DNA of 41,188 nt from positions 1-41,188 of the IMG/VR virus record IMGVR_UViG_3300042383_000142; one strand, written 5' to 3'. A program made the translations under genes and the position numbers. This document shows, piece by piece, positions 1 through 41,188 of the stretch (position 1 is the first letter of the stretch; the number at the start of each line of letters is the position of its first letter). This stretch comes from a virus. Below the pieces are notes generated by a model. That model was not told the DNA's origin. It was given only the letters and a program-made list of their open reading frames with translations, and made no database searches.

Positions 1-39
1 CTCAGTTGTACTAACGTATTGTCGATACTGGTTAGTGCT

Positions 40-768
40 TTAATAAACTTCGGATCCTGCTTCTTCACCCAAGTCTTGTTCTCCATGTGGTTCTGAATGC
101 TCAGTAGATCCTGCTTGAGCATCGTGAAGTCCGTCTGTTCTTGCTGCATTTGCTTCCTCTTCCGTGTAGTCGCTTTCCCTGCGTGGCTTGCTGCCACCTA
201 GGAAGTTAATCAAATTGTTTAGTGCTCTGTTAACTCTCATACGTGCTGCATCTTCTGTGATAGCCAGTTCCTTAGCAAAGGTTCTGTTATCACACCCATC
301 GCCGTAACGCAGAAATATAATACTCTTCTGCTCAGTGGTGAGTTTATCAAGTCCCCACTCAATGTCGGCCATCATAGCAAACCAGTTGCCTCCCTCAGAG
401 GCTACCTTCTTGCCTGATACAAAACCTAGTTCAGCCATTGCTGGTGCTACTACATCACCTCTGATGACTGCTGGTAACAGTGCCTCAACAAGTTCCTTGT
501 CGTAGTAGTAGTTGTCCTCTACACGATAGCCACCTATCTGTGCCTTCTGCTTCTGACAGTAGTCCTTAGCAGCGTTACGTAGTGACCTAGCAATAAGTTT
601 TATAGACTGCTTGCCATCAAGATCTTCCCAGACCTTTACCTTGTTAGGGTGCTCAAGGAACCACACCCATAACTCTTGACGAACATCATCTGCATCAACG
701 ACTTTATATTTACGAGCGAATTCGTAAGCAATAGCACTAACAATTCCATCGTATCTTTCTATCACCAT
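40..768 (-). CDS. Phage sigma-70-family (ECF-like) factor
   Basis: The 242-residue product resembles a short two-domain sigma factor. Residues about 5-75 look like region 2: helices around AYEFARKY, then DADDVRQELWVWFLEHP, then RSLRNAAKDYC. Residues about 142-190 look like region 4, with LTTEQKSIIFLRYGDG followed by a helix-turn-helix (FAKELAITEDAARMRVNRAL). Regions 1 and 3 are absent, as in ECF sigma factors. After residue 192 comes an acidic, polar tail of about 50 residues with no recognisable domain. The expected role is to direct host RNA polymerase to phage promoters. The ATG overlaps the last codons of the upstream phosphoesterase gene by 7 bases, so translation is probably coupled. 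The sigma-like fold is fairly clear; real sigma activity is inferred, and a sigma-like DNA-binding protein without that activity is possible. Confidence 0.75.
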   Translation of the reverse strand: MVIERYDGIVSAIAYEFARKYKVVDADDVRQELWVWFLEHPNKVKVWEDLDGKQSIKLIARSLRNAAKDYCQKQKAQIGGYRVEDNYYYDKELVEALLPAVIRGDVVAPAMAELGFVSGKKVASEGGNWFAMMADIEWGLDKLTTEQKSIIFLRYGDGCDNRTFAKELAITEDAARMRVNRALNNLINFLGGSKPRRESDYTEEEANAARTDGLHDAQAGSTEHSEPHGEQDLGEEAGSEVY

Positions 769-1502
769 TTGAATGTTTTACCATCCACTGTGAATGAGTT
801 GTTGATGATAGGTACAAGTTGAGGGGTTACATTCTTCCCATCTACATGCAAGATACCAAAGCCTTGCTGCCATGTGAATAGCCCAGCCTTGATGTACTTT
901 GCATTACGATAATCCATAAGGTTTCCGAGTTCCATACCCCAGATAGTCTTAGGCTTACCACCACGATAGGTTTGAGTCTGATGTGTCAGACCCATGCGAT
1001 GCGTGTGACCACAGACGACGCTCATACCTGAGCGCTTTGCTAAGCCCAACGCAGTGGCTCCAGCCGTAGGCTGTACGTTGCCTTCATCACCATGCATGAG
1101 TAGCCAACCTGGGGCTAGTTCATACGGATCAGTGTGATAGACAATCTCAAGTTCATTGAGTCCTAGGAAGTTCTCTAGTTGTAACTCAGGAAGTCCAAGT
1201 AATCCTGGTGCTCTCATAGCAACTGTGTTAAACAATCTATCAGTATGATTGCTACGTACCATGTGCTCAACAGTTAAGTCATAGAGCACTTGACGAGTGA
1301 GGTCACGGTCACGTCCAATAGAGCGTTCAAACTCTAGTTCAGTTCCCTTACTCCACTTCGAGATCGTCTGCATATCCATCTCATCACCGCAGGATACTAC
1401 AGTCTCAGGTTGATACCATTGGATAAACTTAGCCACTGCTTTCGTGGCTTCTACATCGTGATATGGAACTTGAAGATCAGATATGCAAACTATGTTTTTC
1501 AT
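762..1502 (-). CDS. Calcineurin-like metallophosphoesterase
   Basis: The 246-residue protein carries the ordered metal-binding motifs of calcineurin-like phosphoesterases. These are an N-terminal ISDLQVPYHD block (D9, H15), SCGDEMD (D40), RSNHTDR (N85, H86, in place of the usual GNHE), LLMHGDEG (H137) and VVCGHTHRMG (H166, H168). Members of this family hydrolyse phosphomono- or diesters with two metal ions. Phage versions are usually placed with DNA metabolism genes, but the substrate is not predictable from sequence. It overlaps the HNH gene upstream by 4 bases (ATGA type) and the sigma-like gene downstream by 7, so it lies in the middle of one translationally coupled operon. Confidence 0.85.
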   Translation of the reverse strand: MKNIVCISDLQVPYHDVEATKAVAKFIQWYQPETVVSCGDEMDMQTISKWSKGTELEFERSIGRDRDLTRQVLYDLTVEHMVRSNHTDRLFNTVAMRAPGLLGLPELQLENFLGLNELEIVYHTDPYELAPGWLLMHGDEGNVQPTAGATALGLAKRSGMSVVCGHTHRMGLTHQTQTYRGGKPKTIWGMELGNLMDYRNAKYIKAGLFTWQQGFGILHVDGKNVTPQLVPIINNSFTVDGKTFKW

Positions 1503-1846
1503 TTCTTTTTGGCCGCCTTCTTAGCAGTTGTTTTCTTAGCGCGACGCTTGTTCTCTAGTCCAACGTTCTTACTTTTAGATAGAGTATTAAGATTAGATAG
1601 TCTGTCATCGCCTGCTCTACCCTTGTTATTCTTATGATTTACTTCTGTTCCTCTGGGTAGTGTTTTTCCTGTGGCTTTTTCGTAATCAACGCGAGCCTTA
1701 TTGCTAGAAGTTGTAACCACTTTGCCATCTTTAGTCCGTTTCTTAATCACATAGATTGGTCGTCCACCGTTTTGTTCGCTACCTTTGTAGGGTCCGAAGA
1801 TACGCTTGATTGTTTTTTTGATTGACTTTTTCATTCTGCTGGCCAT
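1499..1846 (-). CDS. HNH endonuclease-like protein
   Basis: The 115-residue protein is very basic. Residues 68-99 read EVNHKNNKGRAGDDRLSNL then LNTLSKSKNVGLEN, matching the HNH pattern of NHK...DDRLSNLE.L...N found in phage HNH nucleases. Candidate active residues are H71, N86 and N94. The lysine-rich ends (KKSIKKTIKR and AKKTTAKKAAKKK) suggest nucleic acid binding. The start may instead be the internal ATG at 1834, which forms an ATGA overlap with the stop codon of the upstream gene and gives 111 residues; the ATG at 1846 has an AAGG only a few bases away. It may be a homing-type nuclease or a processing enzyme. It sits inside the replication operon with no sign of being inserted within another gene. 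Confidence 0.7.
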   Translation of the reverse strand: MASRMKKSIKKTIKRIFGPYKGSEQNGGRPIYVIKKRTKDGKVVTTSSNKARVDYEKATGKTLPRGTEVNHKNNKGRAGDDRLSNLNTLSKSKNVGLENKRRAKKTTAKKAAKKK

Positions 1847-2214
1847 TTACCTTTCAGTACCATTAGTGCGATGATTGAATAGTTGGCTAAGTCAGCAAAG
1901 GAATCCTCAAGGGATTCATTCTTTGCATCGTTGCCAGTGTCAATGAGGTTGTTGATACGTGCTACCTTGTCCCACATGCGAACACGAAGGCCATTGAGTG
2001 GGCCTCCAGGACTTTGTGAGATATTCTTTGGGCCGTAATCGGCATGCTTCTTGATGAGCAAGTTAGTGAGTGCGTCACTGATCTCCCAGATATCTAACTC
2101 AAATTGGTTAGGCTCAGGTATATCAAAAGCATACTCAGTTACCTTCTGCGGTGGCTCCCATTTGTAATCATGTGGAACCATGTCTCTTACACTAAGTCGT
2201 TTAATCTTTTTCAT
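1831..2214 (-). CDS. DUF1599-like (nucleotide-modification-associated) protein
   Basis: The 127-residue, mostly helical protein has the pattern of the DUF1599 family. Residues 56-65 read KHADYGPKNI, followed by LRVRMWDKVARINNL (77-90) and an acidic helix ESLEDSFADLANYSIIAL (100-117). The family is widespread in phages and has been linked by gene context to nucleotide or DNA base modification, with an all-alpha NTP-pyrophosphatase-like appearance. The residues R79, D82 and K83 and the acidic helix would fit metal and nucleotide binding, but the reaction is not established. It overlaps its upstream neighbour by 14 bases and its downstream neighbour by a few bases, so it is coupled in the same operon. 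Confidence 0.6.
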   Translation of the reverse strand: MKKIKRLSVRDMVPHDYKWEPPQKVTEYAFDIPEPNQFELDIWEISDALTNLLIKKHADYGPKNISQSPGGPLNGLRVRMWDKVARINNLIDTGNDAKNESLEDSFADLANYSIIALMVLKGKWPAE

Positions 2215-2557
2215 CTCCGTCTTTCTTAAGTAGTCTTTCTAGGTCGCTCATCATCTCATTCATCTCAGAGGCTACTACTGCCTCTTCAACAAATTCTTCT
2301 AGGTCTCCCTCACTTGCATTGACCATCATGAGGGTTGCATCTTGCACGATACTCCATGCATCATCGAGATCACCCTTGTTGACGGTCTCGTTGAGGAGGC
2401 TCAAAAACGTATATAAATCAAAGGAAAAACGCTTATTTAGGCGTACTTGCCAACCAAATTCAATGCCACAGTGATTCATAAACTCAAAGATATCTGCCGT
2501 TGCAAACGAGCATTTATCTTCACATCTAAACACGCCATTCTTATCTGGCATTAACAT
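2201..2557 (-). CDS. Acidic hypothetical protein
   Basis: I do not recognise this 118-residue protein. The N-terminal part has a short Cys pair (C12, C16 in FRCEDKCSF) and aromatic residues. The C-terminal half is strongly acidic and helical, with runs such as EGDLEEFVEEAVVASEMNEM and ending KKDGDEKD. Its ATG overlaps the stop codon of the TOPRIM primase frame (TAATG), so translation is coupled to the primase. The position between primase and a DUF1599-type gene suggests a role in DNA replication, possibly as a small partner protein, but nothing in the sequence proves this. Confidence 0.55.
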   Translation of the reverse strand: MLMPDKNGVFRCEDKCSFATADIFEFMNHCGIEFGWQVRLNKRFSFDLYTFLSLLNETVNKGDLDDAWSIVQDATLMMVNASEGDLEEFVEEAVVASEMNEMMSDLERLLKKDGDEKD

Positions 2558-3240
2558 TAGGCACTCGCAATCTTTTGTTGGAAATATTCTACACCATTTG
2601 TCCGATACATGCTGTTTACATCTTCGCCCTCAGGCATGTTGACGATGGTCAGGTTAGGTAACTCCTTAGCCAAAGACTTGCCAAAGTCAGCACCAGCACT
2701 ATCCCCATCAGCAAATAGAAACACTCTGTCGAAGTCAGAGAGAAGTCTGGTGTAATGCTTCTTCCAGTTGTTCACTCCAGGGACCCCCACCGCAGGTATC
2801 CCGCAAACTGTATCAAGCGTGATCGTGTCAATCTCACCTTCACAGATAGAAATGTATGAGGACGCTTTGAAAAACGCACCCACGTTATAGAGATGCGTCG
2901 TCGCTCCGCTGATCCCCATGTACTTTGGCTCTGAGTGGTCCATCGACCTGAATCGAAGGTCAACCACCCCCGAACGCGTAAGATACGGAATCGCCAAGCG
3001 ATTGACATAGGCTTCATGACCCGTGAGCGGCTCTAGCACGACGCCCAAGCGCATTTTCTGGGCCTGCTCCAGTGTTATACCCCGTTCTGCGAGGTAGTCC
3101 TCCGCTTCGTGTAATGCGCTGTGGTAGAACTTTGCCGCTCTGGTCAAAGATTCCCTTTGCAAGTGTGACTGCTTCACGAAAGTTAACTCCTTCTTTTTGC
3201 ATAATGATAGCATACGCATCGCCTTTGTACTGGCAACCAT
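2557..3240 (-). CDS. DNA primase, TOPRIM catalytic part
   Basis: The open frame holds the RNA polymerase/TOPRIM part of a DnaG-type primase. Residues 40-66 (SALHEAEDYLAERGITLEQA) match the DnaG linker before the catalytic core. The TOPRIM motifs are ICEGEID (E134, E136) and FLFADGDSAG (D178, D180), which bind metal. It lacks the zinc-binding domain, which is encoded just upstream in another frame (3014-3394) and overlaps by 227 bases. Two explanations are open. First, translation may start at the GTG at 3177, preceded by a good AAGGAG site (3187-3192, spacing 9). Second, a +1 slip on AAAG near 3130-3133 would fuse the two frames. The far start at 3240 has no visible ribosome binding site and its first 35 residues look like out-of-frame sequence. 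The C-terminal helicase-interaction domain of DnaG is absent. Confidence 0.85.
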   Translation of the reverse strand: MVASTKAMRMLSLCKKKELTFVKQSHLQRESLTRAAKFYHSALHEAEDYLAERGITLEQAQKMRLGVVLEPLTGHEAYVNRLAIPYLTRSGVVDLRFRSMDHSEPKYMGISGATTHLYNVGAFFKASSYISICEGEIDTITLDTVCGIPAVGVPGVNNWKKHYTRLLSDFDRVFLFADGDSAGADFGKSLAKELPNLTIVNMPEGEDVNSMYRTNGVEYFQQKIASA

Positions 3241-3394
3241 GACACTTAAAGATGTTCTCTTTTAAATTGACTGCTGCAGATGCATGTGAATCATCGTGGA
3301 AGGGACACTTTAGTTTAGCCCATCCACCACGGGTAGGAACCCGAGCACCGTAGTACTCGAGAATTGTTGTTATATCTGGCTTATCTTGGCTCAT
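3014..3394 (-). CDS. DNA primase, CHC2 zinc-finger part
   Basis: The 126-residue frame encodes the DnaG-type zinc-binding domain. C30, H33, C51 and C54 form the C-x2-H-x17-C-x2-C motif in LKCPFHDDSHASA and IFKCHGCQYKGDA. This domain reads template DNA and regulates primer start and length. After about residue 88 (FDQSGK) the frame loses similarity to primases and runs on through basic, low-complexity residues, while the continuation of the primase family (AEDYLAERG) appears in the other frame. The CHC2 protein could be a stand-alone accessory subunit, or the tail beyond residue 88 could be the product made when a frameshift does not occur. It overlaps the nuclease gene upstream by 14 bases. 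Confidence 0.82.
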   Translation of the reverse strand: MSQDKPDITTILEYYGARVPTRGGWAKLKCPFHDDSHASAAVNLKENIFKCHGCQYKGDAYAIIMQKEGVNFREAVTLAKGIFDQSGKVLPQRITRSGGLPRRTGYNTGAGPENALGRRARAAHGS

Positions 3395-3731
3395 CTTTCA
3401 TCGCCTTCTTTAGTAACTCTAAATACACTGACCCAGGCATTGTAGCATACCAATCAGCAGGAGATGATTTACCTTTGCGCTTGTGCCATACGACACCAGT
3501 CCATGCCTTAGCATGAACCATCTCGATCTTCAACTCTTCTAGCCAACCAGAGAGAGCCATCTTTGCATGGTCTTTGACTTCGATGCATACACCATTGACA
3601 CCAGCGATGTCGCCCTTATCTTCTTGCGCCCCTGCTAAACGCCTTTCAGCGTATGGGAATCCGTTCTCAATTAGATAATCAACGATATCTCTTTCGGCCT
3701 TAGATCCTTTGGCCTTTGCTGGGTTACTCAT
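3381..3731 (-). CDS. PD-(D/E)XK nuclease, Holliday-junction-resolvase-like
   Basis: From the ATG at 3731 the product has 116 residues. It carries a compact PD-(D/E)XK core: E13 in GSKAERDIVDYL, D41 in DKGDIAGV and E51-x-K53 in CIEVKDH. This layout matches small phage and archaeal-type resolvases and VRR/RecB-like nucleases, which cut branched or damaged DNA with metal ions. I chose the ATG at 3731 over the TTG three codons upstream because it forms a TAATG junction with the stop of the preceding gene. It lies between the transglycosylase-like gene and the primase genes, and fits a role in resolving replication or recombination intermediates before packaging. Confidence 0.72.
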   Translation of the reverse strand: MSNPAKAKGSKAERDIVDYLIENGFPYAERRLAGAQEDKGDIAGVNGVCIEVKDHAKMALSGWLEELKIEMVHAKAWTGVVWHKRKGKSSPADWYATMPGSVYLELLKKAMKDEPR

Positions 3732-4162
3732 TAGTACCAACCATGTCTCTTGTGAAACTTTAACGCCTTGGTAGGTGTGCCATAGCGGTGCTTGATATAT
3801 TTCAATCCGAGATCAATCTGCTTTATGAGTGGAGTTTTTGGATCCATCTTGAGCAGTTGAGGTATGCCGTAAGCAGTAGAGCGAGGATTGTCTGCTGTGT
3901 AATCCCAGCGTGACTCGATGTACCATAGTTCATCTAAAGCCTTCCACTCTTTAACGCTATTGAACTGTGCCATGACCTTGATCTTAGCAACTTCTTTTGC
4001 GATCAACTTCATTTCTTTCATCGCTGGATTCGCACAACGATAAACAATTTCTTCTTCAATCTGAATAATCTTATTCTGTAAAGTAAGAGCACCCACAGTG
4101 TGAGGCAGTGTACCCACAAAGACCACAAAAATCATCAAGAATATGTATGTTCTTAGTTTCAT
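3731..4162 (-). CDS. Secreted lytic-transglycosylase-like protein
   Basis: The 143-residue protein begins with a signal-peptide-like hydrophobic stretch (residues 4-20) after MKLR. The C-terminal 70 residues resemble a short SLT/lysozyme-fold domain: LWYIESRWDYTADNPRSTAY with a candidate catalytic E83, then GIPQL, then a glycine/tyrosine-rich end (LGLKYIKHRYGTP, HGWY). Proteins of this kind cleave peptidoglycan outside the membrane, or interact with it without cutting. Start choice is supported by GAGGAG six bases before the ATG. It is odd that a cell-wall gene sits within the replication operon rather than beside the CHAP endolysin. It could be a second lysis protein, an early wall-modifying protein, or an entry-exclusion protein. 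Confidence 0.65.
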   Translation of the reverse strand: MKLRTYIFLMIFVVFVGTLPHTVGALTLQNKIIQIEEEIVYRCANPAMKEMKLIAKEVAKIKVMAQFNSVKEWKALDELWYIESRWDYTADNPRSTAYGIPQLLKMDPKTPLIKQIDLGLKYIKHRYGTPTKALKFHKRHGWY

Positions 4163-4164
4163 CT

Positions 4165-4365
4165 TTACTCCTCAGTTGGGGCCGTTGCCTGTGTTCCACA
4201 GTCAGCGCACTCCATATCTAGAAAGTACATTCCTATCGTACCATCTGCTTCAAATGTTACTTTAAGATTCCAAACGAAACACCCACATACGCATACAGTG
4301 GTGGGTTCACCTCTGATATCCATAGCCCTTGAGTAGTCAGGTTTCAAATCATTGATGTGCTTCAT
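4165..4365 (-). CDS. Small zinc-ribbon-like protein
   Basis: The 66-residue protein has five cysteines in two clusters: C25, C27, C29 (VCVCGCFVW) and C53, C56 (MECADCG). Between them lies a predicted beta hairpin (LKVTFEADGTIGMYFLDM). This is the usual look of a single zinc ribbon. It lies between the DnaB-like ATPase gene, which it overlaps by 4 bases, and the transglycosylase-like gene two bases downstream. No enzymatic motif is visible; DNA, RNA or protein binding is possible. Confidence 0.6.
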   Translation of the reverse strand: MKHINDLKPDYSRAMDIRGEPTTVCVCGCFVWNLKVTFEADGTIGMYFLDMECADCGTQATAPTEE

Positions 4366-5153
4366 TGTACCCGTTCAGGTATGTCTGAGACATCCATAAA
4401 TTCGGGATTGAACTGCAACCAAAAAGCCGTATCCCCAGTTGGATCTGCCTTACCATAGCGGTTCTTAACGGGTGCTACCGCGAGGTAGCCTGGTGCGTTA
4501 GTTCCCACTGTACAGATAAGTGCAGGCAACTGTGCCACCATACCCTGCAAAGCAGAGCGAGGTTGGCATGGGTTCCCCGTATACGACTCTTTGGTATGAT
4601 GCAGTATCAATACCGCAGCGTTGGTATCTCTTGCAAGATACTTCAACTCTTTTATTGTCGAACGCATGTTCGCAAACTCTTCTCCCCCATCGTTGGAAAT
4701 ATCCATAAGGTTATCAACAACTATGAGAGTCGGCGAACAGCCCCACAACTCCTCGAATGCTTCTACCTCTTGATCGAGATCTGCCAGCGTTGGTGCTGAC
4801 TCAAACGACCAGAAGATATGCCCCGAGGAATCATTAATTGTTTTACGACTACCATCAATATCTTCGTTGAGCATGTGCTCAGCATCAGACTGGGACTTGC
4901 TAGTAATCATAGATAGCAGACGCATAGCCATTGTGTGAGCGTTTGTGTCGGCTGATACATACAAGGTAGGAACTTTAGCCCGTAGCGCAATAGCCAAGGC
5001 CAAGGTCGACTTACCAGCACCAGGAGTGCCAGCAATCATCGAGACTTCGGATCGGCGAATAACTACTTTGTTGGCATCGAACGTGCGGAACACTGATGGT
5101 AATGGTTCACCACCGATGTCCTTTCCACCAACTGCACGGGCTAGGGTTCTCAT
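4362..5153 (-). CDS. DnaB-like/RecA-fold replicative helicase ATPase
   Basis: The 263-residue protein is a RecA-fold ATPase. Walker A is GTPGAGKST (42-50) and Walker B is TLIVVDN (D147). The sensor-like HH pair is in VLILHHTKES (H185, H186), and a glutamine-containing motif follows (ALQGMVAQLP). This order matches the C-terminal ATPase domain of DnaB-type helicases; the N-terminal primase-binding domain is missing. It could be a stripped-down replicative helicase or a RadA/Sak4-like recombinase. Placement beside the split primase supports a helicase. The start codon has no strong ribosome binding site and lies 3 bases from the upstream stop codon, so coupling is likely. Confidence 0.78.
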   Translation of the reverse strand: MRTLARAVGGKDIGGEPLPSVFRTFDANKVVIRRSEVSMIAGTPGAGKSTLALAIALRAKVPTLYVSADTNAHTMAMRLLSMITSKSQSDAEHMLNEDIDGSRKTINDSSGHIFWSFESAPTLADLDQEVEAFEELWGCSPTLIVVDNLMDISNDGGEEFANMRSTIKELKYLARDTNAAVLILHHTKESYTGNPCQPRSALQGMVAQLPALICTVGTNAPGYLAVAPVKNRYGKADPTGDTAFWLQFNPEFMDVSDIPERVQ

Positions 5154-5156
5154 AAC

Positions 5157-5579
5157 TTAGAATGCACTCCATTCAGAATCGTGTCGGCGTACCCATACTG
5201 GTTCGCACTGATCTGGTGTTCCCTTAGGTGAAGGACACATGTATGCCTTCCATGGACCCTTTGCACCTGCACCTGTTCGCTTGGTCATTACACCATGTGA
5301 GCAGGTCTTAGATGATGGTCCAAGGTTACCAGCATTTGTTGGATGTGCAGTATGAACTGCCTCAGCGCCTGGAAAGGCTGCTGTGATGTTCTGAACTGCC
5401 TGAACACCATTGCTAGGTGCTCCTGATAGAGACTGTGCCATAATCTTGAGTACATCTTGTGACTCTTCGATACCGACAGCACTCTCTAGTGCTTCACAGA
5501 AACCAGCGTAGGTCTCTGAGGCTACCACGAAGATACGTCCATCGGGTAGTTTACTGCTGACTTGGAAGTTACCAGTCAT
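5157..5579 (-). CDS. Zinc-finger protein, possible single-stranded-DNA-binding role
   Basis: The 140-residue product has no family I can name with certainty. The C-terminal third shows a metal-site pattern: C93-x-H95 in KTCSHGVMTKRTG, C115 in WKAYMCPSP and C125 in PDQCEPVW. The first 50 residues may form a small beta-alpha domain (GNFQVSSKLPDGRIFVVASE), and the centre is alanine- and glycine-rich and probably flexible. It sits between the Cas4-like nuclease (ATGA overlap) and the DnaB-like ATPase, where many phages keep a single-strand-binding or recombination partner protein. That role is inferred from position only. Confidence 0.5.
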   Translation of the reverse strand: MTGNFQVSSKLPDGRIFVVASETYAGFCEALESAVGIEESQDVLKIMAQSLSGAPSNGVQAVQNITAAFPGAEAVHTAHPTNAGNLGPSSKTCSHGVMTKRTGAGAKGPWKAYMCPSPKGTPDQCEPVWVRRHDSEWSAF

Positions 5580-6331
5580 TTGTTATCTCCTTTTTTTGTT
5601 GAGTGAAGAAACTTGCATGAGGATATCACACCACATCTGCCACAGTTTGAGAAATTGGGCAGGAAGATCGTATTCTTTCTAGCGATATCAAAGGTGTTGA
5701 GTATGTCCTCGACACGCTCTGCGTGTAGAAATTCTAGGTTCCATTGTGAGACTGTACCAGTACGTGCATCCCAGAAACCTGCCCTATCGACAGTAATCCC
5801 ATGCTTACCCAATGCCCATGCATACACTGCAAGTTGCAAAGGATGCTTCTGGGATGACGCACCAGTCTTGATGTCGATGAGTACCCTATTCCCATCGAAA
5901 TCGGTCATGACTCTATCGATTGCCATCTTGACGATGGTGTCCTCGATAGGAATCTCATACTCTTTTTCTATAAAATCTTCGTATACATTCCAGCCATTGT
6001 TGCGGAACTTAATCCACTTCTCAAGCATCCAGATGCCTTCGCCATACCACCACGACATGTCTTCACGCTTGGCATACTGCCACTCGTTCATGTCTCCATG
6101 GAGTTCTTCATCTTCTTTGACCTGATCGAACCAGACCTTGTTCCAGATGGTTTCAGGATCTCCGCCTTCGAGATCATAGACTTCGGTAGCCTTGTGAACG
6201 GCCGTGCCACCTGTGAACCAGACGGCGTGGGCTTCTTGTACCTTCTCAACTTTGGTGAGATAGTACTTCCAACCACACTCTTGCCACGTGGTTAGTGATG
6301 AATAGGAAATATGCTTTGGTAAATCGCTCAT
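5576..6331 (-). CDS. Cas4/RecB-family exonuclease with iron-sulfur cysteines
   Basis: The 251-residue protein has the full Cas4-type motif set. C19 (WQECGWKYYL) is followed by GxxxH at G42-H46 with E50, D139 (MAIDRV), D153-x-K155 (LIDIKTG), the Q166-x3-Y170 motif and a C-terminal cysteine group C230, C233, C239 (NCGRCGVISSC). The four cysteines typically hold a 4Fe-4S cluster. Such nucleases trim DNA ends 5' to 3' and serve phage recombination and replication. No CRISPR locus is near, so a general phage exonuclease is the best reading. There is no ribosome binding site before its ATG; it may be read from a leaderless transcript or by coupling to the small gene just upstream. Confidence 0.83.
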   Translation of the reverse strand: MSDLPKHISYSSLTTWQECGWKYYLTKVEKVQEAHAVWFTGGTAVHKATEVYDLEGGDPETIWNKVWFDQVKEDEELHGDMNEWQYAKREDMSWWYGEGIWMLEKWIKFRNNGWNVYEDFIEKEYEIPIEDTIVKMAIDRVMTDFDGNRVLIDIKTGASSQKHPLQLAVYAWALGKHGITVDRAGFWDARTGTVSQWNLEFLHAERVEDILNTFDIARKNTIFLPNFSNCGRCGVISSCKFLHSTKKGDNK

Positions 6332-6337
6332 GGAATT

Positions 6338-6346
6338 ACTATACCA
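6338..6346 (-). promoter_or_regulatory. Extended -10 promoter giving a leaderless Cas4-like mRNA
   Basis: On the minus strand TGGTATAGT ends six bases before the ATG at 6331. TATAGT matches five of six bases of the -10 consensus and is preceded by the TGn extension. A transcript starting 6-7 bases downstream would begin at the ATG itself, and no ribosome binding site is present. Leaderless messages are common in actinobacteria. No good -35 box is visible. The box overlaps the stop codon of the small upstream gene. Confidence 0.45.
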
Positions 6347-6461
6347 GACGATTATGTTTTAGGAAGATTGAACCTTCCACGAAGTCAACCGCGTCGTCGA
6401 TATCCGATTCGATGTCTATCCAGAGTTCTGACGAACTCCCCATGACGCTACATCTCCGCAT
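6339..6461 (-). CDS. Small acidic protein, first gene of the left operon
   Basis: The 40-residue product starts MRRCSVMGSSSELW and has an acidic core (IDIESDIDDAVDFVEGSIF). The ATG at 6461 is preceded by AGGAAGG six bases away, a strong ribosome binding site. The gene ends with TAG eight bases before the Cas4-like ATG. I do not know a family for it. Its location at the head of the DNA-metabolism operon, the strong translation signal and acidic nature suggest an early protein, perhaps a partner or mimic that binds a basic or DNA-binding target. That function is speculation. Confidence 0.55.
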   Translation of the reverse strand: MRRCSVMGSSSELWIDIESDIDDAVDFVEGSIFLKHNRLV

Positions 6462-6633
6462 TTCTTACCTTCCTGCCTGAGTCCTGAATTTAAGAAATGC
6501 CCCCCTACCCCCCAAAAAAAATTTGGTGGTTCAGGGAGGCGATGAACTAGGCTTTGCCGTCGTCCGTCATTTGAAGTTTCTGCCCCACGGTTTAACCCGC
6601 CCAAAGAGAATATCATGTGATACGATTCTCCGC
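6462..6633. promoter_or_regulatory. Divergent intergenic region
   Basis: This gap separates the left operon from two small rightward genes. A run of six C, TA, then six C, followed by eight A (about 6500-6523) is conspicuous but forms no clear hairpin. On the plus strand an extended -10 element, TGATACGAT (6618-6626), ends seven bases before the ATG at 6634, so that gene too looks leaderless. The surrounding bases contain the inverted repeat GAGAAT...ATTCTC (6606-6630), a possible operator. Confidence 0.4.
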
Positions 6634-6747
6634 ATGATAGAGATAGCCATCTGCGACGAGTGTCGCAAAACGATCAACACCGAAGACGATAACTTTGTAA
6701 TTGTCGACAAAGTATACTACTGCTACGACTGCTGGAGGAATGTCTGA
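6634..6747 (+). CDS. Zinc-ribbon micro-protein
   Basis: The 37-residue protein reads MIEIAICDECRKTIN followed by VDKVYYCYDCWRNV. C7-x2-C10 and C30-x2-C33 can hold one zinc ion. No Shine-Dalgarno sequence precedes the ATG; instead an extended -10 box lies seven bases upstream, so the gene is probably expressed from a leaderless transcript. Its stop overlaps the start of the FmdB-like gene (TGATG). The two zinc proteins form a rightward pair between two leftward operons. Function unknown; nucleic-acid or protein binding is likely. Confidence 0.6.
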   Translation: MIEIAICDECRKTINTEDDNFVIVDKVYYCYDCWRNV

Positions 6748-6914
6748 TGCCCACATACGACTACGAATGCCCTGGGGATGGGGAAGTCATTGAGTTCACC
6801 CTACCCTTCGACCATGAGGCCCCTCTATGCGCCTGTGGTGACGTTATGAGGCGTGTTTTCAACGCTGTACCAGTGAAGTTTAACGGTACAGGATTCTATT
6901 CCACAGGTGGTTGA
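6747..6914 (+). CDS. FmdB-family zinc ribbon protein
   Basis: The 55-residue product begins MPTYDYECPGDGEVIEF, the hallmark opening of the FmdB family of small putative regulatory zinc ribbons. It continues with C28-x-C30-G (LCACGDVMRRVF) and ends in the typical KFNGTGFYSTGG. The first zinc pair is reduced: only C8 is seen where most FmdB proteins have C-x2-C, because residues after C8 read PGDG. It is translationally coupled to the preceding micro-gene by a TGATG overlap. FmdB-like genes occur in many actinobacteria and their phages, but their role is not established. Confidence 0.75.
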   Translation: MPTYDYECPGDGEVIEFTLPFDHEAPLCACGDVMRRVFNAVPVKFNGTGFYSTGG

Positions 6915-7049
6915 GCAAAAGTTAATTGGAGTAAATCAACCTTGAGTTGAGGCGATTTGAAGGGTCTACCCATACATTTACCCTCGGACGCTAAAAACTA
7001 GGCGCAACTCGCCATCTTTCGGGGCTATTTGGGGCATTGTAGAGACGAC

Positions 7050-7087
7050 AAAAAGCCCCCCACCAGAGGTTAGTCTGATGAGGGGCT
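7050..7087 (-). terminator. Rho-independent terminator of the late operon
   Basis: On the minus strand the stem AGCCCC/GGGGCT encloses about 22 bases, with further pairing possible inside, and is followed by five T. It lies 22 bases past the stop codon of the last late gene (7109). The plus strand has no T run after the hairpin, so it works for leftward transcription. The stretch 6915-7049 holds a short TCAAC/GTTGA hairpin (6936-6950) and otherwise nothing I recognise. Confidence 0.7.
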
Positions 7088-7108
7088 GATTGTTGAGAGC
7101 AGGCTAGG

Positions 7109-7300
7109 TTACTTAGAACCCTTGCCGAACTCTGGGGACTTAGGATCGAGAGCCTTCCACACAGGTGCGATGAAGGCTGAGACGAAGGCATAAGCCAAAG
7201 TCTTTGGGTCAGTTACACCTGACATGTAAAGCGCTGTGACCGCAGGAACTGCAGCACGAGCATATGTCGTTGCGATTGCAATGAGTTTATCTTTTGTCAT
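7109..7300 (-). CDS. Small hydrophobic protein, possible holin
   Basis: The 63-residue product has two hydrophobic stretches (about residues 5-25 and 34-48) split by the polar turn SGVTDPKT, and a charged tail. AAGGAG lies directly before the ATG. It is the last gene of the late operon, immediately downstream of the CHAP endolysin. Position and shape fit a holin or a helper membrane protein for lysis. Hydrophobicity is modest, so a peripheral protein is an alternative. Confidence 0.5.
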   Translation of the reverse strand: MTKDKLIAIATTYARAAVPAVTALYMSGVTDPKTLAYAFVSAFIAPVWKALDPKSPEFGKGSK

Positions 7301-7308
7301 GTTTCTCC

Positions 7309-7818
7309 TTATGACTTGAATACTGGCTTACCAAAACCGACAACAGACACGACTTGTGACTTGCGGAGTTTGGAGCCATTCTTCTTCTTGTAGGCGCGTA
7401 CCTTTAGGCATACTTGCCCTCCGTTACGCTGGTCGCCCTTCTTATCTGGGGCGGTGTTGCCTTCGATACAGGTGACTGTGCCATCGCCGTTATCTTTAAC
7501 GACAATGCCAACGTGAGAGATGCGGTCTACTCCGTCGTTTGGGAAGTCAAAGAACACAACATCTCCTGGTAGAGGAATTGCTTCCTCAGCCTTTTCCCAT
7601 TGGTTCTTCTTCATAAACGCGGTAGCACCTGCAACTGTTGATACGCAATTAGGGATCTTGAGACCCACTTCATTGGCACACCAGTTGACAAATGACCCAC
7701 ACCAAGGCAGGAAGTTAGCCTTAGTGAAAGCACCGTACTTTGTTTCGTTGTCCTTAGGACCTTCAATAACACCGATTTCTGCTCGGGCTACTGCAATAAA
7801 GTCTAAACGCTGACCCAT
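7309..7818 (-). CDS. CHAP-domain endolysin
   Basis: The 169-residue protein is a single CHAP (cysteine, histidine-dependent amidohydrolase/peptidase) domain. The catalytic cysteine is C40 in FLPWCGSFVNWC, the histidine H102 in ISHVGIVV, and the acidic/polar residue E119 or N121 in CIEGNT. IPLPGDVVFFDF is the conserved strand before the histidine. Such enzymes cut peptide or amide bonds of peptidoglycan. No separate wall-binding domain or signal peptide is present, so it likely needs a holin to cross the membrane. It lies among several small membrane proteins at the end of the late operon and is the main lysis enzyme. Confidence 0.9.
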   Translation of the reverse strand: MGQRLDFIAVARAEIGVIEGPKDNETKYGAFTKANFLPWCGSFVNWCANEVGLKIPNCVSTVAGATAFMKKNQWEKAEEAIPLPGDVVFFDFPNDGVDRISHVGIVVKDNGDGTVTCIEGNTAPDKKGDQRNGGQVCLKVRAYKKKNGSKLRKSQVVSVVGFGKPVFKS

Positions 7819-8060
7819 TATTCACTCGCTTTCTTATCAACCTTAGCAAAGGCTGCGTTGATTTCCTCTGAGGTGAGGCTTCCATCTGCTAGGTAGAAAC
7901 GGGCAAGGGCTTCAAGCACACGTGCTGCTCCCAGAGCGCCAGCAAGCGTTGCGGCCTGCCATACTTCAATCCCAACTAATGATCCAGCACCGATAACTCC
8001 AAGAGACTCTGCTGCGATAACAGCAAAGATTCTCATCATTACGTTCTTGAATGTATCCAT
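7818..8060 (-). CDS. Holin-like membrane protein
   Basis: The 80-residue protein has two apolar helices: VMMRIFAVIAAESLGVIGAG near residues 7-26 and VWQAATLAGALGAARVLEAL near 33-52. They are followed by a polar end with YLADGSLTSEEINAAFAKVD. The overall pattern resembles r1t-type phage holins, where two short helices precede a charged tail. Its ATG overlaps the stop of the upstream gene (TAATG), and its stop codon overlaps the endolysin start. It is the best holin candidate in the window, ahead of the 63-residue protein at 7109-7300. Confidence 0.6.
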   Translation of the reverse strand: MDTFKNVMMRIFAVIAAESLGVIGAGSLVGIEVWQAATLAGALGAARVLEALARFYLADGSLTSEEINAAFAKVDKKASE

Positions 8061-8230
8061 TATTCGTCCTTCATGTTTCGGATGTTGAGCGTTACTGCCC
8101 AGACAATAAGTGTTACGATGATTGCATAACCAACTACGGTCTTTGCAGACCCTTCTAGAACCACCCAGGCGGTGAACATGCCTAGGAGAGTCCAGAGTTG
8201 ATTAAAAAAGTCTGAGAACCATTTCTTCAT
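8060..8230 (-). CDS. Small single-pass membrane protein
   Basis: The 56-residue product begins MKKWFSDFFNQLWTLLGMFT and has a long hydrophobic helix, VVGYAIIVTLIVWAVTL (about residues 32-48), ending in NIRNMKDE. Both ends overlap neighbouring genes in TAATG junctions, showing it is a genuine part of the operon. Sitting between the proline-rich secreted protein and the holin-like gene, it probably belongs to the lysis set, for example as an antiholin or spanin-like factor. No family is recognised. Confidence 0.6.
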   Translation of the reverse strand: MKKWFSDFFNQLWTLLGMFTAWVVLEGSAKTVVGYAIIVTLIVWAVTLNIRNMKDE

Positions 8231-9591
8231 TAGGGTTTCCTTCTGTATGCGGCTACTGCAGCAGCACCTGCTGCGGCTTGGGTGGCTATGTTTCCAGCGA
8301 TAATGGCTGATAGAACAACCTTCTCGGAGTCTTCTCTTACCTCTGGTGACATATCTGCACCAATGTTTGATAGGGCGGTAAGGACTTGTCCTGGATCTGT
8401 AAAGAGTTCTGATAGCAATTCAGCAGGATTCTCAAGGAGTTCAAGAGCAATCACTACCTCTGCTGTCAGGATGACTCCGTTCTCCAATTCGATTGGAGTA
8501 TCAGGAGGCAACACGCTGAGGTCAGTCGTGTCGGTTAAAACTACAGTTTCTGGTACAATTGGTTCAGGTATTACTACAGGAGGCTCAGGGGCCTCGACAG
8601 GGGGTTCAGGTGCAGGTTCTGGAGCGGGCTCAGGAGCAGGCTCTTCCTCTGCAGGTGGTTCCTCTGCCTCAGCAGGAGGCTCTTCGGCAGGTGCAGGTGG
8701 CTCTTCTACAGGTAGAGGAGGTTCCTCAGCAGGCGCTGGTGGTTCTTCCTCTGGTGCAGGTGGCTCCTCTGCTGGTGCTGGAGGTTCCTCTGGTTCAGGT
8801 TCTGGCTCTGGCGCAGGCTCGGGGGCTGGTTCTGGCGCAGGGTCAGGAATAGGTAATGGTTCTGGTTGAGGCTCTGGCGCTGGTGGTGGTACCACTACTG
8901 GCTCTGGTTGTACTACTGGTATTGGCTCAGGAAGAGGAGTAACTACAGGTGTTGGATTTGATTCTACTGTTTGGGTATCTACCGTTGATGTTTCTGCTGG
9001 TAGCACAGGAGTTGAAGTATCGGAAGTTGTTGTTTGAGAATCAGAAACGGAAACGGTCTGTGAGTCGGATGACTGACTCTGATTCGTTGATGATTCTGAA
9101 ACTGGCGTTGAAGAAGTCTGAGTCTCGGTTGAATCAACTACAGTCTGAGAATCTTCTGTTGAAGGACTCGGAGAGGGACTTGGTTGAGGCTCGGGAGCAG
9201 TTGAAGTTTCTGACTCAGCAGTTGGAGTCTCAGAGGTTACAGTTTGAGTCTCGCTGGGACTTTCGGGACTAGGGGTTACGCCATTATAGTAACGAAGAGC
9301 GTTATCAGAAAGACTGTCACTAATAAAAACAGTGAATCGTCCATTGTAACCACCCTCACAAAAAAGTCTGGGAATACTACCCTTACCATTAAAGAAACTA
9401 TTACTATTATCCCAGCCAGTCGTAGCAGTTCTAGTCTCACTACCATCGGCAGTGGTACAAGTAATCTGTACGTCTAAGACCATTACAGCCTGTGATGATG
9501 CTGGGAATAAATAAGATGTGCCTAATACTAGGAGAATAATTCCTAGTCTACTTGCCGTCCTTCTCACAGAGGAGGAGATATATTTGGTCAA
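8230..9591 (-). CDS. Secreted or virion surface protein with Pro/Glu- and Ser/Thr-rich repeats
   Basis: The 453-residue product starts with a basic N-terminus and a hydrophobic stretch ending FPASSQA, a typical signal peptide. A short folded-looking part with two cysteines follows (ITCTTADGSET, PRLFCEGG). Residues about 105-230 are rich in Ser, Thr and Gln; about 230-345 form a repeat-rich Pro/Glu zone with units like PAPAEEPP. The last 100 residues look helical and end in an alanine-rich apolar segment and YRRKP. The TTG start at 9591 lacks a strong ribosome site; a GTG at 9567 would also give a good signal peptide. It overlaps the upstream gene by 44 bases. It resembles wall-spanning stalks, so it may act at the cell surface late in infection; a virion decoration is an alternative. 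Confidence 0.65.
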   Translation of the reverse strand: MTKYISSSVRRTASRLGIILLVLGTSYLFPASSQAVMVLDVQITCTTADGSETRTATTGWDNSNSFFNGKGSIPRLFCEGGYNGRFTVFISDSLSDNALRYYNGVTPSPESPSETQTVTSETPTAESETSTAPEPQPSPSPSPSTEDSQTVVDSTETQTSSTPVSESSTNQSQSSDSQTVSVSDSQTTTSDTSTPVLPAETSTVDTQTVESNPTPVVTPLPEPIPVVQPEPVVVPPPAPEPQPEPLPIPDPAPEPAPEPAPEPEPEPEEPPAPAEEPPAPEEEPPAPAEEPPLPVEEPPAPAEEPPAEAEEPPAEEEPAPEPAPEPAPEPPVEAPEPPVVIPEPIVPETVVLTDTTDLSVLPPDTPIELENGVILTAEVVIALELLENPAELLSELFTDPGQVLTALSNIGADMSPEVREDSEKVVLSAIIAGNIATQAAAGAAAVAAYRRKP

Positions 9592-9751
9592 CGCGTGTTT
9601 CCAATCGGTTCACTTGATCTTTCACGGATCCACCCCCATTTGGCTTTAGTTCTGATAGATAGTGTTTAACTAACCATCGAACAAAACCTGTAAACCCTAC
9701 AATCAGGGTCATTAGCGCTACGAAAAAACCAGACCACTCAGCAACTGTCAT
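9548..9751 (-). CDS. Small membrane protein with coiled coil
   Basis: The 67-residue protein has one transmembrane helix (about residues 8-28, SGFFVALMTLIVGFTGFVRW), a glycine linker (KPNGGGS) and a heptad-like helix (VKDQVNRLETRVDQIYLLL). It follows a phage tail gene and overlaps it by 4 bases. This layout, helix then short coiled coil, is common in phage membrane proteins placed near lysis genes. A holin, antiholin or tail-associated membrane protein is possible. Confidence 0.6.
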   Translation of the reverse strand: MTVAEWSGFFVALMTLIVGFTGFVRWLVKHYLSELKPNGGGSVKDQVNRLETRVDQIYLLLCEKDGK

Positions 9752-11724
9752 AAGACTGTCCTGACTGTTACAGTGAGCAAACCACCAAACCCAGAGAAGT
9801 TTCCACTTGGTGGGGTCTTGCGAGAGAATTGAATCTGCTCGATAATGGCTTGCACACGTTCTCCTGTAGTAAAGTCTTGCACGTTTACGATATCTCCCTC
9901 GGCTTCAATAGCCTCAAGAATTTGAATACGCTCCCACGCACGGCCTTCATATCCAGTCGTTACGTTATAACGGTCTTTCTCAACGTCAAAGCACCACACG
10001 GGGAACTGAATCAACCGTTGGCGCTTAGTTGCAGGAAGCGCTTTTGCTTGGAAGCCCTTAAACACGGGTCCTTGGCTGGTATCGCTTGCGCTACGTGAGA
10101 GCGTAAATCTGTAGGATAGGAACTCTTGTGGAGTTTCTGGGCTAGTTGTTGCTGCCTCTGGTGTGCCAACTGCAGAATTATAGGAGATGACGTTGTTGAC
10201 ATTGCCATTCTCTTCTACTGTTTGGATGTCCATAGCACCATAGGTGAATACACCTCTGGCACGTACAAACTTAAAGTTCTTTGGTTCTAGTGTTCCATAG
10301 CGGACAGCACCTGTCTGTAGGTATCCAGAGGTTACTAGAGTGCTTGCTGATTCAATGTATGCTTTTCCGTCGGCTGTCCCATTGTTAGCACTACAGAATG
10401 CTAGACGGTTAGTTGTTCCTACAAATCCTACTGCTGTTGTTGGATTAAGAGTTGTTTGTATTCCAACCAAGTCAGTTGAGTAAGCAAAGCGTAGTGGCTC
10501 TCCCTCGATAAGTTGGCTGAGGTCAACGCGAGTAAGACCGGCGTTAGAGCCTACACCTGTTGTAGCCCATGCAAAACGATCACGACATGCGATGTCATAG
10601 ACAGGTTGAGTTGATTCAAATACAAGTGGACCATACTCAAGAGAACCATCTTGGTCATTAACGTTAGCAACGCGTAGACCCTTACTGGTTCCGATAAGCA
10701 TGTAGCCAAGGTAGTAGAAAATCTTATGGATGATTTCTCCAGGTGGCAGTTCTGCAGCCACGGAAGCCTGTGACAGAGTTGGCATAGCGCCGTTAGTTCC
10801 TAGAGTGTACTTCTGGATAGTCGAATAGATACCTGAGTGACCAGCAGTATAAATAGCAGGACCTGATGCCGTGATGCTGGTGTACATGTAGTTAGTATTA
10901 GGATTGGTATAGATAGCAGAAGGCAATGTTGTTGCATTTGTAGCAATTTCATAGACAGCGTTATTAACGCACATCACAATACGATCTTTTACAAATTCCA
11001 TCTCTGCAGAAGTAATAGTCAATCCAGGAGTTGTAAACCTAGCGGTAGGTGCTACTCCAGCACCATCTGATAACAATTTACGGTTAAACTCTAGTTTGCC
11101 AGATACTGTGTCATTTGTAACAAAGTAACCATATAGGCCATCGTCACAGAGGGCAAACACAGGATCATCTGATCCAGAGTTATAATCTATCCAGTGAATC
11201 AATGTTCCATCAGCGTCAATACGGTCTATGTCATAGCCATCATGAAGCAAGATTGCATTTGTATTGCTGTAACGAATAGAGCGAATATGCTGCTCAGCCT
11301 TTTTTGTTGGATCTTCTTCGTTAACTTCTGTTGTTATAGTATGAACGTTGCTTGTATCCTTGAGCAGGGTTACTTGACCCTTAACCCAAGGGTTGACACC
11401 CTGTGAATCAAAGTAGCGGTAGCCAATTGACTCACCTGCTGATGGATCAAAGAACTTGATACCTGCTCCACCATGGAATGATGACTGAGAACGCAACCAC
11501 CAACCTGTAAGAGATTGCTCTCCTGGCTCACGTGAGTTGTCAAACTGATCCTTGCGATAAGGTGCAGTCTCACGCTGATATGGGTTCTGATCTGTTGGTG
11601 CAATGAAGAATGGGATACCACCGAAGGCTACGTCATAGTCCTCTGCGTTATTGGTCCAGAATCCACTTGTTCCAGGATTACCTACATTGAGGGGTAAACC
11701 CTCGGTAATATCTTGGCCAGCCAA
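9748..11724 (-). CDS. Large tail protein, possible nozzle
   Basis: The 658-residue protein is mostly beta, with repeated short strands and aromatic turns such as ILLHDGYDIDRIDADGTLI, ALCDDGLYGYFVTN and YLGYMLIGTSKGLRVANV. These look like blades of a beta-propeller, the fold known in the tail nozzle of short-tailed phages (T7 gp12). The start is TTG, preceded six bases upstream by GGAGG, which is convincing. The C-terminal end (EAIEAEGDIVNVQDFTTGER onward) looks like a receptor or structural beta domain. It is followed by membrane and lysis genes. The nozzle role is inferred from fold appearance and position. Confidence 0.6.
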   Translation of the reverse strand: MAGQDITEGLPLNVGNPGTSGFWTNNAEDYDVAFGGIPFFIAPTDQNPYQRETAPYRKDQFDNSREPGEQSLTGWWLRSQSSFHGGAGIKFFDPSAGESIGYRYFDSQGVNPWVKGQVTLLKDTSNVHTITTEVNEEDPTKKAEQHIRSIRYSNTNAILLHDGYDIDRIDADGTLIHWIDYNSGSDDPVFALCDDGLYGYFVTNDTVSGKLEFNRKLLSDGAGVAPTARFTTPGLTITSAEMEFVKDRIVMCVNNAVYEIATNATTLPSAIYTNPNTNYMYTSITASGPAIYTAGHSGIYSTIQKYTLGTNGAMPTLSQASVAAELPPGEIIHKIFYYLGYMLIGTSKGLRVANVNDQDGSLEYGPLVFESTQPVYDIACRDRFAWATTGVGSNAGLTRVDLSQLIEGEPLRFAYSTDLVGIQTTLNPTTAVGFVGTTNRLAFCSANNGTADGKAYIESASTLVTSGYLQTGAVRYGTLEPKNFKFVRARGVFTYGAMDIQTVEENGNVNNVISYNSAVGTPEAATTSPETPQEFLSYRFTLSRSASDTSQGPVFKGFQAKALPATKRQRLIQFPVWCFDVEKDRYNVTTGYEGRAWERIQILEAIEAEGDIVNVQDFTTGERVQAIIEQIQFSRKTPPSGNFSGFGGLLTVTVRTVL

Positions 11725-11752
11725 GGTGTACCTCCACTACTAGAAAATTAAA

Positions 11753-12100
11753 TTATTCGGTTGGAATTACTTGCCAGTTAAGGTCAGCCTCTACCCAGCG
11801 ATAGAATTGTCCGTCAGTAGGCATAGGTGTAGGTGCTTCCCAAGTTGAACCATTGCGTGTCCAAGATGGATAAGGTTGTGGCGCTACAAAGATGTCTTCT
11901 TCTTCATTGTATGAGTAGCCAATTCCTGCATATACACCACGAATGTTATTGTTGTAACTTGTACGCTTACAGGTTTGACCACGAAATTCTCCATAGTATG
12001 CTTCCCAGTCAGAGATGCCGTCAACTACTTCGTCTTCGTTGCGTCCTACAATTACTTCTGTGACAATGTTGTTATCGTCTAAAAATGCATAATGTGCCAT
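11753..12100 (-). CDS. Small virion-associated protein of a type common in aquatic phages
   Basis: The 115-residue protein begins MAHYAFLDDNNIVTEVIVG and contains CKRTSYNNNIRGVYAGIGYS and FVAPQPYPSWTRNGSTWEAP. This sequence style recurs in marine and freshwater cyano- and pelagiphages next to tail fibre genes, where it is generally listed as a structural or hypothetical protein. It is rich in Trp and Tyr and has no signal peptide. It lies between the third adhesin-like gene and the large tail protein, supporting a tail location. Confidence 0.65.
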   Translation of the reverse strand: MAHYAFLDDNNIVTEVIVGRNEDEVVDGISDWEAYYGEFRGQTCKRTSYNNNIRGVYAGIGYSYNEEEDIFVAPQPYPSWTRNGSTWEAPTPMPTDGQFYRWVEADLNWQVIPTE

Positions 12101-12127
12101 ATTTGTTCTCCTTTTGAAACTGTATGT

Positions 12128-13105
12128 TTACCAACTTATTGTTCCTGTTCCTGCTGTAAATACATAATATCTATATCCACCACTCGTAGAAGTGGTATAA
12201 GTTAATCCTACTGAAACGGAATTAAGTGTCGGTCCTGAATCAGGGTAGCGAAAAACAAGAATTCCTGAACCACCATTACCTGACATACCACGATAACTTT
12301 GATATCCAGATTGATCGGCGCCACCTCCACCACCACCAGTGTTGGCTCCTCCGCTACCTGCTCTTGTTATAACTCCGCTGTTTGTGACATAGCCACCGTT
12401 ACCACCGCTATTACGTGCAGAACCTCCGCCAGTTCCTACTGTTGAGCCATTGCCACCAGCGCCTCTATTTCCACCACCACCGCCGCCAATGCCACCGTTT
12501 CCACCGCGACCTGCGTTCCAAGAACCACCTCCACCACCACCTGCATAGTAGAAGCCATCAAGCCAAAGTCGCCCAGCGCCGCCGTCTCCACCGTTTCCAG
12601 TACCGTTTCCACCGACGCTACCAGCGCCGCCACCTCCGCCAGAAACTACATCTAAGGTATTAATACCACCAGCAAATCCATAAGCAGTGCCATTGGTTGC
12701 TGCGCCTTGATTGCTAGCGCCTGCAGCAGTATTAAAACCACCGCCACCACCTGAGCCACCTGCTAAACCAGCCTTAGACAGCACATCTCCATAAACACCA
12801 CCACCGCCACCACCGTTTGCTGTTTCGCCAGCAAATAATGATGAAGTTCCATTAATGCCAATAACTCCATCACCTTCTACTTCCGTGCCACCTGCACCAA
12901 TGGTAATAGAAAATGTGCTTGTAGTTAAATTTATTGTGCCAGAAATGTATCCTCCAGCACCGCCGCCGCCACCGTGACGAGCACCACCACTTCCTCCACC
13001 ACCAACTAAAACATATTCAATAGATGTTGGTCTTGGAACATAAGCAGTATTACCTACAAGTAAACTTCTGCTTTTGGTCTTAGTTTTAAGACTAATAACT
13101 GCCAT
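12128..13105 (-). CDS. Glycine-rich tail adhesin, copy 3
   Basis: The 325-residue product opens with a short domain (KTKSRSLLVGNTAYVPRPTS, then IEYVLVGGGGSGG). Residues about 35-285 are dominated by poly-glycine runs broken by short Asn/Ala/Thr-rich links. It closes with LTYTTSTSGGYRYYVFTAGT. Such poly-glycine blocks form sandwiches of polyglycine type II helices in known phage receptor-binding tips (T-even Gp38-type adhesins). It is the third of three tandem paralogues with the same head and tail motifs but different central loops, which suggests receptor-range variation. It is the longest of the three. Confidence 0.75.
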   Translation of the reverse strand: MAVISLKTKTKSRSLLVGNTAYVPRPTSIEYVLVGGGGSGGARHGGGGGAGGYISGTINLTTSTFSITIGAGGTEVEGDGVIGINGTSSLFAGETANGGGGGGVYGDVLSKAGLAGGSGGGGGFNTAAGASNQGAATNGTAYGFAGGINTLDVVSGGGGGAGSVGGNGTGNGGDGGAGRLWLDGFYYAGGGGGGSWNAGRGGNGGIGGGGGGNRGAGGNGSTVGTGGGSARNSGGNGGYVTNSGVITRAGSGGANTGGGGGGADQSGYQSYRGMSGNGGSGILVFRYPDSGPTLNSVSVGLTYTTSTSGGYRYYVFTAGTGTISW

Positions 13106-13986
13106 TAGATTGTCACCGTTCCCGTTCCCGCTGTGAATGTATATACCTTGTAACCAGAACGTGATGATGTATCAAGTGTATATGTTAAACCACCAGAAAT
13201 AGATGATATGTTTGCGTTTGTATTTGGATAGGCAAGAATTACAATTCCTGAACCGCCATTACCACCATTAGTTCCTTGCTGACCACCACCACCGCCAGAG
13301 CCAGTGTTAGCAGAAGCAGAGTTTCCAGGTGAACCACCGTTACCAGCACCACCACCGCCGCCACTTCCAGGACCTGTACCGTATGAGGCAGAACCACCTG
13401 CACCGCCGCCACCAGCGCGAGCAGTAGATGTACCGTTAATAGAAGATGAAAGACTTGCACCGCCAGCGCCAGCGGTTGAACCGCTTTTATTTCCTCCAAC
13501 GCCGCCCGCTCCGCCACCACCGCCGCCTGCTAATAGTTCGCTGGTTCTATTTCCTAAACCACCATTGTTACCTTGACCAGATGTACCAGTTGCAGTAAGA
13601 TTTGGATCAATAGCAGAACCACCACCAGAACCGCCGTTGGCTCCGTTATCTGGGTCGCCAAGGTCAGAACCGCCACCACCTCCACCTATTGCAGTAAATG
13701 AAGACAAAACAGAATTGGTACCATTACCGCCGCGTCCAGGCGCAGAACTTGTTCCGCCTCCACCAGGTGCACCGATAGTTATAGTAAGTGGTACGCCAGT
13801 ATTAAAATTTGCTGTGCCAGTTAAATAACCACCAGCACCACCGCCTCCACCAAAGGAATAACCGCCTCCACCGCCACCCGCAATTACAAGGTATTCTGAT
13901 GAAAGTGCAGGGATAAATGCGCTGTTGCCAACAAGTAACTTAGAATTAATTACTTTAGTTTTCATAGATGAAATAGCCATTACCAA
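13105..13986 (-). CDS. Glycine-rich tail adhesin, copy 2
   Basis: The 293-residue product has the same plan as its two neighbours. The head contains KTKVINSKLLVGNSAFIPAL and EYLVIAGGGGGG, the middle is poly-glycine with variable Ser/Thr/Asn links, and the end is GGLTYTLDTSSRSGYKVYTF. Its middle sequence differs from copies 1 and 3 in spacing and loop residues. Its start overlaps the stop of copy 1 by 7 bases and its stop meets the start of copy 3, so all three are translated together. A receptor-binding tail role is inferred from the poly-glycine architecture. Confidence 0.75.
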   Translation of the reverse strand: MVMAISSMKTKVINSKLLVGNSAFIPALSSEYLVIAGGGGGGYSFGGGGGAGGYLTGTANFNTGVPLTITIGAPGGGGTSSAPGRGGNGTNSVLSSFTAIGGGGGGSDLGDPDNGANGGSGGGSAIDPNLTATGTSGQGNNGGLGNRTSELLAGGGGGGAGGVGGNKSGSTAGAGGASLSSSINGTSTARAGGGGAGGSASYGTGPGSGGGGGAGNGGSPGNSASANTGSGGGGGQQGTNGGNGGSGIVILAYPNTNANISSISGGLTYTLDTSSRSGYKVYTFTAGTGTVTI

Positions 13987-14807
13987 CTCACATTTCCTGT
14001 GCCTGCTGTAAATGTAAAGTATTTGTAACCACCTGTTGTGGTTGCTGTGTAGGTTAAACCTGCACCAATAGAAGATGGAGAAGAAAAAGTATCGGCATAA
14101 CGAATAATTACAATACCTGAACCACCAGATTTAGCGTCGAATCCTCCGCCGCCACCTCCACCGCCTCCAGTATTTGTTCCGCCTGCTCCTGCGGCAGGTG
14201 AACCAGTATCATTTCTTCCACCGTTACCACCTCCGCCAGCACCGCCGCCGCCCCAACCTGCGTTGTTAGCACCACCGCCGCCTCCGCCTGCGTATGTAAC
14301 TCCATTGACCCAAGCGCTACCGCTTCCGCCACCAGAAAGTCCACCGCCGCCTGCTTTACCGCCGCCGCCGCCTGCGCGTTGAGCGCCGTTATCTCCGTTT
14401 GCTCCACCGTTGCCTTGCCCACCAGTACCGCCAGCACCGCCTAAGTTAGTGGTATAACAGCCACCACCACCTGAGCCACCCGAACTTGCAGTTGCTCCTA
14501 CTGCTGAACCTGCACCGCGTCCACCGCCAGTAGCGGTAAAGGAAAAAGCAGTTGAATTAACGCCGTTACCACCTGCTCCGCCACCGCCACCTACAGTAAA
14601 TGTATAGTTGGTTCCAGCCGCAATTGATGTTGTTGTTCCGCTAAGCATACCGCCAGCGCCACCACCACCAGTAATAAGTCCACTACCTCCACCACCACCA
14701 CCTGCTACTACAAGGTATTCAATAGATGTTGGAATTGGGTTATAAAAAGCATTGCCTACTAAGAGGCTAATACTGTTTTCGCCAGTCTTAACACTCTTAA
14801 CAGACAT
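13980..14807 (-). CDS. Glycine-rich tail adhesin, copy 1
   Basis: The 275-residue protein shares the head motif SLLVGNAFYNPIPTSIEYLV and the end motif SGGYKYFTF (here TGGYKYFTFTAGTGNVSW) with the two genes after it. The centre is a string of glycine runs with short insertions. The family is best known as fibre-tip adhesins, where loops between polyglycine helices contact the receptor. It is first in the row, right after a small tail protein and a long fibre gene. Confidence 0.75.
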   Translation of the reverse strand: MSVKSVKTGENSISLLVGNAFYNPIPTSIEYLVVAGGGGGGSGLITGGGGAGGMLSGTTTSIAAGTNYTFTVGGGGGAGGNGVNSTAFSFTATGGGRGAGSAVGATASSGGSGGGGCYTTNLGGAGGTGGQGNGGANGDNGAQRAGGGGGKAGGGGLSGGGSGSAWVNGVTYAGGGGGGANNAGWGGGGAGGGGNGGRNDTGSPAAGAGGTNTGGGGGGGGGFDAKSGGSGIVIIRYADTFSSPSSIGAGLTYTATTTGGYKYFTFTAGTGNVSW

Positions 14808-15133
14808 TAGACAGAAGCCTCGTCTCCGTATGCGTGGAATACAAGGTTAGCAGTTGATGCATAGACTGTAATTACATCTGTAGTTGCAAGAGTAAGACCA
14901 ACAGTAACAACTGTAGTATCTGATGCACCTACTGTAATATCGTATGCAAAGTAATGCACGTTTGCTAGCGTTGCTCCCGCTGGGCGAATAGCAATACGAA
15001 ACGTTGCAGCCGTTGAGGTTAGGTTAGCAATAGAGATACTTGAAACTACGGCTTCCTTTGCAGAAGGCACTGTGTAGAGTGTAGTAGCAGTAGTTGCTGA
15101 TGGATTAGATTGTCCTAGTACTTTTTTAGCCAT
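14807..15133 (-). CDS. Small tail/virion protein
   Basis: From the ATG at 15133 the product has 108 residues and begins MAKKVLGQSNPSATTATTLY. The sequence continues TVPSAKEAVVSSISIANLTS and is all-beta with many Thr and Ala. Proteins with this opening are common beside tail-fibre genes in many phages. I rejected the longer start at 15196 because it would overlap the fibre gene by 58 bases; the shorter start has GGGAG ten bases upstream. The stop overlaps the start of adhesin copy 1. Probably a fibre partner or capping protein. Confidence 0.65.
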   Translation of the reverse strand: MAKKVLGQSNPSATTATTLYTVPSAKEAVVSSISIANLTSTAATFRIAIRPAGATLANVHYFAYDITVGASDTTVVTVGLTLATTDVITVYASTANLVFHAYGDEASV

Positions 15134-15138
15134 TTGTT

Positions 15139-16929
15139 TCACGCTCCCATAAGCATAAAGATTGACGGTGTTGGGTCTGTTACGATTGATGCCCACGAAG
15201 CGGATGTTCCGTTAGTGGTTAAATATTTTCCTGAGTTGCTTGTCTGACTTGGTAACGCATCAACTGGTCCCCAAGAAGAAGTTGTTCCATCTGTAGTTAG
15301 ATACTTGCCTGAATTACCAGTCTGGCTAGGCACTACATATTGAGTAGAGTCTGTAGCCACAAGAGTCTTGCTAGATGGAATAGTTGTACCGTTGATAGAT
15401 GTAGCAGTTGCCACACCAAGTACGGGGGTAATAAGAGTTGGCGTGTTATCTACTACAAACTTACTTCCAGTTCCAGTCTGTGAGGCAATAGAAGTCACAT
15501 TGCCTACAGAGGTGATAGGACCAGTTAGGTTAGACGGAGCAAGGACTGTAGTATCAATGTAGTTCTTAGTTGCTGCATCCTGTGCGCTAGTTGGGTCTCC
15601 AAGACCTGTAATCTTATTGGTTCCCATAGCAAGAGCACCAGACATTGTGCTACCAGACTTAAGTACTACTGTGTCTGCAAAGTTTGCTGTATCAGCAATT
15701 GCTGCAGCAATCTCATTAAGTGTATCAAGAGTAGATGGAGCACCGTCAATGAGGTTAGCAATAGAGGTATCTACATAAGCCTTAGTAGAAGCATCTGTGT
15801 TAGATGTAGGTGTAGCCAAGTTTGTAATCTTCTGGCTATTAACAGATACTGCAGCAGTTGGTGCTGCCATCTGGTCAAGGCGTGAAGTACGAACCTGTGT
15901 ATCAAAGTCTGAGATAGTTGAGGCTGCCTGTGTGCCTGTGTGGTTAGCACGGGCTAGTGGGTCTGTAGCCAACTTAGATAGGGCAATTGCAGCAGAAGCG
16001 TTGATGTCTGCATTAACAATACCGTTGGTCAAAGCCAACTTGCTATAGGCAATCTGAGCAGATGAGTTAACGTCTGCGTTGACAATTGCTCCAGTGCCAA
16101 TGACTGTTGTAAGGCTTACGTTGCCAGTTCCATCAAAGGTAACTCCGCTTGCTTCTACATCTCCAGTAAGTTGAAATGTGCGACCTGTGGCAAGGGCTGT
16201 GGCTGTAGCAGCATTACCTGTTGTAGAACCAGAAGTACCTGATACGTTGCCAGTGACGTTGCCTGTGAGGTTACCTGTGAAAGTACCAGCGATAGCACCA
16301 GTACCAGTAATAGTTGGGCTAGTCAGTGTTTTATTGGTAAGAGTCTGAGTTGTGTCAGTTCCTACAAGTGTTGTTGTTGCATCTGGAATCGTAACTGTAC
16401 GGTCTGCAGTAGGGTCTGTGACTGTAAGAGTTGTTTCAAATGCGTCGGCAGTAGCGCCTTCAAATACAACACTTGCATCTGAAATAGTTAGTCCTGATAC
16501 AGTAGGTGAGGTAAGAGTCTTGTTGGTAAGGGTCTGGGTATTGGTTGTACCAACTACAGCGCCTGTAGCACCGTGTCCTGTGGTTGCTTCGATGTGATTG
16601 TTAGCCTCACGGAAGTCAACACCGATAGCCATGTGACGAACCTTGGCTCCTGCTGAGTGGGCTACACCAGAGACGCCTTCTGTACCAGTTCCGTCAACAC
16701 CACGGATAATTGTGATTGTTGTACTAGAAGGAGAACTAGGTGATGTGGCATAGACAATCTCTTCAAGGGCTGTGTCTGGATCAATAACGAGAGTAAAGCG
16801 CTCACCAGAACCAGGTGTGATGTTACCAAGCACCGCTGCTGAGTTAACAACCATAGTGGTTGCAGTTGCGTTAAGCGCTGATGTGAGTGATGTCTCTTGC
16901 GAGATGGAGGAGTATCTGCGGACTGTCAT
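15139..16929 (-). CDS. Tail fibre protein
   Basis: The 596-residue protein has typical phage fibre repeats. QTLTNKTLTSPTVSGL and QTLTNKTLTSPTITGT recur near residues 130-210, there is a collagen-free glycine/asparagine segment (GNLTGNVTGNVSG), and two copies of the linker motif ...T.A.TKAYVDT / DAATKNYIDT near 380 and 460. The last part repeats SQTGNSGKYLTTDGTTSSWG and SQTSNSGKYLTTNGTSASWA. The N-terminal 120 residues (SISQETSLTSALNATATTMV) probably attach it to the tail. Fibres of this type are trimeric and bind the host surface. The repeats make this gene a hot spot for recombination. Confidence 0.85.
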   Translation of the reverse strand: MTVRRYSSISQETSLTSALNATATTMVVNSAAVLGNITPGSGERFTLVIDPDTALEEIVYATSPSSPSSTTITIIRGVDGTGTEGVSGVAHSAGAKVRHMAIGVDFREANNHIEATTGHGATGAVVGTTNTQTLTNKTLTSPTVSGLTISDASVVFEGATADAFETTLTVTDPTADRTVTIPDATTTLVGTDTTQTLTNKTLTSPTITGTGAIAGTFTGNLTGNVTGNVSGTSGSTTGNAATATALATGRTFQLTGDVEASGVTFDGTGNVSLTTVIGTGAIVNADVNSSAQIAYSKLALTNGIVNADINASAAIALSKLATDPLARANHTGTQAASTISDFDTQVRTSRLDQMAAPTAAVSVNSQKITNLATPTSNTDASTKAYVDTSIANLIDGAPSTLDTLNEIAAAIADTANFADTVVLKSGSTMSGALAMGTNKITGLGDPTSAQDAATKNYIDTTVLAPSNLTGPITSVGNVTSIASQTGTGSKFVVDNTPTLITPVLGVATATSINGTTIPSSKTLVATDSTQYVVPSQTGNSGKYLTTDGTTSSWGPVDALPSQTSNSGKYLTTNGTSASWASIVTDPTPSIFMLMGA

Positions 16930-16932
16930 TGA

Positions 16933-17838
16933 TTAGTACCTCGTATAGTGGATTCGGGTTGGGTAAACATCACGAAGTTTTCCTGCTTCTTCGTTTAAGC
17001 GTTGCTGATAGAGTCCAAGCATAAATCGTGCTGTTGAAGCACCAGAGCCATACTGGATCTTTGTATCTGCGTTATCTGCTTCTGCAGATGAATAGTTGAG
17101 TCGGCCTGGGTCAATGAATGACGCTAGGCGGTATGATGCTCCATAAAGGATGACATCTTTACAAGATGATGGAAGCCCTGTGACAGTCTCAAATACTGCA
17201 GAACCCTCAGATGCTGAGAGTGTGGCTGGCTTCTTGGTATAGTGAACCTGGATCTTGCGACCTGATTCAATATTGTCGTAGACTGAAATGCTATTGCCTG
17301 ATGCAAAGGCTGTGGTGTTTGCAAGCGGATCCTGACGCCAGTTACGAAGTGGCATCCATTCTTCGGTAGATCCTGTTGGTTGCCATGAGACGTAGAGGAT
17401 TGTCTCTGCCTCTGCTGGGAGACTGTAGGTTGTCTTAGCAGAGTTAAAGTTAAAGACATGAACTCCTGTTGCAAACAATTGAGGAAATACTGCGTCAATT
17501 GTATCGTTAATGGCTTTCTTGATTACTGCCTTCGGGAAGGTAGGAGCAACAACTACTCGGCTGTTAACCGTGTGTACCGCTGCCGTAGTACCGTTATAGC
17601 CACGGCCATAAGGTGCTACAGTAGCAGTATTGGACACACGATCATAACTATCAATCCAGAGTAGTTCGTCATCAATCTCGACAACACCTTTACCAATATT
17701 TGACACATCAGCCAAGTTAAGAGTTAGGCCAGATGCGCTGATCTCCTGTGTAAGGTGGGTACTACGATCCTGCCTCATTGTATAACCAGATAGGTTGAGG
17801 AGTGCCTCATCTATCATATTGGTATAGGTGGTTGTCAT
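16933..17838 (-). CDS. Head-tail connector / adaptor-like protein
   Basis: The 301-residue protein contains an N-terminal helical and beta part (MIDEALLNLSGYTM), a beta segment (SNIGKGVVEIDDELLWIDSY) and a C-terminal helical part (KDVILYGASYRLASFIDPGR, RFMLGLYQQRLNEEAGKL). In short-tailed phages the adaptor between portal and nozzle shows a similar mix, with helices that dock on the portal. Placement between the capsid block and the fibre gene supports this. A base-plate or fibre-attachment protein is the main alternative. Confidence 0.55.
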   Translation of the reverse strand: MTTTYTNMIDEALLNLSGYTMRQDRSTHLTQEISASGLTLNLADVSNIGKGVVEIDDELLWIDSYDRVSNTATVAPYGRGYNGTTAAVHTVNSRVVVAPTFPKAVIKKAINDTIDAVFPQLFATGVHVFNFNSAKTTYSLPAEAETILYVSWQPTGSTEEWMPLRNWRQDPLANTTAFASGNSISVYDNIESGRKIQVHYTKKPATLSASEGSAVFETVTGLPSSCKDVILYGASYRLASFIDPGRLNYSSAEADNADTKIQYGSGASTARFMLGLYQQRLNEEAGKLRDVYPTRIHYTRY

Positions 17839-17859
17839 TTAACGTCCTTTAAGGTTGAT

Positions 17860-18372
17860 TTACTTGTTTTTTTCTGCTAGGTACTTTTTCCATGCTGCAG
17901 GACCTGCTGCCAATGCTCGCTCGCGTTTATTCTTTGGAGTATTATACCAGGCGCGTGCAATCAGATCATATACTGGATTCATACCAGAACCGTTTGCCTT
18001 TGGCTTAGGCTTTGGCTTAGGCTTTGTCTTATTAACCTCTGCATACGGTCTTGGTGAATACGATGTTGATGCAGCCTTTGCTGGTTTGTCTGGTACGAAC
18101 ATTGATCCTACGTATTTGCCTCCGCCAGAAGTTGTCTTTGCTGGCTTGTCTGGTACGAATATTGAACCGACATAGCGACCAGAAGACGATGGCTTTGTTG
18201 ATGCTGTTGCCTTTGCTACGCGAGCATCGCCATACATACGGCGGAGTGCTTCACGATACTCAGGAGAATTATTTGATGATGCCGACTTGAGGGAGGCAGT
18301 CATTCCCTGCTTCTTAATCTTATCAATGGTTGCTTGTGAAACCTTGATGTTTCTGTTTGGCTTAGTTGCCAT
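17860..18372 (-). CDS. Lysine-rich small virion-type protein with duplicated motif
   Basis: From the ATG at 18372 the product has 170 residues. It begins MATKPNRNIKVSQATIDKIK and continues KKQGMTASLK...RRMYG, a segment shared with the gene at 18937-19263. Two copies of YVGSxFVPDKPAK follow (SGRYVGSIFVPDKPAK and GGKYVGSMFVPDKPAK), then a KPKPKPKPK run and a helical end (NKRERALAAGPAAWKKYLAE). I cannot name the family. The basic, repeat-rich make-up and its place in the structural operon suggest a DNA-binding or capsid-internal protein. The longer start at 18408 would overlap the upstream gene and has no better signal. Confidence 0.6.
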   Translation of the reverse strand: MATKPNRNIKVSQATIDKIKKQGMTASLKSASSNNSPEYREALRRMYGDARVAKATASTKPSSSGRYVGSIFVPDKPAKTTSGGGKYVGSMFVPDKPAKAASTSYSPRPYAEVNKTKPKPKPKPKANGSGMNPVYDLIARAWYNTPKNKRERALAAGPAAWKKYLAEKNK

Positions 18373-18373
18373 G

Positions 18374-18652
18374 TTACCACTTAACCTTATCTGCCCAATA
18401 TGCGGCACTCAATTTTCCTTTAGAAATGTTACTTGCGTGACGTGCCTTAAATGACTTACGTCGCGCTGCATAGGATGCCGACTCTCCCTTTTTCTTTGGA
18501 GAGCCACTGACACCCTGTTGACCAAAGCGGATAGTCTTGACCGTCCCGCCCACTTTTGCCACAACTACGTGTGACTTCTTAGGGTGAGTCGGTGTACGCT
18601 TTGGTTTGTTATAACCAGATACTCCTACCCGCTTTAGTCTAGGATCTTGCAT
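18374..18652 (-). CDS. Basic small protein with a SFKARH...YWADKVKW end
   Basis: The 92-residue protein is strongly basic. Its C-terminal third reads ARRKSFKARHASNISKGKLS followed by AAYWADKVKW, a conserved ending I associate with small phage and large DNA virus proteins of unknown function. The middle VVAKVGGTVKTIRFGQQGVS is a likely beta hairpin. It is one of a row of small basic genes between capsid and tail genes. DNA condensation or head completion are possible roles; there is no direct evidence. Confidence 0.6.
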   Translation of the reverse strand: MQDPRLKRVGVSGYNKPKRTPTHPKKSHVVVAKVGGTVKTIRFGQQGVSGSPKKKGESASYAARRKSFKARHASNISKGKLSAAYWADKVKW

Positions 18653-18937
18653 TTATCCTTTAAGCATCTTTCTTAGTTTTGCTATTTCAGCAGGTGTAAA
18701 AGCCTTGCCACCAGACGTCATGCTTTTTTTAGCAGGAGGAGTAATTTTTTTGCTAAATGAGCCTGACTTTGTAGCCATTGCTGTTAATCTACCTTGTGCT
18801 GCAGCCTTAGCCTTAGCCTTAGCACTCATAGGTGCTGGTGAGTACTTTGTTGATGCCTTCTTTGGTGGAACTACTGGATTTCCTATGCCACCTGATTCAT
18901 CATAACCTGGACCAGGATATCTTCCTCTGCGTGCCAT
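18653..18937 (-). CDS. Small basic protein
   Basis: The 94-residue product begins MARRGRYPGPGYDESGGIGN and is rich in Lys, Ala and Pro. The middle AKAKAKAAAQGRLTAMATKS looks flexible; the end TPAEIAKLRKMLKG is a probable helix. No family is recognised. Its ends touch the neighbouring genes (TAATG at 18937), so it is an integral member of the operon. A role inside the capsid or at the neck would fit the charge and location. Confidence 0.5.
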   Translation of the reverse strand: MARRGRYPGPGYDESGGIGNPVVPPKKASTKYSPAPMSAKAKAKAAAQGRLTAMATKSGSFSKKITPPAKKSMTSGGKAFTPAEIAKLRKMLKG

Positions 18938-19263
18938 TACATTACCGCCTTAGATTTGGCGTTTCCTCCGCCAGCCTTGGTTGGTCGCTTACCTGGGGTA
19001 AATCGTGATCCCTCGTAGTAACCTGGAGCCTGTGTCTGTGACTTTGTAACACGCTTTGTTCCGTACATGCGCTTTACGCCTTCGACGTATGCAGCGCTTG
19101 CCTTGCCCATAACAGCCTTCTTGAGAGCATTTGTCATGCCGTCTGCCTTGATGCGGTCAATTGTTGCCTGGCTTACCTTGATAGGTGCTGCCTTTGGCTT
19201 TGATGCTGGTGCTTGGTAGTTGCGGTATCCCGAAGGTTGTCCGCCGCCTGATTGTCTTGCCAT
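18937..19263 (-). CDS. Paralogue of the 17860-18372 protein
   Basis: The 108-residue protein shares the segment IKVSQATIDRIKADGMTNAL ... VKRMYG with the gene two places downstream (IKVSQATIDKIKKQGMTASL ... LRRMYG). It is followed by a related surface motif, GYYEGSRFTPGKRPTK, which matches the YVGSxFVPDKPAK repeats of that gene. The N-terminus is Gly/Gln/Pro-rich and the end is lysine-rich. The shared order of a small helical domain and a Tyr-Gly-Ser/Phe-Pro motif suggests gene duplication. Function unknown; likely structural. Confidence 0.6.
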   Translation of the reverse strand: MARQSGGGQPSGYRNYQAPASKPKAAPIKVSQATIDRIKADGMTNALKKAVMGKASAAYVEGVKRMYGTKRVTKSQTQAPGYYEGSRFTPGKRPTKAGGGNAKSKAVM

Positions 19264-19279
19264 TTTTGTTACCTTCCCT

Positions 19280-19675
19280 TTATCTGTATTTTGAGGTTTT
19301 CTTTGCTATCGCTTTGGGTTGTCTTACAAACTGCTTGCCTTGACTTGTGCCCTTACGCTTGGCTGCAGTTGTTTTTGCGTATTCCTTGGCCGATAGAGCC
19401 TGACGTGCCTTCTTGGGAAGGTAGCGTTCTCCCGTTGCCTTGGATCCTTGAGTGCTGGGTTTGCCAGACTTGGTTCCCCACTCTTCCTTAGTCCACTTGG
19501 ACAAGGACTTCTGTTTGCTGGTCTTGCTACCAGAGTAGCCACCACCAGCCTTTTTATAAGCCTGAGCGACTAACTGTGCTTTGCGAGCAGACCACTGACC
19601 AGGCTTGCCACCTTGAGAACTCGCCATAATGCGGTTCTTGATTCGCTCTCTTAACTCAGGCTTTGTATAGGTCAT
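19280..19675 (-). CDS. DUF5872-like protein
   Basis: The 131-residue protein reads MTYTKPELRERIKNRIMASS, then GGKPGQWSARKAQLVAQAYK and later LSKWTKEEWGTKSGKPSTQG, ERYLPKKARQALSAKEYAKT and ending AKKTSKYR. This string of motifs belongs to a highly conserved small family (DUF5872 by my recollection) found in aquatic phages and giant algal viruses. The biochemical role is unknown; its strong conservation and Lys/Trp content suggest packaging or capsid-associated nucleic acid binding. It is among a row of lysine-rich genes downstream of the major capsid gene. Confidence 0.65.
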   Translation of the reverse strand: MTYTKPELRERIKNRIMASSQGGKPGQWSARKAQLVAQAYKKAGGGYSGSKTSKQKSLSKWTKEEWGTKSGKPSTQGSKATGERYLPKKARQALSAKEYAKTTAAKRKGTSQGKQFVRQPKAIAKKTSKYR

Positions 19676-19684
19676 TTAATTCTC

Positions 19685-19951
19685 TTAGTTGGTGTAGTAG
19701 TTTGGCCAAGATCCATACTTTTTGGCATCAGCCTTACGCTTTTTGAGAAGTTCGGCTTCTGCTTTCTTTTGTTGCTTTTGCCAAGTTGGGTTTGAAGTAA
19801 CTTTTGGCTTAGGTGTAGCGGTAGCCTTTGGTGTCGGCTTTACCTTACCAAGATCTCTAAGACCAACAGTACTTCCATTTGGAAGGACAAGTATTGGACC
19901 AGTGTTCTTTGGTTTAGGTGAAGGCGTAGCCTTTTTCTTTATTCCTGGCAT
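19685..19951 (-). CDS. Small Pro/Lys-rich protein
   Basis: The 88-residue product has a flexible Pro/Lys/Thr-rich part (KKKATPSPKPKNTGP, KPTPKATATPKPKVT), a short beta piece (PILVLPNGSTVGLRDLG) and a basic helical end (WQKQQKKAEAELLKKRKADA then KKYGSWPNYYTN). No family is recognised. The gene is 9 bases from its downstream neighbour and 2 from its upstream one. It is one of seven adjacent small basic genes here. Confidence 0.5.
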   Translation of the reverse strand: MPGIKKKATPSPKPKNTGPILVLPNGSTVGLRDLGKVKPTPKATATPKPKVTSNPTWQKQQKKAEAELLKKRKADAKKYGSWPNYYTN

Positions 19952-19953
19952 AA

Positions 19954-20109
19954 TTACATACCACGCTTGTTGTTGAAAATTCCGCGCTTTACGACTTTTT
20001 TCTTAGCAGACTTTTTGGCAATCTTCTTACCAGTCTTCTTGGCTTCCATTTTGGCCATAGCCATTCCCTTTGCTGTGTATGGGAACTCTTTTTTTCCTAC
20101 CTTTGGCAT
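19954..20109 (-). CDS. Very small basic protein
   Basis: The 51-residue product reads MPKVGKKEFPYTAKGMAMAK followed by MEAKKTGKKIAKKSAKKKVV and RGIFNNKRGM. More than a third of its residues are Lys or Arg. The opening FPYTAKGMAMAK recalls small phage proteins located next to structural genes. Its ATG overlaps the stop of the gene upstream (TAATG at 20109-20111), which is good support for a real gene. It may bind DNA inside the head. Confidence 0.65.
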   Translation of the reverse strand: MPKVGKKEFPYTAKGMAMAKMEAKKTGKKIAKKSAKKKVVKRGIFNNKRGM

Positions 20110-20423
20110 TAGATTGCTCCTACTTCGCTTAGTTTGGATACTGTCTTGTTTTGTATTAAGTTTGTGCTGGGCATGGTATTAGCGTCGTAGGCTTTACCCA
20201 TAGCATCAGATGCTCTACGAGCCTCTTGAATCTTCTTCATGGATGTACCTGACGGCTGGATACCCTGAGCCCTAGCATCGCGGTAGGCTTGTAACTCGCC
20301 TTCCCACTTCTTGTTACTTGTTTGCTTCTGTGAGGAAGCGTCCCCTGCATTCATCTGTAGCCCTAGTGCCTTGCAACCAAAGCAACCATCTATCGGATCT
20401 GGATGATGTTCCCAATGTTTCAT
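20109..20423 (-). CDS. Small protein with N-terminal CxxC site, often near capsid genes
   Basis: The 104-residue product begins MKHWEHHPDPIDGCFGCKAL, placing three histidines and C14-x2-C17 together as a likely metal site. A helical section (WEGELQAYRDARAQGIQPSG, SMKKIQEARRASDAMGKAYD) follows. Similar openings occur in actinophage and aquatic phage proteins found after the capsid gene. Function is unknown. It overlaps both neighbours by 1-4 bases, showing tight coupling. Confidence 0.55.
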   Translation of the reverse strand: MKHWEHHPDPIDGCFGCKALGLQMNAGDASSQKQTSNKKWEGELQAYRDARAQGIQPSGTSMKKIQEARRASDAMGKAYDANTMPSTNLIQNKTVSKLSEVGAI

Positions 20424-20671
20424 ACTGTCTCCACTGTGTATCCTGCAGCCTCTAGACCAGCCTTCTCGCCTGGGCTAACATCGTAAGTTATCCCACCTAG
20501 GTAGAATGCCTCTGCCTCTGCTATCTCTTCACTAGAAGGGTTTCTGACTTCATAATATTCCCCTTCGATCTTGATAACACTTACCCCACGTGTTAGTCGA
20601 AAGCGACTAAATAGTGGCCCCTCGCCAGCAGGACCTTCGCTGATGGTTGGTGTTGTGAATCTATATACCAT
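20420..20671 (-). CDS. Small structural-region protein
   Basis: The 83-residue product is beta-rich at first (MVYRFTTPTISEGPAGEGPL, VIKIEGEYYEVRNPSSEEIA) and ends with a LysM/dodecin-like turn (LGGITYDVSPGEKAGLEAAG). It directly follows the major capsid gene and has GGAGG a few bases before its ATG. This is a common place for head-decoration or head-completion proteins, but the sequence itself does not identify which. Confidence 0.55.
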   Translation of the reverse strand: MVYRFTTPTISEGPAGEGPLFSRFRLTRGVSVIKIEGEYYEVRNPSSEEIAEAEAFYLGGITYDVSPGEKAGLEAAGYTVETV

Positions 20672-20699
20672 GTGACCTCCTAAGTCGTTTTACTGATGA

Positions 20700-20717
20700 G
20701 TAGGGGTTGCCCCCTAC
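20700..20717 (-). terminator. Hairpin between the capsid gene and the next gene
   Basis: GTAGGGG and CCCCTAC pair perfectly around a four-base loop that reads GCAA on the transcribed strand, a stable GNRA tetraloop. It sits 22 bases past the capsid stop codon. No T run follows, so it may be a weak or factor-dependent attenuator, or a structure that protects the abundant capsid message from decay. Confidence 0.45.
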
Positions 20718-20738
20718 CCACCCGTCTAATTACTTAGA

Positions 20739-21926
20739 TTATGCACGAACTGATGAAGCAGTTTCGATGCGGTATAGCGCTTCCTGACGGAATACAGACC
20801 AGTTGATCATACCGTGCCAGCCGACTGGGCGGAAACGGTTCAACTTGTCTACAACGTTACCAAACTCAATGCCTGGTTCCTTCCATACTGCCTCAGCAAG
20901 TGCTTGCTGTCCGAGTACGTAAGTGTTGTAAACGCGAGCCTTAGGTGTAACTGTAAGTGTGTTTGTTCCAACAGTACCTGAGTTAGCGACAGACACAGTG
21001 AATGTTGTGTTTGTTGCACCAACTGAGATTGCTGTGATCAAAGCACCAGTTCCTACGTTTGTACCTGAGATAGCATCTCCAACCTCAGCAAGACCACCGA
21101 ATGCACCGTTTGCTGCAACGATTGTGAACTCGCCTGAAACGCCTGATACTGCAGGAGCAGTAGCAAGTGCTGTTAGAGCCTTACCTGAGATAGTGTTTGT
21201 CATGCGTGGTGTCTCGATGAAACGGACACCTTCCCATGCGCCGAGTTCTCCTGCAAGGAGTGGACCAGCGTTCTGGTACTCATGTGGTGTACGCCAGATG
21301 TTGTTTCCTGTCTCTGTACGGAGATCATGTGAAACTTCTGGGTGGATGTATGAAACATACATTCCGCCACGAGTTAGGACGTTGTTAGCGCGTAACTTTG
21401 TTACTGCGTAACGTACGTCGCGTCCCTTGAATGTGTCTGTTGTGTCAATTGTTGACTTAGCAGCAGTTGTTGAAAGTGCTCCACCTGATTCACGGATGAC
21501 GTTTGTACCTGCATCTAGAACAGCGGCAATACCGTTGTCTAGTGTTGTTGCCATGTTGAACGCAACTGCGTTAGCAATCCATGGATCAACATCAGAAAGT
21601 GACATAAGTGCCAACTTGCGTGTTGGAAGTACGACGCGACCTAGTTCTTGCTGTGTGACATCAAGAGTTGTAGTCGCTGGTAGTGCTACTGCATCTGGAT
21701 CTACAGTTTCAGCGAGTGTTGCACCTGCGATTGAGGTGTCAGCAATATCGTTGTGGAACTGGAAACGGATTGAAGAACCGTCGTGAGTTGGGTTTCCGAC
21801 CTTCTTGTCTGCGATTGCGCGGAACTGTGGTGTTGAACGAAGGTTGATTTCGATCAACTTGTCGTACGCCATAGTTACAAGATTGGAACCTAACCCAGAG
21901 GTTGTAGTGGTAAAGATATCTGCCAT
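20739..21926 (-). CDS. Major capsid protein (N4-gp56-like)
   Basis: The 395-residue protein matches the N4-gp56-type major capsid pattern. It starts with IFTTTTSGLGSNLVTMAYDK, has LRSTPQFRAIADKK near residue 30 and VTQQELGRVVLPTRKLALMS near 90-110, then GMYVSYIHPEVSHDLRTETG (188-207). It ends with WKEPGIEFGNVVDKLNRFRP and GWHGMINWSVFRQEALYRIE. Residues about 246-330 form a Gly/Thr/Val-rich beta insert that may be a surface domain. The protein forms the HK97-fold shell with the scaffold gene just before it. AAGGAG lies 10-11 bases before the ATG and is contained in a perfect palindrome. Confidence 0.88.
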   Translation of the reverse strand: MADIFTTTTSGLGSNLVTMAYDKLIEINLRSTPQFRAIADKKVGNPTHDGSSIRFQFHNDIADTSIAGATLAETVDPDAVALPATTTLDVTQQELGRVVLPTRKLALMSLSDVDPWIANAVAFNMATTLDNGIAAVLDAGTNVIRESGGALSTTAAKSTIDTTDTFKGRDVRYAVTKLRANNVLTRGGMYVSYIHPEVSHDLRTETGNNIWRTPHEYQNAGPLLAGELGAWEGVRFIETPRMTNTISGKALTALATAPAVSGVSGEFTIVAANGAFGGLAEVGDAISGTNVGTGALITAISVGATNTTFTVSVANSGTVGTNTLTVTPKARVYNTYVLGQQALAEAVWKEPGIEFGNVVDKLNRFRPVGWHGMINWSVFRQEALYRIETASSVRA

Positions 21927-21928
21927 TT

Positions 21929-21940
21929 GGAGATATCTCC
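21929..21940 (-). promoter_or_regulatory. Palindrome that includes the capsid ribosome binding site
   Basis: GGAGATATCTCC is a perfect 12-base palindrome. The GGAG half is the ribosome binding site of the major capsid gene, and the CTCC half could pair with it around an ATAT loop, lowering translation. A DNA-binding dimer site is another option. The stem is only four pairs, so the effect may be small. Confidence 0.35.
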
Positions 21941-21959
21941 TTTCTGGTTAGTTTGCGGT

Positions 21960-22439
21960 TTATTGACCGCTGAGAATGGTTAAAATTTCTTCCTCAGAAG
22001 ATGCATTCGCTAGGCGATTTGCAATATCATCAGATGCCCCTGGTGCTTCTGCATTGGTCAGTACATTGTTCATCTTCTGCATTGAAGCAATATCTTCTTG
22101 AGATACTTTTGGAGCGTCCTGTTGAATACCGAACACGTCGGCATACTGGTCGATCCATGAGGAAATTGCTTCCTCACTTGCTTCGATGTCATTCGGAACG
22201 AATGCAGCGATCTTTGCGTTGACTCCACGAGACGTAAAAACATCTTTTAGAATCCGCTCTTTTTGAGCCTTGCTCAATTCTCCCAGGTTACTCTCTAGTT
22301 CTTTTGCTCTGCGCTGCTCGGCCTTTAGTGCTTTGCGGAGTTTCTTTACTAGATCGGTATCGTTGTCGTATGTCGGGGTGTAATCCTCGTCATCTTCGTC
22401 TTCGATGTCCCAGTTGATGTTGTCGCGGTTGTTGCTCAT
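21960..22439 (-). CDS. Scaffolding protein
   Basis: From the ATG at 22439, which has GGAGAGG six bases upstream, the product has 159 residues. It is very acidic at first (WDIEDEDDEDYTPTYDNDTD) and then forms a long charged helix (VKKLRKALKAEQRRAKELES). The second half is helical, with FVPNDIEASEEAISSWIDQY and an acidic end NASSEEEILTILSGQ. This pattern and the location directly before the major capsid gene are typical of phage scaffolds, which guide shell assembly and leave or are degraded. The longer start at 22496 lacks support. Confidence 0.8.
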   Translation of the reverse strand: MSNNRDNINWDIEDEDDEDYTPTYDNDTDLVKKLRKALKAEQRRAKELESNLGELSKAQKERILKDVFTSRGVNAKIAAFVPNDIEASEEAISSWIDQYADVFGIQQDAPKVSQEDIASMQKMNNVLTNAEAPGASDDIANRLANASSEEEILTILSGQ

Positions 22440-22515
22440 AGCAACCTCTCCCTTGTTAGTAGTTGGCGTACGCCTCAAGATTGGAAGGGGCTCCAAGTTG
22501 GCTCGTACTATCGGT

Positions 22516-22545
22516 CTTATACACCATTGGGGCCGATGGGTCCAA
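22516..22545 (-). promoter_or_regulatory. Possible internal late promoter before scaffold and capsid
   Basis: On the minus strand TTGGAC (-35 like, 22540-22545) is separated by 18 bases from TATAAG (-10 like, 22516-22521), about 77 bases upstream of the scaffold ATG. An inverted repeat CCATTGG...CCAATGG (22524-22548) overlaps this site and could be an operator. The gap between 22440 and 22555 otherwise holds no gene. The -10 box is good and the -35 weak. Confidence 0.4.
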
Positions 22546-22555
22546 TGGAATTCTT

Positions 22556-23815
22556 TTATATTGTTCCGAGTGTGGAAGTCGAACCTAGTGAGCCACCGCT
22601 TCCGCGACTTGCTCCCATGACTCCGCTTCTACGCTTGAAGGCAAGTTCTTCTTGCTCTTTGCGTCTCTTGCGTAGTTCGGATGCAGTTCCCTTGAACTGT
22701 TCTTCTTCGAGTTGGGTTTGAATCGCTGCTTGATTGATTCCAACACCATAAATCTGTTCTAGTTTTGTCAATGGCTGGAGAGTCTTAGAGATAGTCTCAT
22801 ATCCTGCTGCAGCAGTTGCTTCTGCATCTGCAACATTACCTGTAGTAGCAGCAAGTTGCTTGATACGAGCAGCATCAAATGTAATGCCATACTCTGCTCT
22901 CTTGAGAGCCTGCTTACCAAATGCTGCTGTCTTAGCGTTGATCTCGAACTGTTCCTGACCGATCTTTGGATCAAGGTAGAAATCAGCAAGATCTTCTGCT
23001 TTACTAATGTACCCAAGTGCCTGTAATGTCTTGACTTCGTTAGGATCAGCCTCAAGAGTCTTGAGTGCTGCTGTAGCAAAACGCTGGTCTAGATCTGTAA
23101 TGCGTACACCGTTGGCTACGTATTGCTCTATTGCTGCACGATCAGCAAACTTAGAACTACGTCCATAGCGAGATACTAGGCTCTTGACACCAAGTGAGAA
23201 CTCCATGAGTTCCTTTGGTGTAGGAGTAAAGCGAGGATCTCCCTTATAGTTTTCTTTGAGAGATGTGAACTCAGCATAGAAAGGAGAGGCTAACTTAATA
23301 CCATTCTTGGTGGTATATTCCTTGTTGTTGTATAGGAGATCAATAGCATTCGGCATCTCCATTCCATCATCCATAAGAGATTCAACAAAATTGATTGAAC
23401 TATCAATAATTGACTCAGGAAAGTTAAGTTCTTTTAGTTTTGCTTTAATCAACTGTGATGCTTTTGTAGGAACAGTTGGTGGAGTAGGAGTTGATGTTGA
23501 GGTAGGGGTTGGCCTTGGAGTACGCGTTGGAGCAGGACCTTGGAATACAACAGAACCAGTCTCTACGCTTGTGCCAGCATTACGTCCAGTGGTATAAACT
23601 TCTACTGGGTTGCCTTGAAGGTCAAATATAAATTGTGTTTCTGCTGGAGCAACTGGTCCAACAAATTTAGCATCACCTGGCTTACTCACAGGTTTAGGCA
23701 TTTTAACTGTTGGCTTAAATCCAGGAATCGGAGCAGTGCCAGTTACCTGTGCAAGTTTATCTTGTGTTTTTTTGAGAGCGTCTTGAAGTTTCTTTAACTC
23801 TGCTTTAGTTGCCAT
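22556..23815 (-). CDS. Virion protein, possibly internal
   Basis: The 419-residue protein starts with a lysine-rich helix (ATKAELKKLQDALKKTQDKL), followed by a Pro/Thr-rich linker (TRTPRPTPTSTSTPTPPTVP, about residues 97-116). Residues 120-340 are mainly helical. The end is charged, then Gly/Ser-rich (ELRKRRKEQEELAFKRRSGV). It overlaps by one base the 389-residue gene before it. Gene order behind a giant structural protein suggests these three work together, for example as internal ejection proteins of a short-tailed phage. No catalytic motif is seen. Confidence 0.55.
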   Translation of the reverse strand: MATKAELKKLQDALKKTQDKLAQVTGTAPIPGFKPTVKMPKPVSKPGDAKFVGPVAPAETQFIFDLQGNPVEVYTTGRNAGTSVETGSVVFQGPAPTRTPRPTPTSTSTPTPPTVPTKASQLIKAKLKELNFPESIIDSSINFVESLMDDGMEMPNAIDLLYNNKEYTTKNGIKLASPFYAEFTSLKENYKGDPRFTPTPKELMEFSLGVKSLVSRYGRSSKFADRAAIEQYVANGVRITDLDQRFATAALKTLEADPNEVKTLQALGYISKAEDLADFYLDPKIGQEQFEINAKTAAFGKQALKRAEYGITFDAARIKQLAATTGNVADAEATAAAGYETISKTLQPLTKLEQIYGVGINQAAIQTQLEEEQFKGTASELRKRRKEQEELAFKRRSGVMGASRGSGGSLGSTSTLGTI

Positions 23816-24984
23816 TACTTGAGCCCCTGTTCAAATGCATTTGCGATATCCATGGCACGGTTCTTACCGTAGGCGCTAGTACTAAACTCTGGTTGCTTTC
23901 TTGCCCACTTCTCAATCTCAATGGAGTTGGCTGTGCGAATGTTAGTCCCATCGTTATAGTTGACAAGTTCCTTGATACGTGGATCGTTATATGCGATATT
24001 TGTACCTAAGTATGAGTTGATAGCCTGTGAGATAGGTGCAGCAATAGTTTTAATATCTGTACCAGCACCAAGAATGTCTGCTGCTCCTGGGTGCATCTTT
24101 GCTGCGACCATACGCACTGACTGCAACTTAGTATCAATCTTCTGCTTGTACATCTCTGGATCACCAGTTCCAATAACATCTGCTGCAAATTTGGTTAGTT
24201 CTTCTAATGGAGGAACTGGCATTAGGTTATCTTCGTAGACTCTTTGTAGGTCATCAATAATAGTAGCAACACGGCCAGACTCTTCTTCGCCTGTAATCTT
24301 ATAGTTGTTCTTTAGGAACTTAGCGATAAACTGTTGCTGCTCCTGCTGGGTAAAGCCCATACCCTGTGTGACTGACTTTGATGTGGCAGCAGTAGAGGTA
24401 TCTGTACCAGATGTGGCACGTGTACTTGTGGTCTCAGCCAATTGACGCTGTGCCTCTGCATTGTAGCGAGTCTTAAAGTTCTCGATCTGCTTGTTGTTAG
24501 GCATTACACCAAAAGCACCATAGTATGCCTTGGATAGGATGCTCTCAGCATCTGTCTTATCAATCAATGTAAGGGCTGTAGATACCTCTTTAGAGAACTT
24601 AGGGCCTGTAGAAGAAGAAGCATATGGGCTCTGAGCCTGCTTATTAACGGTCTCAACCCAGTCAATTCCATCAATGTAAGATGCCTTGAGGATATCCTTC
24701 ATCGCTGCAATATCTTGCATGTCTGTAAGCCCAAGGACTCCCTTTGACTTAGAAAGACCCATGTTACGAACCATTGCCTGGAAGTATGCAAAATCAGACA
24801 TACCAGTTTTTTGAGTGCTCTGCAACTTTAGACCATCAAAGAAAGCAGCGGCAGATACAGCAAAGTTTTCGGTCTGTTGTGACCATGCTTGGAAGTAAAC
24901 GCTTCCCTCAGCACGTATTAACGCAGCAGCGGCTTGTTCAGGTGTCTGTTGTGTACCTGTTGCTGGACCTGGTTGGTAAACCAC
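23815..24984 (-). CDS. Virion protein, possibly internal
   Basis: The 389-residue product starts at GTG with AGGAG six bases upstream. It is helical and Ala/Gln-rich, with segments such as MGLSKSKGVLGLTDMQDIAA, AYYGAFGVMPNNKQIENFKT and FIAKFLKNNYKITGEEESGR; a Thr/Ser-rich linker lies near residues 190-208. It resembles its downstream neighbour in style but I see no clear paralogy. It follows the 1957-residue protein by one base. A role as an ejected or head-internal protein is inferred from position. Confidence 0.5.
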   Translation of the reverse strand: MVYQPGPATGTQQTPEQAAAALIRAEGSVYFQAWSQQTENFAVSAAAFFDGLKLQSTQKTGMSDFAYFQAMVRNMGLSKSKGVLGLTDMQDIAAMKDILKASYIDGIDWVETVNKQAQSPYASSSTGPKFSKEVSTALTLIDKTDAESILSKAYYGAFGVMPNNKQIENFKTRYNAEAQRQLAETTSTRATSGTDTSTAATSKSVTQGMGFTQQEQQQFIAKFLKNNYKITGEEESGRVATIIDDLQRVYEDNLMPVPPLEELTKFAADVIGTGDPEMYKQKIDTKLQSVRMVAAKMHPGAADILGAGTDIKTIAAPISQAINSYLGTNIAYNDPRIKELVNYNDGTNIRTANSIEIEKWARKQPEFSTSAYGKNRAMDIANAFEQGLK

Positions 24985-24985
24985 T

Positions 24986-27900
24986 TTATTCTCCTGACTT
25001 CTTCAAAAGATTTGCAAATACAGAGTAATACATGCGCGAGAATGCAGGGTTACGCATCATTAAGTCAGTACCTAATCTTTCTAGTTCTTCACGGTATTTA
25101 GTATTTAACCAGAATGAACTGCCTAGATCTGGTGTTGGAGTATTGCGATCATTCTGTAATGTTGTTATCTTGTCAATATATGATGCGTAAAACTCAGAAG
25201 CCTCTGCATACACAGGTGAATCTTTGAATGCTGGATTACTTAGAGCCTCACCAATTGCTGTGGCGCGCTTTTCTTGACGTCCTGTGATAATGGTTGATGC
25301 TGGCTTTCCGCCGTATAACTTATTAAGTTCAACAACCTTCTTGGTATACCAGATATCTGAGTAGCCATTTGCTGCTTGCTCTTCTGAAATCTGTGATAAT
25401 TCCATGTTATAGACTAGATCTTCGGATGCTGCTTCTAACTCTTCTCGAGATAGTTTCTCACGACGTGCGGTGGCTAACTGCCACTGGTAGTAAGACATAG
25501 CCGCTTCTCCACCAGGGAAGAAGTAAGGCACGATATCTGCATCACGTGTAGCATATTTAACTACAAGATTTGGATTCTTATTCAAGAATGACCAAGCATC
25601 TTCTGTACCTGTAACAGATTTAGTAGAACCACTGATTACAACGAGTAAGTTCTGCCATCCATAACGATCTGCAAACTGTTTTCTTGCCTCGTCAAAGTTA
25701 CCAGGGTTTGCCTTTGAGATCTCGTCCCAGTTCTTATACAACTGTGTGGATGAGATAAAGTTGAATTTACCTTCATCTGTTTTGATCTTGCTAAAGATTT
25801 CAGTAGATGGAGTAGCAGGTGCTATGCTCTGGAAGAAAGCACCCATCAAACCTGTCCAACGACCCATGCTTTGAGCGTCATTAAACAACTCATTACGTGC
25901 TGTATCGTTGGCAAATGGGTTATCGCCATACTTGCCAGTAGATGCTAAGTATCCAGCCCAGTCTTTTGTCTCACGTTCAACTAATGTAGAATCATTAATT
26001 GCTAGCAAGAATGTTTTATTAAGCCATGCTGGAAGTATAAGTCCACTGATAGCGCCTGTTCCTGATGCACCTGGCTCACCAAATGGGAAGATAATATTAC
26101 GCATAAAGTCCCATTGAGGACCAAATGCGTGTGACTTACCACTTGCCATATATGCAATCTGTGCTACAGGTCCAAGTCCTGGCATACCAGGGTTAACTGA
26201 ACCAAATGCAAGGTTAAGAGACTGTACAGGTGCTGTAAGTTGTAGTGCATCCTTAGCACCAGTATCACCGATACCGATACCAGCAAAAGCGCTAAACATA
26301 TCACCAGCAATAGGATAACGGAAGCGTTGCTTGCCAAAATCATCCTTGTAGAAGAAACCTTGTCCTTCTTCGTACTTGGTGTTGGTCAAATCGTAGATAG
26401 CAGATGATCCAGGCTGTAGCAAAGCATTGTATGCTTTACCAAACTTGTATAACTGGCGTGGATTCTGTGCTGTTAACTTAGTCCAAGCCTTGATAGTATT
26501 GAAGTGTGCCTGGATAAATGGGAACAAAAGACGTAATCTGTTAGCAGAATCAAGTTGACGAGATGCATCATAGAACAGATCTCTTGTATATTGACCAGCC
26601 ATACGTGCTGCTGTGACATGCACATCATCGTATGACATCAATTGTGGAATACTAGGGTTTTTCTGACGCCTTCTGATCTCTTTATTGATAACACGTAGCG
26701 CTTCATGGCGCTTTCCTACTGGAATACGCTTTCCTGCAGGTGTACGAACAGTAATGCCACTAAGTGTCTTACCAGCCTGCTTTTGTAGGCGTAATAGGTC
26801 ATCTAGACCCATAGAAGGTGCATAACGGCCAATATGATCCCAGTATGACATTCTAAACTCAGGACCATAGGCTGCAATGTTTTCAACCTTGGCTGATTGG
26901 GTAAAGAACCAGTCAACTGAATTCTTAAGGATAGATGGGTTTGCACTCATCCATGCCTTTGTATCAGAAAAGATAGCAACTGCGTCTGTCATCTCATCGC
27001 GTGGGAAAAGACGCTCTAGTTGTTCTCTGAATACCTTCTCAGCAGCGCGACCTTCTTCAATAGAAGCCGAGTTCTTAAAGCGTGGCATACGAATAACTTC
27101 GTCACCTGTTGCTGTTGGCACTTTTACAACACCATTAGCAAGTAATTCACGAATGTAAAGTCCGCGTTGTCCTGAACCCATCAATCCTTTGAGTGCTGTT
27201 TCGTAAGAACCAGTAGATGCTGGATCAAAGAGCCAGTTGCGAATACCATCTGCGTTTAAGTTAGCCTTGCTAAATGGCGCTTCTGGATCCTTTAGGAATA
27301 CACGAGCAAAATCTGATCCACCAGTTCCACGTTCACCCTTAGAGAATGATGCTTCTAGGATTTCCTTAAGCATATTTGTACGCTCTTGGCCATTAATTAA
27401 TACTGGTCGGTTATTGATTAGGTCATCAACCAACTTAGCCTGTAACTCTGGAGTATTTGCACGTGCCACAAGTGGCATCATGTCATCTAGGTTAAAACGA
27501 GCAAGTGTTGTAGCAAAGGCTGGATAGAAGTTTTCATCTGCATAGTCAACTACGCGATACCACTTACCAAGCAAACGTGTCTTTGCGTCAAGTGAACGCA
27601 TATCTCCCGCTGAAACCTTGCGACCCATAAATGCTAGATACTCATCCATTGCATCCGTAAGTAACTTAGCACCTTGTGGATCCTTGTATGAGTTACCAAG
27701 AATATCATCGCCATATTTTTCGAAGTGCGTAAGCAACTTCTGCATAGCATTACCTGATTGATCTGCATACATCATTGCAGCAAATCCAAGAGGATGTGAA
27801 AGAAGCGTCTCGTGACCTGATAGGAACATACGGAATTGCATCTCACCTACGTTACGAGTAACGTATGAGATACGGAATGCTAATTGAGCGGTTCTCCAGT

Positions 27901-30859
27901 GTTCACCAAATTCAGAAATGAACTGGTTGGCAGCGTTTCCGTTACCAACAACACGCTTGAGTTTATCGTAACGTGCAATAGCACGGTAGATTGGCTTTGT
28001 ATCTGGTAGGCGAATAACATCATCTACGAACTGGTGCAAATATACAGCACCATCAAGTGTTGCTTCCTCACCCTTACCAATCATAACGCCAACATGCTGT
28101 CCTTCTGGAAGGAGTGCGTTAGCATAAGCCTTGTGAAGAACCATTTCTTCGCCAGATAGTTTAAGTTCTCTTGCAAGGATTTCTTTAAGTTCTTTGCTTC
28201 CTGGTGCTACGCGCTCAACAATATCATCCTGTGCTGCTTTGATAGCATCATCAATAATCTTGGCTCGCGCAGCGTTAATACTGCCTCCGCTTTCTGCGGT
28301 TGCTGCAACAAGTTTGTTAACTACGTCGTCAATAACAGCCTGTCCAACTTTTGCCGTAGCCATCCATTCTGCAACACCTTTTGCAAGGCGATCTAGGTCG
28401 TTGAGTGGAAGCACCTTGGATCTTGAATACTGACGTGTAAGGAATGTTTCCATTTTCTCTACCATCATAAGAGCCTTGCCATTTGGAGGCATAATGCTCT
28501 TGATAACTGGAATGTTACCTTCTGCAACTGTCTGAGCACGAAGTGCTAAACTGCGAGCAATTCTTGGATCTGCTGTTGGAGACGCAAGTTGCCTACGTAG
28601 GATTGCTAATACCTCATCAGGTGTCTTAGCATCTGTAAGCATCTTAATGATATCCATATCCAACTTGTTGTTGAATAGACGAGATAACTTAGCAGCACTT
28701 GTTTCTTTAGCAACAATCTCTGCTACAACTGCAAAGCGCTTACCAAGTAAAAATTCATTTACTTTGCCTAGGTTTTCAGAGATAGGACCACCGATACGTT
28801 CGATTAGACCAGACTCTGCTGATAAAAGTTCCTGGAAGTAACGGTTTCTACCGATCTCTACTTCGATATCTAGTAATGCACCAAGACGACCATACTCAGG
28901 ATTGCTAATAATTTGTTTTAATAGTTCTGGGTCACGCTCAACGTATTGACGGATAGCGGTAATTTCTGCTGCCTTAGCATCAAGTGTATCTACATCACGT
29001 AACGCTGCATCACGGGCAACTCTAGCACGTTCTGCTGCTTGTTCTGCTGTGCGAATTGCAGTTGGAACATCAAGAACAGCCCCAGGAACACGACTGTCTG
29101 CAAGCAAATTGCTAATTGTAACTGACTTAGCAGCCAGTGCATCTAAACTTGTGATTGCAATTCCACCAGTTCTGCCATAAATGGCACGAACATTAGAAAA
29201 ACCATCTGCTTGCCAGATCTTCTTAACAGCATCTGTAGCCAAAGCCATAGCATGCTCGTTCTTTGTGACTGCAATCTTGCCTAGAAGTGTGGCAAGGTTC
29301 TCTGCAGAACCACCATTAAACATAAGATCATCAATGTATGCCTGAACATCTATTGTTTTAAGGGCTTCAATTGTTTCTTTAGGAAGATTAGGGTTGTTTT
29401 TAAGATTTTCAATTTCATCAAATAAACTTATACGACGAGCAACCTCTTCGGATACATCTGCCTTGAGAAACGTTGAGTAATCTGTAGCAAGATCAACAAT
29501 CTTTAGATCGGCTTTTGCTGCACTTACTACGAATTCTTCTAATCCCTGAGTAGCAACTGAAATCTTTCCTGCTTCTGGGAGTTCATCTAGCATAAATGCG
29601 CCAGGAAAAGCCTTAGTTGTATTAGAGAAGTCACCAGAAAGTTGTGATAGTTGGCGAACAACATCATCTTGCTTTCCAGCAATGATGGTATCACCCAAGA
29701 ATCTAGCAATCAGTGGATCTGCAAGTTCAGGAAGTTCCTTAGATGTTGCTTCTAATACTGATGCGTAGTAACTTTCATTCTGCAACTTCTGTGCTTCTTT
29801 GAAAGAACGTTCTGCTTGAAGAAGTTCTTCATCTCTTAACATGTAGGTGTTATTAATGTCGCGCCGGATTGTTTCAAGTTCCGTCTCACGCGCCTTCATG
29901 AGTAGTTTTTCGTCATTAGTAGGGTCTAAGATTTCCTTTGCCCTAGCAATATCATCTTGAAGTTTTTGTTCTGCAACGGCTACTGCTTTAACTTCTGCAA
30001 GTTGTTTTCCACCCTTGAGTGCAACTGCACCCTTTGCAACGGCTCCTGTACCAAAACTGAGGTAGGTAAGTGGATCTGCTGCTACGTTAATTACAGCATC
30101 AATGACACCTGACGTGGTTTTATAAAAATCACTATTTGGATCAACACCGATTGTAGATAGGCTTCCACGACCAATTGTAAATGACTTACCATTTACGCGA
30201 CCAAAAGCCTGCATAGCCTTGGCTTGGTTTTTGCCCACTCGTGAGTTTGGATCAAGGAAGAATCCAGAACCAGTGCTAACTCCGCCACCATCTGCAACGT
30301 CACGAAGCAGCGCTCCGAGTTGAGTTGTTTTTCCAGTCAACAAATTTGTTGGATTCAGGTTTTGAATTAAACGTCCGCCAGATCCTTCTTCGCCTTGAAT
30401 GGCTCCGTAGATATCTCTAAAAACTGTTGTTGTGTAATCGTATGGGCTACGTGCTGTAGCAAAACCTACGCGTACAATGCTCTTGAGCAAACCATATGCG
30501 CCGTCTTTAACTGTAGACAGTAAGTTCTTATCTTTAGCAGCCAATGAAGGAAGATCTTTAACCATTGTTGCTGCACGAATAGCCTGCTGTACGCCATCCA
30601 TTGATGTAACTTTATCAATACCAGGAGTATCTGCATTTGCTCCAGCCTTAACTAGACCGATAACAACTTCCTTTGAGAGGAAGGGATACTTAGATATGAT
30701 AGAGTTGAAGTTAGAAAATTCAGAACCGTCAAACGTAGCCATCTGCTGATTTATGATACGCGTAAGCATGTCACTGTTTTTGTTAGCAAAAATGGACGCG
30801 TTCTTCTTGCTTTGAGTAGAAGTCGGCTCGTATATTCCTAGATCAATTTCTGAGGCCAC
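24986..30859 (-). CDS. Giant virion protein (1957 residues), probably internal or ejected
   Basis: This is by far the longest gene. It begins at GTG directly after the stop of the upstream gene. The protein is mostly helical. Residues about 285-365 form a charged coiled-coil-like stretch (EQKLQDDIARAKEILDPTND, ETELETIRRDINNTYMLRDE), and another is near 610-640. Later parts are richer in aromatic and apolar residues (LAFRISYVTRNVGEMQFRMF, RLLFPFIQAHFNTIKAWTKL, FPFGEPGASGTGAISGLILP), which might contact membranes. I see no polymerase, lysozyme or protease motif. In short-tailed phages, large internal proteins are injected with DNA to build a trans-envelope channel; that is the most likely role. 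It takes the place a tape measure would have in a long-tailed phage. Confidence 0.65.
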   Translation of the reverse strand: MASEIDLGIYEPTSTQSKKNASIFANKNSDMLTRIINQQMATFDGSEFSNFNSIISKYPFLSKEVVIGLVKAGANADTPGIDKVTSMDGVQQAIRAATMVKDLPSLAAKDKNLLSTVKDGAYGLLKSIVRVGFATARSPYDYTTTVFRDIYGAIQGEEGSGGRLIQNLNPTNLLTGKTTQLGALLRDVADGGGVSTGSGFFLDPNSRVGKNQAKAMQAFGRVNGKSFTIGRGSLSTIGVDPNSDFYKTTSGVIDAVINVAADPLTYLSFGTGAVAKGAVALKGGKQLAEVKAVAVAEQKLQDDIARAKEILDPTNDEKLLMKARETELETIRRDINNTYMLRDEELLQAERSFKEAQKLQNESYYASVLEATSKELPELADPLIARFLGDTIIAGKQDDVVRQLSQLSGDFSNTTKAFPGAFMLDELPEAGKISVATQGLEEFVVSAAKADLKIVDLATDYSTFLKADVSEEVARRISLFDEIENLKNNPNLPKETIEALKTIDVQAYIDDLMFNGGSAENLATLLGKIAVTKNEHAMALATDAVKKIWQADGFSNVRAIYGRTGGIAITSLDALAAKSVTISNLLADSRVPGAVLDVPTAIRTAEQAAERARVARDAALRDVDTLDAKAAEITAIRQYVERDPELLKQIISNPEYGRLGALLDIEVEIGRNRYFQELLSAESGLIERIGGPISENLGKVNEFLLGKRFAVVAEIVAKETSAAKLSRLFNNKLDMDIIKMLTDAKTPDEVLAILRRQLASPTADPRIARSLALRAQTVAEGNIPVIKSIMPPNGKALMMVEKMETFLTRQYSRSKVLPLNDLDRLAKGVAEWMATAKVGQAVIDDVVNKLVAATAESGGSINAARAKIIDDAIKAAQDDIVERVAPGSKELKEILARELKLSGEEMVLHKAYANALLPEGQHVGVMIGKGEEATLDGAVYLHQFVDDVIRLPDTKPIYRAIARYDKLKRVVGNGNAANQFISEFGEHWRTAQLAFRISYVTRNVGEMQFRMFLSGHETLLSHPLGFAAMMYADQSGNAMQKLLTHFEKYGDDILGNSYKDPQGAKLLTDAMDEYLAFMGRKVSAGDMRSLDAKTRLLGKWYRVVDYADENFYPAFATTLARFNLDDMMPLVARANTPELQAKLVDDLINNRPVLINGQERTNMLKEILEASFSKGERGTGGSDFARVFLKDPEAPFSKANLNADGIRNWLFDPASTGSYETALKGLMGSGQRGLYIRELLANGVVKVPTATGDEVIRMPRFKNSASIEEGRAAEKVFREQLERLFPRDEMTDAVAIFSDTKAWMSANPSILKNSVDWFFTQSAKVENIAAYGPEFRMSYWDHIGRYAPSMGLDDLLRLQKQAGKTLSGITVRTPAGKRIPVGKRHEALRVINKEIRRRQKNPSIPQLMSYDDVHVTAARMAGQYTRDLFYDASRQLDSANRLRLLFPFIQAHFNTIKAWTKLTAQNPRQLYKFGKAYNALLQPGSSAIYDLTNTKYEEGQGFFYKDDFGKQRFRYPIAGDMFSAFAGIGIGDTGAKDALQLTAPVQSLNLAFGSVNPGMPGLGPVAQIAYMASGKSHAFGPQWDFMRNIIFPFGEPGASGTGAISGLILPAWLNKTFLLAINDSTLVERETKDWAGYLASTGKYGDNPFANDTARNELFNDAQSMGRWTGLMGAFFQSIAPATPSTEIFSKIKTDEGKFNFISSTQLYKNWDEISKANPGNFDEARKQFADRYGWQNLLVVISGSTKSVTGTEDAWSFLNKNPNLVVKYATRDADIVPYFFPGGEAAMSYYQWQLATARREKLSREELEAASEDLVYNMELSQISEEQAANGYSDIWYTKKVVELNKLYGGKPASTIITGRQEKRATAIGEALSNPAFKDSPVYAEASEFYASYIDKITTLQNDRNTPTPDLGSSFWLNTKYREELERLGTDLMMRNPAFSRMYYSVFANLLKKSGE

Positions 30860-31285
30860 TTAGTATAGGCCCTCTGCATTGTATGCTTCTACGTAGCGAC
30901 GTAATTCAGGTGTAGGATACATTCTGTACATAGCACGAACAAGAATGGCACCAGGGTCAGATGACTGGTAGTTAGCCATTAGTTCATCTGGTGTAGCGCC
31001 TGCTGTGTTACCACCAGCGCCATCAGTGAACGGCTTATCTTGACTACCAGGAGCGAAGGCTCCAGTTACTTGAACTGCAGGACGTGGTGCTGGTTGTGCG
31101 CTAACCGCACTTGCTGTTGGTGCTGTAGAAGCGCCAGATGCAATACTCTGCATCTCTGCGCGATCTCCATATGCACCGCCAGAAGCATTTTGGATCTTGG
31201 CGTTGCGCTGAATTTTTTGGACCATGCCACGGTCAGTACGCTTAGCGTTCTTTCCGACTCCTGATACAGGTGCAATATTCGACAT
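30860..31285 (-). CDS. Small protein between portal and giant virion gene
   Basis: The 141-residue product has a basic start (VGKNAKRTDRGMVQKIQRNA), a low-complexity Ala/Pro/Gly middle (ASTAPTASAVSAQPAPRPAV), and a more ordered end (PGAILVRAMYRMYPTPELRR, YVEAYNAEGLY). No family is recognised. It may be a linker-type head protein. Its stop overlaps the GTG start of the giant virion gene, showing coupled translation. Confidence 0.5.
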   Translation of the reverse strand: MSNIAPVSGVGKNAKRTDRGMVQKIQRNAKIQNASGGAYGDRAEMQSIASGASTAPTASAVSAQPAPRPAVQVTGAFAPGSQDKPFTDGAGGNTAGATPDELMANYQSSDPGAILVRAMYRMYPTPELRRYVEAYNAEGLY

Positions 31286-31287
31286 TT

Positions 31288-31542
31288 TTAGTCCTCATCT
31301 TCATCATCAATATACTCGAGTGGATCCATCTTGTTTGGCATGCCAACATCTGGCAACATCCAATCTGGCCATGAACTGCGATCCATCATGACTGTCATGC
31401 ATACGTCTGTAGGAAAACCTGCGACGCGTAGTGCTTTGTAGTACTCGTTCATTGCAATGCAATAGAGTTCTAGTCTTGAATAAGACTCATCGCGTACAGT
31501 CTTTACTGCTGCCTTCTTGACTGGTTTCTTACGCGCTGCCAT
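31288..31542 (-). CDS. Small acidic-ended protein next to portal
   Basis: The 84-residue product has a basic start (AARKKPVKKAAVKTVRDESY), a helix (SRLELYCIAMNEYYKALRVA, GFPTDVCMTVMMDRS), a WPDWMLP motif and an acidic tail (PLEYIDDEDED). Proteins with a MNExYKALRxAGF helix and a PxWxLP motif occur next to portal genes in several actinophages and aquatic phages. The function is unknown; a head-assembly helper is plausible. Confidence 0.55.
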   Translation of the reverse strand: MAARKKPVKKAAVKTVRDESYSRLELYCIAMNEYYKALRVAGFPTDVCMTVMMDRSSWPDWMLPDVGMPNKMDPLEYIDDEDED

Positions 31543-31543
31543 C

Positions 31544-33289
31544 TTATGCTCCTCCTAGACGTCCTAATATGCTTGCTAAATCTTGTGGGGCTGCTTCTTG
31601 TTGAGGGACTCCACCAGAAGGTTGTCCAGGAGCGGCTGGGGATTGGGGAGCCTGCTCAACTGGGCCTTGTGTGCCTGGTGGAGCCATCTCTGGCTGTGCT
31701 GGTTGTTCAGGCTGTTGAGGCGGCGTGAACACTGCCAACGCAGCATCCTGTATGTTTTCTCCCCTAGTGATGCGATCAATCACATCGGCAATATTCTTAA
31801 TAAGCGGTGAAGGATCTTGTCCTTGTGCAGCCATTGCAGGAATTGCTTGTGCAGTTGCTGTAATAGCCTGAGTGAGATTATCTTGCATTTTTTCTACAGT
31901 AATGCGTGTTTCTTCCATGGTTGTATTAACATTCCATGGTAGTTCTCGACGGATAAAGTCTTTGGATACAAGGTCTGCACCTAGTGCTTGTAGTGAGAAG
32001 ATCAATGCACGTGAAGGGTCTAATCCAGCCATCAAGCCATAACGAACTTCAATAGAAGTGTCGCCATTTATGTCCTTGCTTGGCGTGTACTTTAACTCGT
32101 ACGGCGTACCCTGTGCTGTTCCTCTAACGCTCTTTTCCTTGTCGAAAAGAACTTCGTCCATCTCAAACGCTAATTGGATGACATCTTCCAACACCTCAGC
32201 AAGGATGGTTTGACCAGCCTTAATCTGAGAGTCGAAAGCACCAAGTAACGCCTGGACACCTTGACCAGTAATAATACTAGCGTCAATGTTTCCAGTTCTA
32301 CCCTCAGGATATCGAGCACCAAGTCGTAATTCTGATTGGAGTGCTGATTGCTCCTGAAAAGCAGCAGCGGGAATATCCAAACGGACACGCCCGACACCTT
32401 GTGGTTGAGTTGTACGGATAACTGCATCAGGACCCATAGGAAGGTCTAATACATCGCTAGGTACAACAAGTGGCGCTTGGATTGACTTTTCAGCCGCTTC
32501 CATTGCCAAGTTAGCGAAACGTGCGCGAGCCATCTGTACATAGATCACGTCATCAAATTGTCCACGTGGTTCATCATCAATGCCAGGACGACGTGCAATA
32601 CGCACTGTCATCTTGCCAAGAGGATTCTTCACGCTGCTAAGAATTAAATTATTATTGTTTGGTAGATAGAGAACCGTCTGGTCTTTATCCATGTACTTGA
32701 TAAGTTCGATATCGTTGCCTGTGTTCTCACCAAAGCGGCCAAGAATAGTGGCTGCAAACTCTGGGAACTCATGTGCAAGTTCATTAGATGTCTTCTTGTA
32801 ACGCTTAGCGTATGCTACGCAGCGTCCAAAACGGTCAAACTCTGGGTAAGATCCCATTGGATCTTCAACACGGATGAAAGGAATATCTCCATCAAAGTCT
32901 GGCTCTACGTGAATAGGCAAGAATCCGTATGAGAAATACCAGTCTGCTCCCCAGTACATTTGTGACTGGAGGCGTGAATGTGCAACATAGTTGTTTGCAA
33001 TCATTGCTCGCTTATCAGCAAACTTACGAGCCTTGGCATCTGTAACCTTGACTGCGCCGCAGTTAAATGATGGGAGTGGGGCTAGAACTTCTGCAAGGTC
33101 ACGGGCTGCAATGTCGATAAAGTTAGCAACCATTGAGTGAGGTAGTCCCTCAGGAAACATATCTGGAAAGATGCTAGCAATCTGACCCTTGCGAACAGCC
33201 TGAATTTGAGACATGCGAAAGTCACGATCAGAATGTAAACGCTTGAGATTATCAACGCGCTTAGCAATTCTTTCAATATCTAATGCCAT
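31544..33289 (-). CDS. Portal protein
   Basis: The 581-residue protein directly follows the terminase. It shows the usual portal features: an N-terminal helical clip (IERIAKRVDNLKRLHSDRDF), a wing and stem region with beta strands (YWGADWYFSYGFLPIHVEPD, VEDPMGSYPEFDRFGRCVAY), and a long helical part (FANLAMEAAEKSIQAPLVVP, AFDSQIKAGQTILAEVLEDV). The tail is Pro/Gln-rich and disordered (QQPEQPAQPEMAPPGTQGPV). Portals form a twelve-fold ring for DNA passage and dock the terminase. The tail may lie inside the head. Confidence 0.82.
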   Translation of the reverse strand: MALDIERIAKRVDNLKRLHSDRDFRMSQIQAVRKGQIASIFPDMFPEGLPHSMVANFIDIAARDLAEVLAPLPSFNCGAVKVTDAKARKFADKRAMIANNYVAHSRLQSQMYWGADWYFSYGFLPIHVEPDFDGDIPFIRVEDPMGSYPEFDRFGRCVAYAKRYKKTSNELAHEFPEFAATILGRFGENTGNDIELIKYMDKDQTVLYLPNNNNLILSSVKNPLGKMTVRIARRPGIDDEPRGQFDDVIYVQMARARFANLAMEAAEKSIQAPLVVPSDVLDLPMGPDAVIRTTQPQGVGRVRLDIPAAAFQEQSALQSELRLGARYPEGRTGNIDASIITGQGVQALLGAFDSQIKAGQTILAEVLEDVIQLAFEMDEVLFDKEKSVRGTAQGTPYELKYTPSKDINGDTSIEVRYGLMAGLDPSRALIFSLQALGADLVSKDFIRRELPWNVNTTMEETRITVEKMQDNLTQAITATAQAIPAMAAQGQDPSPLIKNIADVIDRITRGENIQDAALAVFTPPQQPEQPAQPEMAPPGTQGPVEQAPQSPAAPGQPSGGVPQQEAAPQDLASILGRLGGA

Positions 33290-33291
33290 CG

Positions 33292-35166
33292 TTATTCCTG
33301 TTCCTCACCAAACTCATAGTCATTGACATTGAGTACATAGCGTTCTTGTTGTTGTCTACGAGTTGCCCACTTGTTGGGTATGTGGCTCTGATTGGTTCTT
33401 CCGATTGAGATAACTTCTTTGGCGCGTAGTTCACAGAACCAGAGCGCCATTACACAGTCGGTCTTGCCTTTAGTATTAGGCTCCCAGGTTATTAATTGCT
33501 GGATCAGAGCCTTAATGCCCTCCGAACCTTCCACTGCTGGAAGTTCCATGAGGTTGTCGTTATTAAATGTTGTGCCACGCATAGTCCCAAAGAGACCTGA
33601 CATGGCTGCTACACCGAACTGTGTATCCCATTTGTTCTTGCCAGTGAACTGACTCGAGAAGCGAACTCCTGTAGAGGCTAGGTACTGACGCAGATCATCA
33701 TCTAAAGCGTATGCTTTCTGATGAGCGTTGGTTTCAATTCTTAATTCTTGTGGTCTGTACTTCTCCACCCAGTCCTGAATTAACTTCTGGATCTTCTGAG
33801 GAGTAGGATCAAACATATTTTCGACATCAAGGACGTACCTTTTGCGACTATAGCGATCTACTGTGATAACCACTGCTGCTGTATTACCAGTCATGGCAGG
33901 GTCTAGACCCATGATGGTGTACCAAGAGCCCTTTTCAGAAGGATGTCCAGCGCTACCAGCCTTTAGAGGGCCACGCTTTCGCATCCTGTTGATCGAACCT
34001 TGTACACAGACAGGGGCAAATATTGAGTCTTCTTGTACGTCTTGCTGCTGATATACCAGCGCCCAGGCACTAGGACTGACTTCACTACGTCTGCGGAACA
34101 ATGCGCCGCCGTCCCACTTGGGGTAAAGGCCGTCTTCATCTGGAACAATATCTTCATCTGAGCCTTCCCATGGGATATGTGCCTTAGGCCACAGAGTAAC
34201 CCAGTTCTCTGGCTTATCTGCAAACTCAAGTACTGCTGGCATTGAAAGGTAGGTGAACGGTGACTTGCCACCTGTCCAGTGTTCTGCGTTTCTGATCTCT
34301 CGGTAGAGGTCATTGGCAGCAATACGTGTGCCTACGATGAGCAACTTACCGTTATCACCCAGACGGGTGACTACATCTCGCTGGAGCCAGAGGAGTTGCT
34401 TCTCCCACTCATGCGCGTTTGAAGTCGTAACAACGTCGTCCAGGATGATGAGGTTGGAACGGGCGCCAGTAATCTGGCCACCAATTCCGAGCGCCTGCAC
34501 CGTCGGATCCTTTTCGGTAGAATCACGAGAAAGGTAAATGCGATCAGCCTTCCAAGTATCCGCATCTTCTTTCCAGCCTCCTGCAGACCCATAGACTGCC
34601 TGTAGTTTCGACCAGCGCTCGTGGCTTAGCCGTTGCTTGATCGAGTAAAGATATTCCTTAGCGCGTTCCTGAGTCTTGGAAACGATGGTGATCTTAATAT
34701 TAGGATCCATGGCAATTCGGTAGACACAGTAGTTGACCGTGATGACCGTAGACTTGGCATGCTCTGGTGGGACGTTGATAAGCAGACGCTTCTTAGATGC
34801 AGGGTCATAGACCATCGACGGGTGAATGTAGGAAGGTTCTCTTCCCTCAAGCACGTCAATCCAGGACCTGTGATGTGCGAAGATCGGCGAGTCAAGAAAC
34901 TCACGGCTGAACTCCTCAAAGCCAATTTTGAACTTGGCATCCCCTGAAACTATACTTAAAGTCTTTTCGCCCTCTTCTCGGGCTTTCTCAAGTTCCTTCA
35001 TAAAGGCGGCGTCTTTGCGCCAGTCCTTCATGACATCTGGCTTACGTTCAGCCCTTGCTAATGCATCTGTAATGTCTAGCCCTTGGCGGACAAAGTCTAA
35101 AACCTTTGCCTTTGCCTCTCGCAGGGCAACCACATTGTGGTGCTCTTTACCGCCTTTGGCAGCCAT
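33292..35166 (-). CDS. Terminase large subunit with N-terminal helix-turn-helix
   Basis: The 624-residue protein has the packaging ATPase motifs: a Walker A variant in LINVPPEHAKST (129-140), Walker B in NLIILDDVV (238-246) and a coupling motif in KLLIVGTRIAANDL. The C-terminal RNase-H-like nuclease starts at IMGLDPAMTGNTAAVVITVD and continues through LRIETNAHQKAYALDDDLRQ and later acidic residues. Residues about 20-65 (VLDFVRQGLDITDALARAER, MKDWRKDAAFMKELEKA) look like the DNA-binding helix-turn-helix usually carried by the small subunit. No separate small subunit gene is seen. GAGGAG precedes the ATG. It is the first gene of the long late operon. Confidence 0.9.
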   Translation of the reverse strand: MAAKGGKEHHNVVALREAKAKVLDFVRQGLDITDALARAERKPDVMKDWRKDAAFMKELEKAREEGEKTLSIVSGDAKFKIGFEEFSREFLDSPIFAHHRSWIDVLEGREPSYIHPSMVYDPASKKRLLINVPPEHAKSTVITVNYCVYRIAMDPNIKITIVSKTQERAKEYLYSIKQRLSHERWSKLQAVYGSAGGWKEDADTWKADRIYLSRDSTEKDPTVQALGIGGQITGARSNLIILDDVVTTSNAHEWEKQLLWLQRDVVTRLGDNGKLLIVGTRIAANDLYREIRNAEHWTGGKSPFTYLSMPAVLEFADKPENWVTLWPKAHIPWEGSDEDIVPDEDGLYPKWDGGALFRRRSEVSPSAWALVYQQQDVQEDSIFAPVCVQGSINRMRKRGPLKAGSAGHPSEKGSWYTIMGLDPAMTGNTAAVVITVDRYSRKRYVLDVENMFDPTPQKIQKLIQDWVEKYRPQELRIETNAHQKAYALDDDLRQYLASTGVRFSSQFTGKNKWDTQFGVAAMSGLFGTMRGTTFNNDNLMELPAVEGSEGIKALIQQLITWEPNTKGKTDCVMALWFCELRAKEVISIGRTNQSHIPNKWATRRQQQERYVLNVNDYEFGEEQE

Positions 35167-35214
35167 GATAACTCCTCTATTAAACCCCTTGTATAAAACT
35201 CCCCTTTATCGCTC

Positions 35215-35335
35215 GGCTCGCACAGGCGAGCCTCGCTAACCCCTGGGTTCGTGGCTGGCATTAAGCCAGCCTACACTATCGTTTCGGCTGTCTCAGCCAC
35301 CCACTCACAGTAGATAGACTCACTCTGTAGGAGTC
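35215..35335 (-). promoter_or_regulatory. Leader of the late operon with four stem-loops
   Basis: Upstream of the terminase ATG lie GGCTCGC/GCGAGCC (35215-35232, 4-base loop), GGCTGGC/GCCAGCC (35253-35271, 5-base loop), GGCTG/CAGCC (35286-35298, 3-base loop) and GACTC/GAGTC (35317-35335). The first three have centres spaced 38 and 30 bases apart. Just upstream, TATATA (35345-35350) may be the -10 of the late promoter. If transcription starts there, the stem-loops form the 5' leader, possibly for anti-termination or message stability. Confidence 0.5.
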
Positions 35336-35480
35336 GTTCGTCTATATATACTAACCCGTTCAAAAAGGAAAAACGAACGGTGCAATGTAAGAAATGTGAT
35401 GTACTTCACGTATTTATATGTATAAAACGGACATTACGGGGCATCCCGTAAATACTGAAAAAATAATTTAATGCGATAGT
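35336..35480. promoter_or_regulatory. AT-rich stretch with inverted repeats
   Basis: CGTTCGT (35336-35342) and ACGAACG (35373-35379) form a wide inverted repeat around TATATATA. The part from 35381 to 35480 is very AT-rich apart from TTACGGG/CCCGTAA (35434-35451), a perfect seven-pair stem-loop. An AT-rich block beside repeats and hairpins is typical of DNA unwinding zones at origins and of divergent promoter regions. No gene is seen. Confidence 0.4.
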
Positions 35481-35487
35481 GTATATC

Positions 35488-35627
35488 CGCGGCGAAGCCG
35501 CGTTAAAGCACTGGGGTCGCGCTAGCGACACAGTGCGCTAGCCACGCGTGGCGATTGAACGCGTGCCCCGCGGCGAGCGGCGGAGTCCGAGGCAGAGCCT
35601 CGGCCCGTTAATCGAACGGATGTTCGA
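35488..35627. repeat. Dense cluster of perfect stem-loops
   Basis: Within 140 bases lie five strong inverted repeats. They are CGCGGC/GCCGCG (35488-35502), GCACTG-GTCGC/GCGAC-CAGTGC (35508-35536, interrupted 11-pair stem), the 12-base palindrome GCCACGCGTGGC (35541-35552), CCGAGGC/GCCTCGG (35587-35603) and TCGAAC/GTTCGA (35612-35627). The last competes with CCGTT/AACGG (35605-35619). This spacing of a hairpin every 20-35 bases is not seen elsewhere in the window. It could be an origin, a packaging site or a structured RNA. Confidence 0.6.
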
Positions 35628-35644
35628 GTAATAAACGGGGGCGC

Positions 35645-35655
35645 GTTTGTGTTGG
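35645..35655 (+). promoter_or_regulatory. Partial copy of the GTTTGTGTTGG motif
   Basis: The 11-base core GTTTGTGTTGG occurs here, upstream of the rightward gene at 35942. The conserved downstream half (CAT-N-GTCG-N5-ATCT) of the other copies is not intact; only CTATCTGGTCG follows. It is probably a degenerate or functionally distinct copy. Confidence 0.4.
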
Positions 35656-35667
35656 TGGACTATCTGG

Positions 35668-35847
35668 TCGAGGGGTCGAGGGCTTGGGCTGGCTGGCTGG
35701 CTCGGGCTTCGAGGGTCTGGCCTTTGGCCTTCGAGGGGATGAGATCGAGGGCAAGGGGTGAGGGCTGACTCGAGGGATGGCGCTCGATGGTGGATGCAGG
35801 ATTATCCTGCACCAGATCGAGGGGCAGAAGGTGGCCAAGATCGAGGG
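35668..35847 (+). repeat. Eight direct repeats of TCGAGGG, iteron-like
   Basis: TCGAGGG starts at 35668, 35676, 35709, 35731, 35745, 35770, 35817 and 35841, all in the same direction. One further copy is at 36807, and a palindromic form, CCCTCGAGGG, lies at 36234 inside the following gene. Spacing is irregular (8 to 47 bases). Direct repeats beside an AT-rich block and stem-loops resemble iteron origins. The sequence between repeats is G-rich and without a convincing gene. Confidence 0.6.
35795..35811. repeat. 17-bp palindrome, copy 1
   Basis: TGCAGGATTATCCTGCA, with eight-base arms around one central base. This copy lies inside the TCGAGGG repeat zone, 130 bases before the start of the gene at 35942. 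It is the most distant from a start codon of the first five copies. Confidence 0.8.
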
Positions 35848-35941
35848 CTGAGGGTTGTTGCAATAAGGGGCGAGCCATGAGACGATTCTCCTATCAAATC
35901 GGCAACAAGGTCGAGGCGATCAACTCAAGGAGAAAAAAATC

Positions 35942-36601
35942 ATGGCAACAAAATCAGCAACAACAAGCAAGGCCAAAAAGTCAGCGTCTAGCACTGCTAT
36001 TTCATCACTCGATCAGATTTCGGATGTTCTCGTGGATGAGTTTTCGAAGGTGATCGGTGGCTCACTACCTGCCGAGTTCAAGGTGTTCGAGAAGGCGGTC
36101 AAGATGATCGAGGCGAAGAAAGTCGGATATCGTGGAATTGCAAAGTCAATCGAGAAGGCGAACGAGGTCGGCGCGCTTCCAACGATCAAGCCATCACACG
36201 CGCAGGATTTCGTCAGCGCGAGCAAGATCCGCACCCTCGAGGGTGGCGCGACTCAATCGCTCAAGGTTCTCCTTAATACGGCGATCCAAGCGCGAAAGTA
36301 TTTCAACGGCAAAGATGGCAAGATGAGCCTAGTCGAGGCGCTCGATTTCGTTCAGTCTTTCGATGATCTCAAGGAGTCAATCCCAAGCCAAGGCGAGCAG
36401 AAGGCCAAGCGCTCAGCGCGTACCGAGGGCGATAAGGTCGAGAAGGCTCCAAGCGTTGAGGCGCTCATTAAGGCGCTAGGCTCAGCGCTCAAGGCTAAGC
36501 CAGTTCTCAAGGGTCAAGCGCTCAAGGATGCCGAGGCCGTAGCGTTCCTACTGGCTCAAGCGCTCGAGCGCTCACGCGTCACTCTCAAGAAGGTCGCATA
36601 G
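35942..36601 (+). CDS. Basic helical protein of unknown function
   Basis: The 219-residue product begins with a Ser/Thr/Lys-rich stretch (ATKSATTSKAKKSASSTAIS) and is otherwise helical. It has IEAKKVGYRGIAKSIEKANE, LEGGATQSLKVLLNTAIQAR and a Lys/Ala-rich end (ALIKALGSALKAKPVLKGQA, LLAQALERSRVTLKKVA). AAGGAG lies nine bases before the ATG. Codon choice (many GCG, CTC and GAG codons) and GC content are visibly higher than in the late operon. I recognise no family. Being the first gene after the repeat cluster and ended by its own terminator, it is a candidate repeat-binding or nucleoid-type protein, but that is a guess. Confidence 0.65.
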   Translation: MATKSATTSKAKKSASSTAISSLDQISDVLVDEFSKVIGGSLPAEFKVFEKAVKMIEAKKVGYRGIAKSIEKANEVGALPTIKPSHAQDFVSASKIRTLEGGATQSLKVLLNTAIQARKYFNGKDGKMSLVEALDFVQSFDDLKESIPSQGEQKAKRSARTEGDKVEKAPSVEALIKALGSALKAKPVLKGQALKDAEAVAFLLAQALERSRVTLKKVA

Positions 36602-36616
36602 TCCGACACGATCAAG

Positions 36617-36646
36617 CCCGTCACCTTTCGAGGTGGCGGGTTTTTT
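36617..36646 (+). terminator. Rho-independent terminator
   Basis: CCCGTCACC and GGTGGCGGG form a nine-pair stem with one G-T pair and a six-base loop (TTTCGA), followed by six T. It lies 15 bases after the stop codon of the gene at 35942-36601, so that gene is a separate transcription unit from the operon that follows. Confidence 0.85.
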
Positions 36647-36708
36647 CGTGCGCCGATTTTGGCGCGCCAGATCGAGCGCGCCCAGCCCTCGCACTCGAGG
36701 CGCGAAAG

Positions 36709-36748
36709 GTTTGTGTTGGACATAGGACACTCATAGTCGGTTCGATCT
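36709..36748 (+). promoter_or_regulatory. GTTTGTGTTGG motif, copy A
   Basis: GTTTGTGTTGG is followed after 12 bases by CTCAT, one base, GTCG, five bases and ATCT. The same framework is found in copies B (36751) and C (41117). The spacing between TTGG and GTCG (about 16 bases) and the GTC block recall ECF-sigma promoters. The conserved bases reach beyond a normal -10, so another protein site is possible. It lies upstream of the rightward operon starting at 36913. Confidence 0.55.
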
Positions 36749-36750
36749 TA

Positions 36751-36790
36751 GTTTGTGTTGGCGCTAGGCTACTCATGGTCGGCCTGATCT
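36751..36790 (+). promoter_or_regulatory. GTTTGTGTTGG motif, copy B
   Basis: A second 40-base copy begins two bases after copy A. It has the identical 11-base core, TAGGCTACTCAT in place of TAGGACACTCAT, GTCG, five bases and ATCT. The remaining gap to the gene at 36913 holds one TCGAGGG (36807) and palindrome copy 2, with no gene. Confidence 0.55.
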
Positions 36791-36882
36791 CGGACCGGAA
36801 TCGGGTTCGAGGGTGCTAGACATAAGGCTTGACCTATGCGATAATTATCCTACTAGGGCAAAGTCTGCCTTAGTTCACCAAG

Positions 36883-36899
36883 TGCAGGATTATCCTGCA
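36883..36899. repeat. 17-bp palindrome, copy 2
   Basis: TGCAGGATTATCCTGCA ends 13 bases before the ATG of the first gene of the right operon (36913). It covers the position just before a weak ribosome site (CGGA). Confidence 0.85.
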
Positions 36900-36912
36900 G
36901 ATCGGAAACACA

Positions 36913-37035
36913 ATGACGACAAAAGAACAGGCTCAGCAGATTGTTGATGGTCTGCGCGGTAACGGGTTCGAGGATCAAGAGATCATCGAAGCAGTCATGA
37001 ATGTACTACGCAGATTGGAAGGATTAAAAAAATGA
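36913..37035 (+). CDS. Small helical protein
   Basis: The 40-residue product reads MTTKEQAQQIVDGLRGNGFE then DQEIIEAVMNVLRRLEGLKK. It is two amphipathic helices, like a small UBA-type or helix-hairpin unit. It is the first gene after the tandem GTTTGTGTTGG motifs and palindrome copy 2. Its stop overlaps the next start (ATGA). Function unknown. Confidence 0.6.
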   Translation: MTTKEQAQQIVDGLRGNGFEDQEIIEAVMNVLRRLEGLKK

Positions 37036-37187
37036 TAACTCTAACCGCATGGGATCTAGTGGCACTCACTATCGCGCTCACCTCATCCCTCATCGTAATC
37101 ATCACAACCGCAGTTGCAAATCACCGACTCACCGAGTCACGCGACTACTGGCGCACCCAGTACCAAGAACTCAAGAGCCAGTGGTAA
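37032..37187 (+). CDS. Small membrane protein
   Basis: The 51-residue product has one transmembrane helix (about residues 9-28, LVALTIALTSSLIVIITTAV) followed by a charged helix (HRLTESRDYWRTQYQELKSQ). It is linked to the preceding gene by an ATGA overlap and lies two bases before the next gene. The shape suggests an inner-membrane micro-protein with a cytoplasmic tail, possibly involved in host takeover or superinfection exclusion. No family is recognised. Confidence 0.6.
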   Translation: MITLTAWDLVALTIALTSSLIVIITTAVANHRLTESRDYWRTQYQELKSQW

Positions 37188-37189
37188 TC

Positions 37190-37372
37190 ATGAGCATCAA
37201 CAATCCAGCGATTGCAAAGAAATTGCTAGGTAAGGGCGGCGCCTTTATCACTCGCCAGTATTTGCGTGATGCTAAGTCAATGAACCCAATCAAGCGCATC
37301 AGAGCCATGCGCGCTTTATCAAAGATAAGTGCAGGATTATCCTGCACCGAGAATCGAAAGGATGAAAAATGA
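37190..37372 (+). CDS. Small basic protein whose end contains palindrome copy 3
   Basis: The 60-residue product begins MSINNPAIAKKLLGKGGAFI and continues TRQYLRDAKSMNPIKRIRAM. The last 15 residues, ISAGLSCTENRKDEK, are mostly encoded by the 17-bp palindrome and its flank, so the end of the protein seems shaped by the DNA element rather than by protein function. The basic helical middle could bind nucleic acid. The stop codon overlaps the start of the amidoligase gene. Confidence 0.6.
   Translation: MSINNPAIAKKLLGKGGAFITRQYLRDAKSMNPIKRIRAMRALSKISAGLSCTENRKDEK
37330..37346. repeat. 17-bp palindrome, copy 3
   Basis: TGCAGGATTATCCTGCA, flanked by G and C so the pairing reaches further. It lies within the last codons of the gene at 37190 and ends 22 bases before the ATG of the amidoligase gene (37369), just before its AAAGGA site. 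Confidence 0.85.
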
Positions 37373-38832
37373 CTCTAACTCTAGATGATGTAGTCACCTG
37401 CAATACATGGGGCTATGTCTCAACTGGTAGATGTGGCGCCTGTCGCACTTACCAAGAACTATATGTAATCTCGATCATGAAAGACTCTCAAGAAGTGTGC
37501 GTAAATTGTCTTATGGGCAACCTTAAAGAGGTTACCCGATACGGCGATCTACTCACCGAGGAAGCACTCTACGCCGTCAGGGATAGTCGTCCTCGTCCAG
37601 ATGCCGACACGATCACCTGCTACTCATGCGAGGGTATAAGTGATGGCATCAGGGATCTCATTCCTGCTTACGATGGCTACGGGGCAGAGAGATACGTCCA
37701 CGATGACTCACAATGCTCAACCTCGTGTGAGCGCTGTGATATGCAATATCCACGCTATAACTGGCGCGTAAGTAGTTTCTATGCTGGCGATCTAGTCTTA
37801 CCACAATTCGAGAAGATATTCAGCCAAGAGTGTTGCAAGAAGTGCCAAGATGAAATCTATGCCGATCATGGTGGCTCCGAGAACTTCTTTCACTGCGGTT
37901 GCTGTGAGAGTATGGAAGTCCTAGACGATTCCGCTTACTTCAATGGCACTCGGTACTGCGAGATGTGCTGGGATAATAACGTCTATACATGTGACGACTG
38001 TGGCGATCAGTATTGGGATGGCGACGGACATCACTGCGACGACGATGGCTCTCACCTCATCAACTCCTACTCGTACAAGCCACGCCCGTACTTCTTCGGC
38101 ACTGCTAAGTACCATATGGGCTTCGAGTTAGAAGTCGAGTCCGATGGTAACTCTCGCAGGGATGGCGCAGAAGTAGTCACCAATGCTCTCGGTGAGCGTA
38201 TCTATCTCAAAGAAGATGGCTCTCTCAGCGATGGCTTCGAGATCGTTACCCATCCTCACTCACTCGGTGAGTACCAAACGAACTTCGATTGGTCGGCACT
38301 GCGACAACTTCGCAGGCTCGGCTTCCGTTCATGGGATACCAGTACATGCGGTCTGCATGTCCACGTATCACGCACTGCCTTCGGCTTCGCTCACAAGCGA
38401 TCAGATATCGTCAAGGTTCAGGCTCATGAGTTACGCTTCATGAAACTGATCTACGACAATGATCGCCAGATCAGCAGGCTGGCCGGACGCACCTCATCCT
38501 ATGCAACCTTCGAGGATAAGGGTCGCCTAGTCAACAAGGTCAAGCATGGCAACCAAGAAAATGGTCGCTATTCTGCAATCAACTCCGAGAACTCGGAGAC
38601 TCTCGAGGTTCGAGTGTTCAGAGGATCGCTCAAGCCCGAGCGTGTACTCATGGCACTAGAACTCGTTCAGTGTGCGGTTGAGTACACTCGTGACCTACAT
38701 GTAAGCGCCAGCAATAAGGCTCTCTCATGGATGATGTTCACTGGGTATGTCGGGGCCAATGCCTCAGCCTATCCTCACCTATTCGCAGCCATGGAAAAAT
38801 CTTTCATGACTGATTCAGTTGATGAAAACTAA
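37369..38832 (+). CDS. Amidoligase (COOH-NH2 ligase) with N-terminal zinc clusters
   Basis: The 487-residue protein has two parts. Residues 1-235 hold more than twenty cysteines in CxxC pairs (RCGACRTY, CVNCLMG, CYSCEGI, CERCDMQYP, CCKKCQDEI, CGCCESM, CEMCWDN, CDDCGDQYW), several zinc ribbons in a row. Residues about 248-445 match the phage-type amidoligase family related to glutamine synthetase and ATP-grasp-like ligases: YHMGFELEVES (E253, E255), KEDGSLSDGFEIVTHP, TCGLHVHVS (H330, H332), RYSAINSENSETLEVRVFRG and a following helix. Such enzymes join an amine to a carboxyl group using ATP. The substrate is not known; the zinc domain may select a protein or nucleic acid target. A class II amidotransferase follows 35 bases downstream. 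Confidence 0.78.
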   Translation: MTLTLDDVVTCNTWGYVSTGRCGACRTYQELYVISIMKDSQEVCVNCLMGNLKEVTRYGDLLTEEALYAVRDSRPRPDADTITCYSCEGISDGIRDLIPAYDGYGAERYVHDDSQCSTSCERCDMQYPRYNWRVSSFYAGDLVLPQFEKIFSQECCKKCQDEIYADHGGSENFFHCGCCESMEVLDDSAYFNGTRYCEMCWDNNVYTCDDCGDQYWDGDGHHCDDDGSHLINSYSYKPRPYFFGTAKYHMGFELEVESDGNSRRDGAEVVTNALGERIYLKEDGSLSDGFEIVTHPHSLGEYQTNFDWSALRQLRRLGFRSWDTSTCGLHVHVSRTAFGFAHKRSDIVKVQAHELRFMKLIYDNDRQISRLAGRTSSYATFEDKGRLVNKVKHGNQENGRYSAINSENSETLEVRVFRGSLKPERVLMALELVQCAVEYTRDLHVSASNKALSWMMFTGYVGANASAYPHLFAAMEKSFMTDSVDEN

Positions 38833-38833
38833 G

Positions 38834-38850
38834 TGCAGGATAATCCTGCA
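38834..38850. repeat. 17-bp palindrome, copy 4
   Basis: TGCAGGATAATCCTGCA, with A rather than T at the centre of this strand. It starts one base after the stop codon of the amidoligase gene and ends 17 bases before the ATG of the amidotransferase gene. This is the only copy that is entirely between two closely spaced genes. Confidence 0.85.
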
Positions 38851-38867
38851 GAAAAGAGATATATAAA

Positions 38868-41188: not shown

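Follow-up and report, generated by a model that had tools for sequence, protein, structure and literature searches.

A stem-loop ladder beside the terminase gene of an uncultured freshwater actinophage comprises a predicted terminal repeat, control DNA and a probable leader RNA with conserved pairing

The ladder of stem-loops upstream of the gene for the terminase large subunit (TerL) in this podovirus-like freshwater phage is real and conserved, and most of it can be explained. Read on the minus strand in the direction of TerL, it consists of three objects, namely a predicted direct terminal repeat (DTR), a stretch of control DNA and a structured leader RNA, and the leader RNA family is a new element. 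The pairing is conserved, the leader keeps a fixed place after a promoter motif, the left genome end is located and relatives carry DTRs; alongside these established points, we consider the reading of the whole zone as the DTR, control DNA and leader RNA of a podovirus-like actinophage reasonably probable. What began as a list of stem-loops becomes a map, open to testing, of the genome end that serves control and packaging in an abundant group of uncultured freshwater actinophages; it places the start of the virion DNA, the start of transcription of TerL and downstream genes, and the RNA that begins it.

The window, that is, the whole stretch of DNA analysed, is a virus record of 41,188 bases in which leftward genes fill positions 40–35166 and rightward genes run from 35942 on. 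TerL (33292–35166, minus strand; phrog_38, E 9e-71; Pfam Terminase_6C) was the first gene of the leftward array in the ORF list, and this array also encodes a sigma factor, primase, RusA-like resolvase, helicase, endolysin, tail, capsid and portal. The first rightward gene (35942–36601, plus strand) encodes a protein of 219 aa without a family match, and amidoligase-like, glutamine-amidotransferase-like and WhiB proteins are among the rightward products. Thus the zone adjoins the terminase gene and lies where leftward and rightward genes diverge, as the earlier note had placed it. The nearest cultured relatives by TerL were the Planktophila phages LanE43AprE7 and F5 (PMC10202952), with TerL 58% and portal 56% identical, followed by Streptomyces Beephvirinae phages with about 45% and 46%, respectively; one of the latter, Abafar, is termed a good example for studying podoviruses in a passage of PMC11536984. 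Since whiB was present in the window and in 5/5 relatives tested, TerL identity and whiB together mark the phage as a whiB-bearing actinophage related to the Planktophila phages. Searching viral contigs with TerL yielded 80 loci, to which two more TerL searches added a few; two pattern scans gave further loci, many of them unrelated. One distant group (L077–L082) had a TerL of about 63%. For the host question, a TerL search of genome contigs returned no relative.

The TerL-proximal object is a structured 5' leader RNA (35167–35346, minus strand). Forty non-redundant leaders were aligned with MAFFT without structure, and RNAalifold then predicted three helices. In this alignment, 97.4% of 806 cells were paired, compared with 79.8% after shuffling (0/500), and pairing fell to 27–41% when the partner was slid by 1–3 columns. 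A lack of compensatory changes had been named in the earlier note as what would refute it; both sides had changed in 17 of the 21 leader pairs, and the pairing passed. Its suggestion of a structured RNA stands for one half of the zone, 35167–35346. Hairpin P1 (35313–35346, minus strand; stem-GARCG-loop-AGYGA-stem) lies where the transcript is predicted to begin and was paired in 99.5% of cells. P2 (35253–35271, minus strand; GGCTGGC/GCCAGCC) has seven pairs, five of them changed on both sides, with 97.1% of cells paired. P3 (35210–35238, minus strand; stem at 35215–35232) follows the anchored pattern TAGYGA-stem-GARCGA in 40/40 non-redundant leaders, which together carry 35 distinct stems whose first four pairs are Watson-Crick in every leader. 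In an anchored test of P3 made without structural alignment, the summed pairing was 4.93, and 5000 shuffles gave at most 3.96.

P1 and P3 proved to be one module in reversed arrangement, 5'-AGYGA-X / X'-GARCG, with tandem G-A pairs. All 80 cases from the two hairpins had these pairs in a YGAR/YGAR context, and such contexts favour sheared tandem G-A pairs. The pair adjoining the G-A module in P3 was C-G in 29 and T-A in 11 of the 40 leaders, while the matching R-Y pair of P1 was A-T in 27/40 and G-C in 13/40. The 400 stem positions of P1 and P3 comprised 396 Watson-Crick pairs, no G-U pair and 4 unpaired, and such an absence of G-U is unusual for an RNA helix. Counted pairwise over the 40 leaders, G-U pairs occurred in 4 cells of P2 and in 6 of P3 near the loop.

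The covariance model R1 built on the leader matched 35352–35177, its sole match in the window, and 37/37 further loci, most of which had been picked by the promoter motif. It gave no convincing match in Streptomyces and Planktophila phages (best E 0.38). P1 and P3 were absent from the distant group (5/66 leaders), which has other hairpins there. At the gathering score, Rfam had no match in the window or in six relatives; in a 901-bp zone the best weak match was a CRISPR-repeat model below the cut-off. Literature searches, confined to open-licence PMC, yielded no paper that describes this leader or the terminal repeats of such phages.

Between leader and DTR lies the control DNA (35481–35344, minus strand), with a GTGA-N6-TCAC box (35396–35409; the only exact copy in the window) and the TerL-upstream motif. 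The latter, CGTTCG-N12-GAACGGGTTAGTATATAT (35344–35379, minus strand), is promoter-like, being an interrupted inverted repeat (CGTTCG..GAACG joined to GGGTTAGTATATAT) with an AT-rich box, and occurs once in the window. Distinct regions carrying GAACGGGTT..TATAT numbered 104, and TerL followed in every one, at a distance of 141–215 nt in 103 and of 641 nt in locus L061. In L061, genes for tRNA-Trp and tRNA-Asn lie between an intact leader and TerL (L061:1781–2412), indicating that the leader goes with the promoter and not with the TerL start codon. By eye, terminator-like stems were seen in this tRNA insert, which the pattern scan did not list; the window itself contains no tRNA or tmRNA. A GTGA-N6-TCAC box, which we take to resemble a CRP/GlxR site, lay no more than 140 nt from the promoter motif in 56/106 regions. 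At least one such box also lies between repeat and TerL in 4/5 Streptomyces phages, and in the Abafar record a box is inside the 396-bp repeat. A box upstream of the TerL promoter is common to the window and to Streptomyces and Planktophila phages. Given the predicted promoter, transcription of the leftward array would start at P1.

The leftward transcript would thus begin with the three-hairpin leader and its two copies of the tandem-G-A module, and we favour a leader that acts in cis on its own long transcript, either by modifying RNA polymerase or by protecting or pacing the long mRNA. Polymerase modification and mRNA protection or translation control were weighed about equally. It is possible, though not the likelier case, that the leader merely stabilises the mRNA or tunes TerL translation through a shielding hairpin at the 5' terminus and a spacer hairpin for the ribosome-binding site. 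P1 does begin at the expected transcription start, P3 is flanked by G-rich stretches, a Shine-Dalgarno-like GGAGG precedes the TerL ATG, and in Planktophila phage F5 the same promoter motif is followed by 5' hairpins that differ in sequence. However, a non-canonical module kept twice in 40/40 leaders goes beyond what a plain hairpin needs, and in L061 the tRNA genes lie between leader and TerL, which speaks against a function linked to the start codon of TerL. The Planktophila phages share whiB, the sigma factor and, in F5, GAACGGGTT..TATAT upstream of TerL with the window, whereas they have no CACAAAC block and the F5 control region has no P1/P3 module.

For cis action on polymerase, the nearest likeness is the put RNA of phage HK022, a case of RNA-only antitermination (PMC9378689). 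Put resembles the leader as a structured RNA with non-canonical pairs just past a phage promoter (predicted here) at the head of a long transcript; it differs in being about 70 nt with two stems and occurring twice, whereas the leader is about 180 nt with three stems, one copy and another sequence. Neither the put sequence nor its two-stem fold was found in the leader, with its three conserved helices, and put-like cis antitermination is a candidate role by analogy. A more specific proposal, put forward only tentatively and thought rather unlikely, is that the leader represents a new RNA class of actinobacterial phages which works in cis on RNA polymerase; its two AGYGA/GARCG tandem-G-A modules, transcribed directly behind the single leftward promoter, would confer resistance to terminators or pauses over the whole array without a phage protein. 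The leader need not prevent all termination, nor need the array be one transcript, because a strong terminator-like hairpin (14 pairs and a T run) lies at 7087–7054 on the minus strand within the leftward array. Represented by about a hundred natural variants, strongly covarying and absent from Rfam, the leader offers a case for studying RNA-only phage transcription control outside coliphages.

On the far side of the control DNA, 35482–35651 is probably the repeated end of the packaged DNA, a predicted DTR of 170 bp with variable hairpins, as suggested by contig ends, Streptomyces DTRs and edge motifs. Contig ends cluster immediately upstream of TerL: of 59 contigs with an available end, 41 ended in the leader or no further than 700 nt upstream of the promoter motif, a count made without the truncated-TerL contigs (L008, L051, L066, L069, L070, L072–L074 and L076), L049, whose sequence stops short of the contig end, and the distant group L077–L082. 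Among the 41, seven independent ends fell exactly at CACAAA with different sequence after each, indicating a fixed left genome end. The corresponding block, CAGATAGTCNNCC[AG]A|CACAAAC (35645–35666, minus strand), is cut between 35652 and 35651 and was found in most relatives. Metagenomic genomes of the group could be oriented and completed with its help.

The right cut is predicted at A|CACTATC (35475–35481, minus strand) from its likeness to A|CACAAAC. When tested jointly with the left block, CACTATC or TACTATC was present in 54/79 regions, the other 25 having no match to one edge motif by pattern; the interval between the motifs was 165–272 bp across the 54, with a widely divergent interior. 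Two length classes of this interval (170–179 and 229–242 bp) were dropped as a finding, their significance being lost on removal of related sequences (P 0.14). Hairpin H2 (35488–35502), next to the predicted cut, had a Watson-Crick stem of at least four pairs in 35/42 distinct segments, with a mean of 5.2 Watson-Crick pairs vs 3.3 in shuffles. Hairpin H1 (35508–35536), in which GTCGC/GCGAC lies inside GCACTG/CAGTGC, is joined to GACCCC, and a Watson-Crick stem of at least four pairs ending at GAC was found in 39/46 distinct segments. The distance from GACCC to the CACTATC cut, with H2 between them, was 36–38 nt in 42/42 distinct segments, only segments of 28–36 nt after GACCC having been taken. 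As for H2, an N4-type virion polymerase promoter (triloop hairpin) was considered and rejected, the 1957-aa protein of virion size having no polymerase match. This protein (24986–30859) had no Pfam match, a weak PHROG match of unknown function (E 7e-4) and, in the PDB, nothing better than E 0.19.

Streptomyces phages have DTRs at the same place, of 276 bp in Manuel, 254 in Dennebes, 274 in ZooBear and 263 in Stella (4/5 records), and of 396 bp in Abafar. Each of the first four repeats ends shortly past a GACCC..TTGTTAA-like element (Dennebes CACCCGGGGGTTGTTAA), which resembles GACCCCAG..TTAA in the window, and both cuts of these phages adjoin GTCCC. Because of this element in relatives and the near-fixed distance from GACCC to CACTATC, the right cut would fall at A|CACTATC, giving the 170-bp repeat; motif likeness and homology are what place this edge. 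The four Beephvirinae phages are like the window in their related TerL and portal, a repeat directly upstream of the TerL promoter with the GACCC..TTAA-like element near its right end, and GTGA-N6-TCAC with an AT-rich promoter between repeat and TerL. They differ in an unrelated repeat sequence, cuts before GTCCCC instead of CACAAAC, and no match to the leader model. The earlier suggestion of a packaging signal is supported for this half of the zone, 35482–35651, as a genome end. The window shows one copy of the DTR sequence and no end repeat. In one relative, contig G001, the two ends share 123 bp that fall within the predicted DTR; this was not accepted as proof, since the sharing could stem from overlap in assembly.

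A cos site cut with a stagger of 9 nt (GTCNNCC[AG]A), the hairpins beyond it serving as flanking recognition elements, is an unlikely alternative to the terminal repeat. Besides the seven contigs that begin at CACAAAC, two of the 41 begin at GTC, 9 nt earlier, which would also fit such a stagger, and the right-arm contig L130 ends 2 nt past CACAAAC. Against it stand the 254–276 bp DTRs of related Streptomyces phages in the same place and the counterpart here of their right-end element, GACCC..TTAA, at a near-fixed distance from CACTATC. With a terminal repeat, terminase would cut the concatemer before CACAAAC and, about 170 bp on, again before CACTATC; H1 and H2, spaced beside this second cut, may help to mark or process it, and the leftward-array promoter with its GTGA-N6-TCAC operator would come next. 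T7, which processes a terminal repeat, also has a podovirus-type genome, and its repeat is short, of a length similar to the one predicted here, with inverted repeats close to the genome end; unlike in T7, no T7-type RNA polymerase was found among the window proteins tested, and the likeness is by analogy only.

Within the DTR, the 12-base palindrome GCCACGCGTGGC (35541–35552) was shared by a few close relatives only, and in place of the variable hairpin at 35587–35603 the nearest relative, L068, has other hairpins. TCGAAC-N4-GTTCGA (35612–35627) forms a LexA-like box. GAAC-N4-GTTC was found in 13/59 DTR intervals, compared with 0.14 expected from mononucleotide shuffles. CGAAC-N4-GTTCG, which we take to be the LexA-type operator motif, occurs twice in the window (35612–35627 and 4659–4672) and looks like a putative operator of this type. 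The earlier note had proposed a switch between the TCGAAC/GTTCGA and CCGTT/AACGG stems; the CCGTT/AACGG stem can indeed form on paper here, yet in the listed relatives with CGAAC-N4-GTTCG the N4 letters differ, so that the CCGTT stem is not kept and the switch is not supported.

Two further CCAACACAAAC copies, oriented alike, lie in the right arm at 36709–36761 (minus strand), some 1.1 kb from its start. Direct repeats CC[AGC]ACACAAAC lie at 35645–35655 (the genome end), 36709–36719 and 36751–36761. Nearly all of 58 relatives have 1–4 extra copies in the right arm at 0.5–1.2 kb, all of them pointing the same way, and these repeats are possible packaging recognition boxes. An origin of replication, judged by iteron-like repeats, found no support and was set aside, the CC[AGC]ACACAAAC copies sitting at the cut and 0.5–1.2 kb into the right arm, outside the ladder.

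That P1–P3 act as DNA, in the form of cruciforms or single-strand hairpins in packaging or replication, for example, seems improbable. The lack of G-U among the 400 positions of P1 and P3 keeps a DNA-level role possible, the neighbouring DTR hairpins sit upstream of the promoter, and the phage encodes a RusA-like resolvase. However, the elements begin at the promoter motif and end near the TerL start in 103/104 regions, the tandem G-A is asymmetric between strands (T-C opposite), and P2 and the loop-near part of P3 do contain G-U.

For the ladder as a whole, the ten inverted repeats described earlier were each found where reported, starting at 35215, 35253, 35286, 35317, 35434, 35488, 35508, 35541, 35587 and 35612. 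Folding of the 481-base zone gave z = -6.16 (plus) and -7.67 (minus), and none of 100 dinucleotide-preserving shuffles was as low. With RNA parameters, z (plus/minus) was -4.4/-3.7 for the leader, -3.2/-4.2 for the predicted DTR (-4.7/-6.2 with DNA parameters) and just -2.3/-1.4 for the middle control region; 40 background windows of 170 nt had a mean z of -0.24 (sd 1.12, lowest -2.67). The folding signal is in the TerL-proximal and distal parts, with little in the middle. In the alignments, the stems at 35286, 35317 and 35434 were not kept in relatives, and the conserved pairing at 35317 is another one, TAGAC/GTCTA of P1. Although the zone exceeds its left surroundings in G+C, the idea that its hairpins are chance products of G+C-rich non-coding DNA has next to no chance of being right, contradicted as it is by the dinucleotide-preserving shuffles and compensatory changes; it is refuted for the leader and H1/H2, whereas single hairpins of the DTR might still have arisen by chance. 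TCGAGGG direct repeats, in five copies of a 15-mer family, occupy 35676–35855, between the genome-end block and the gene for the 219-aa protein.
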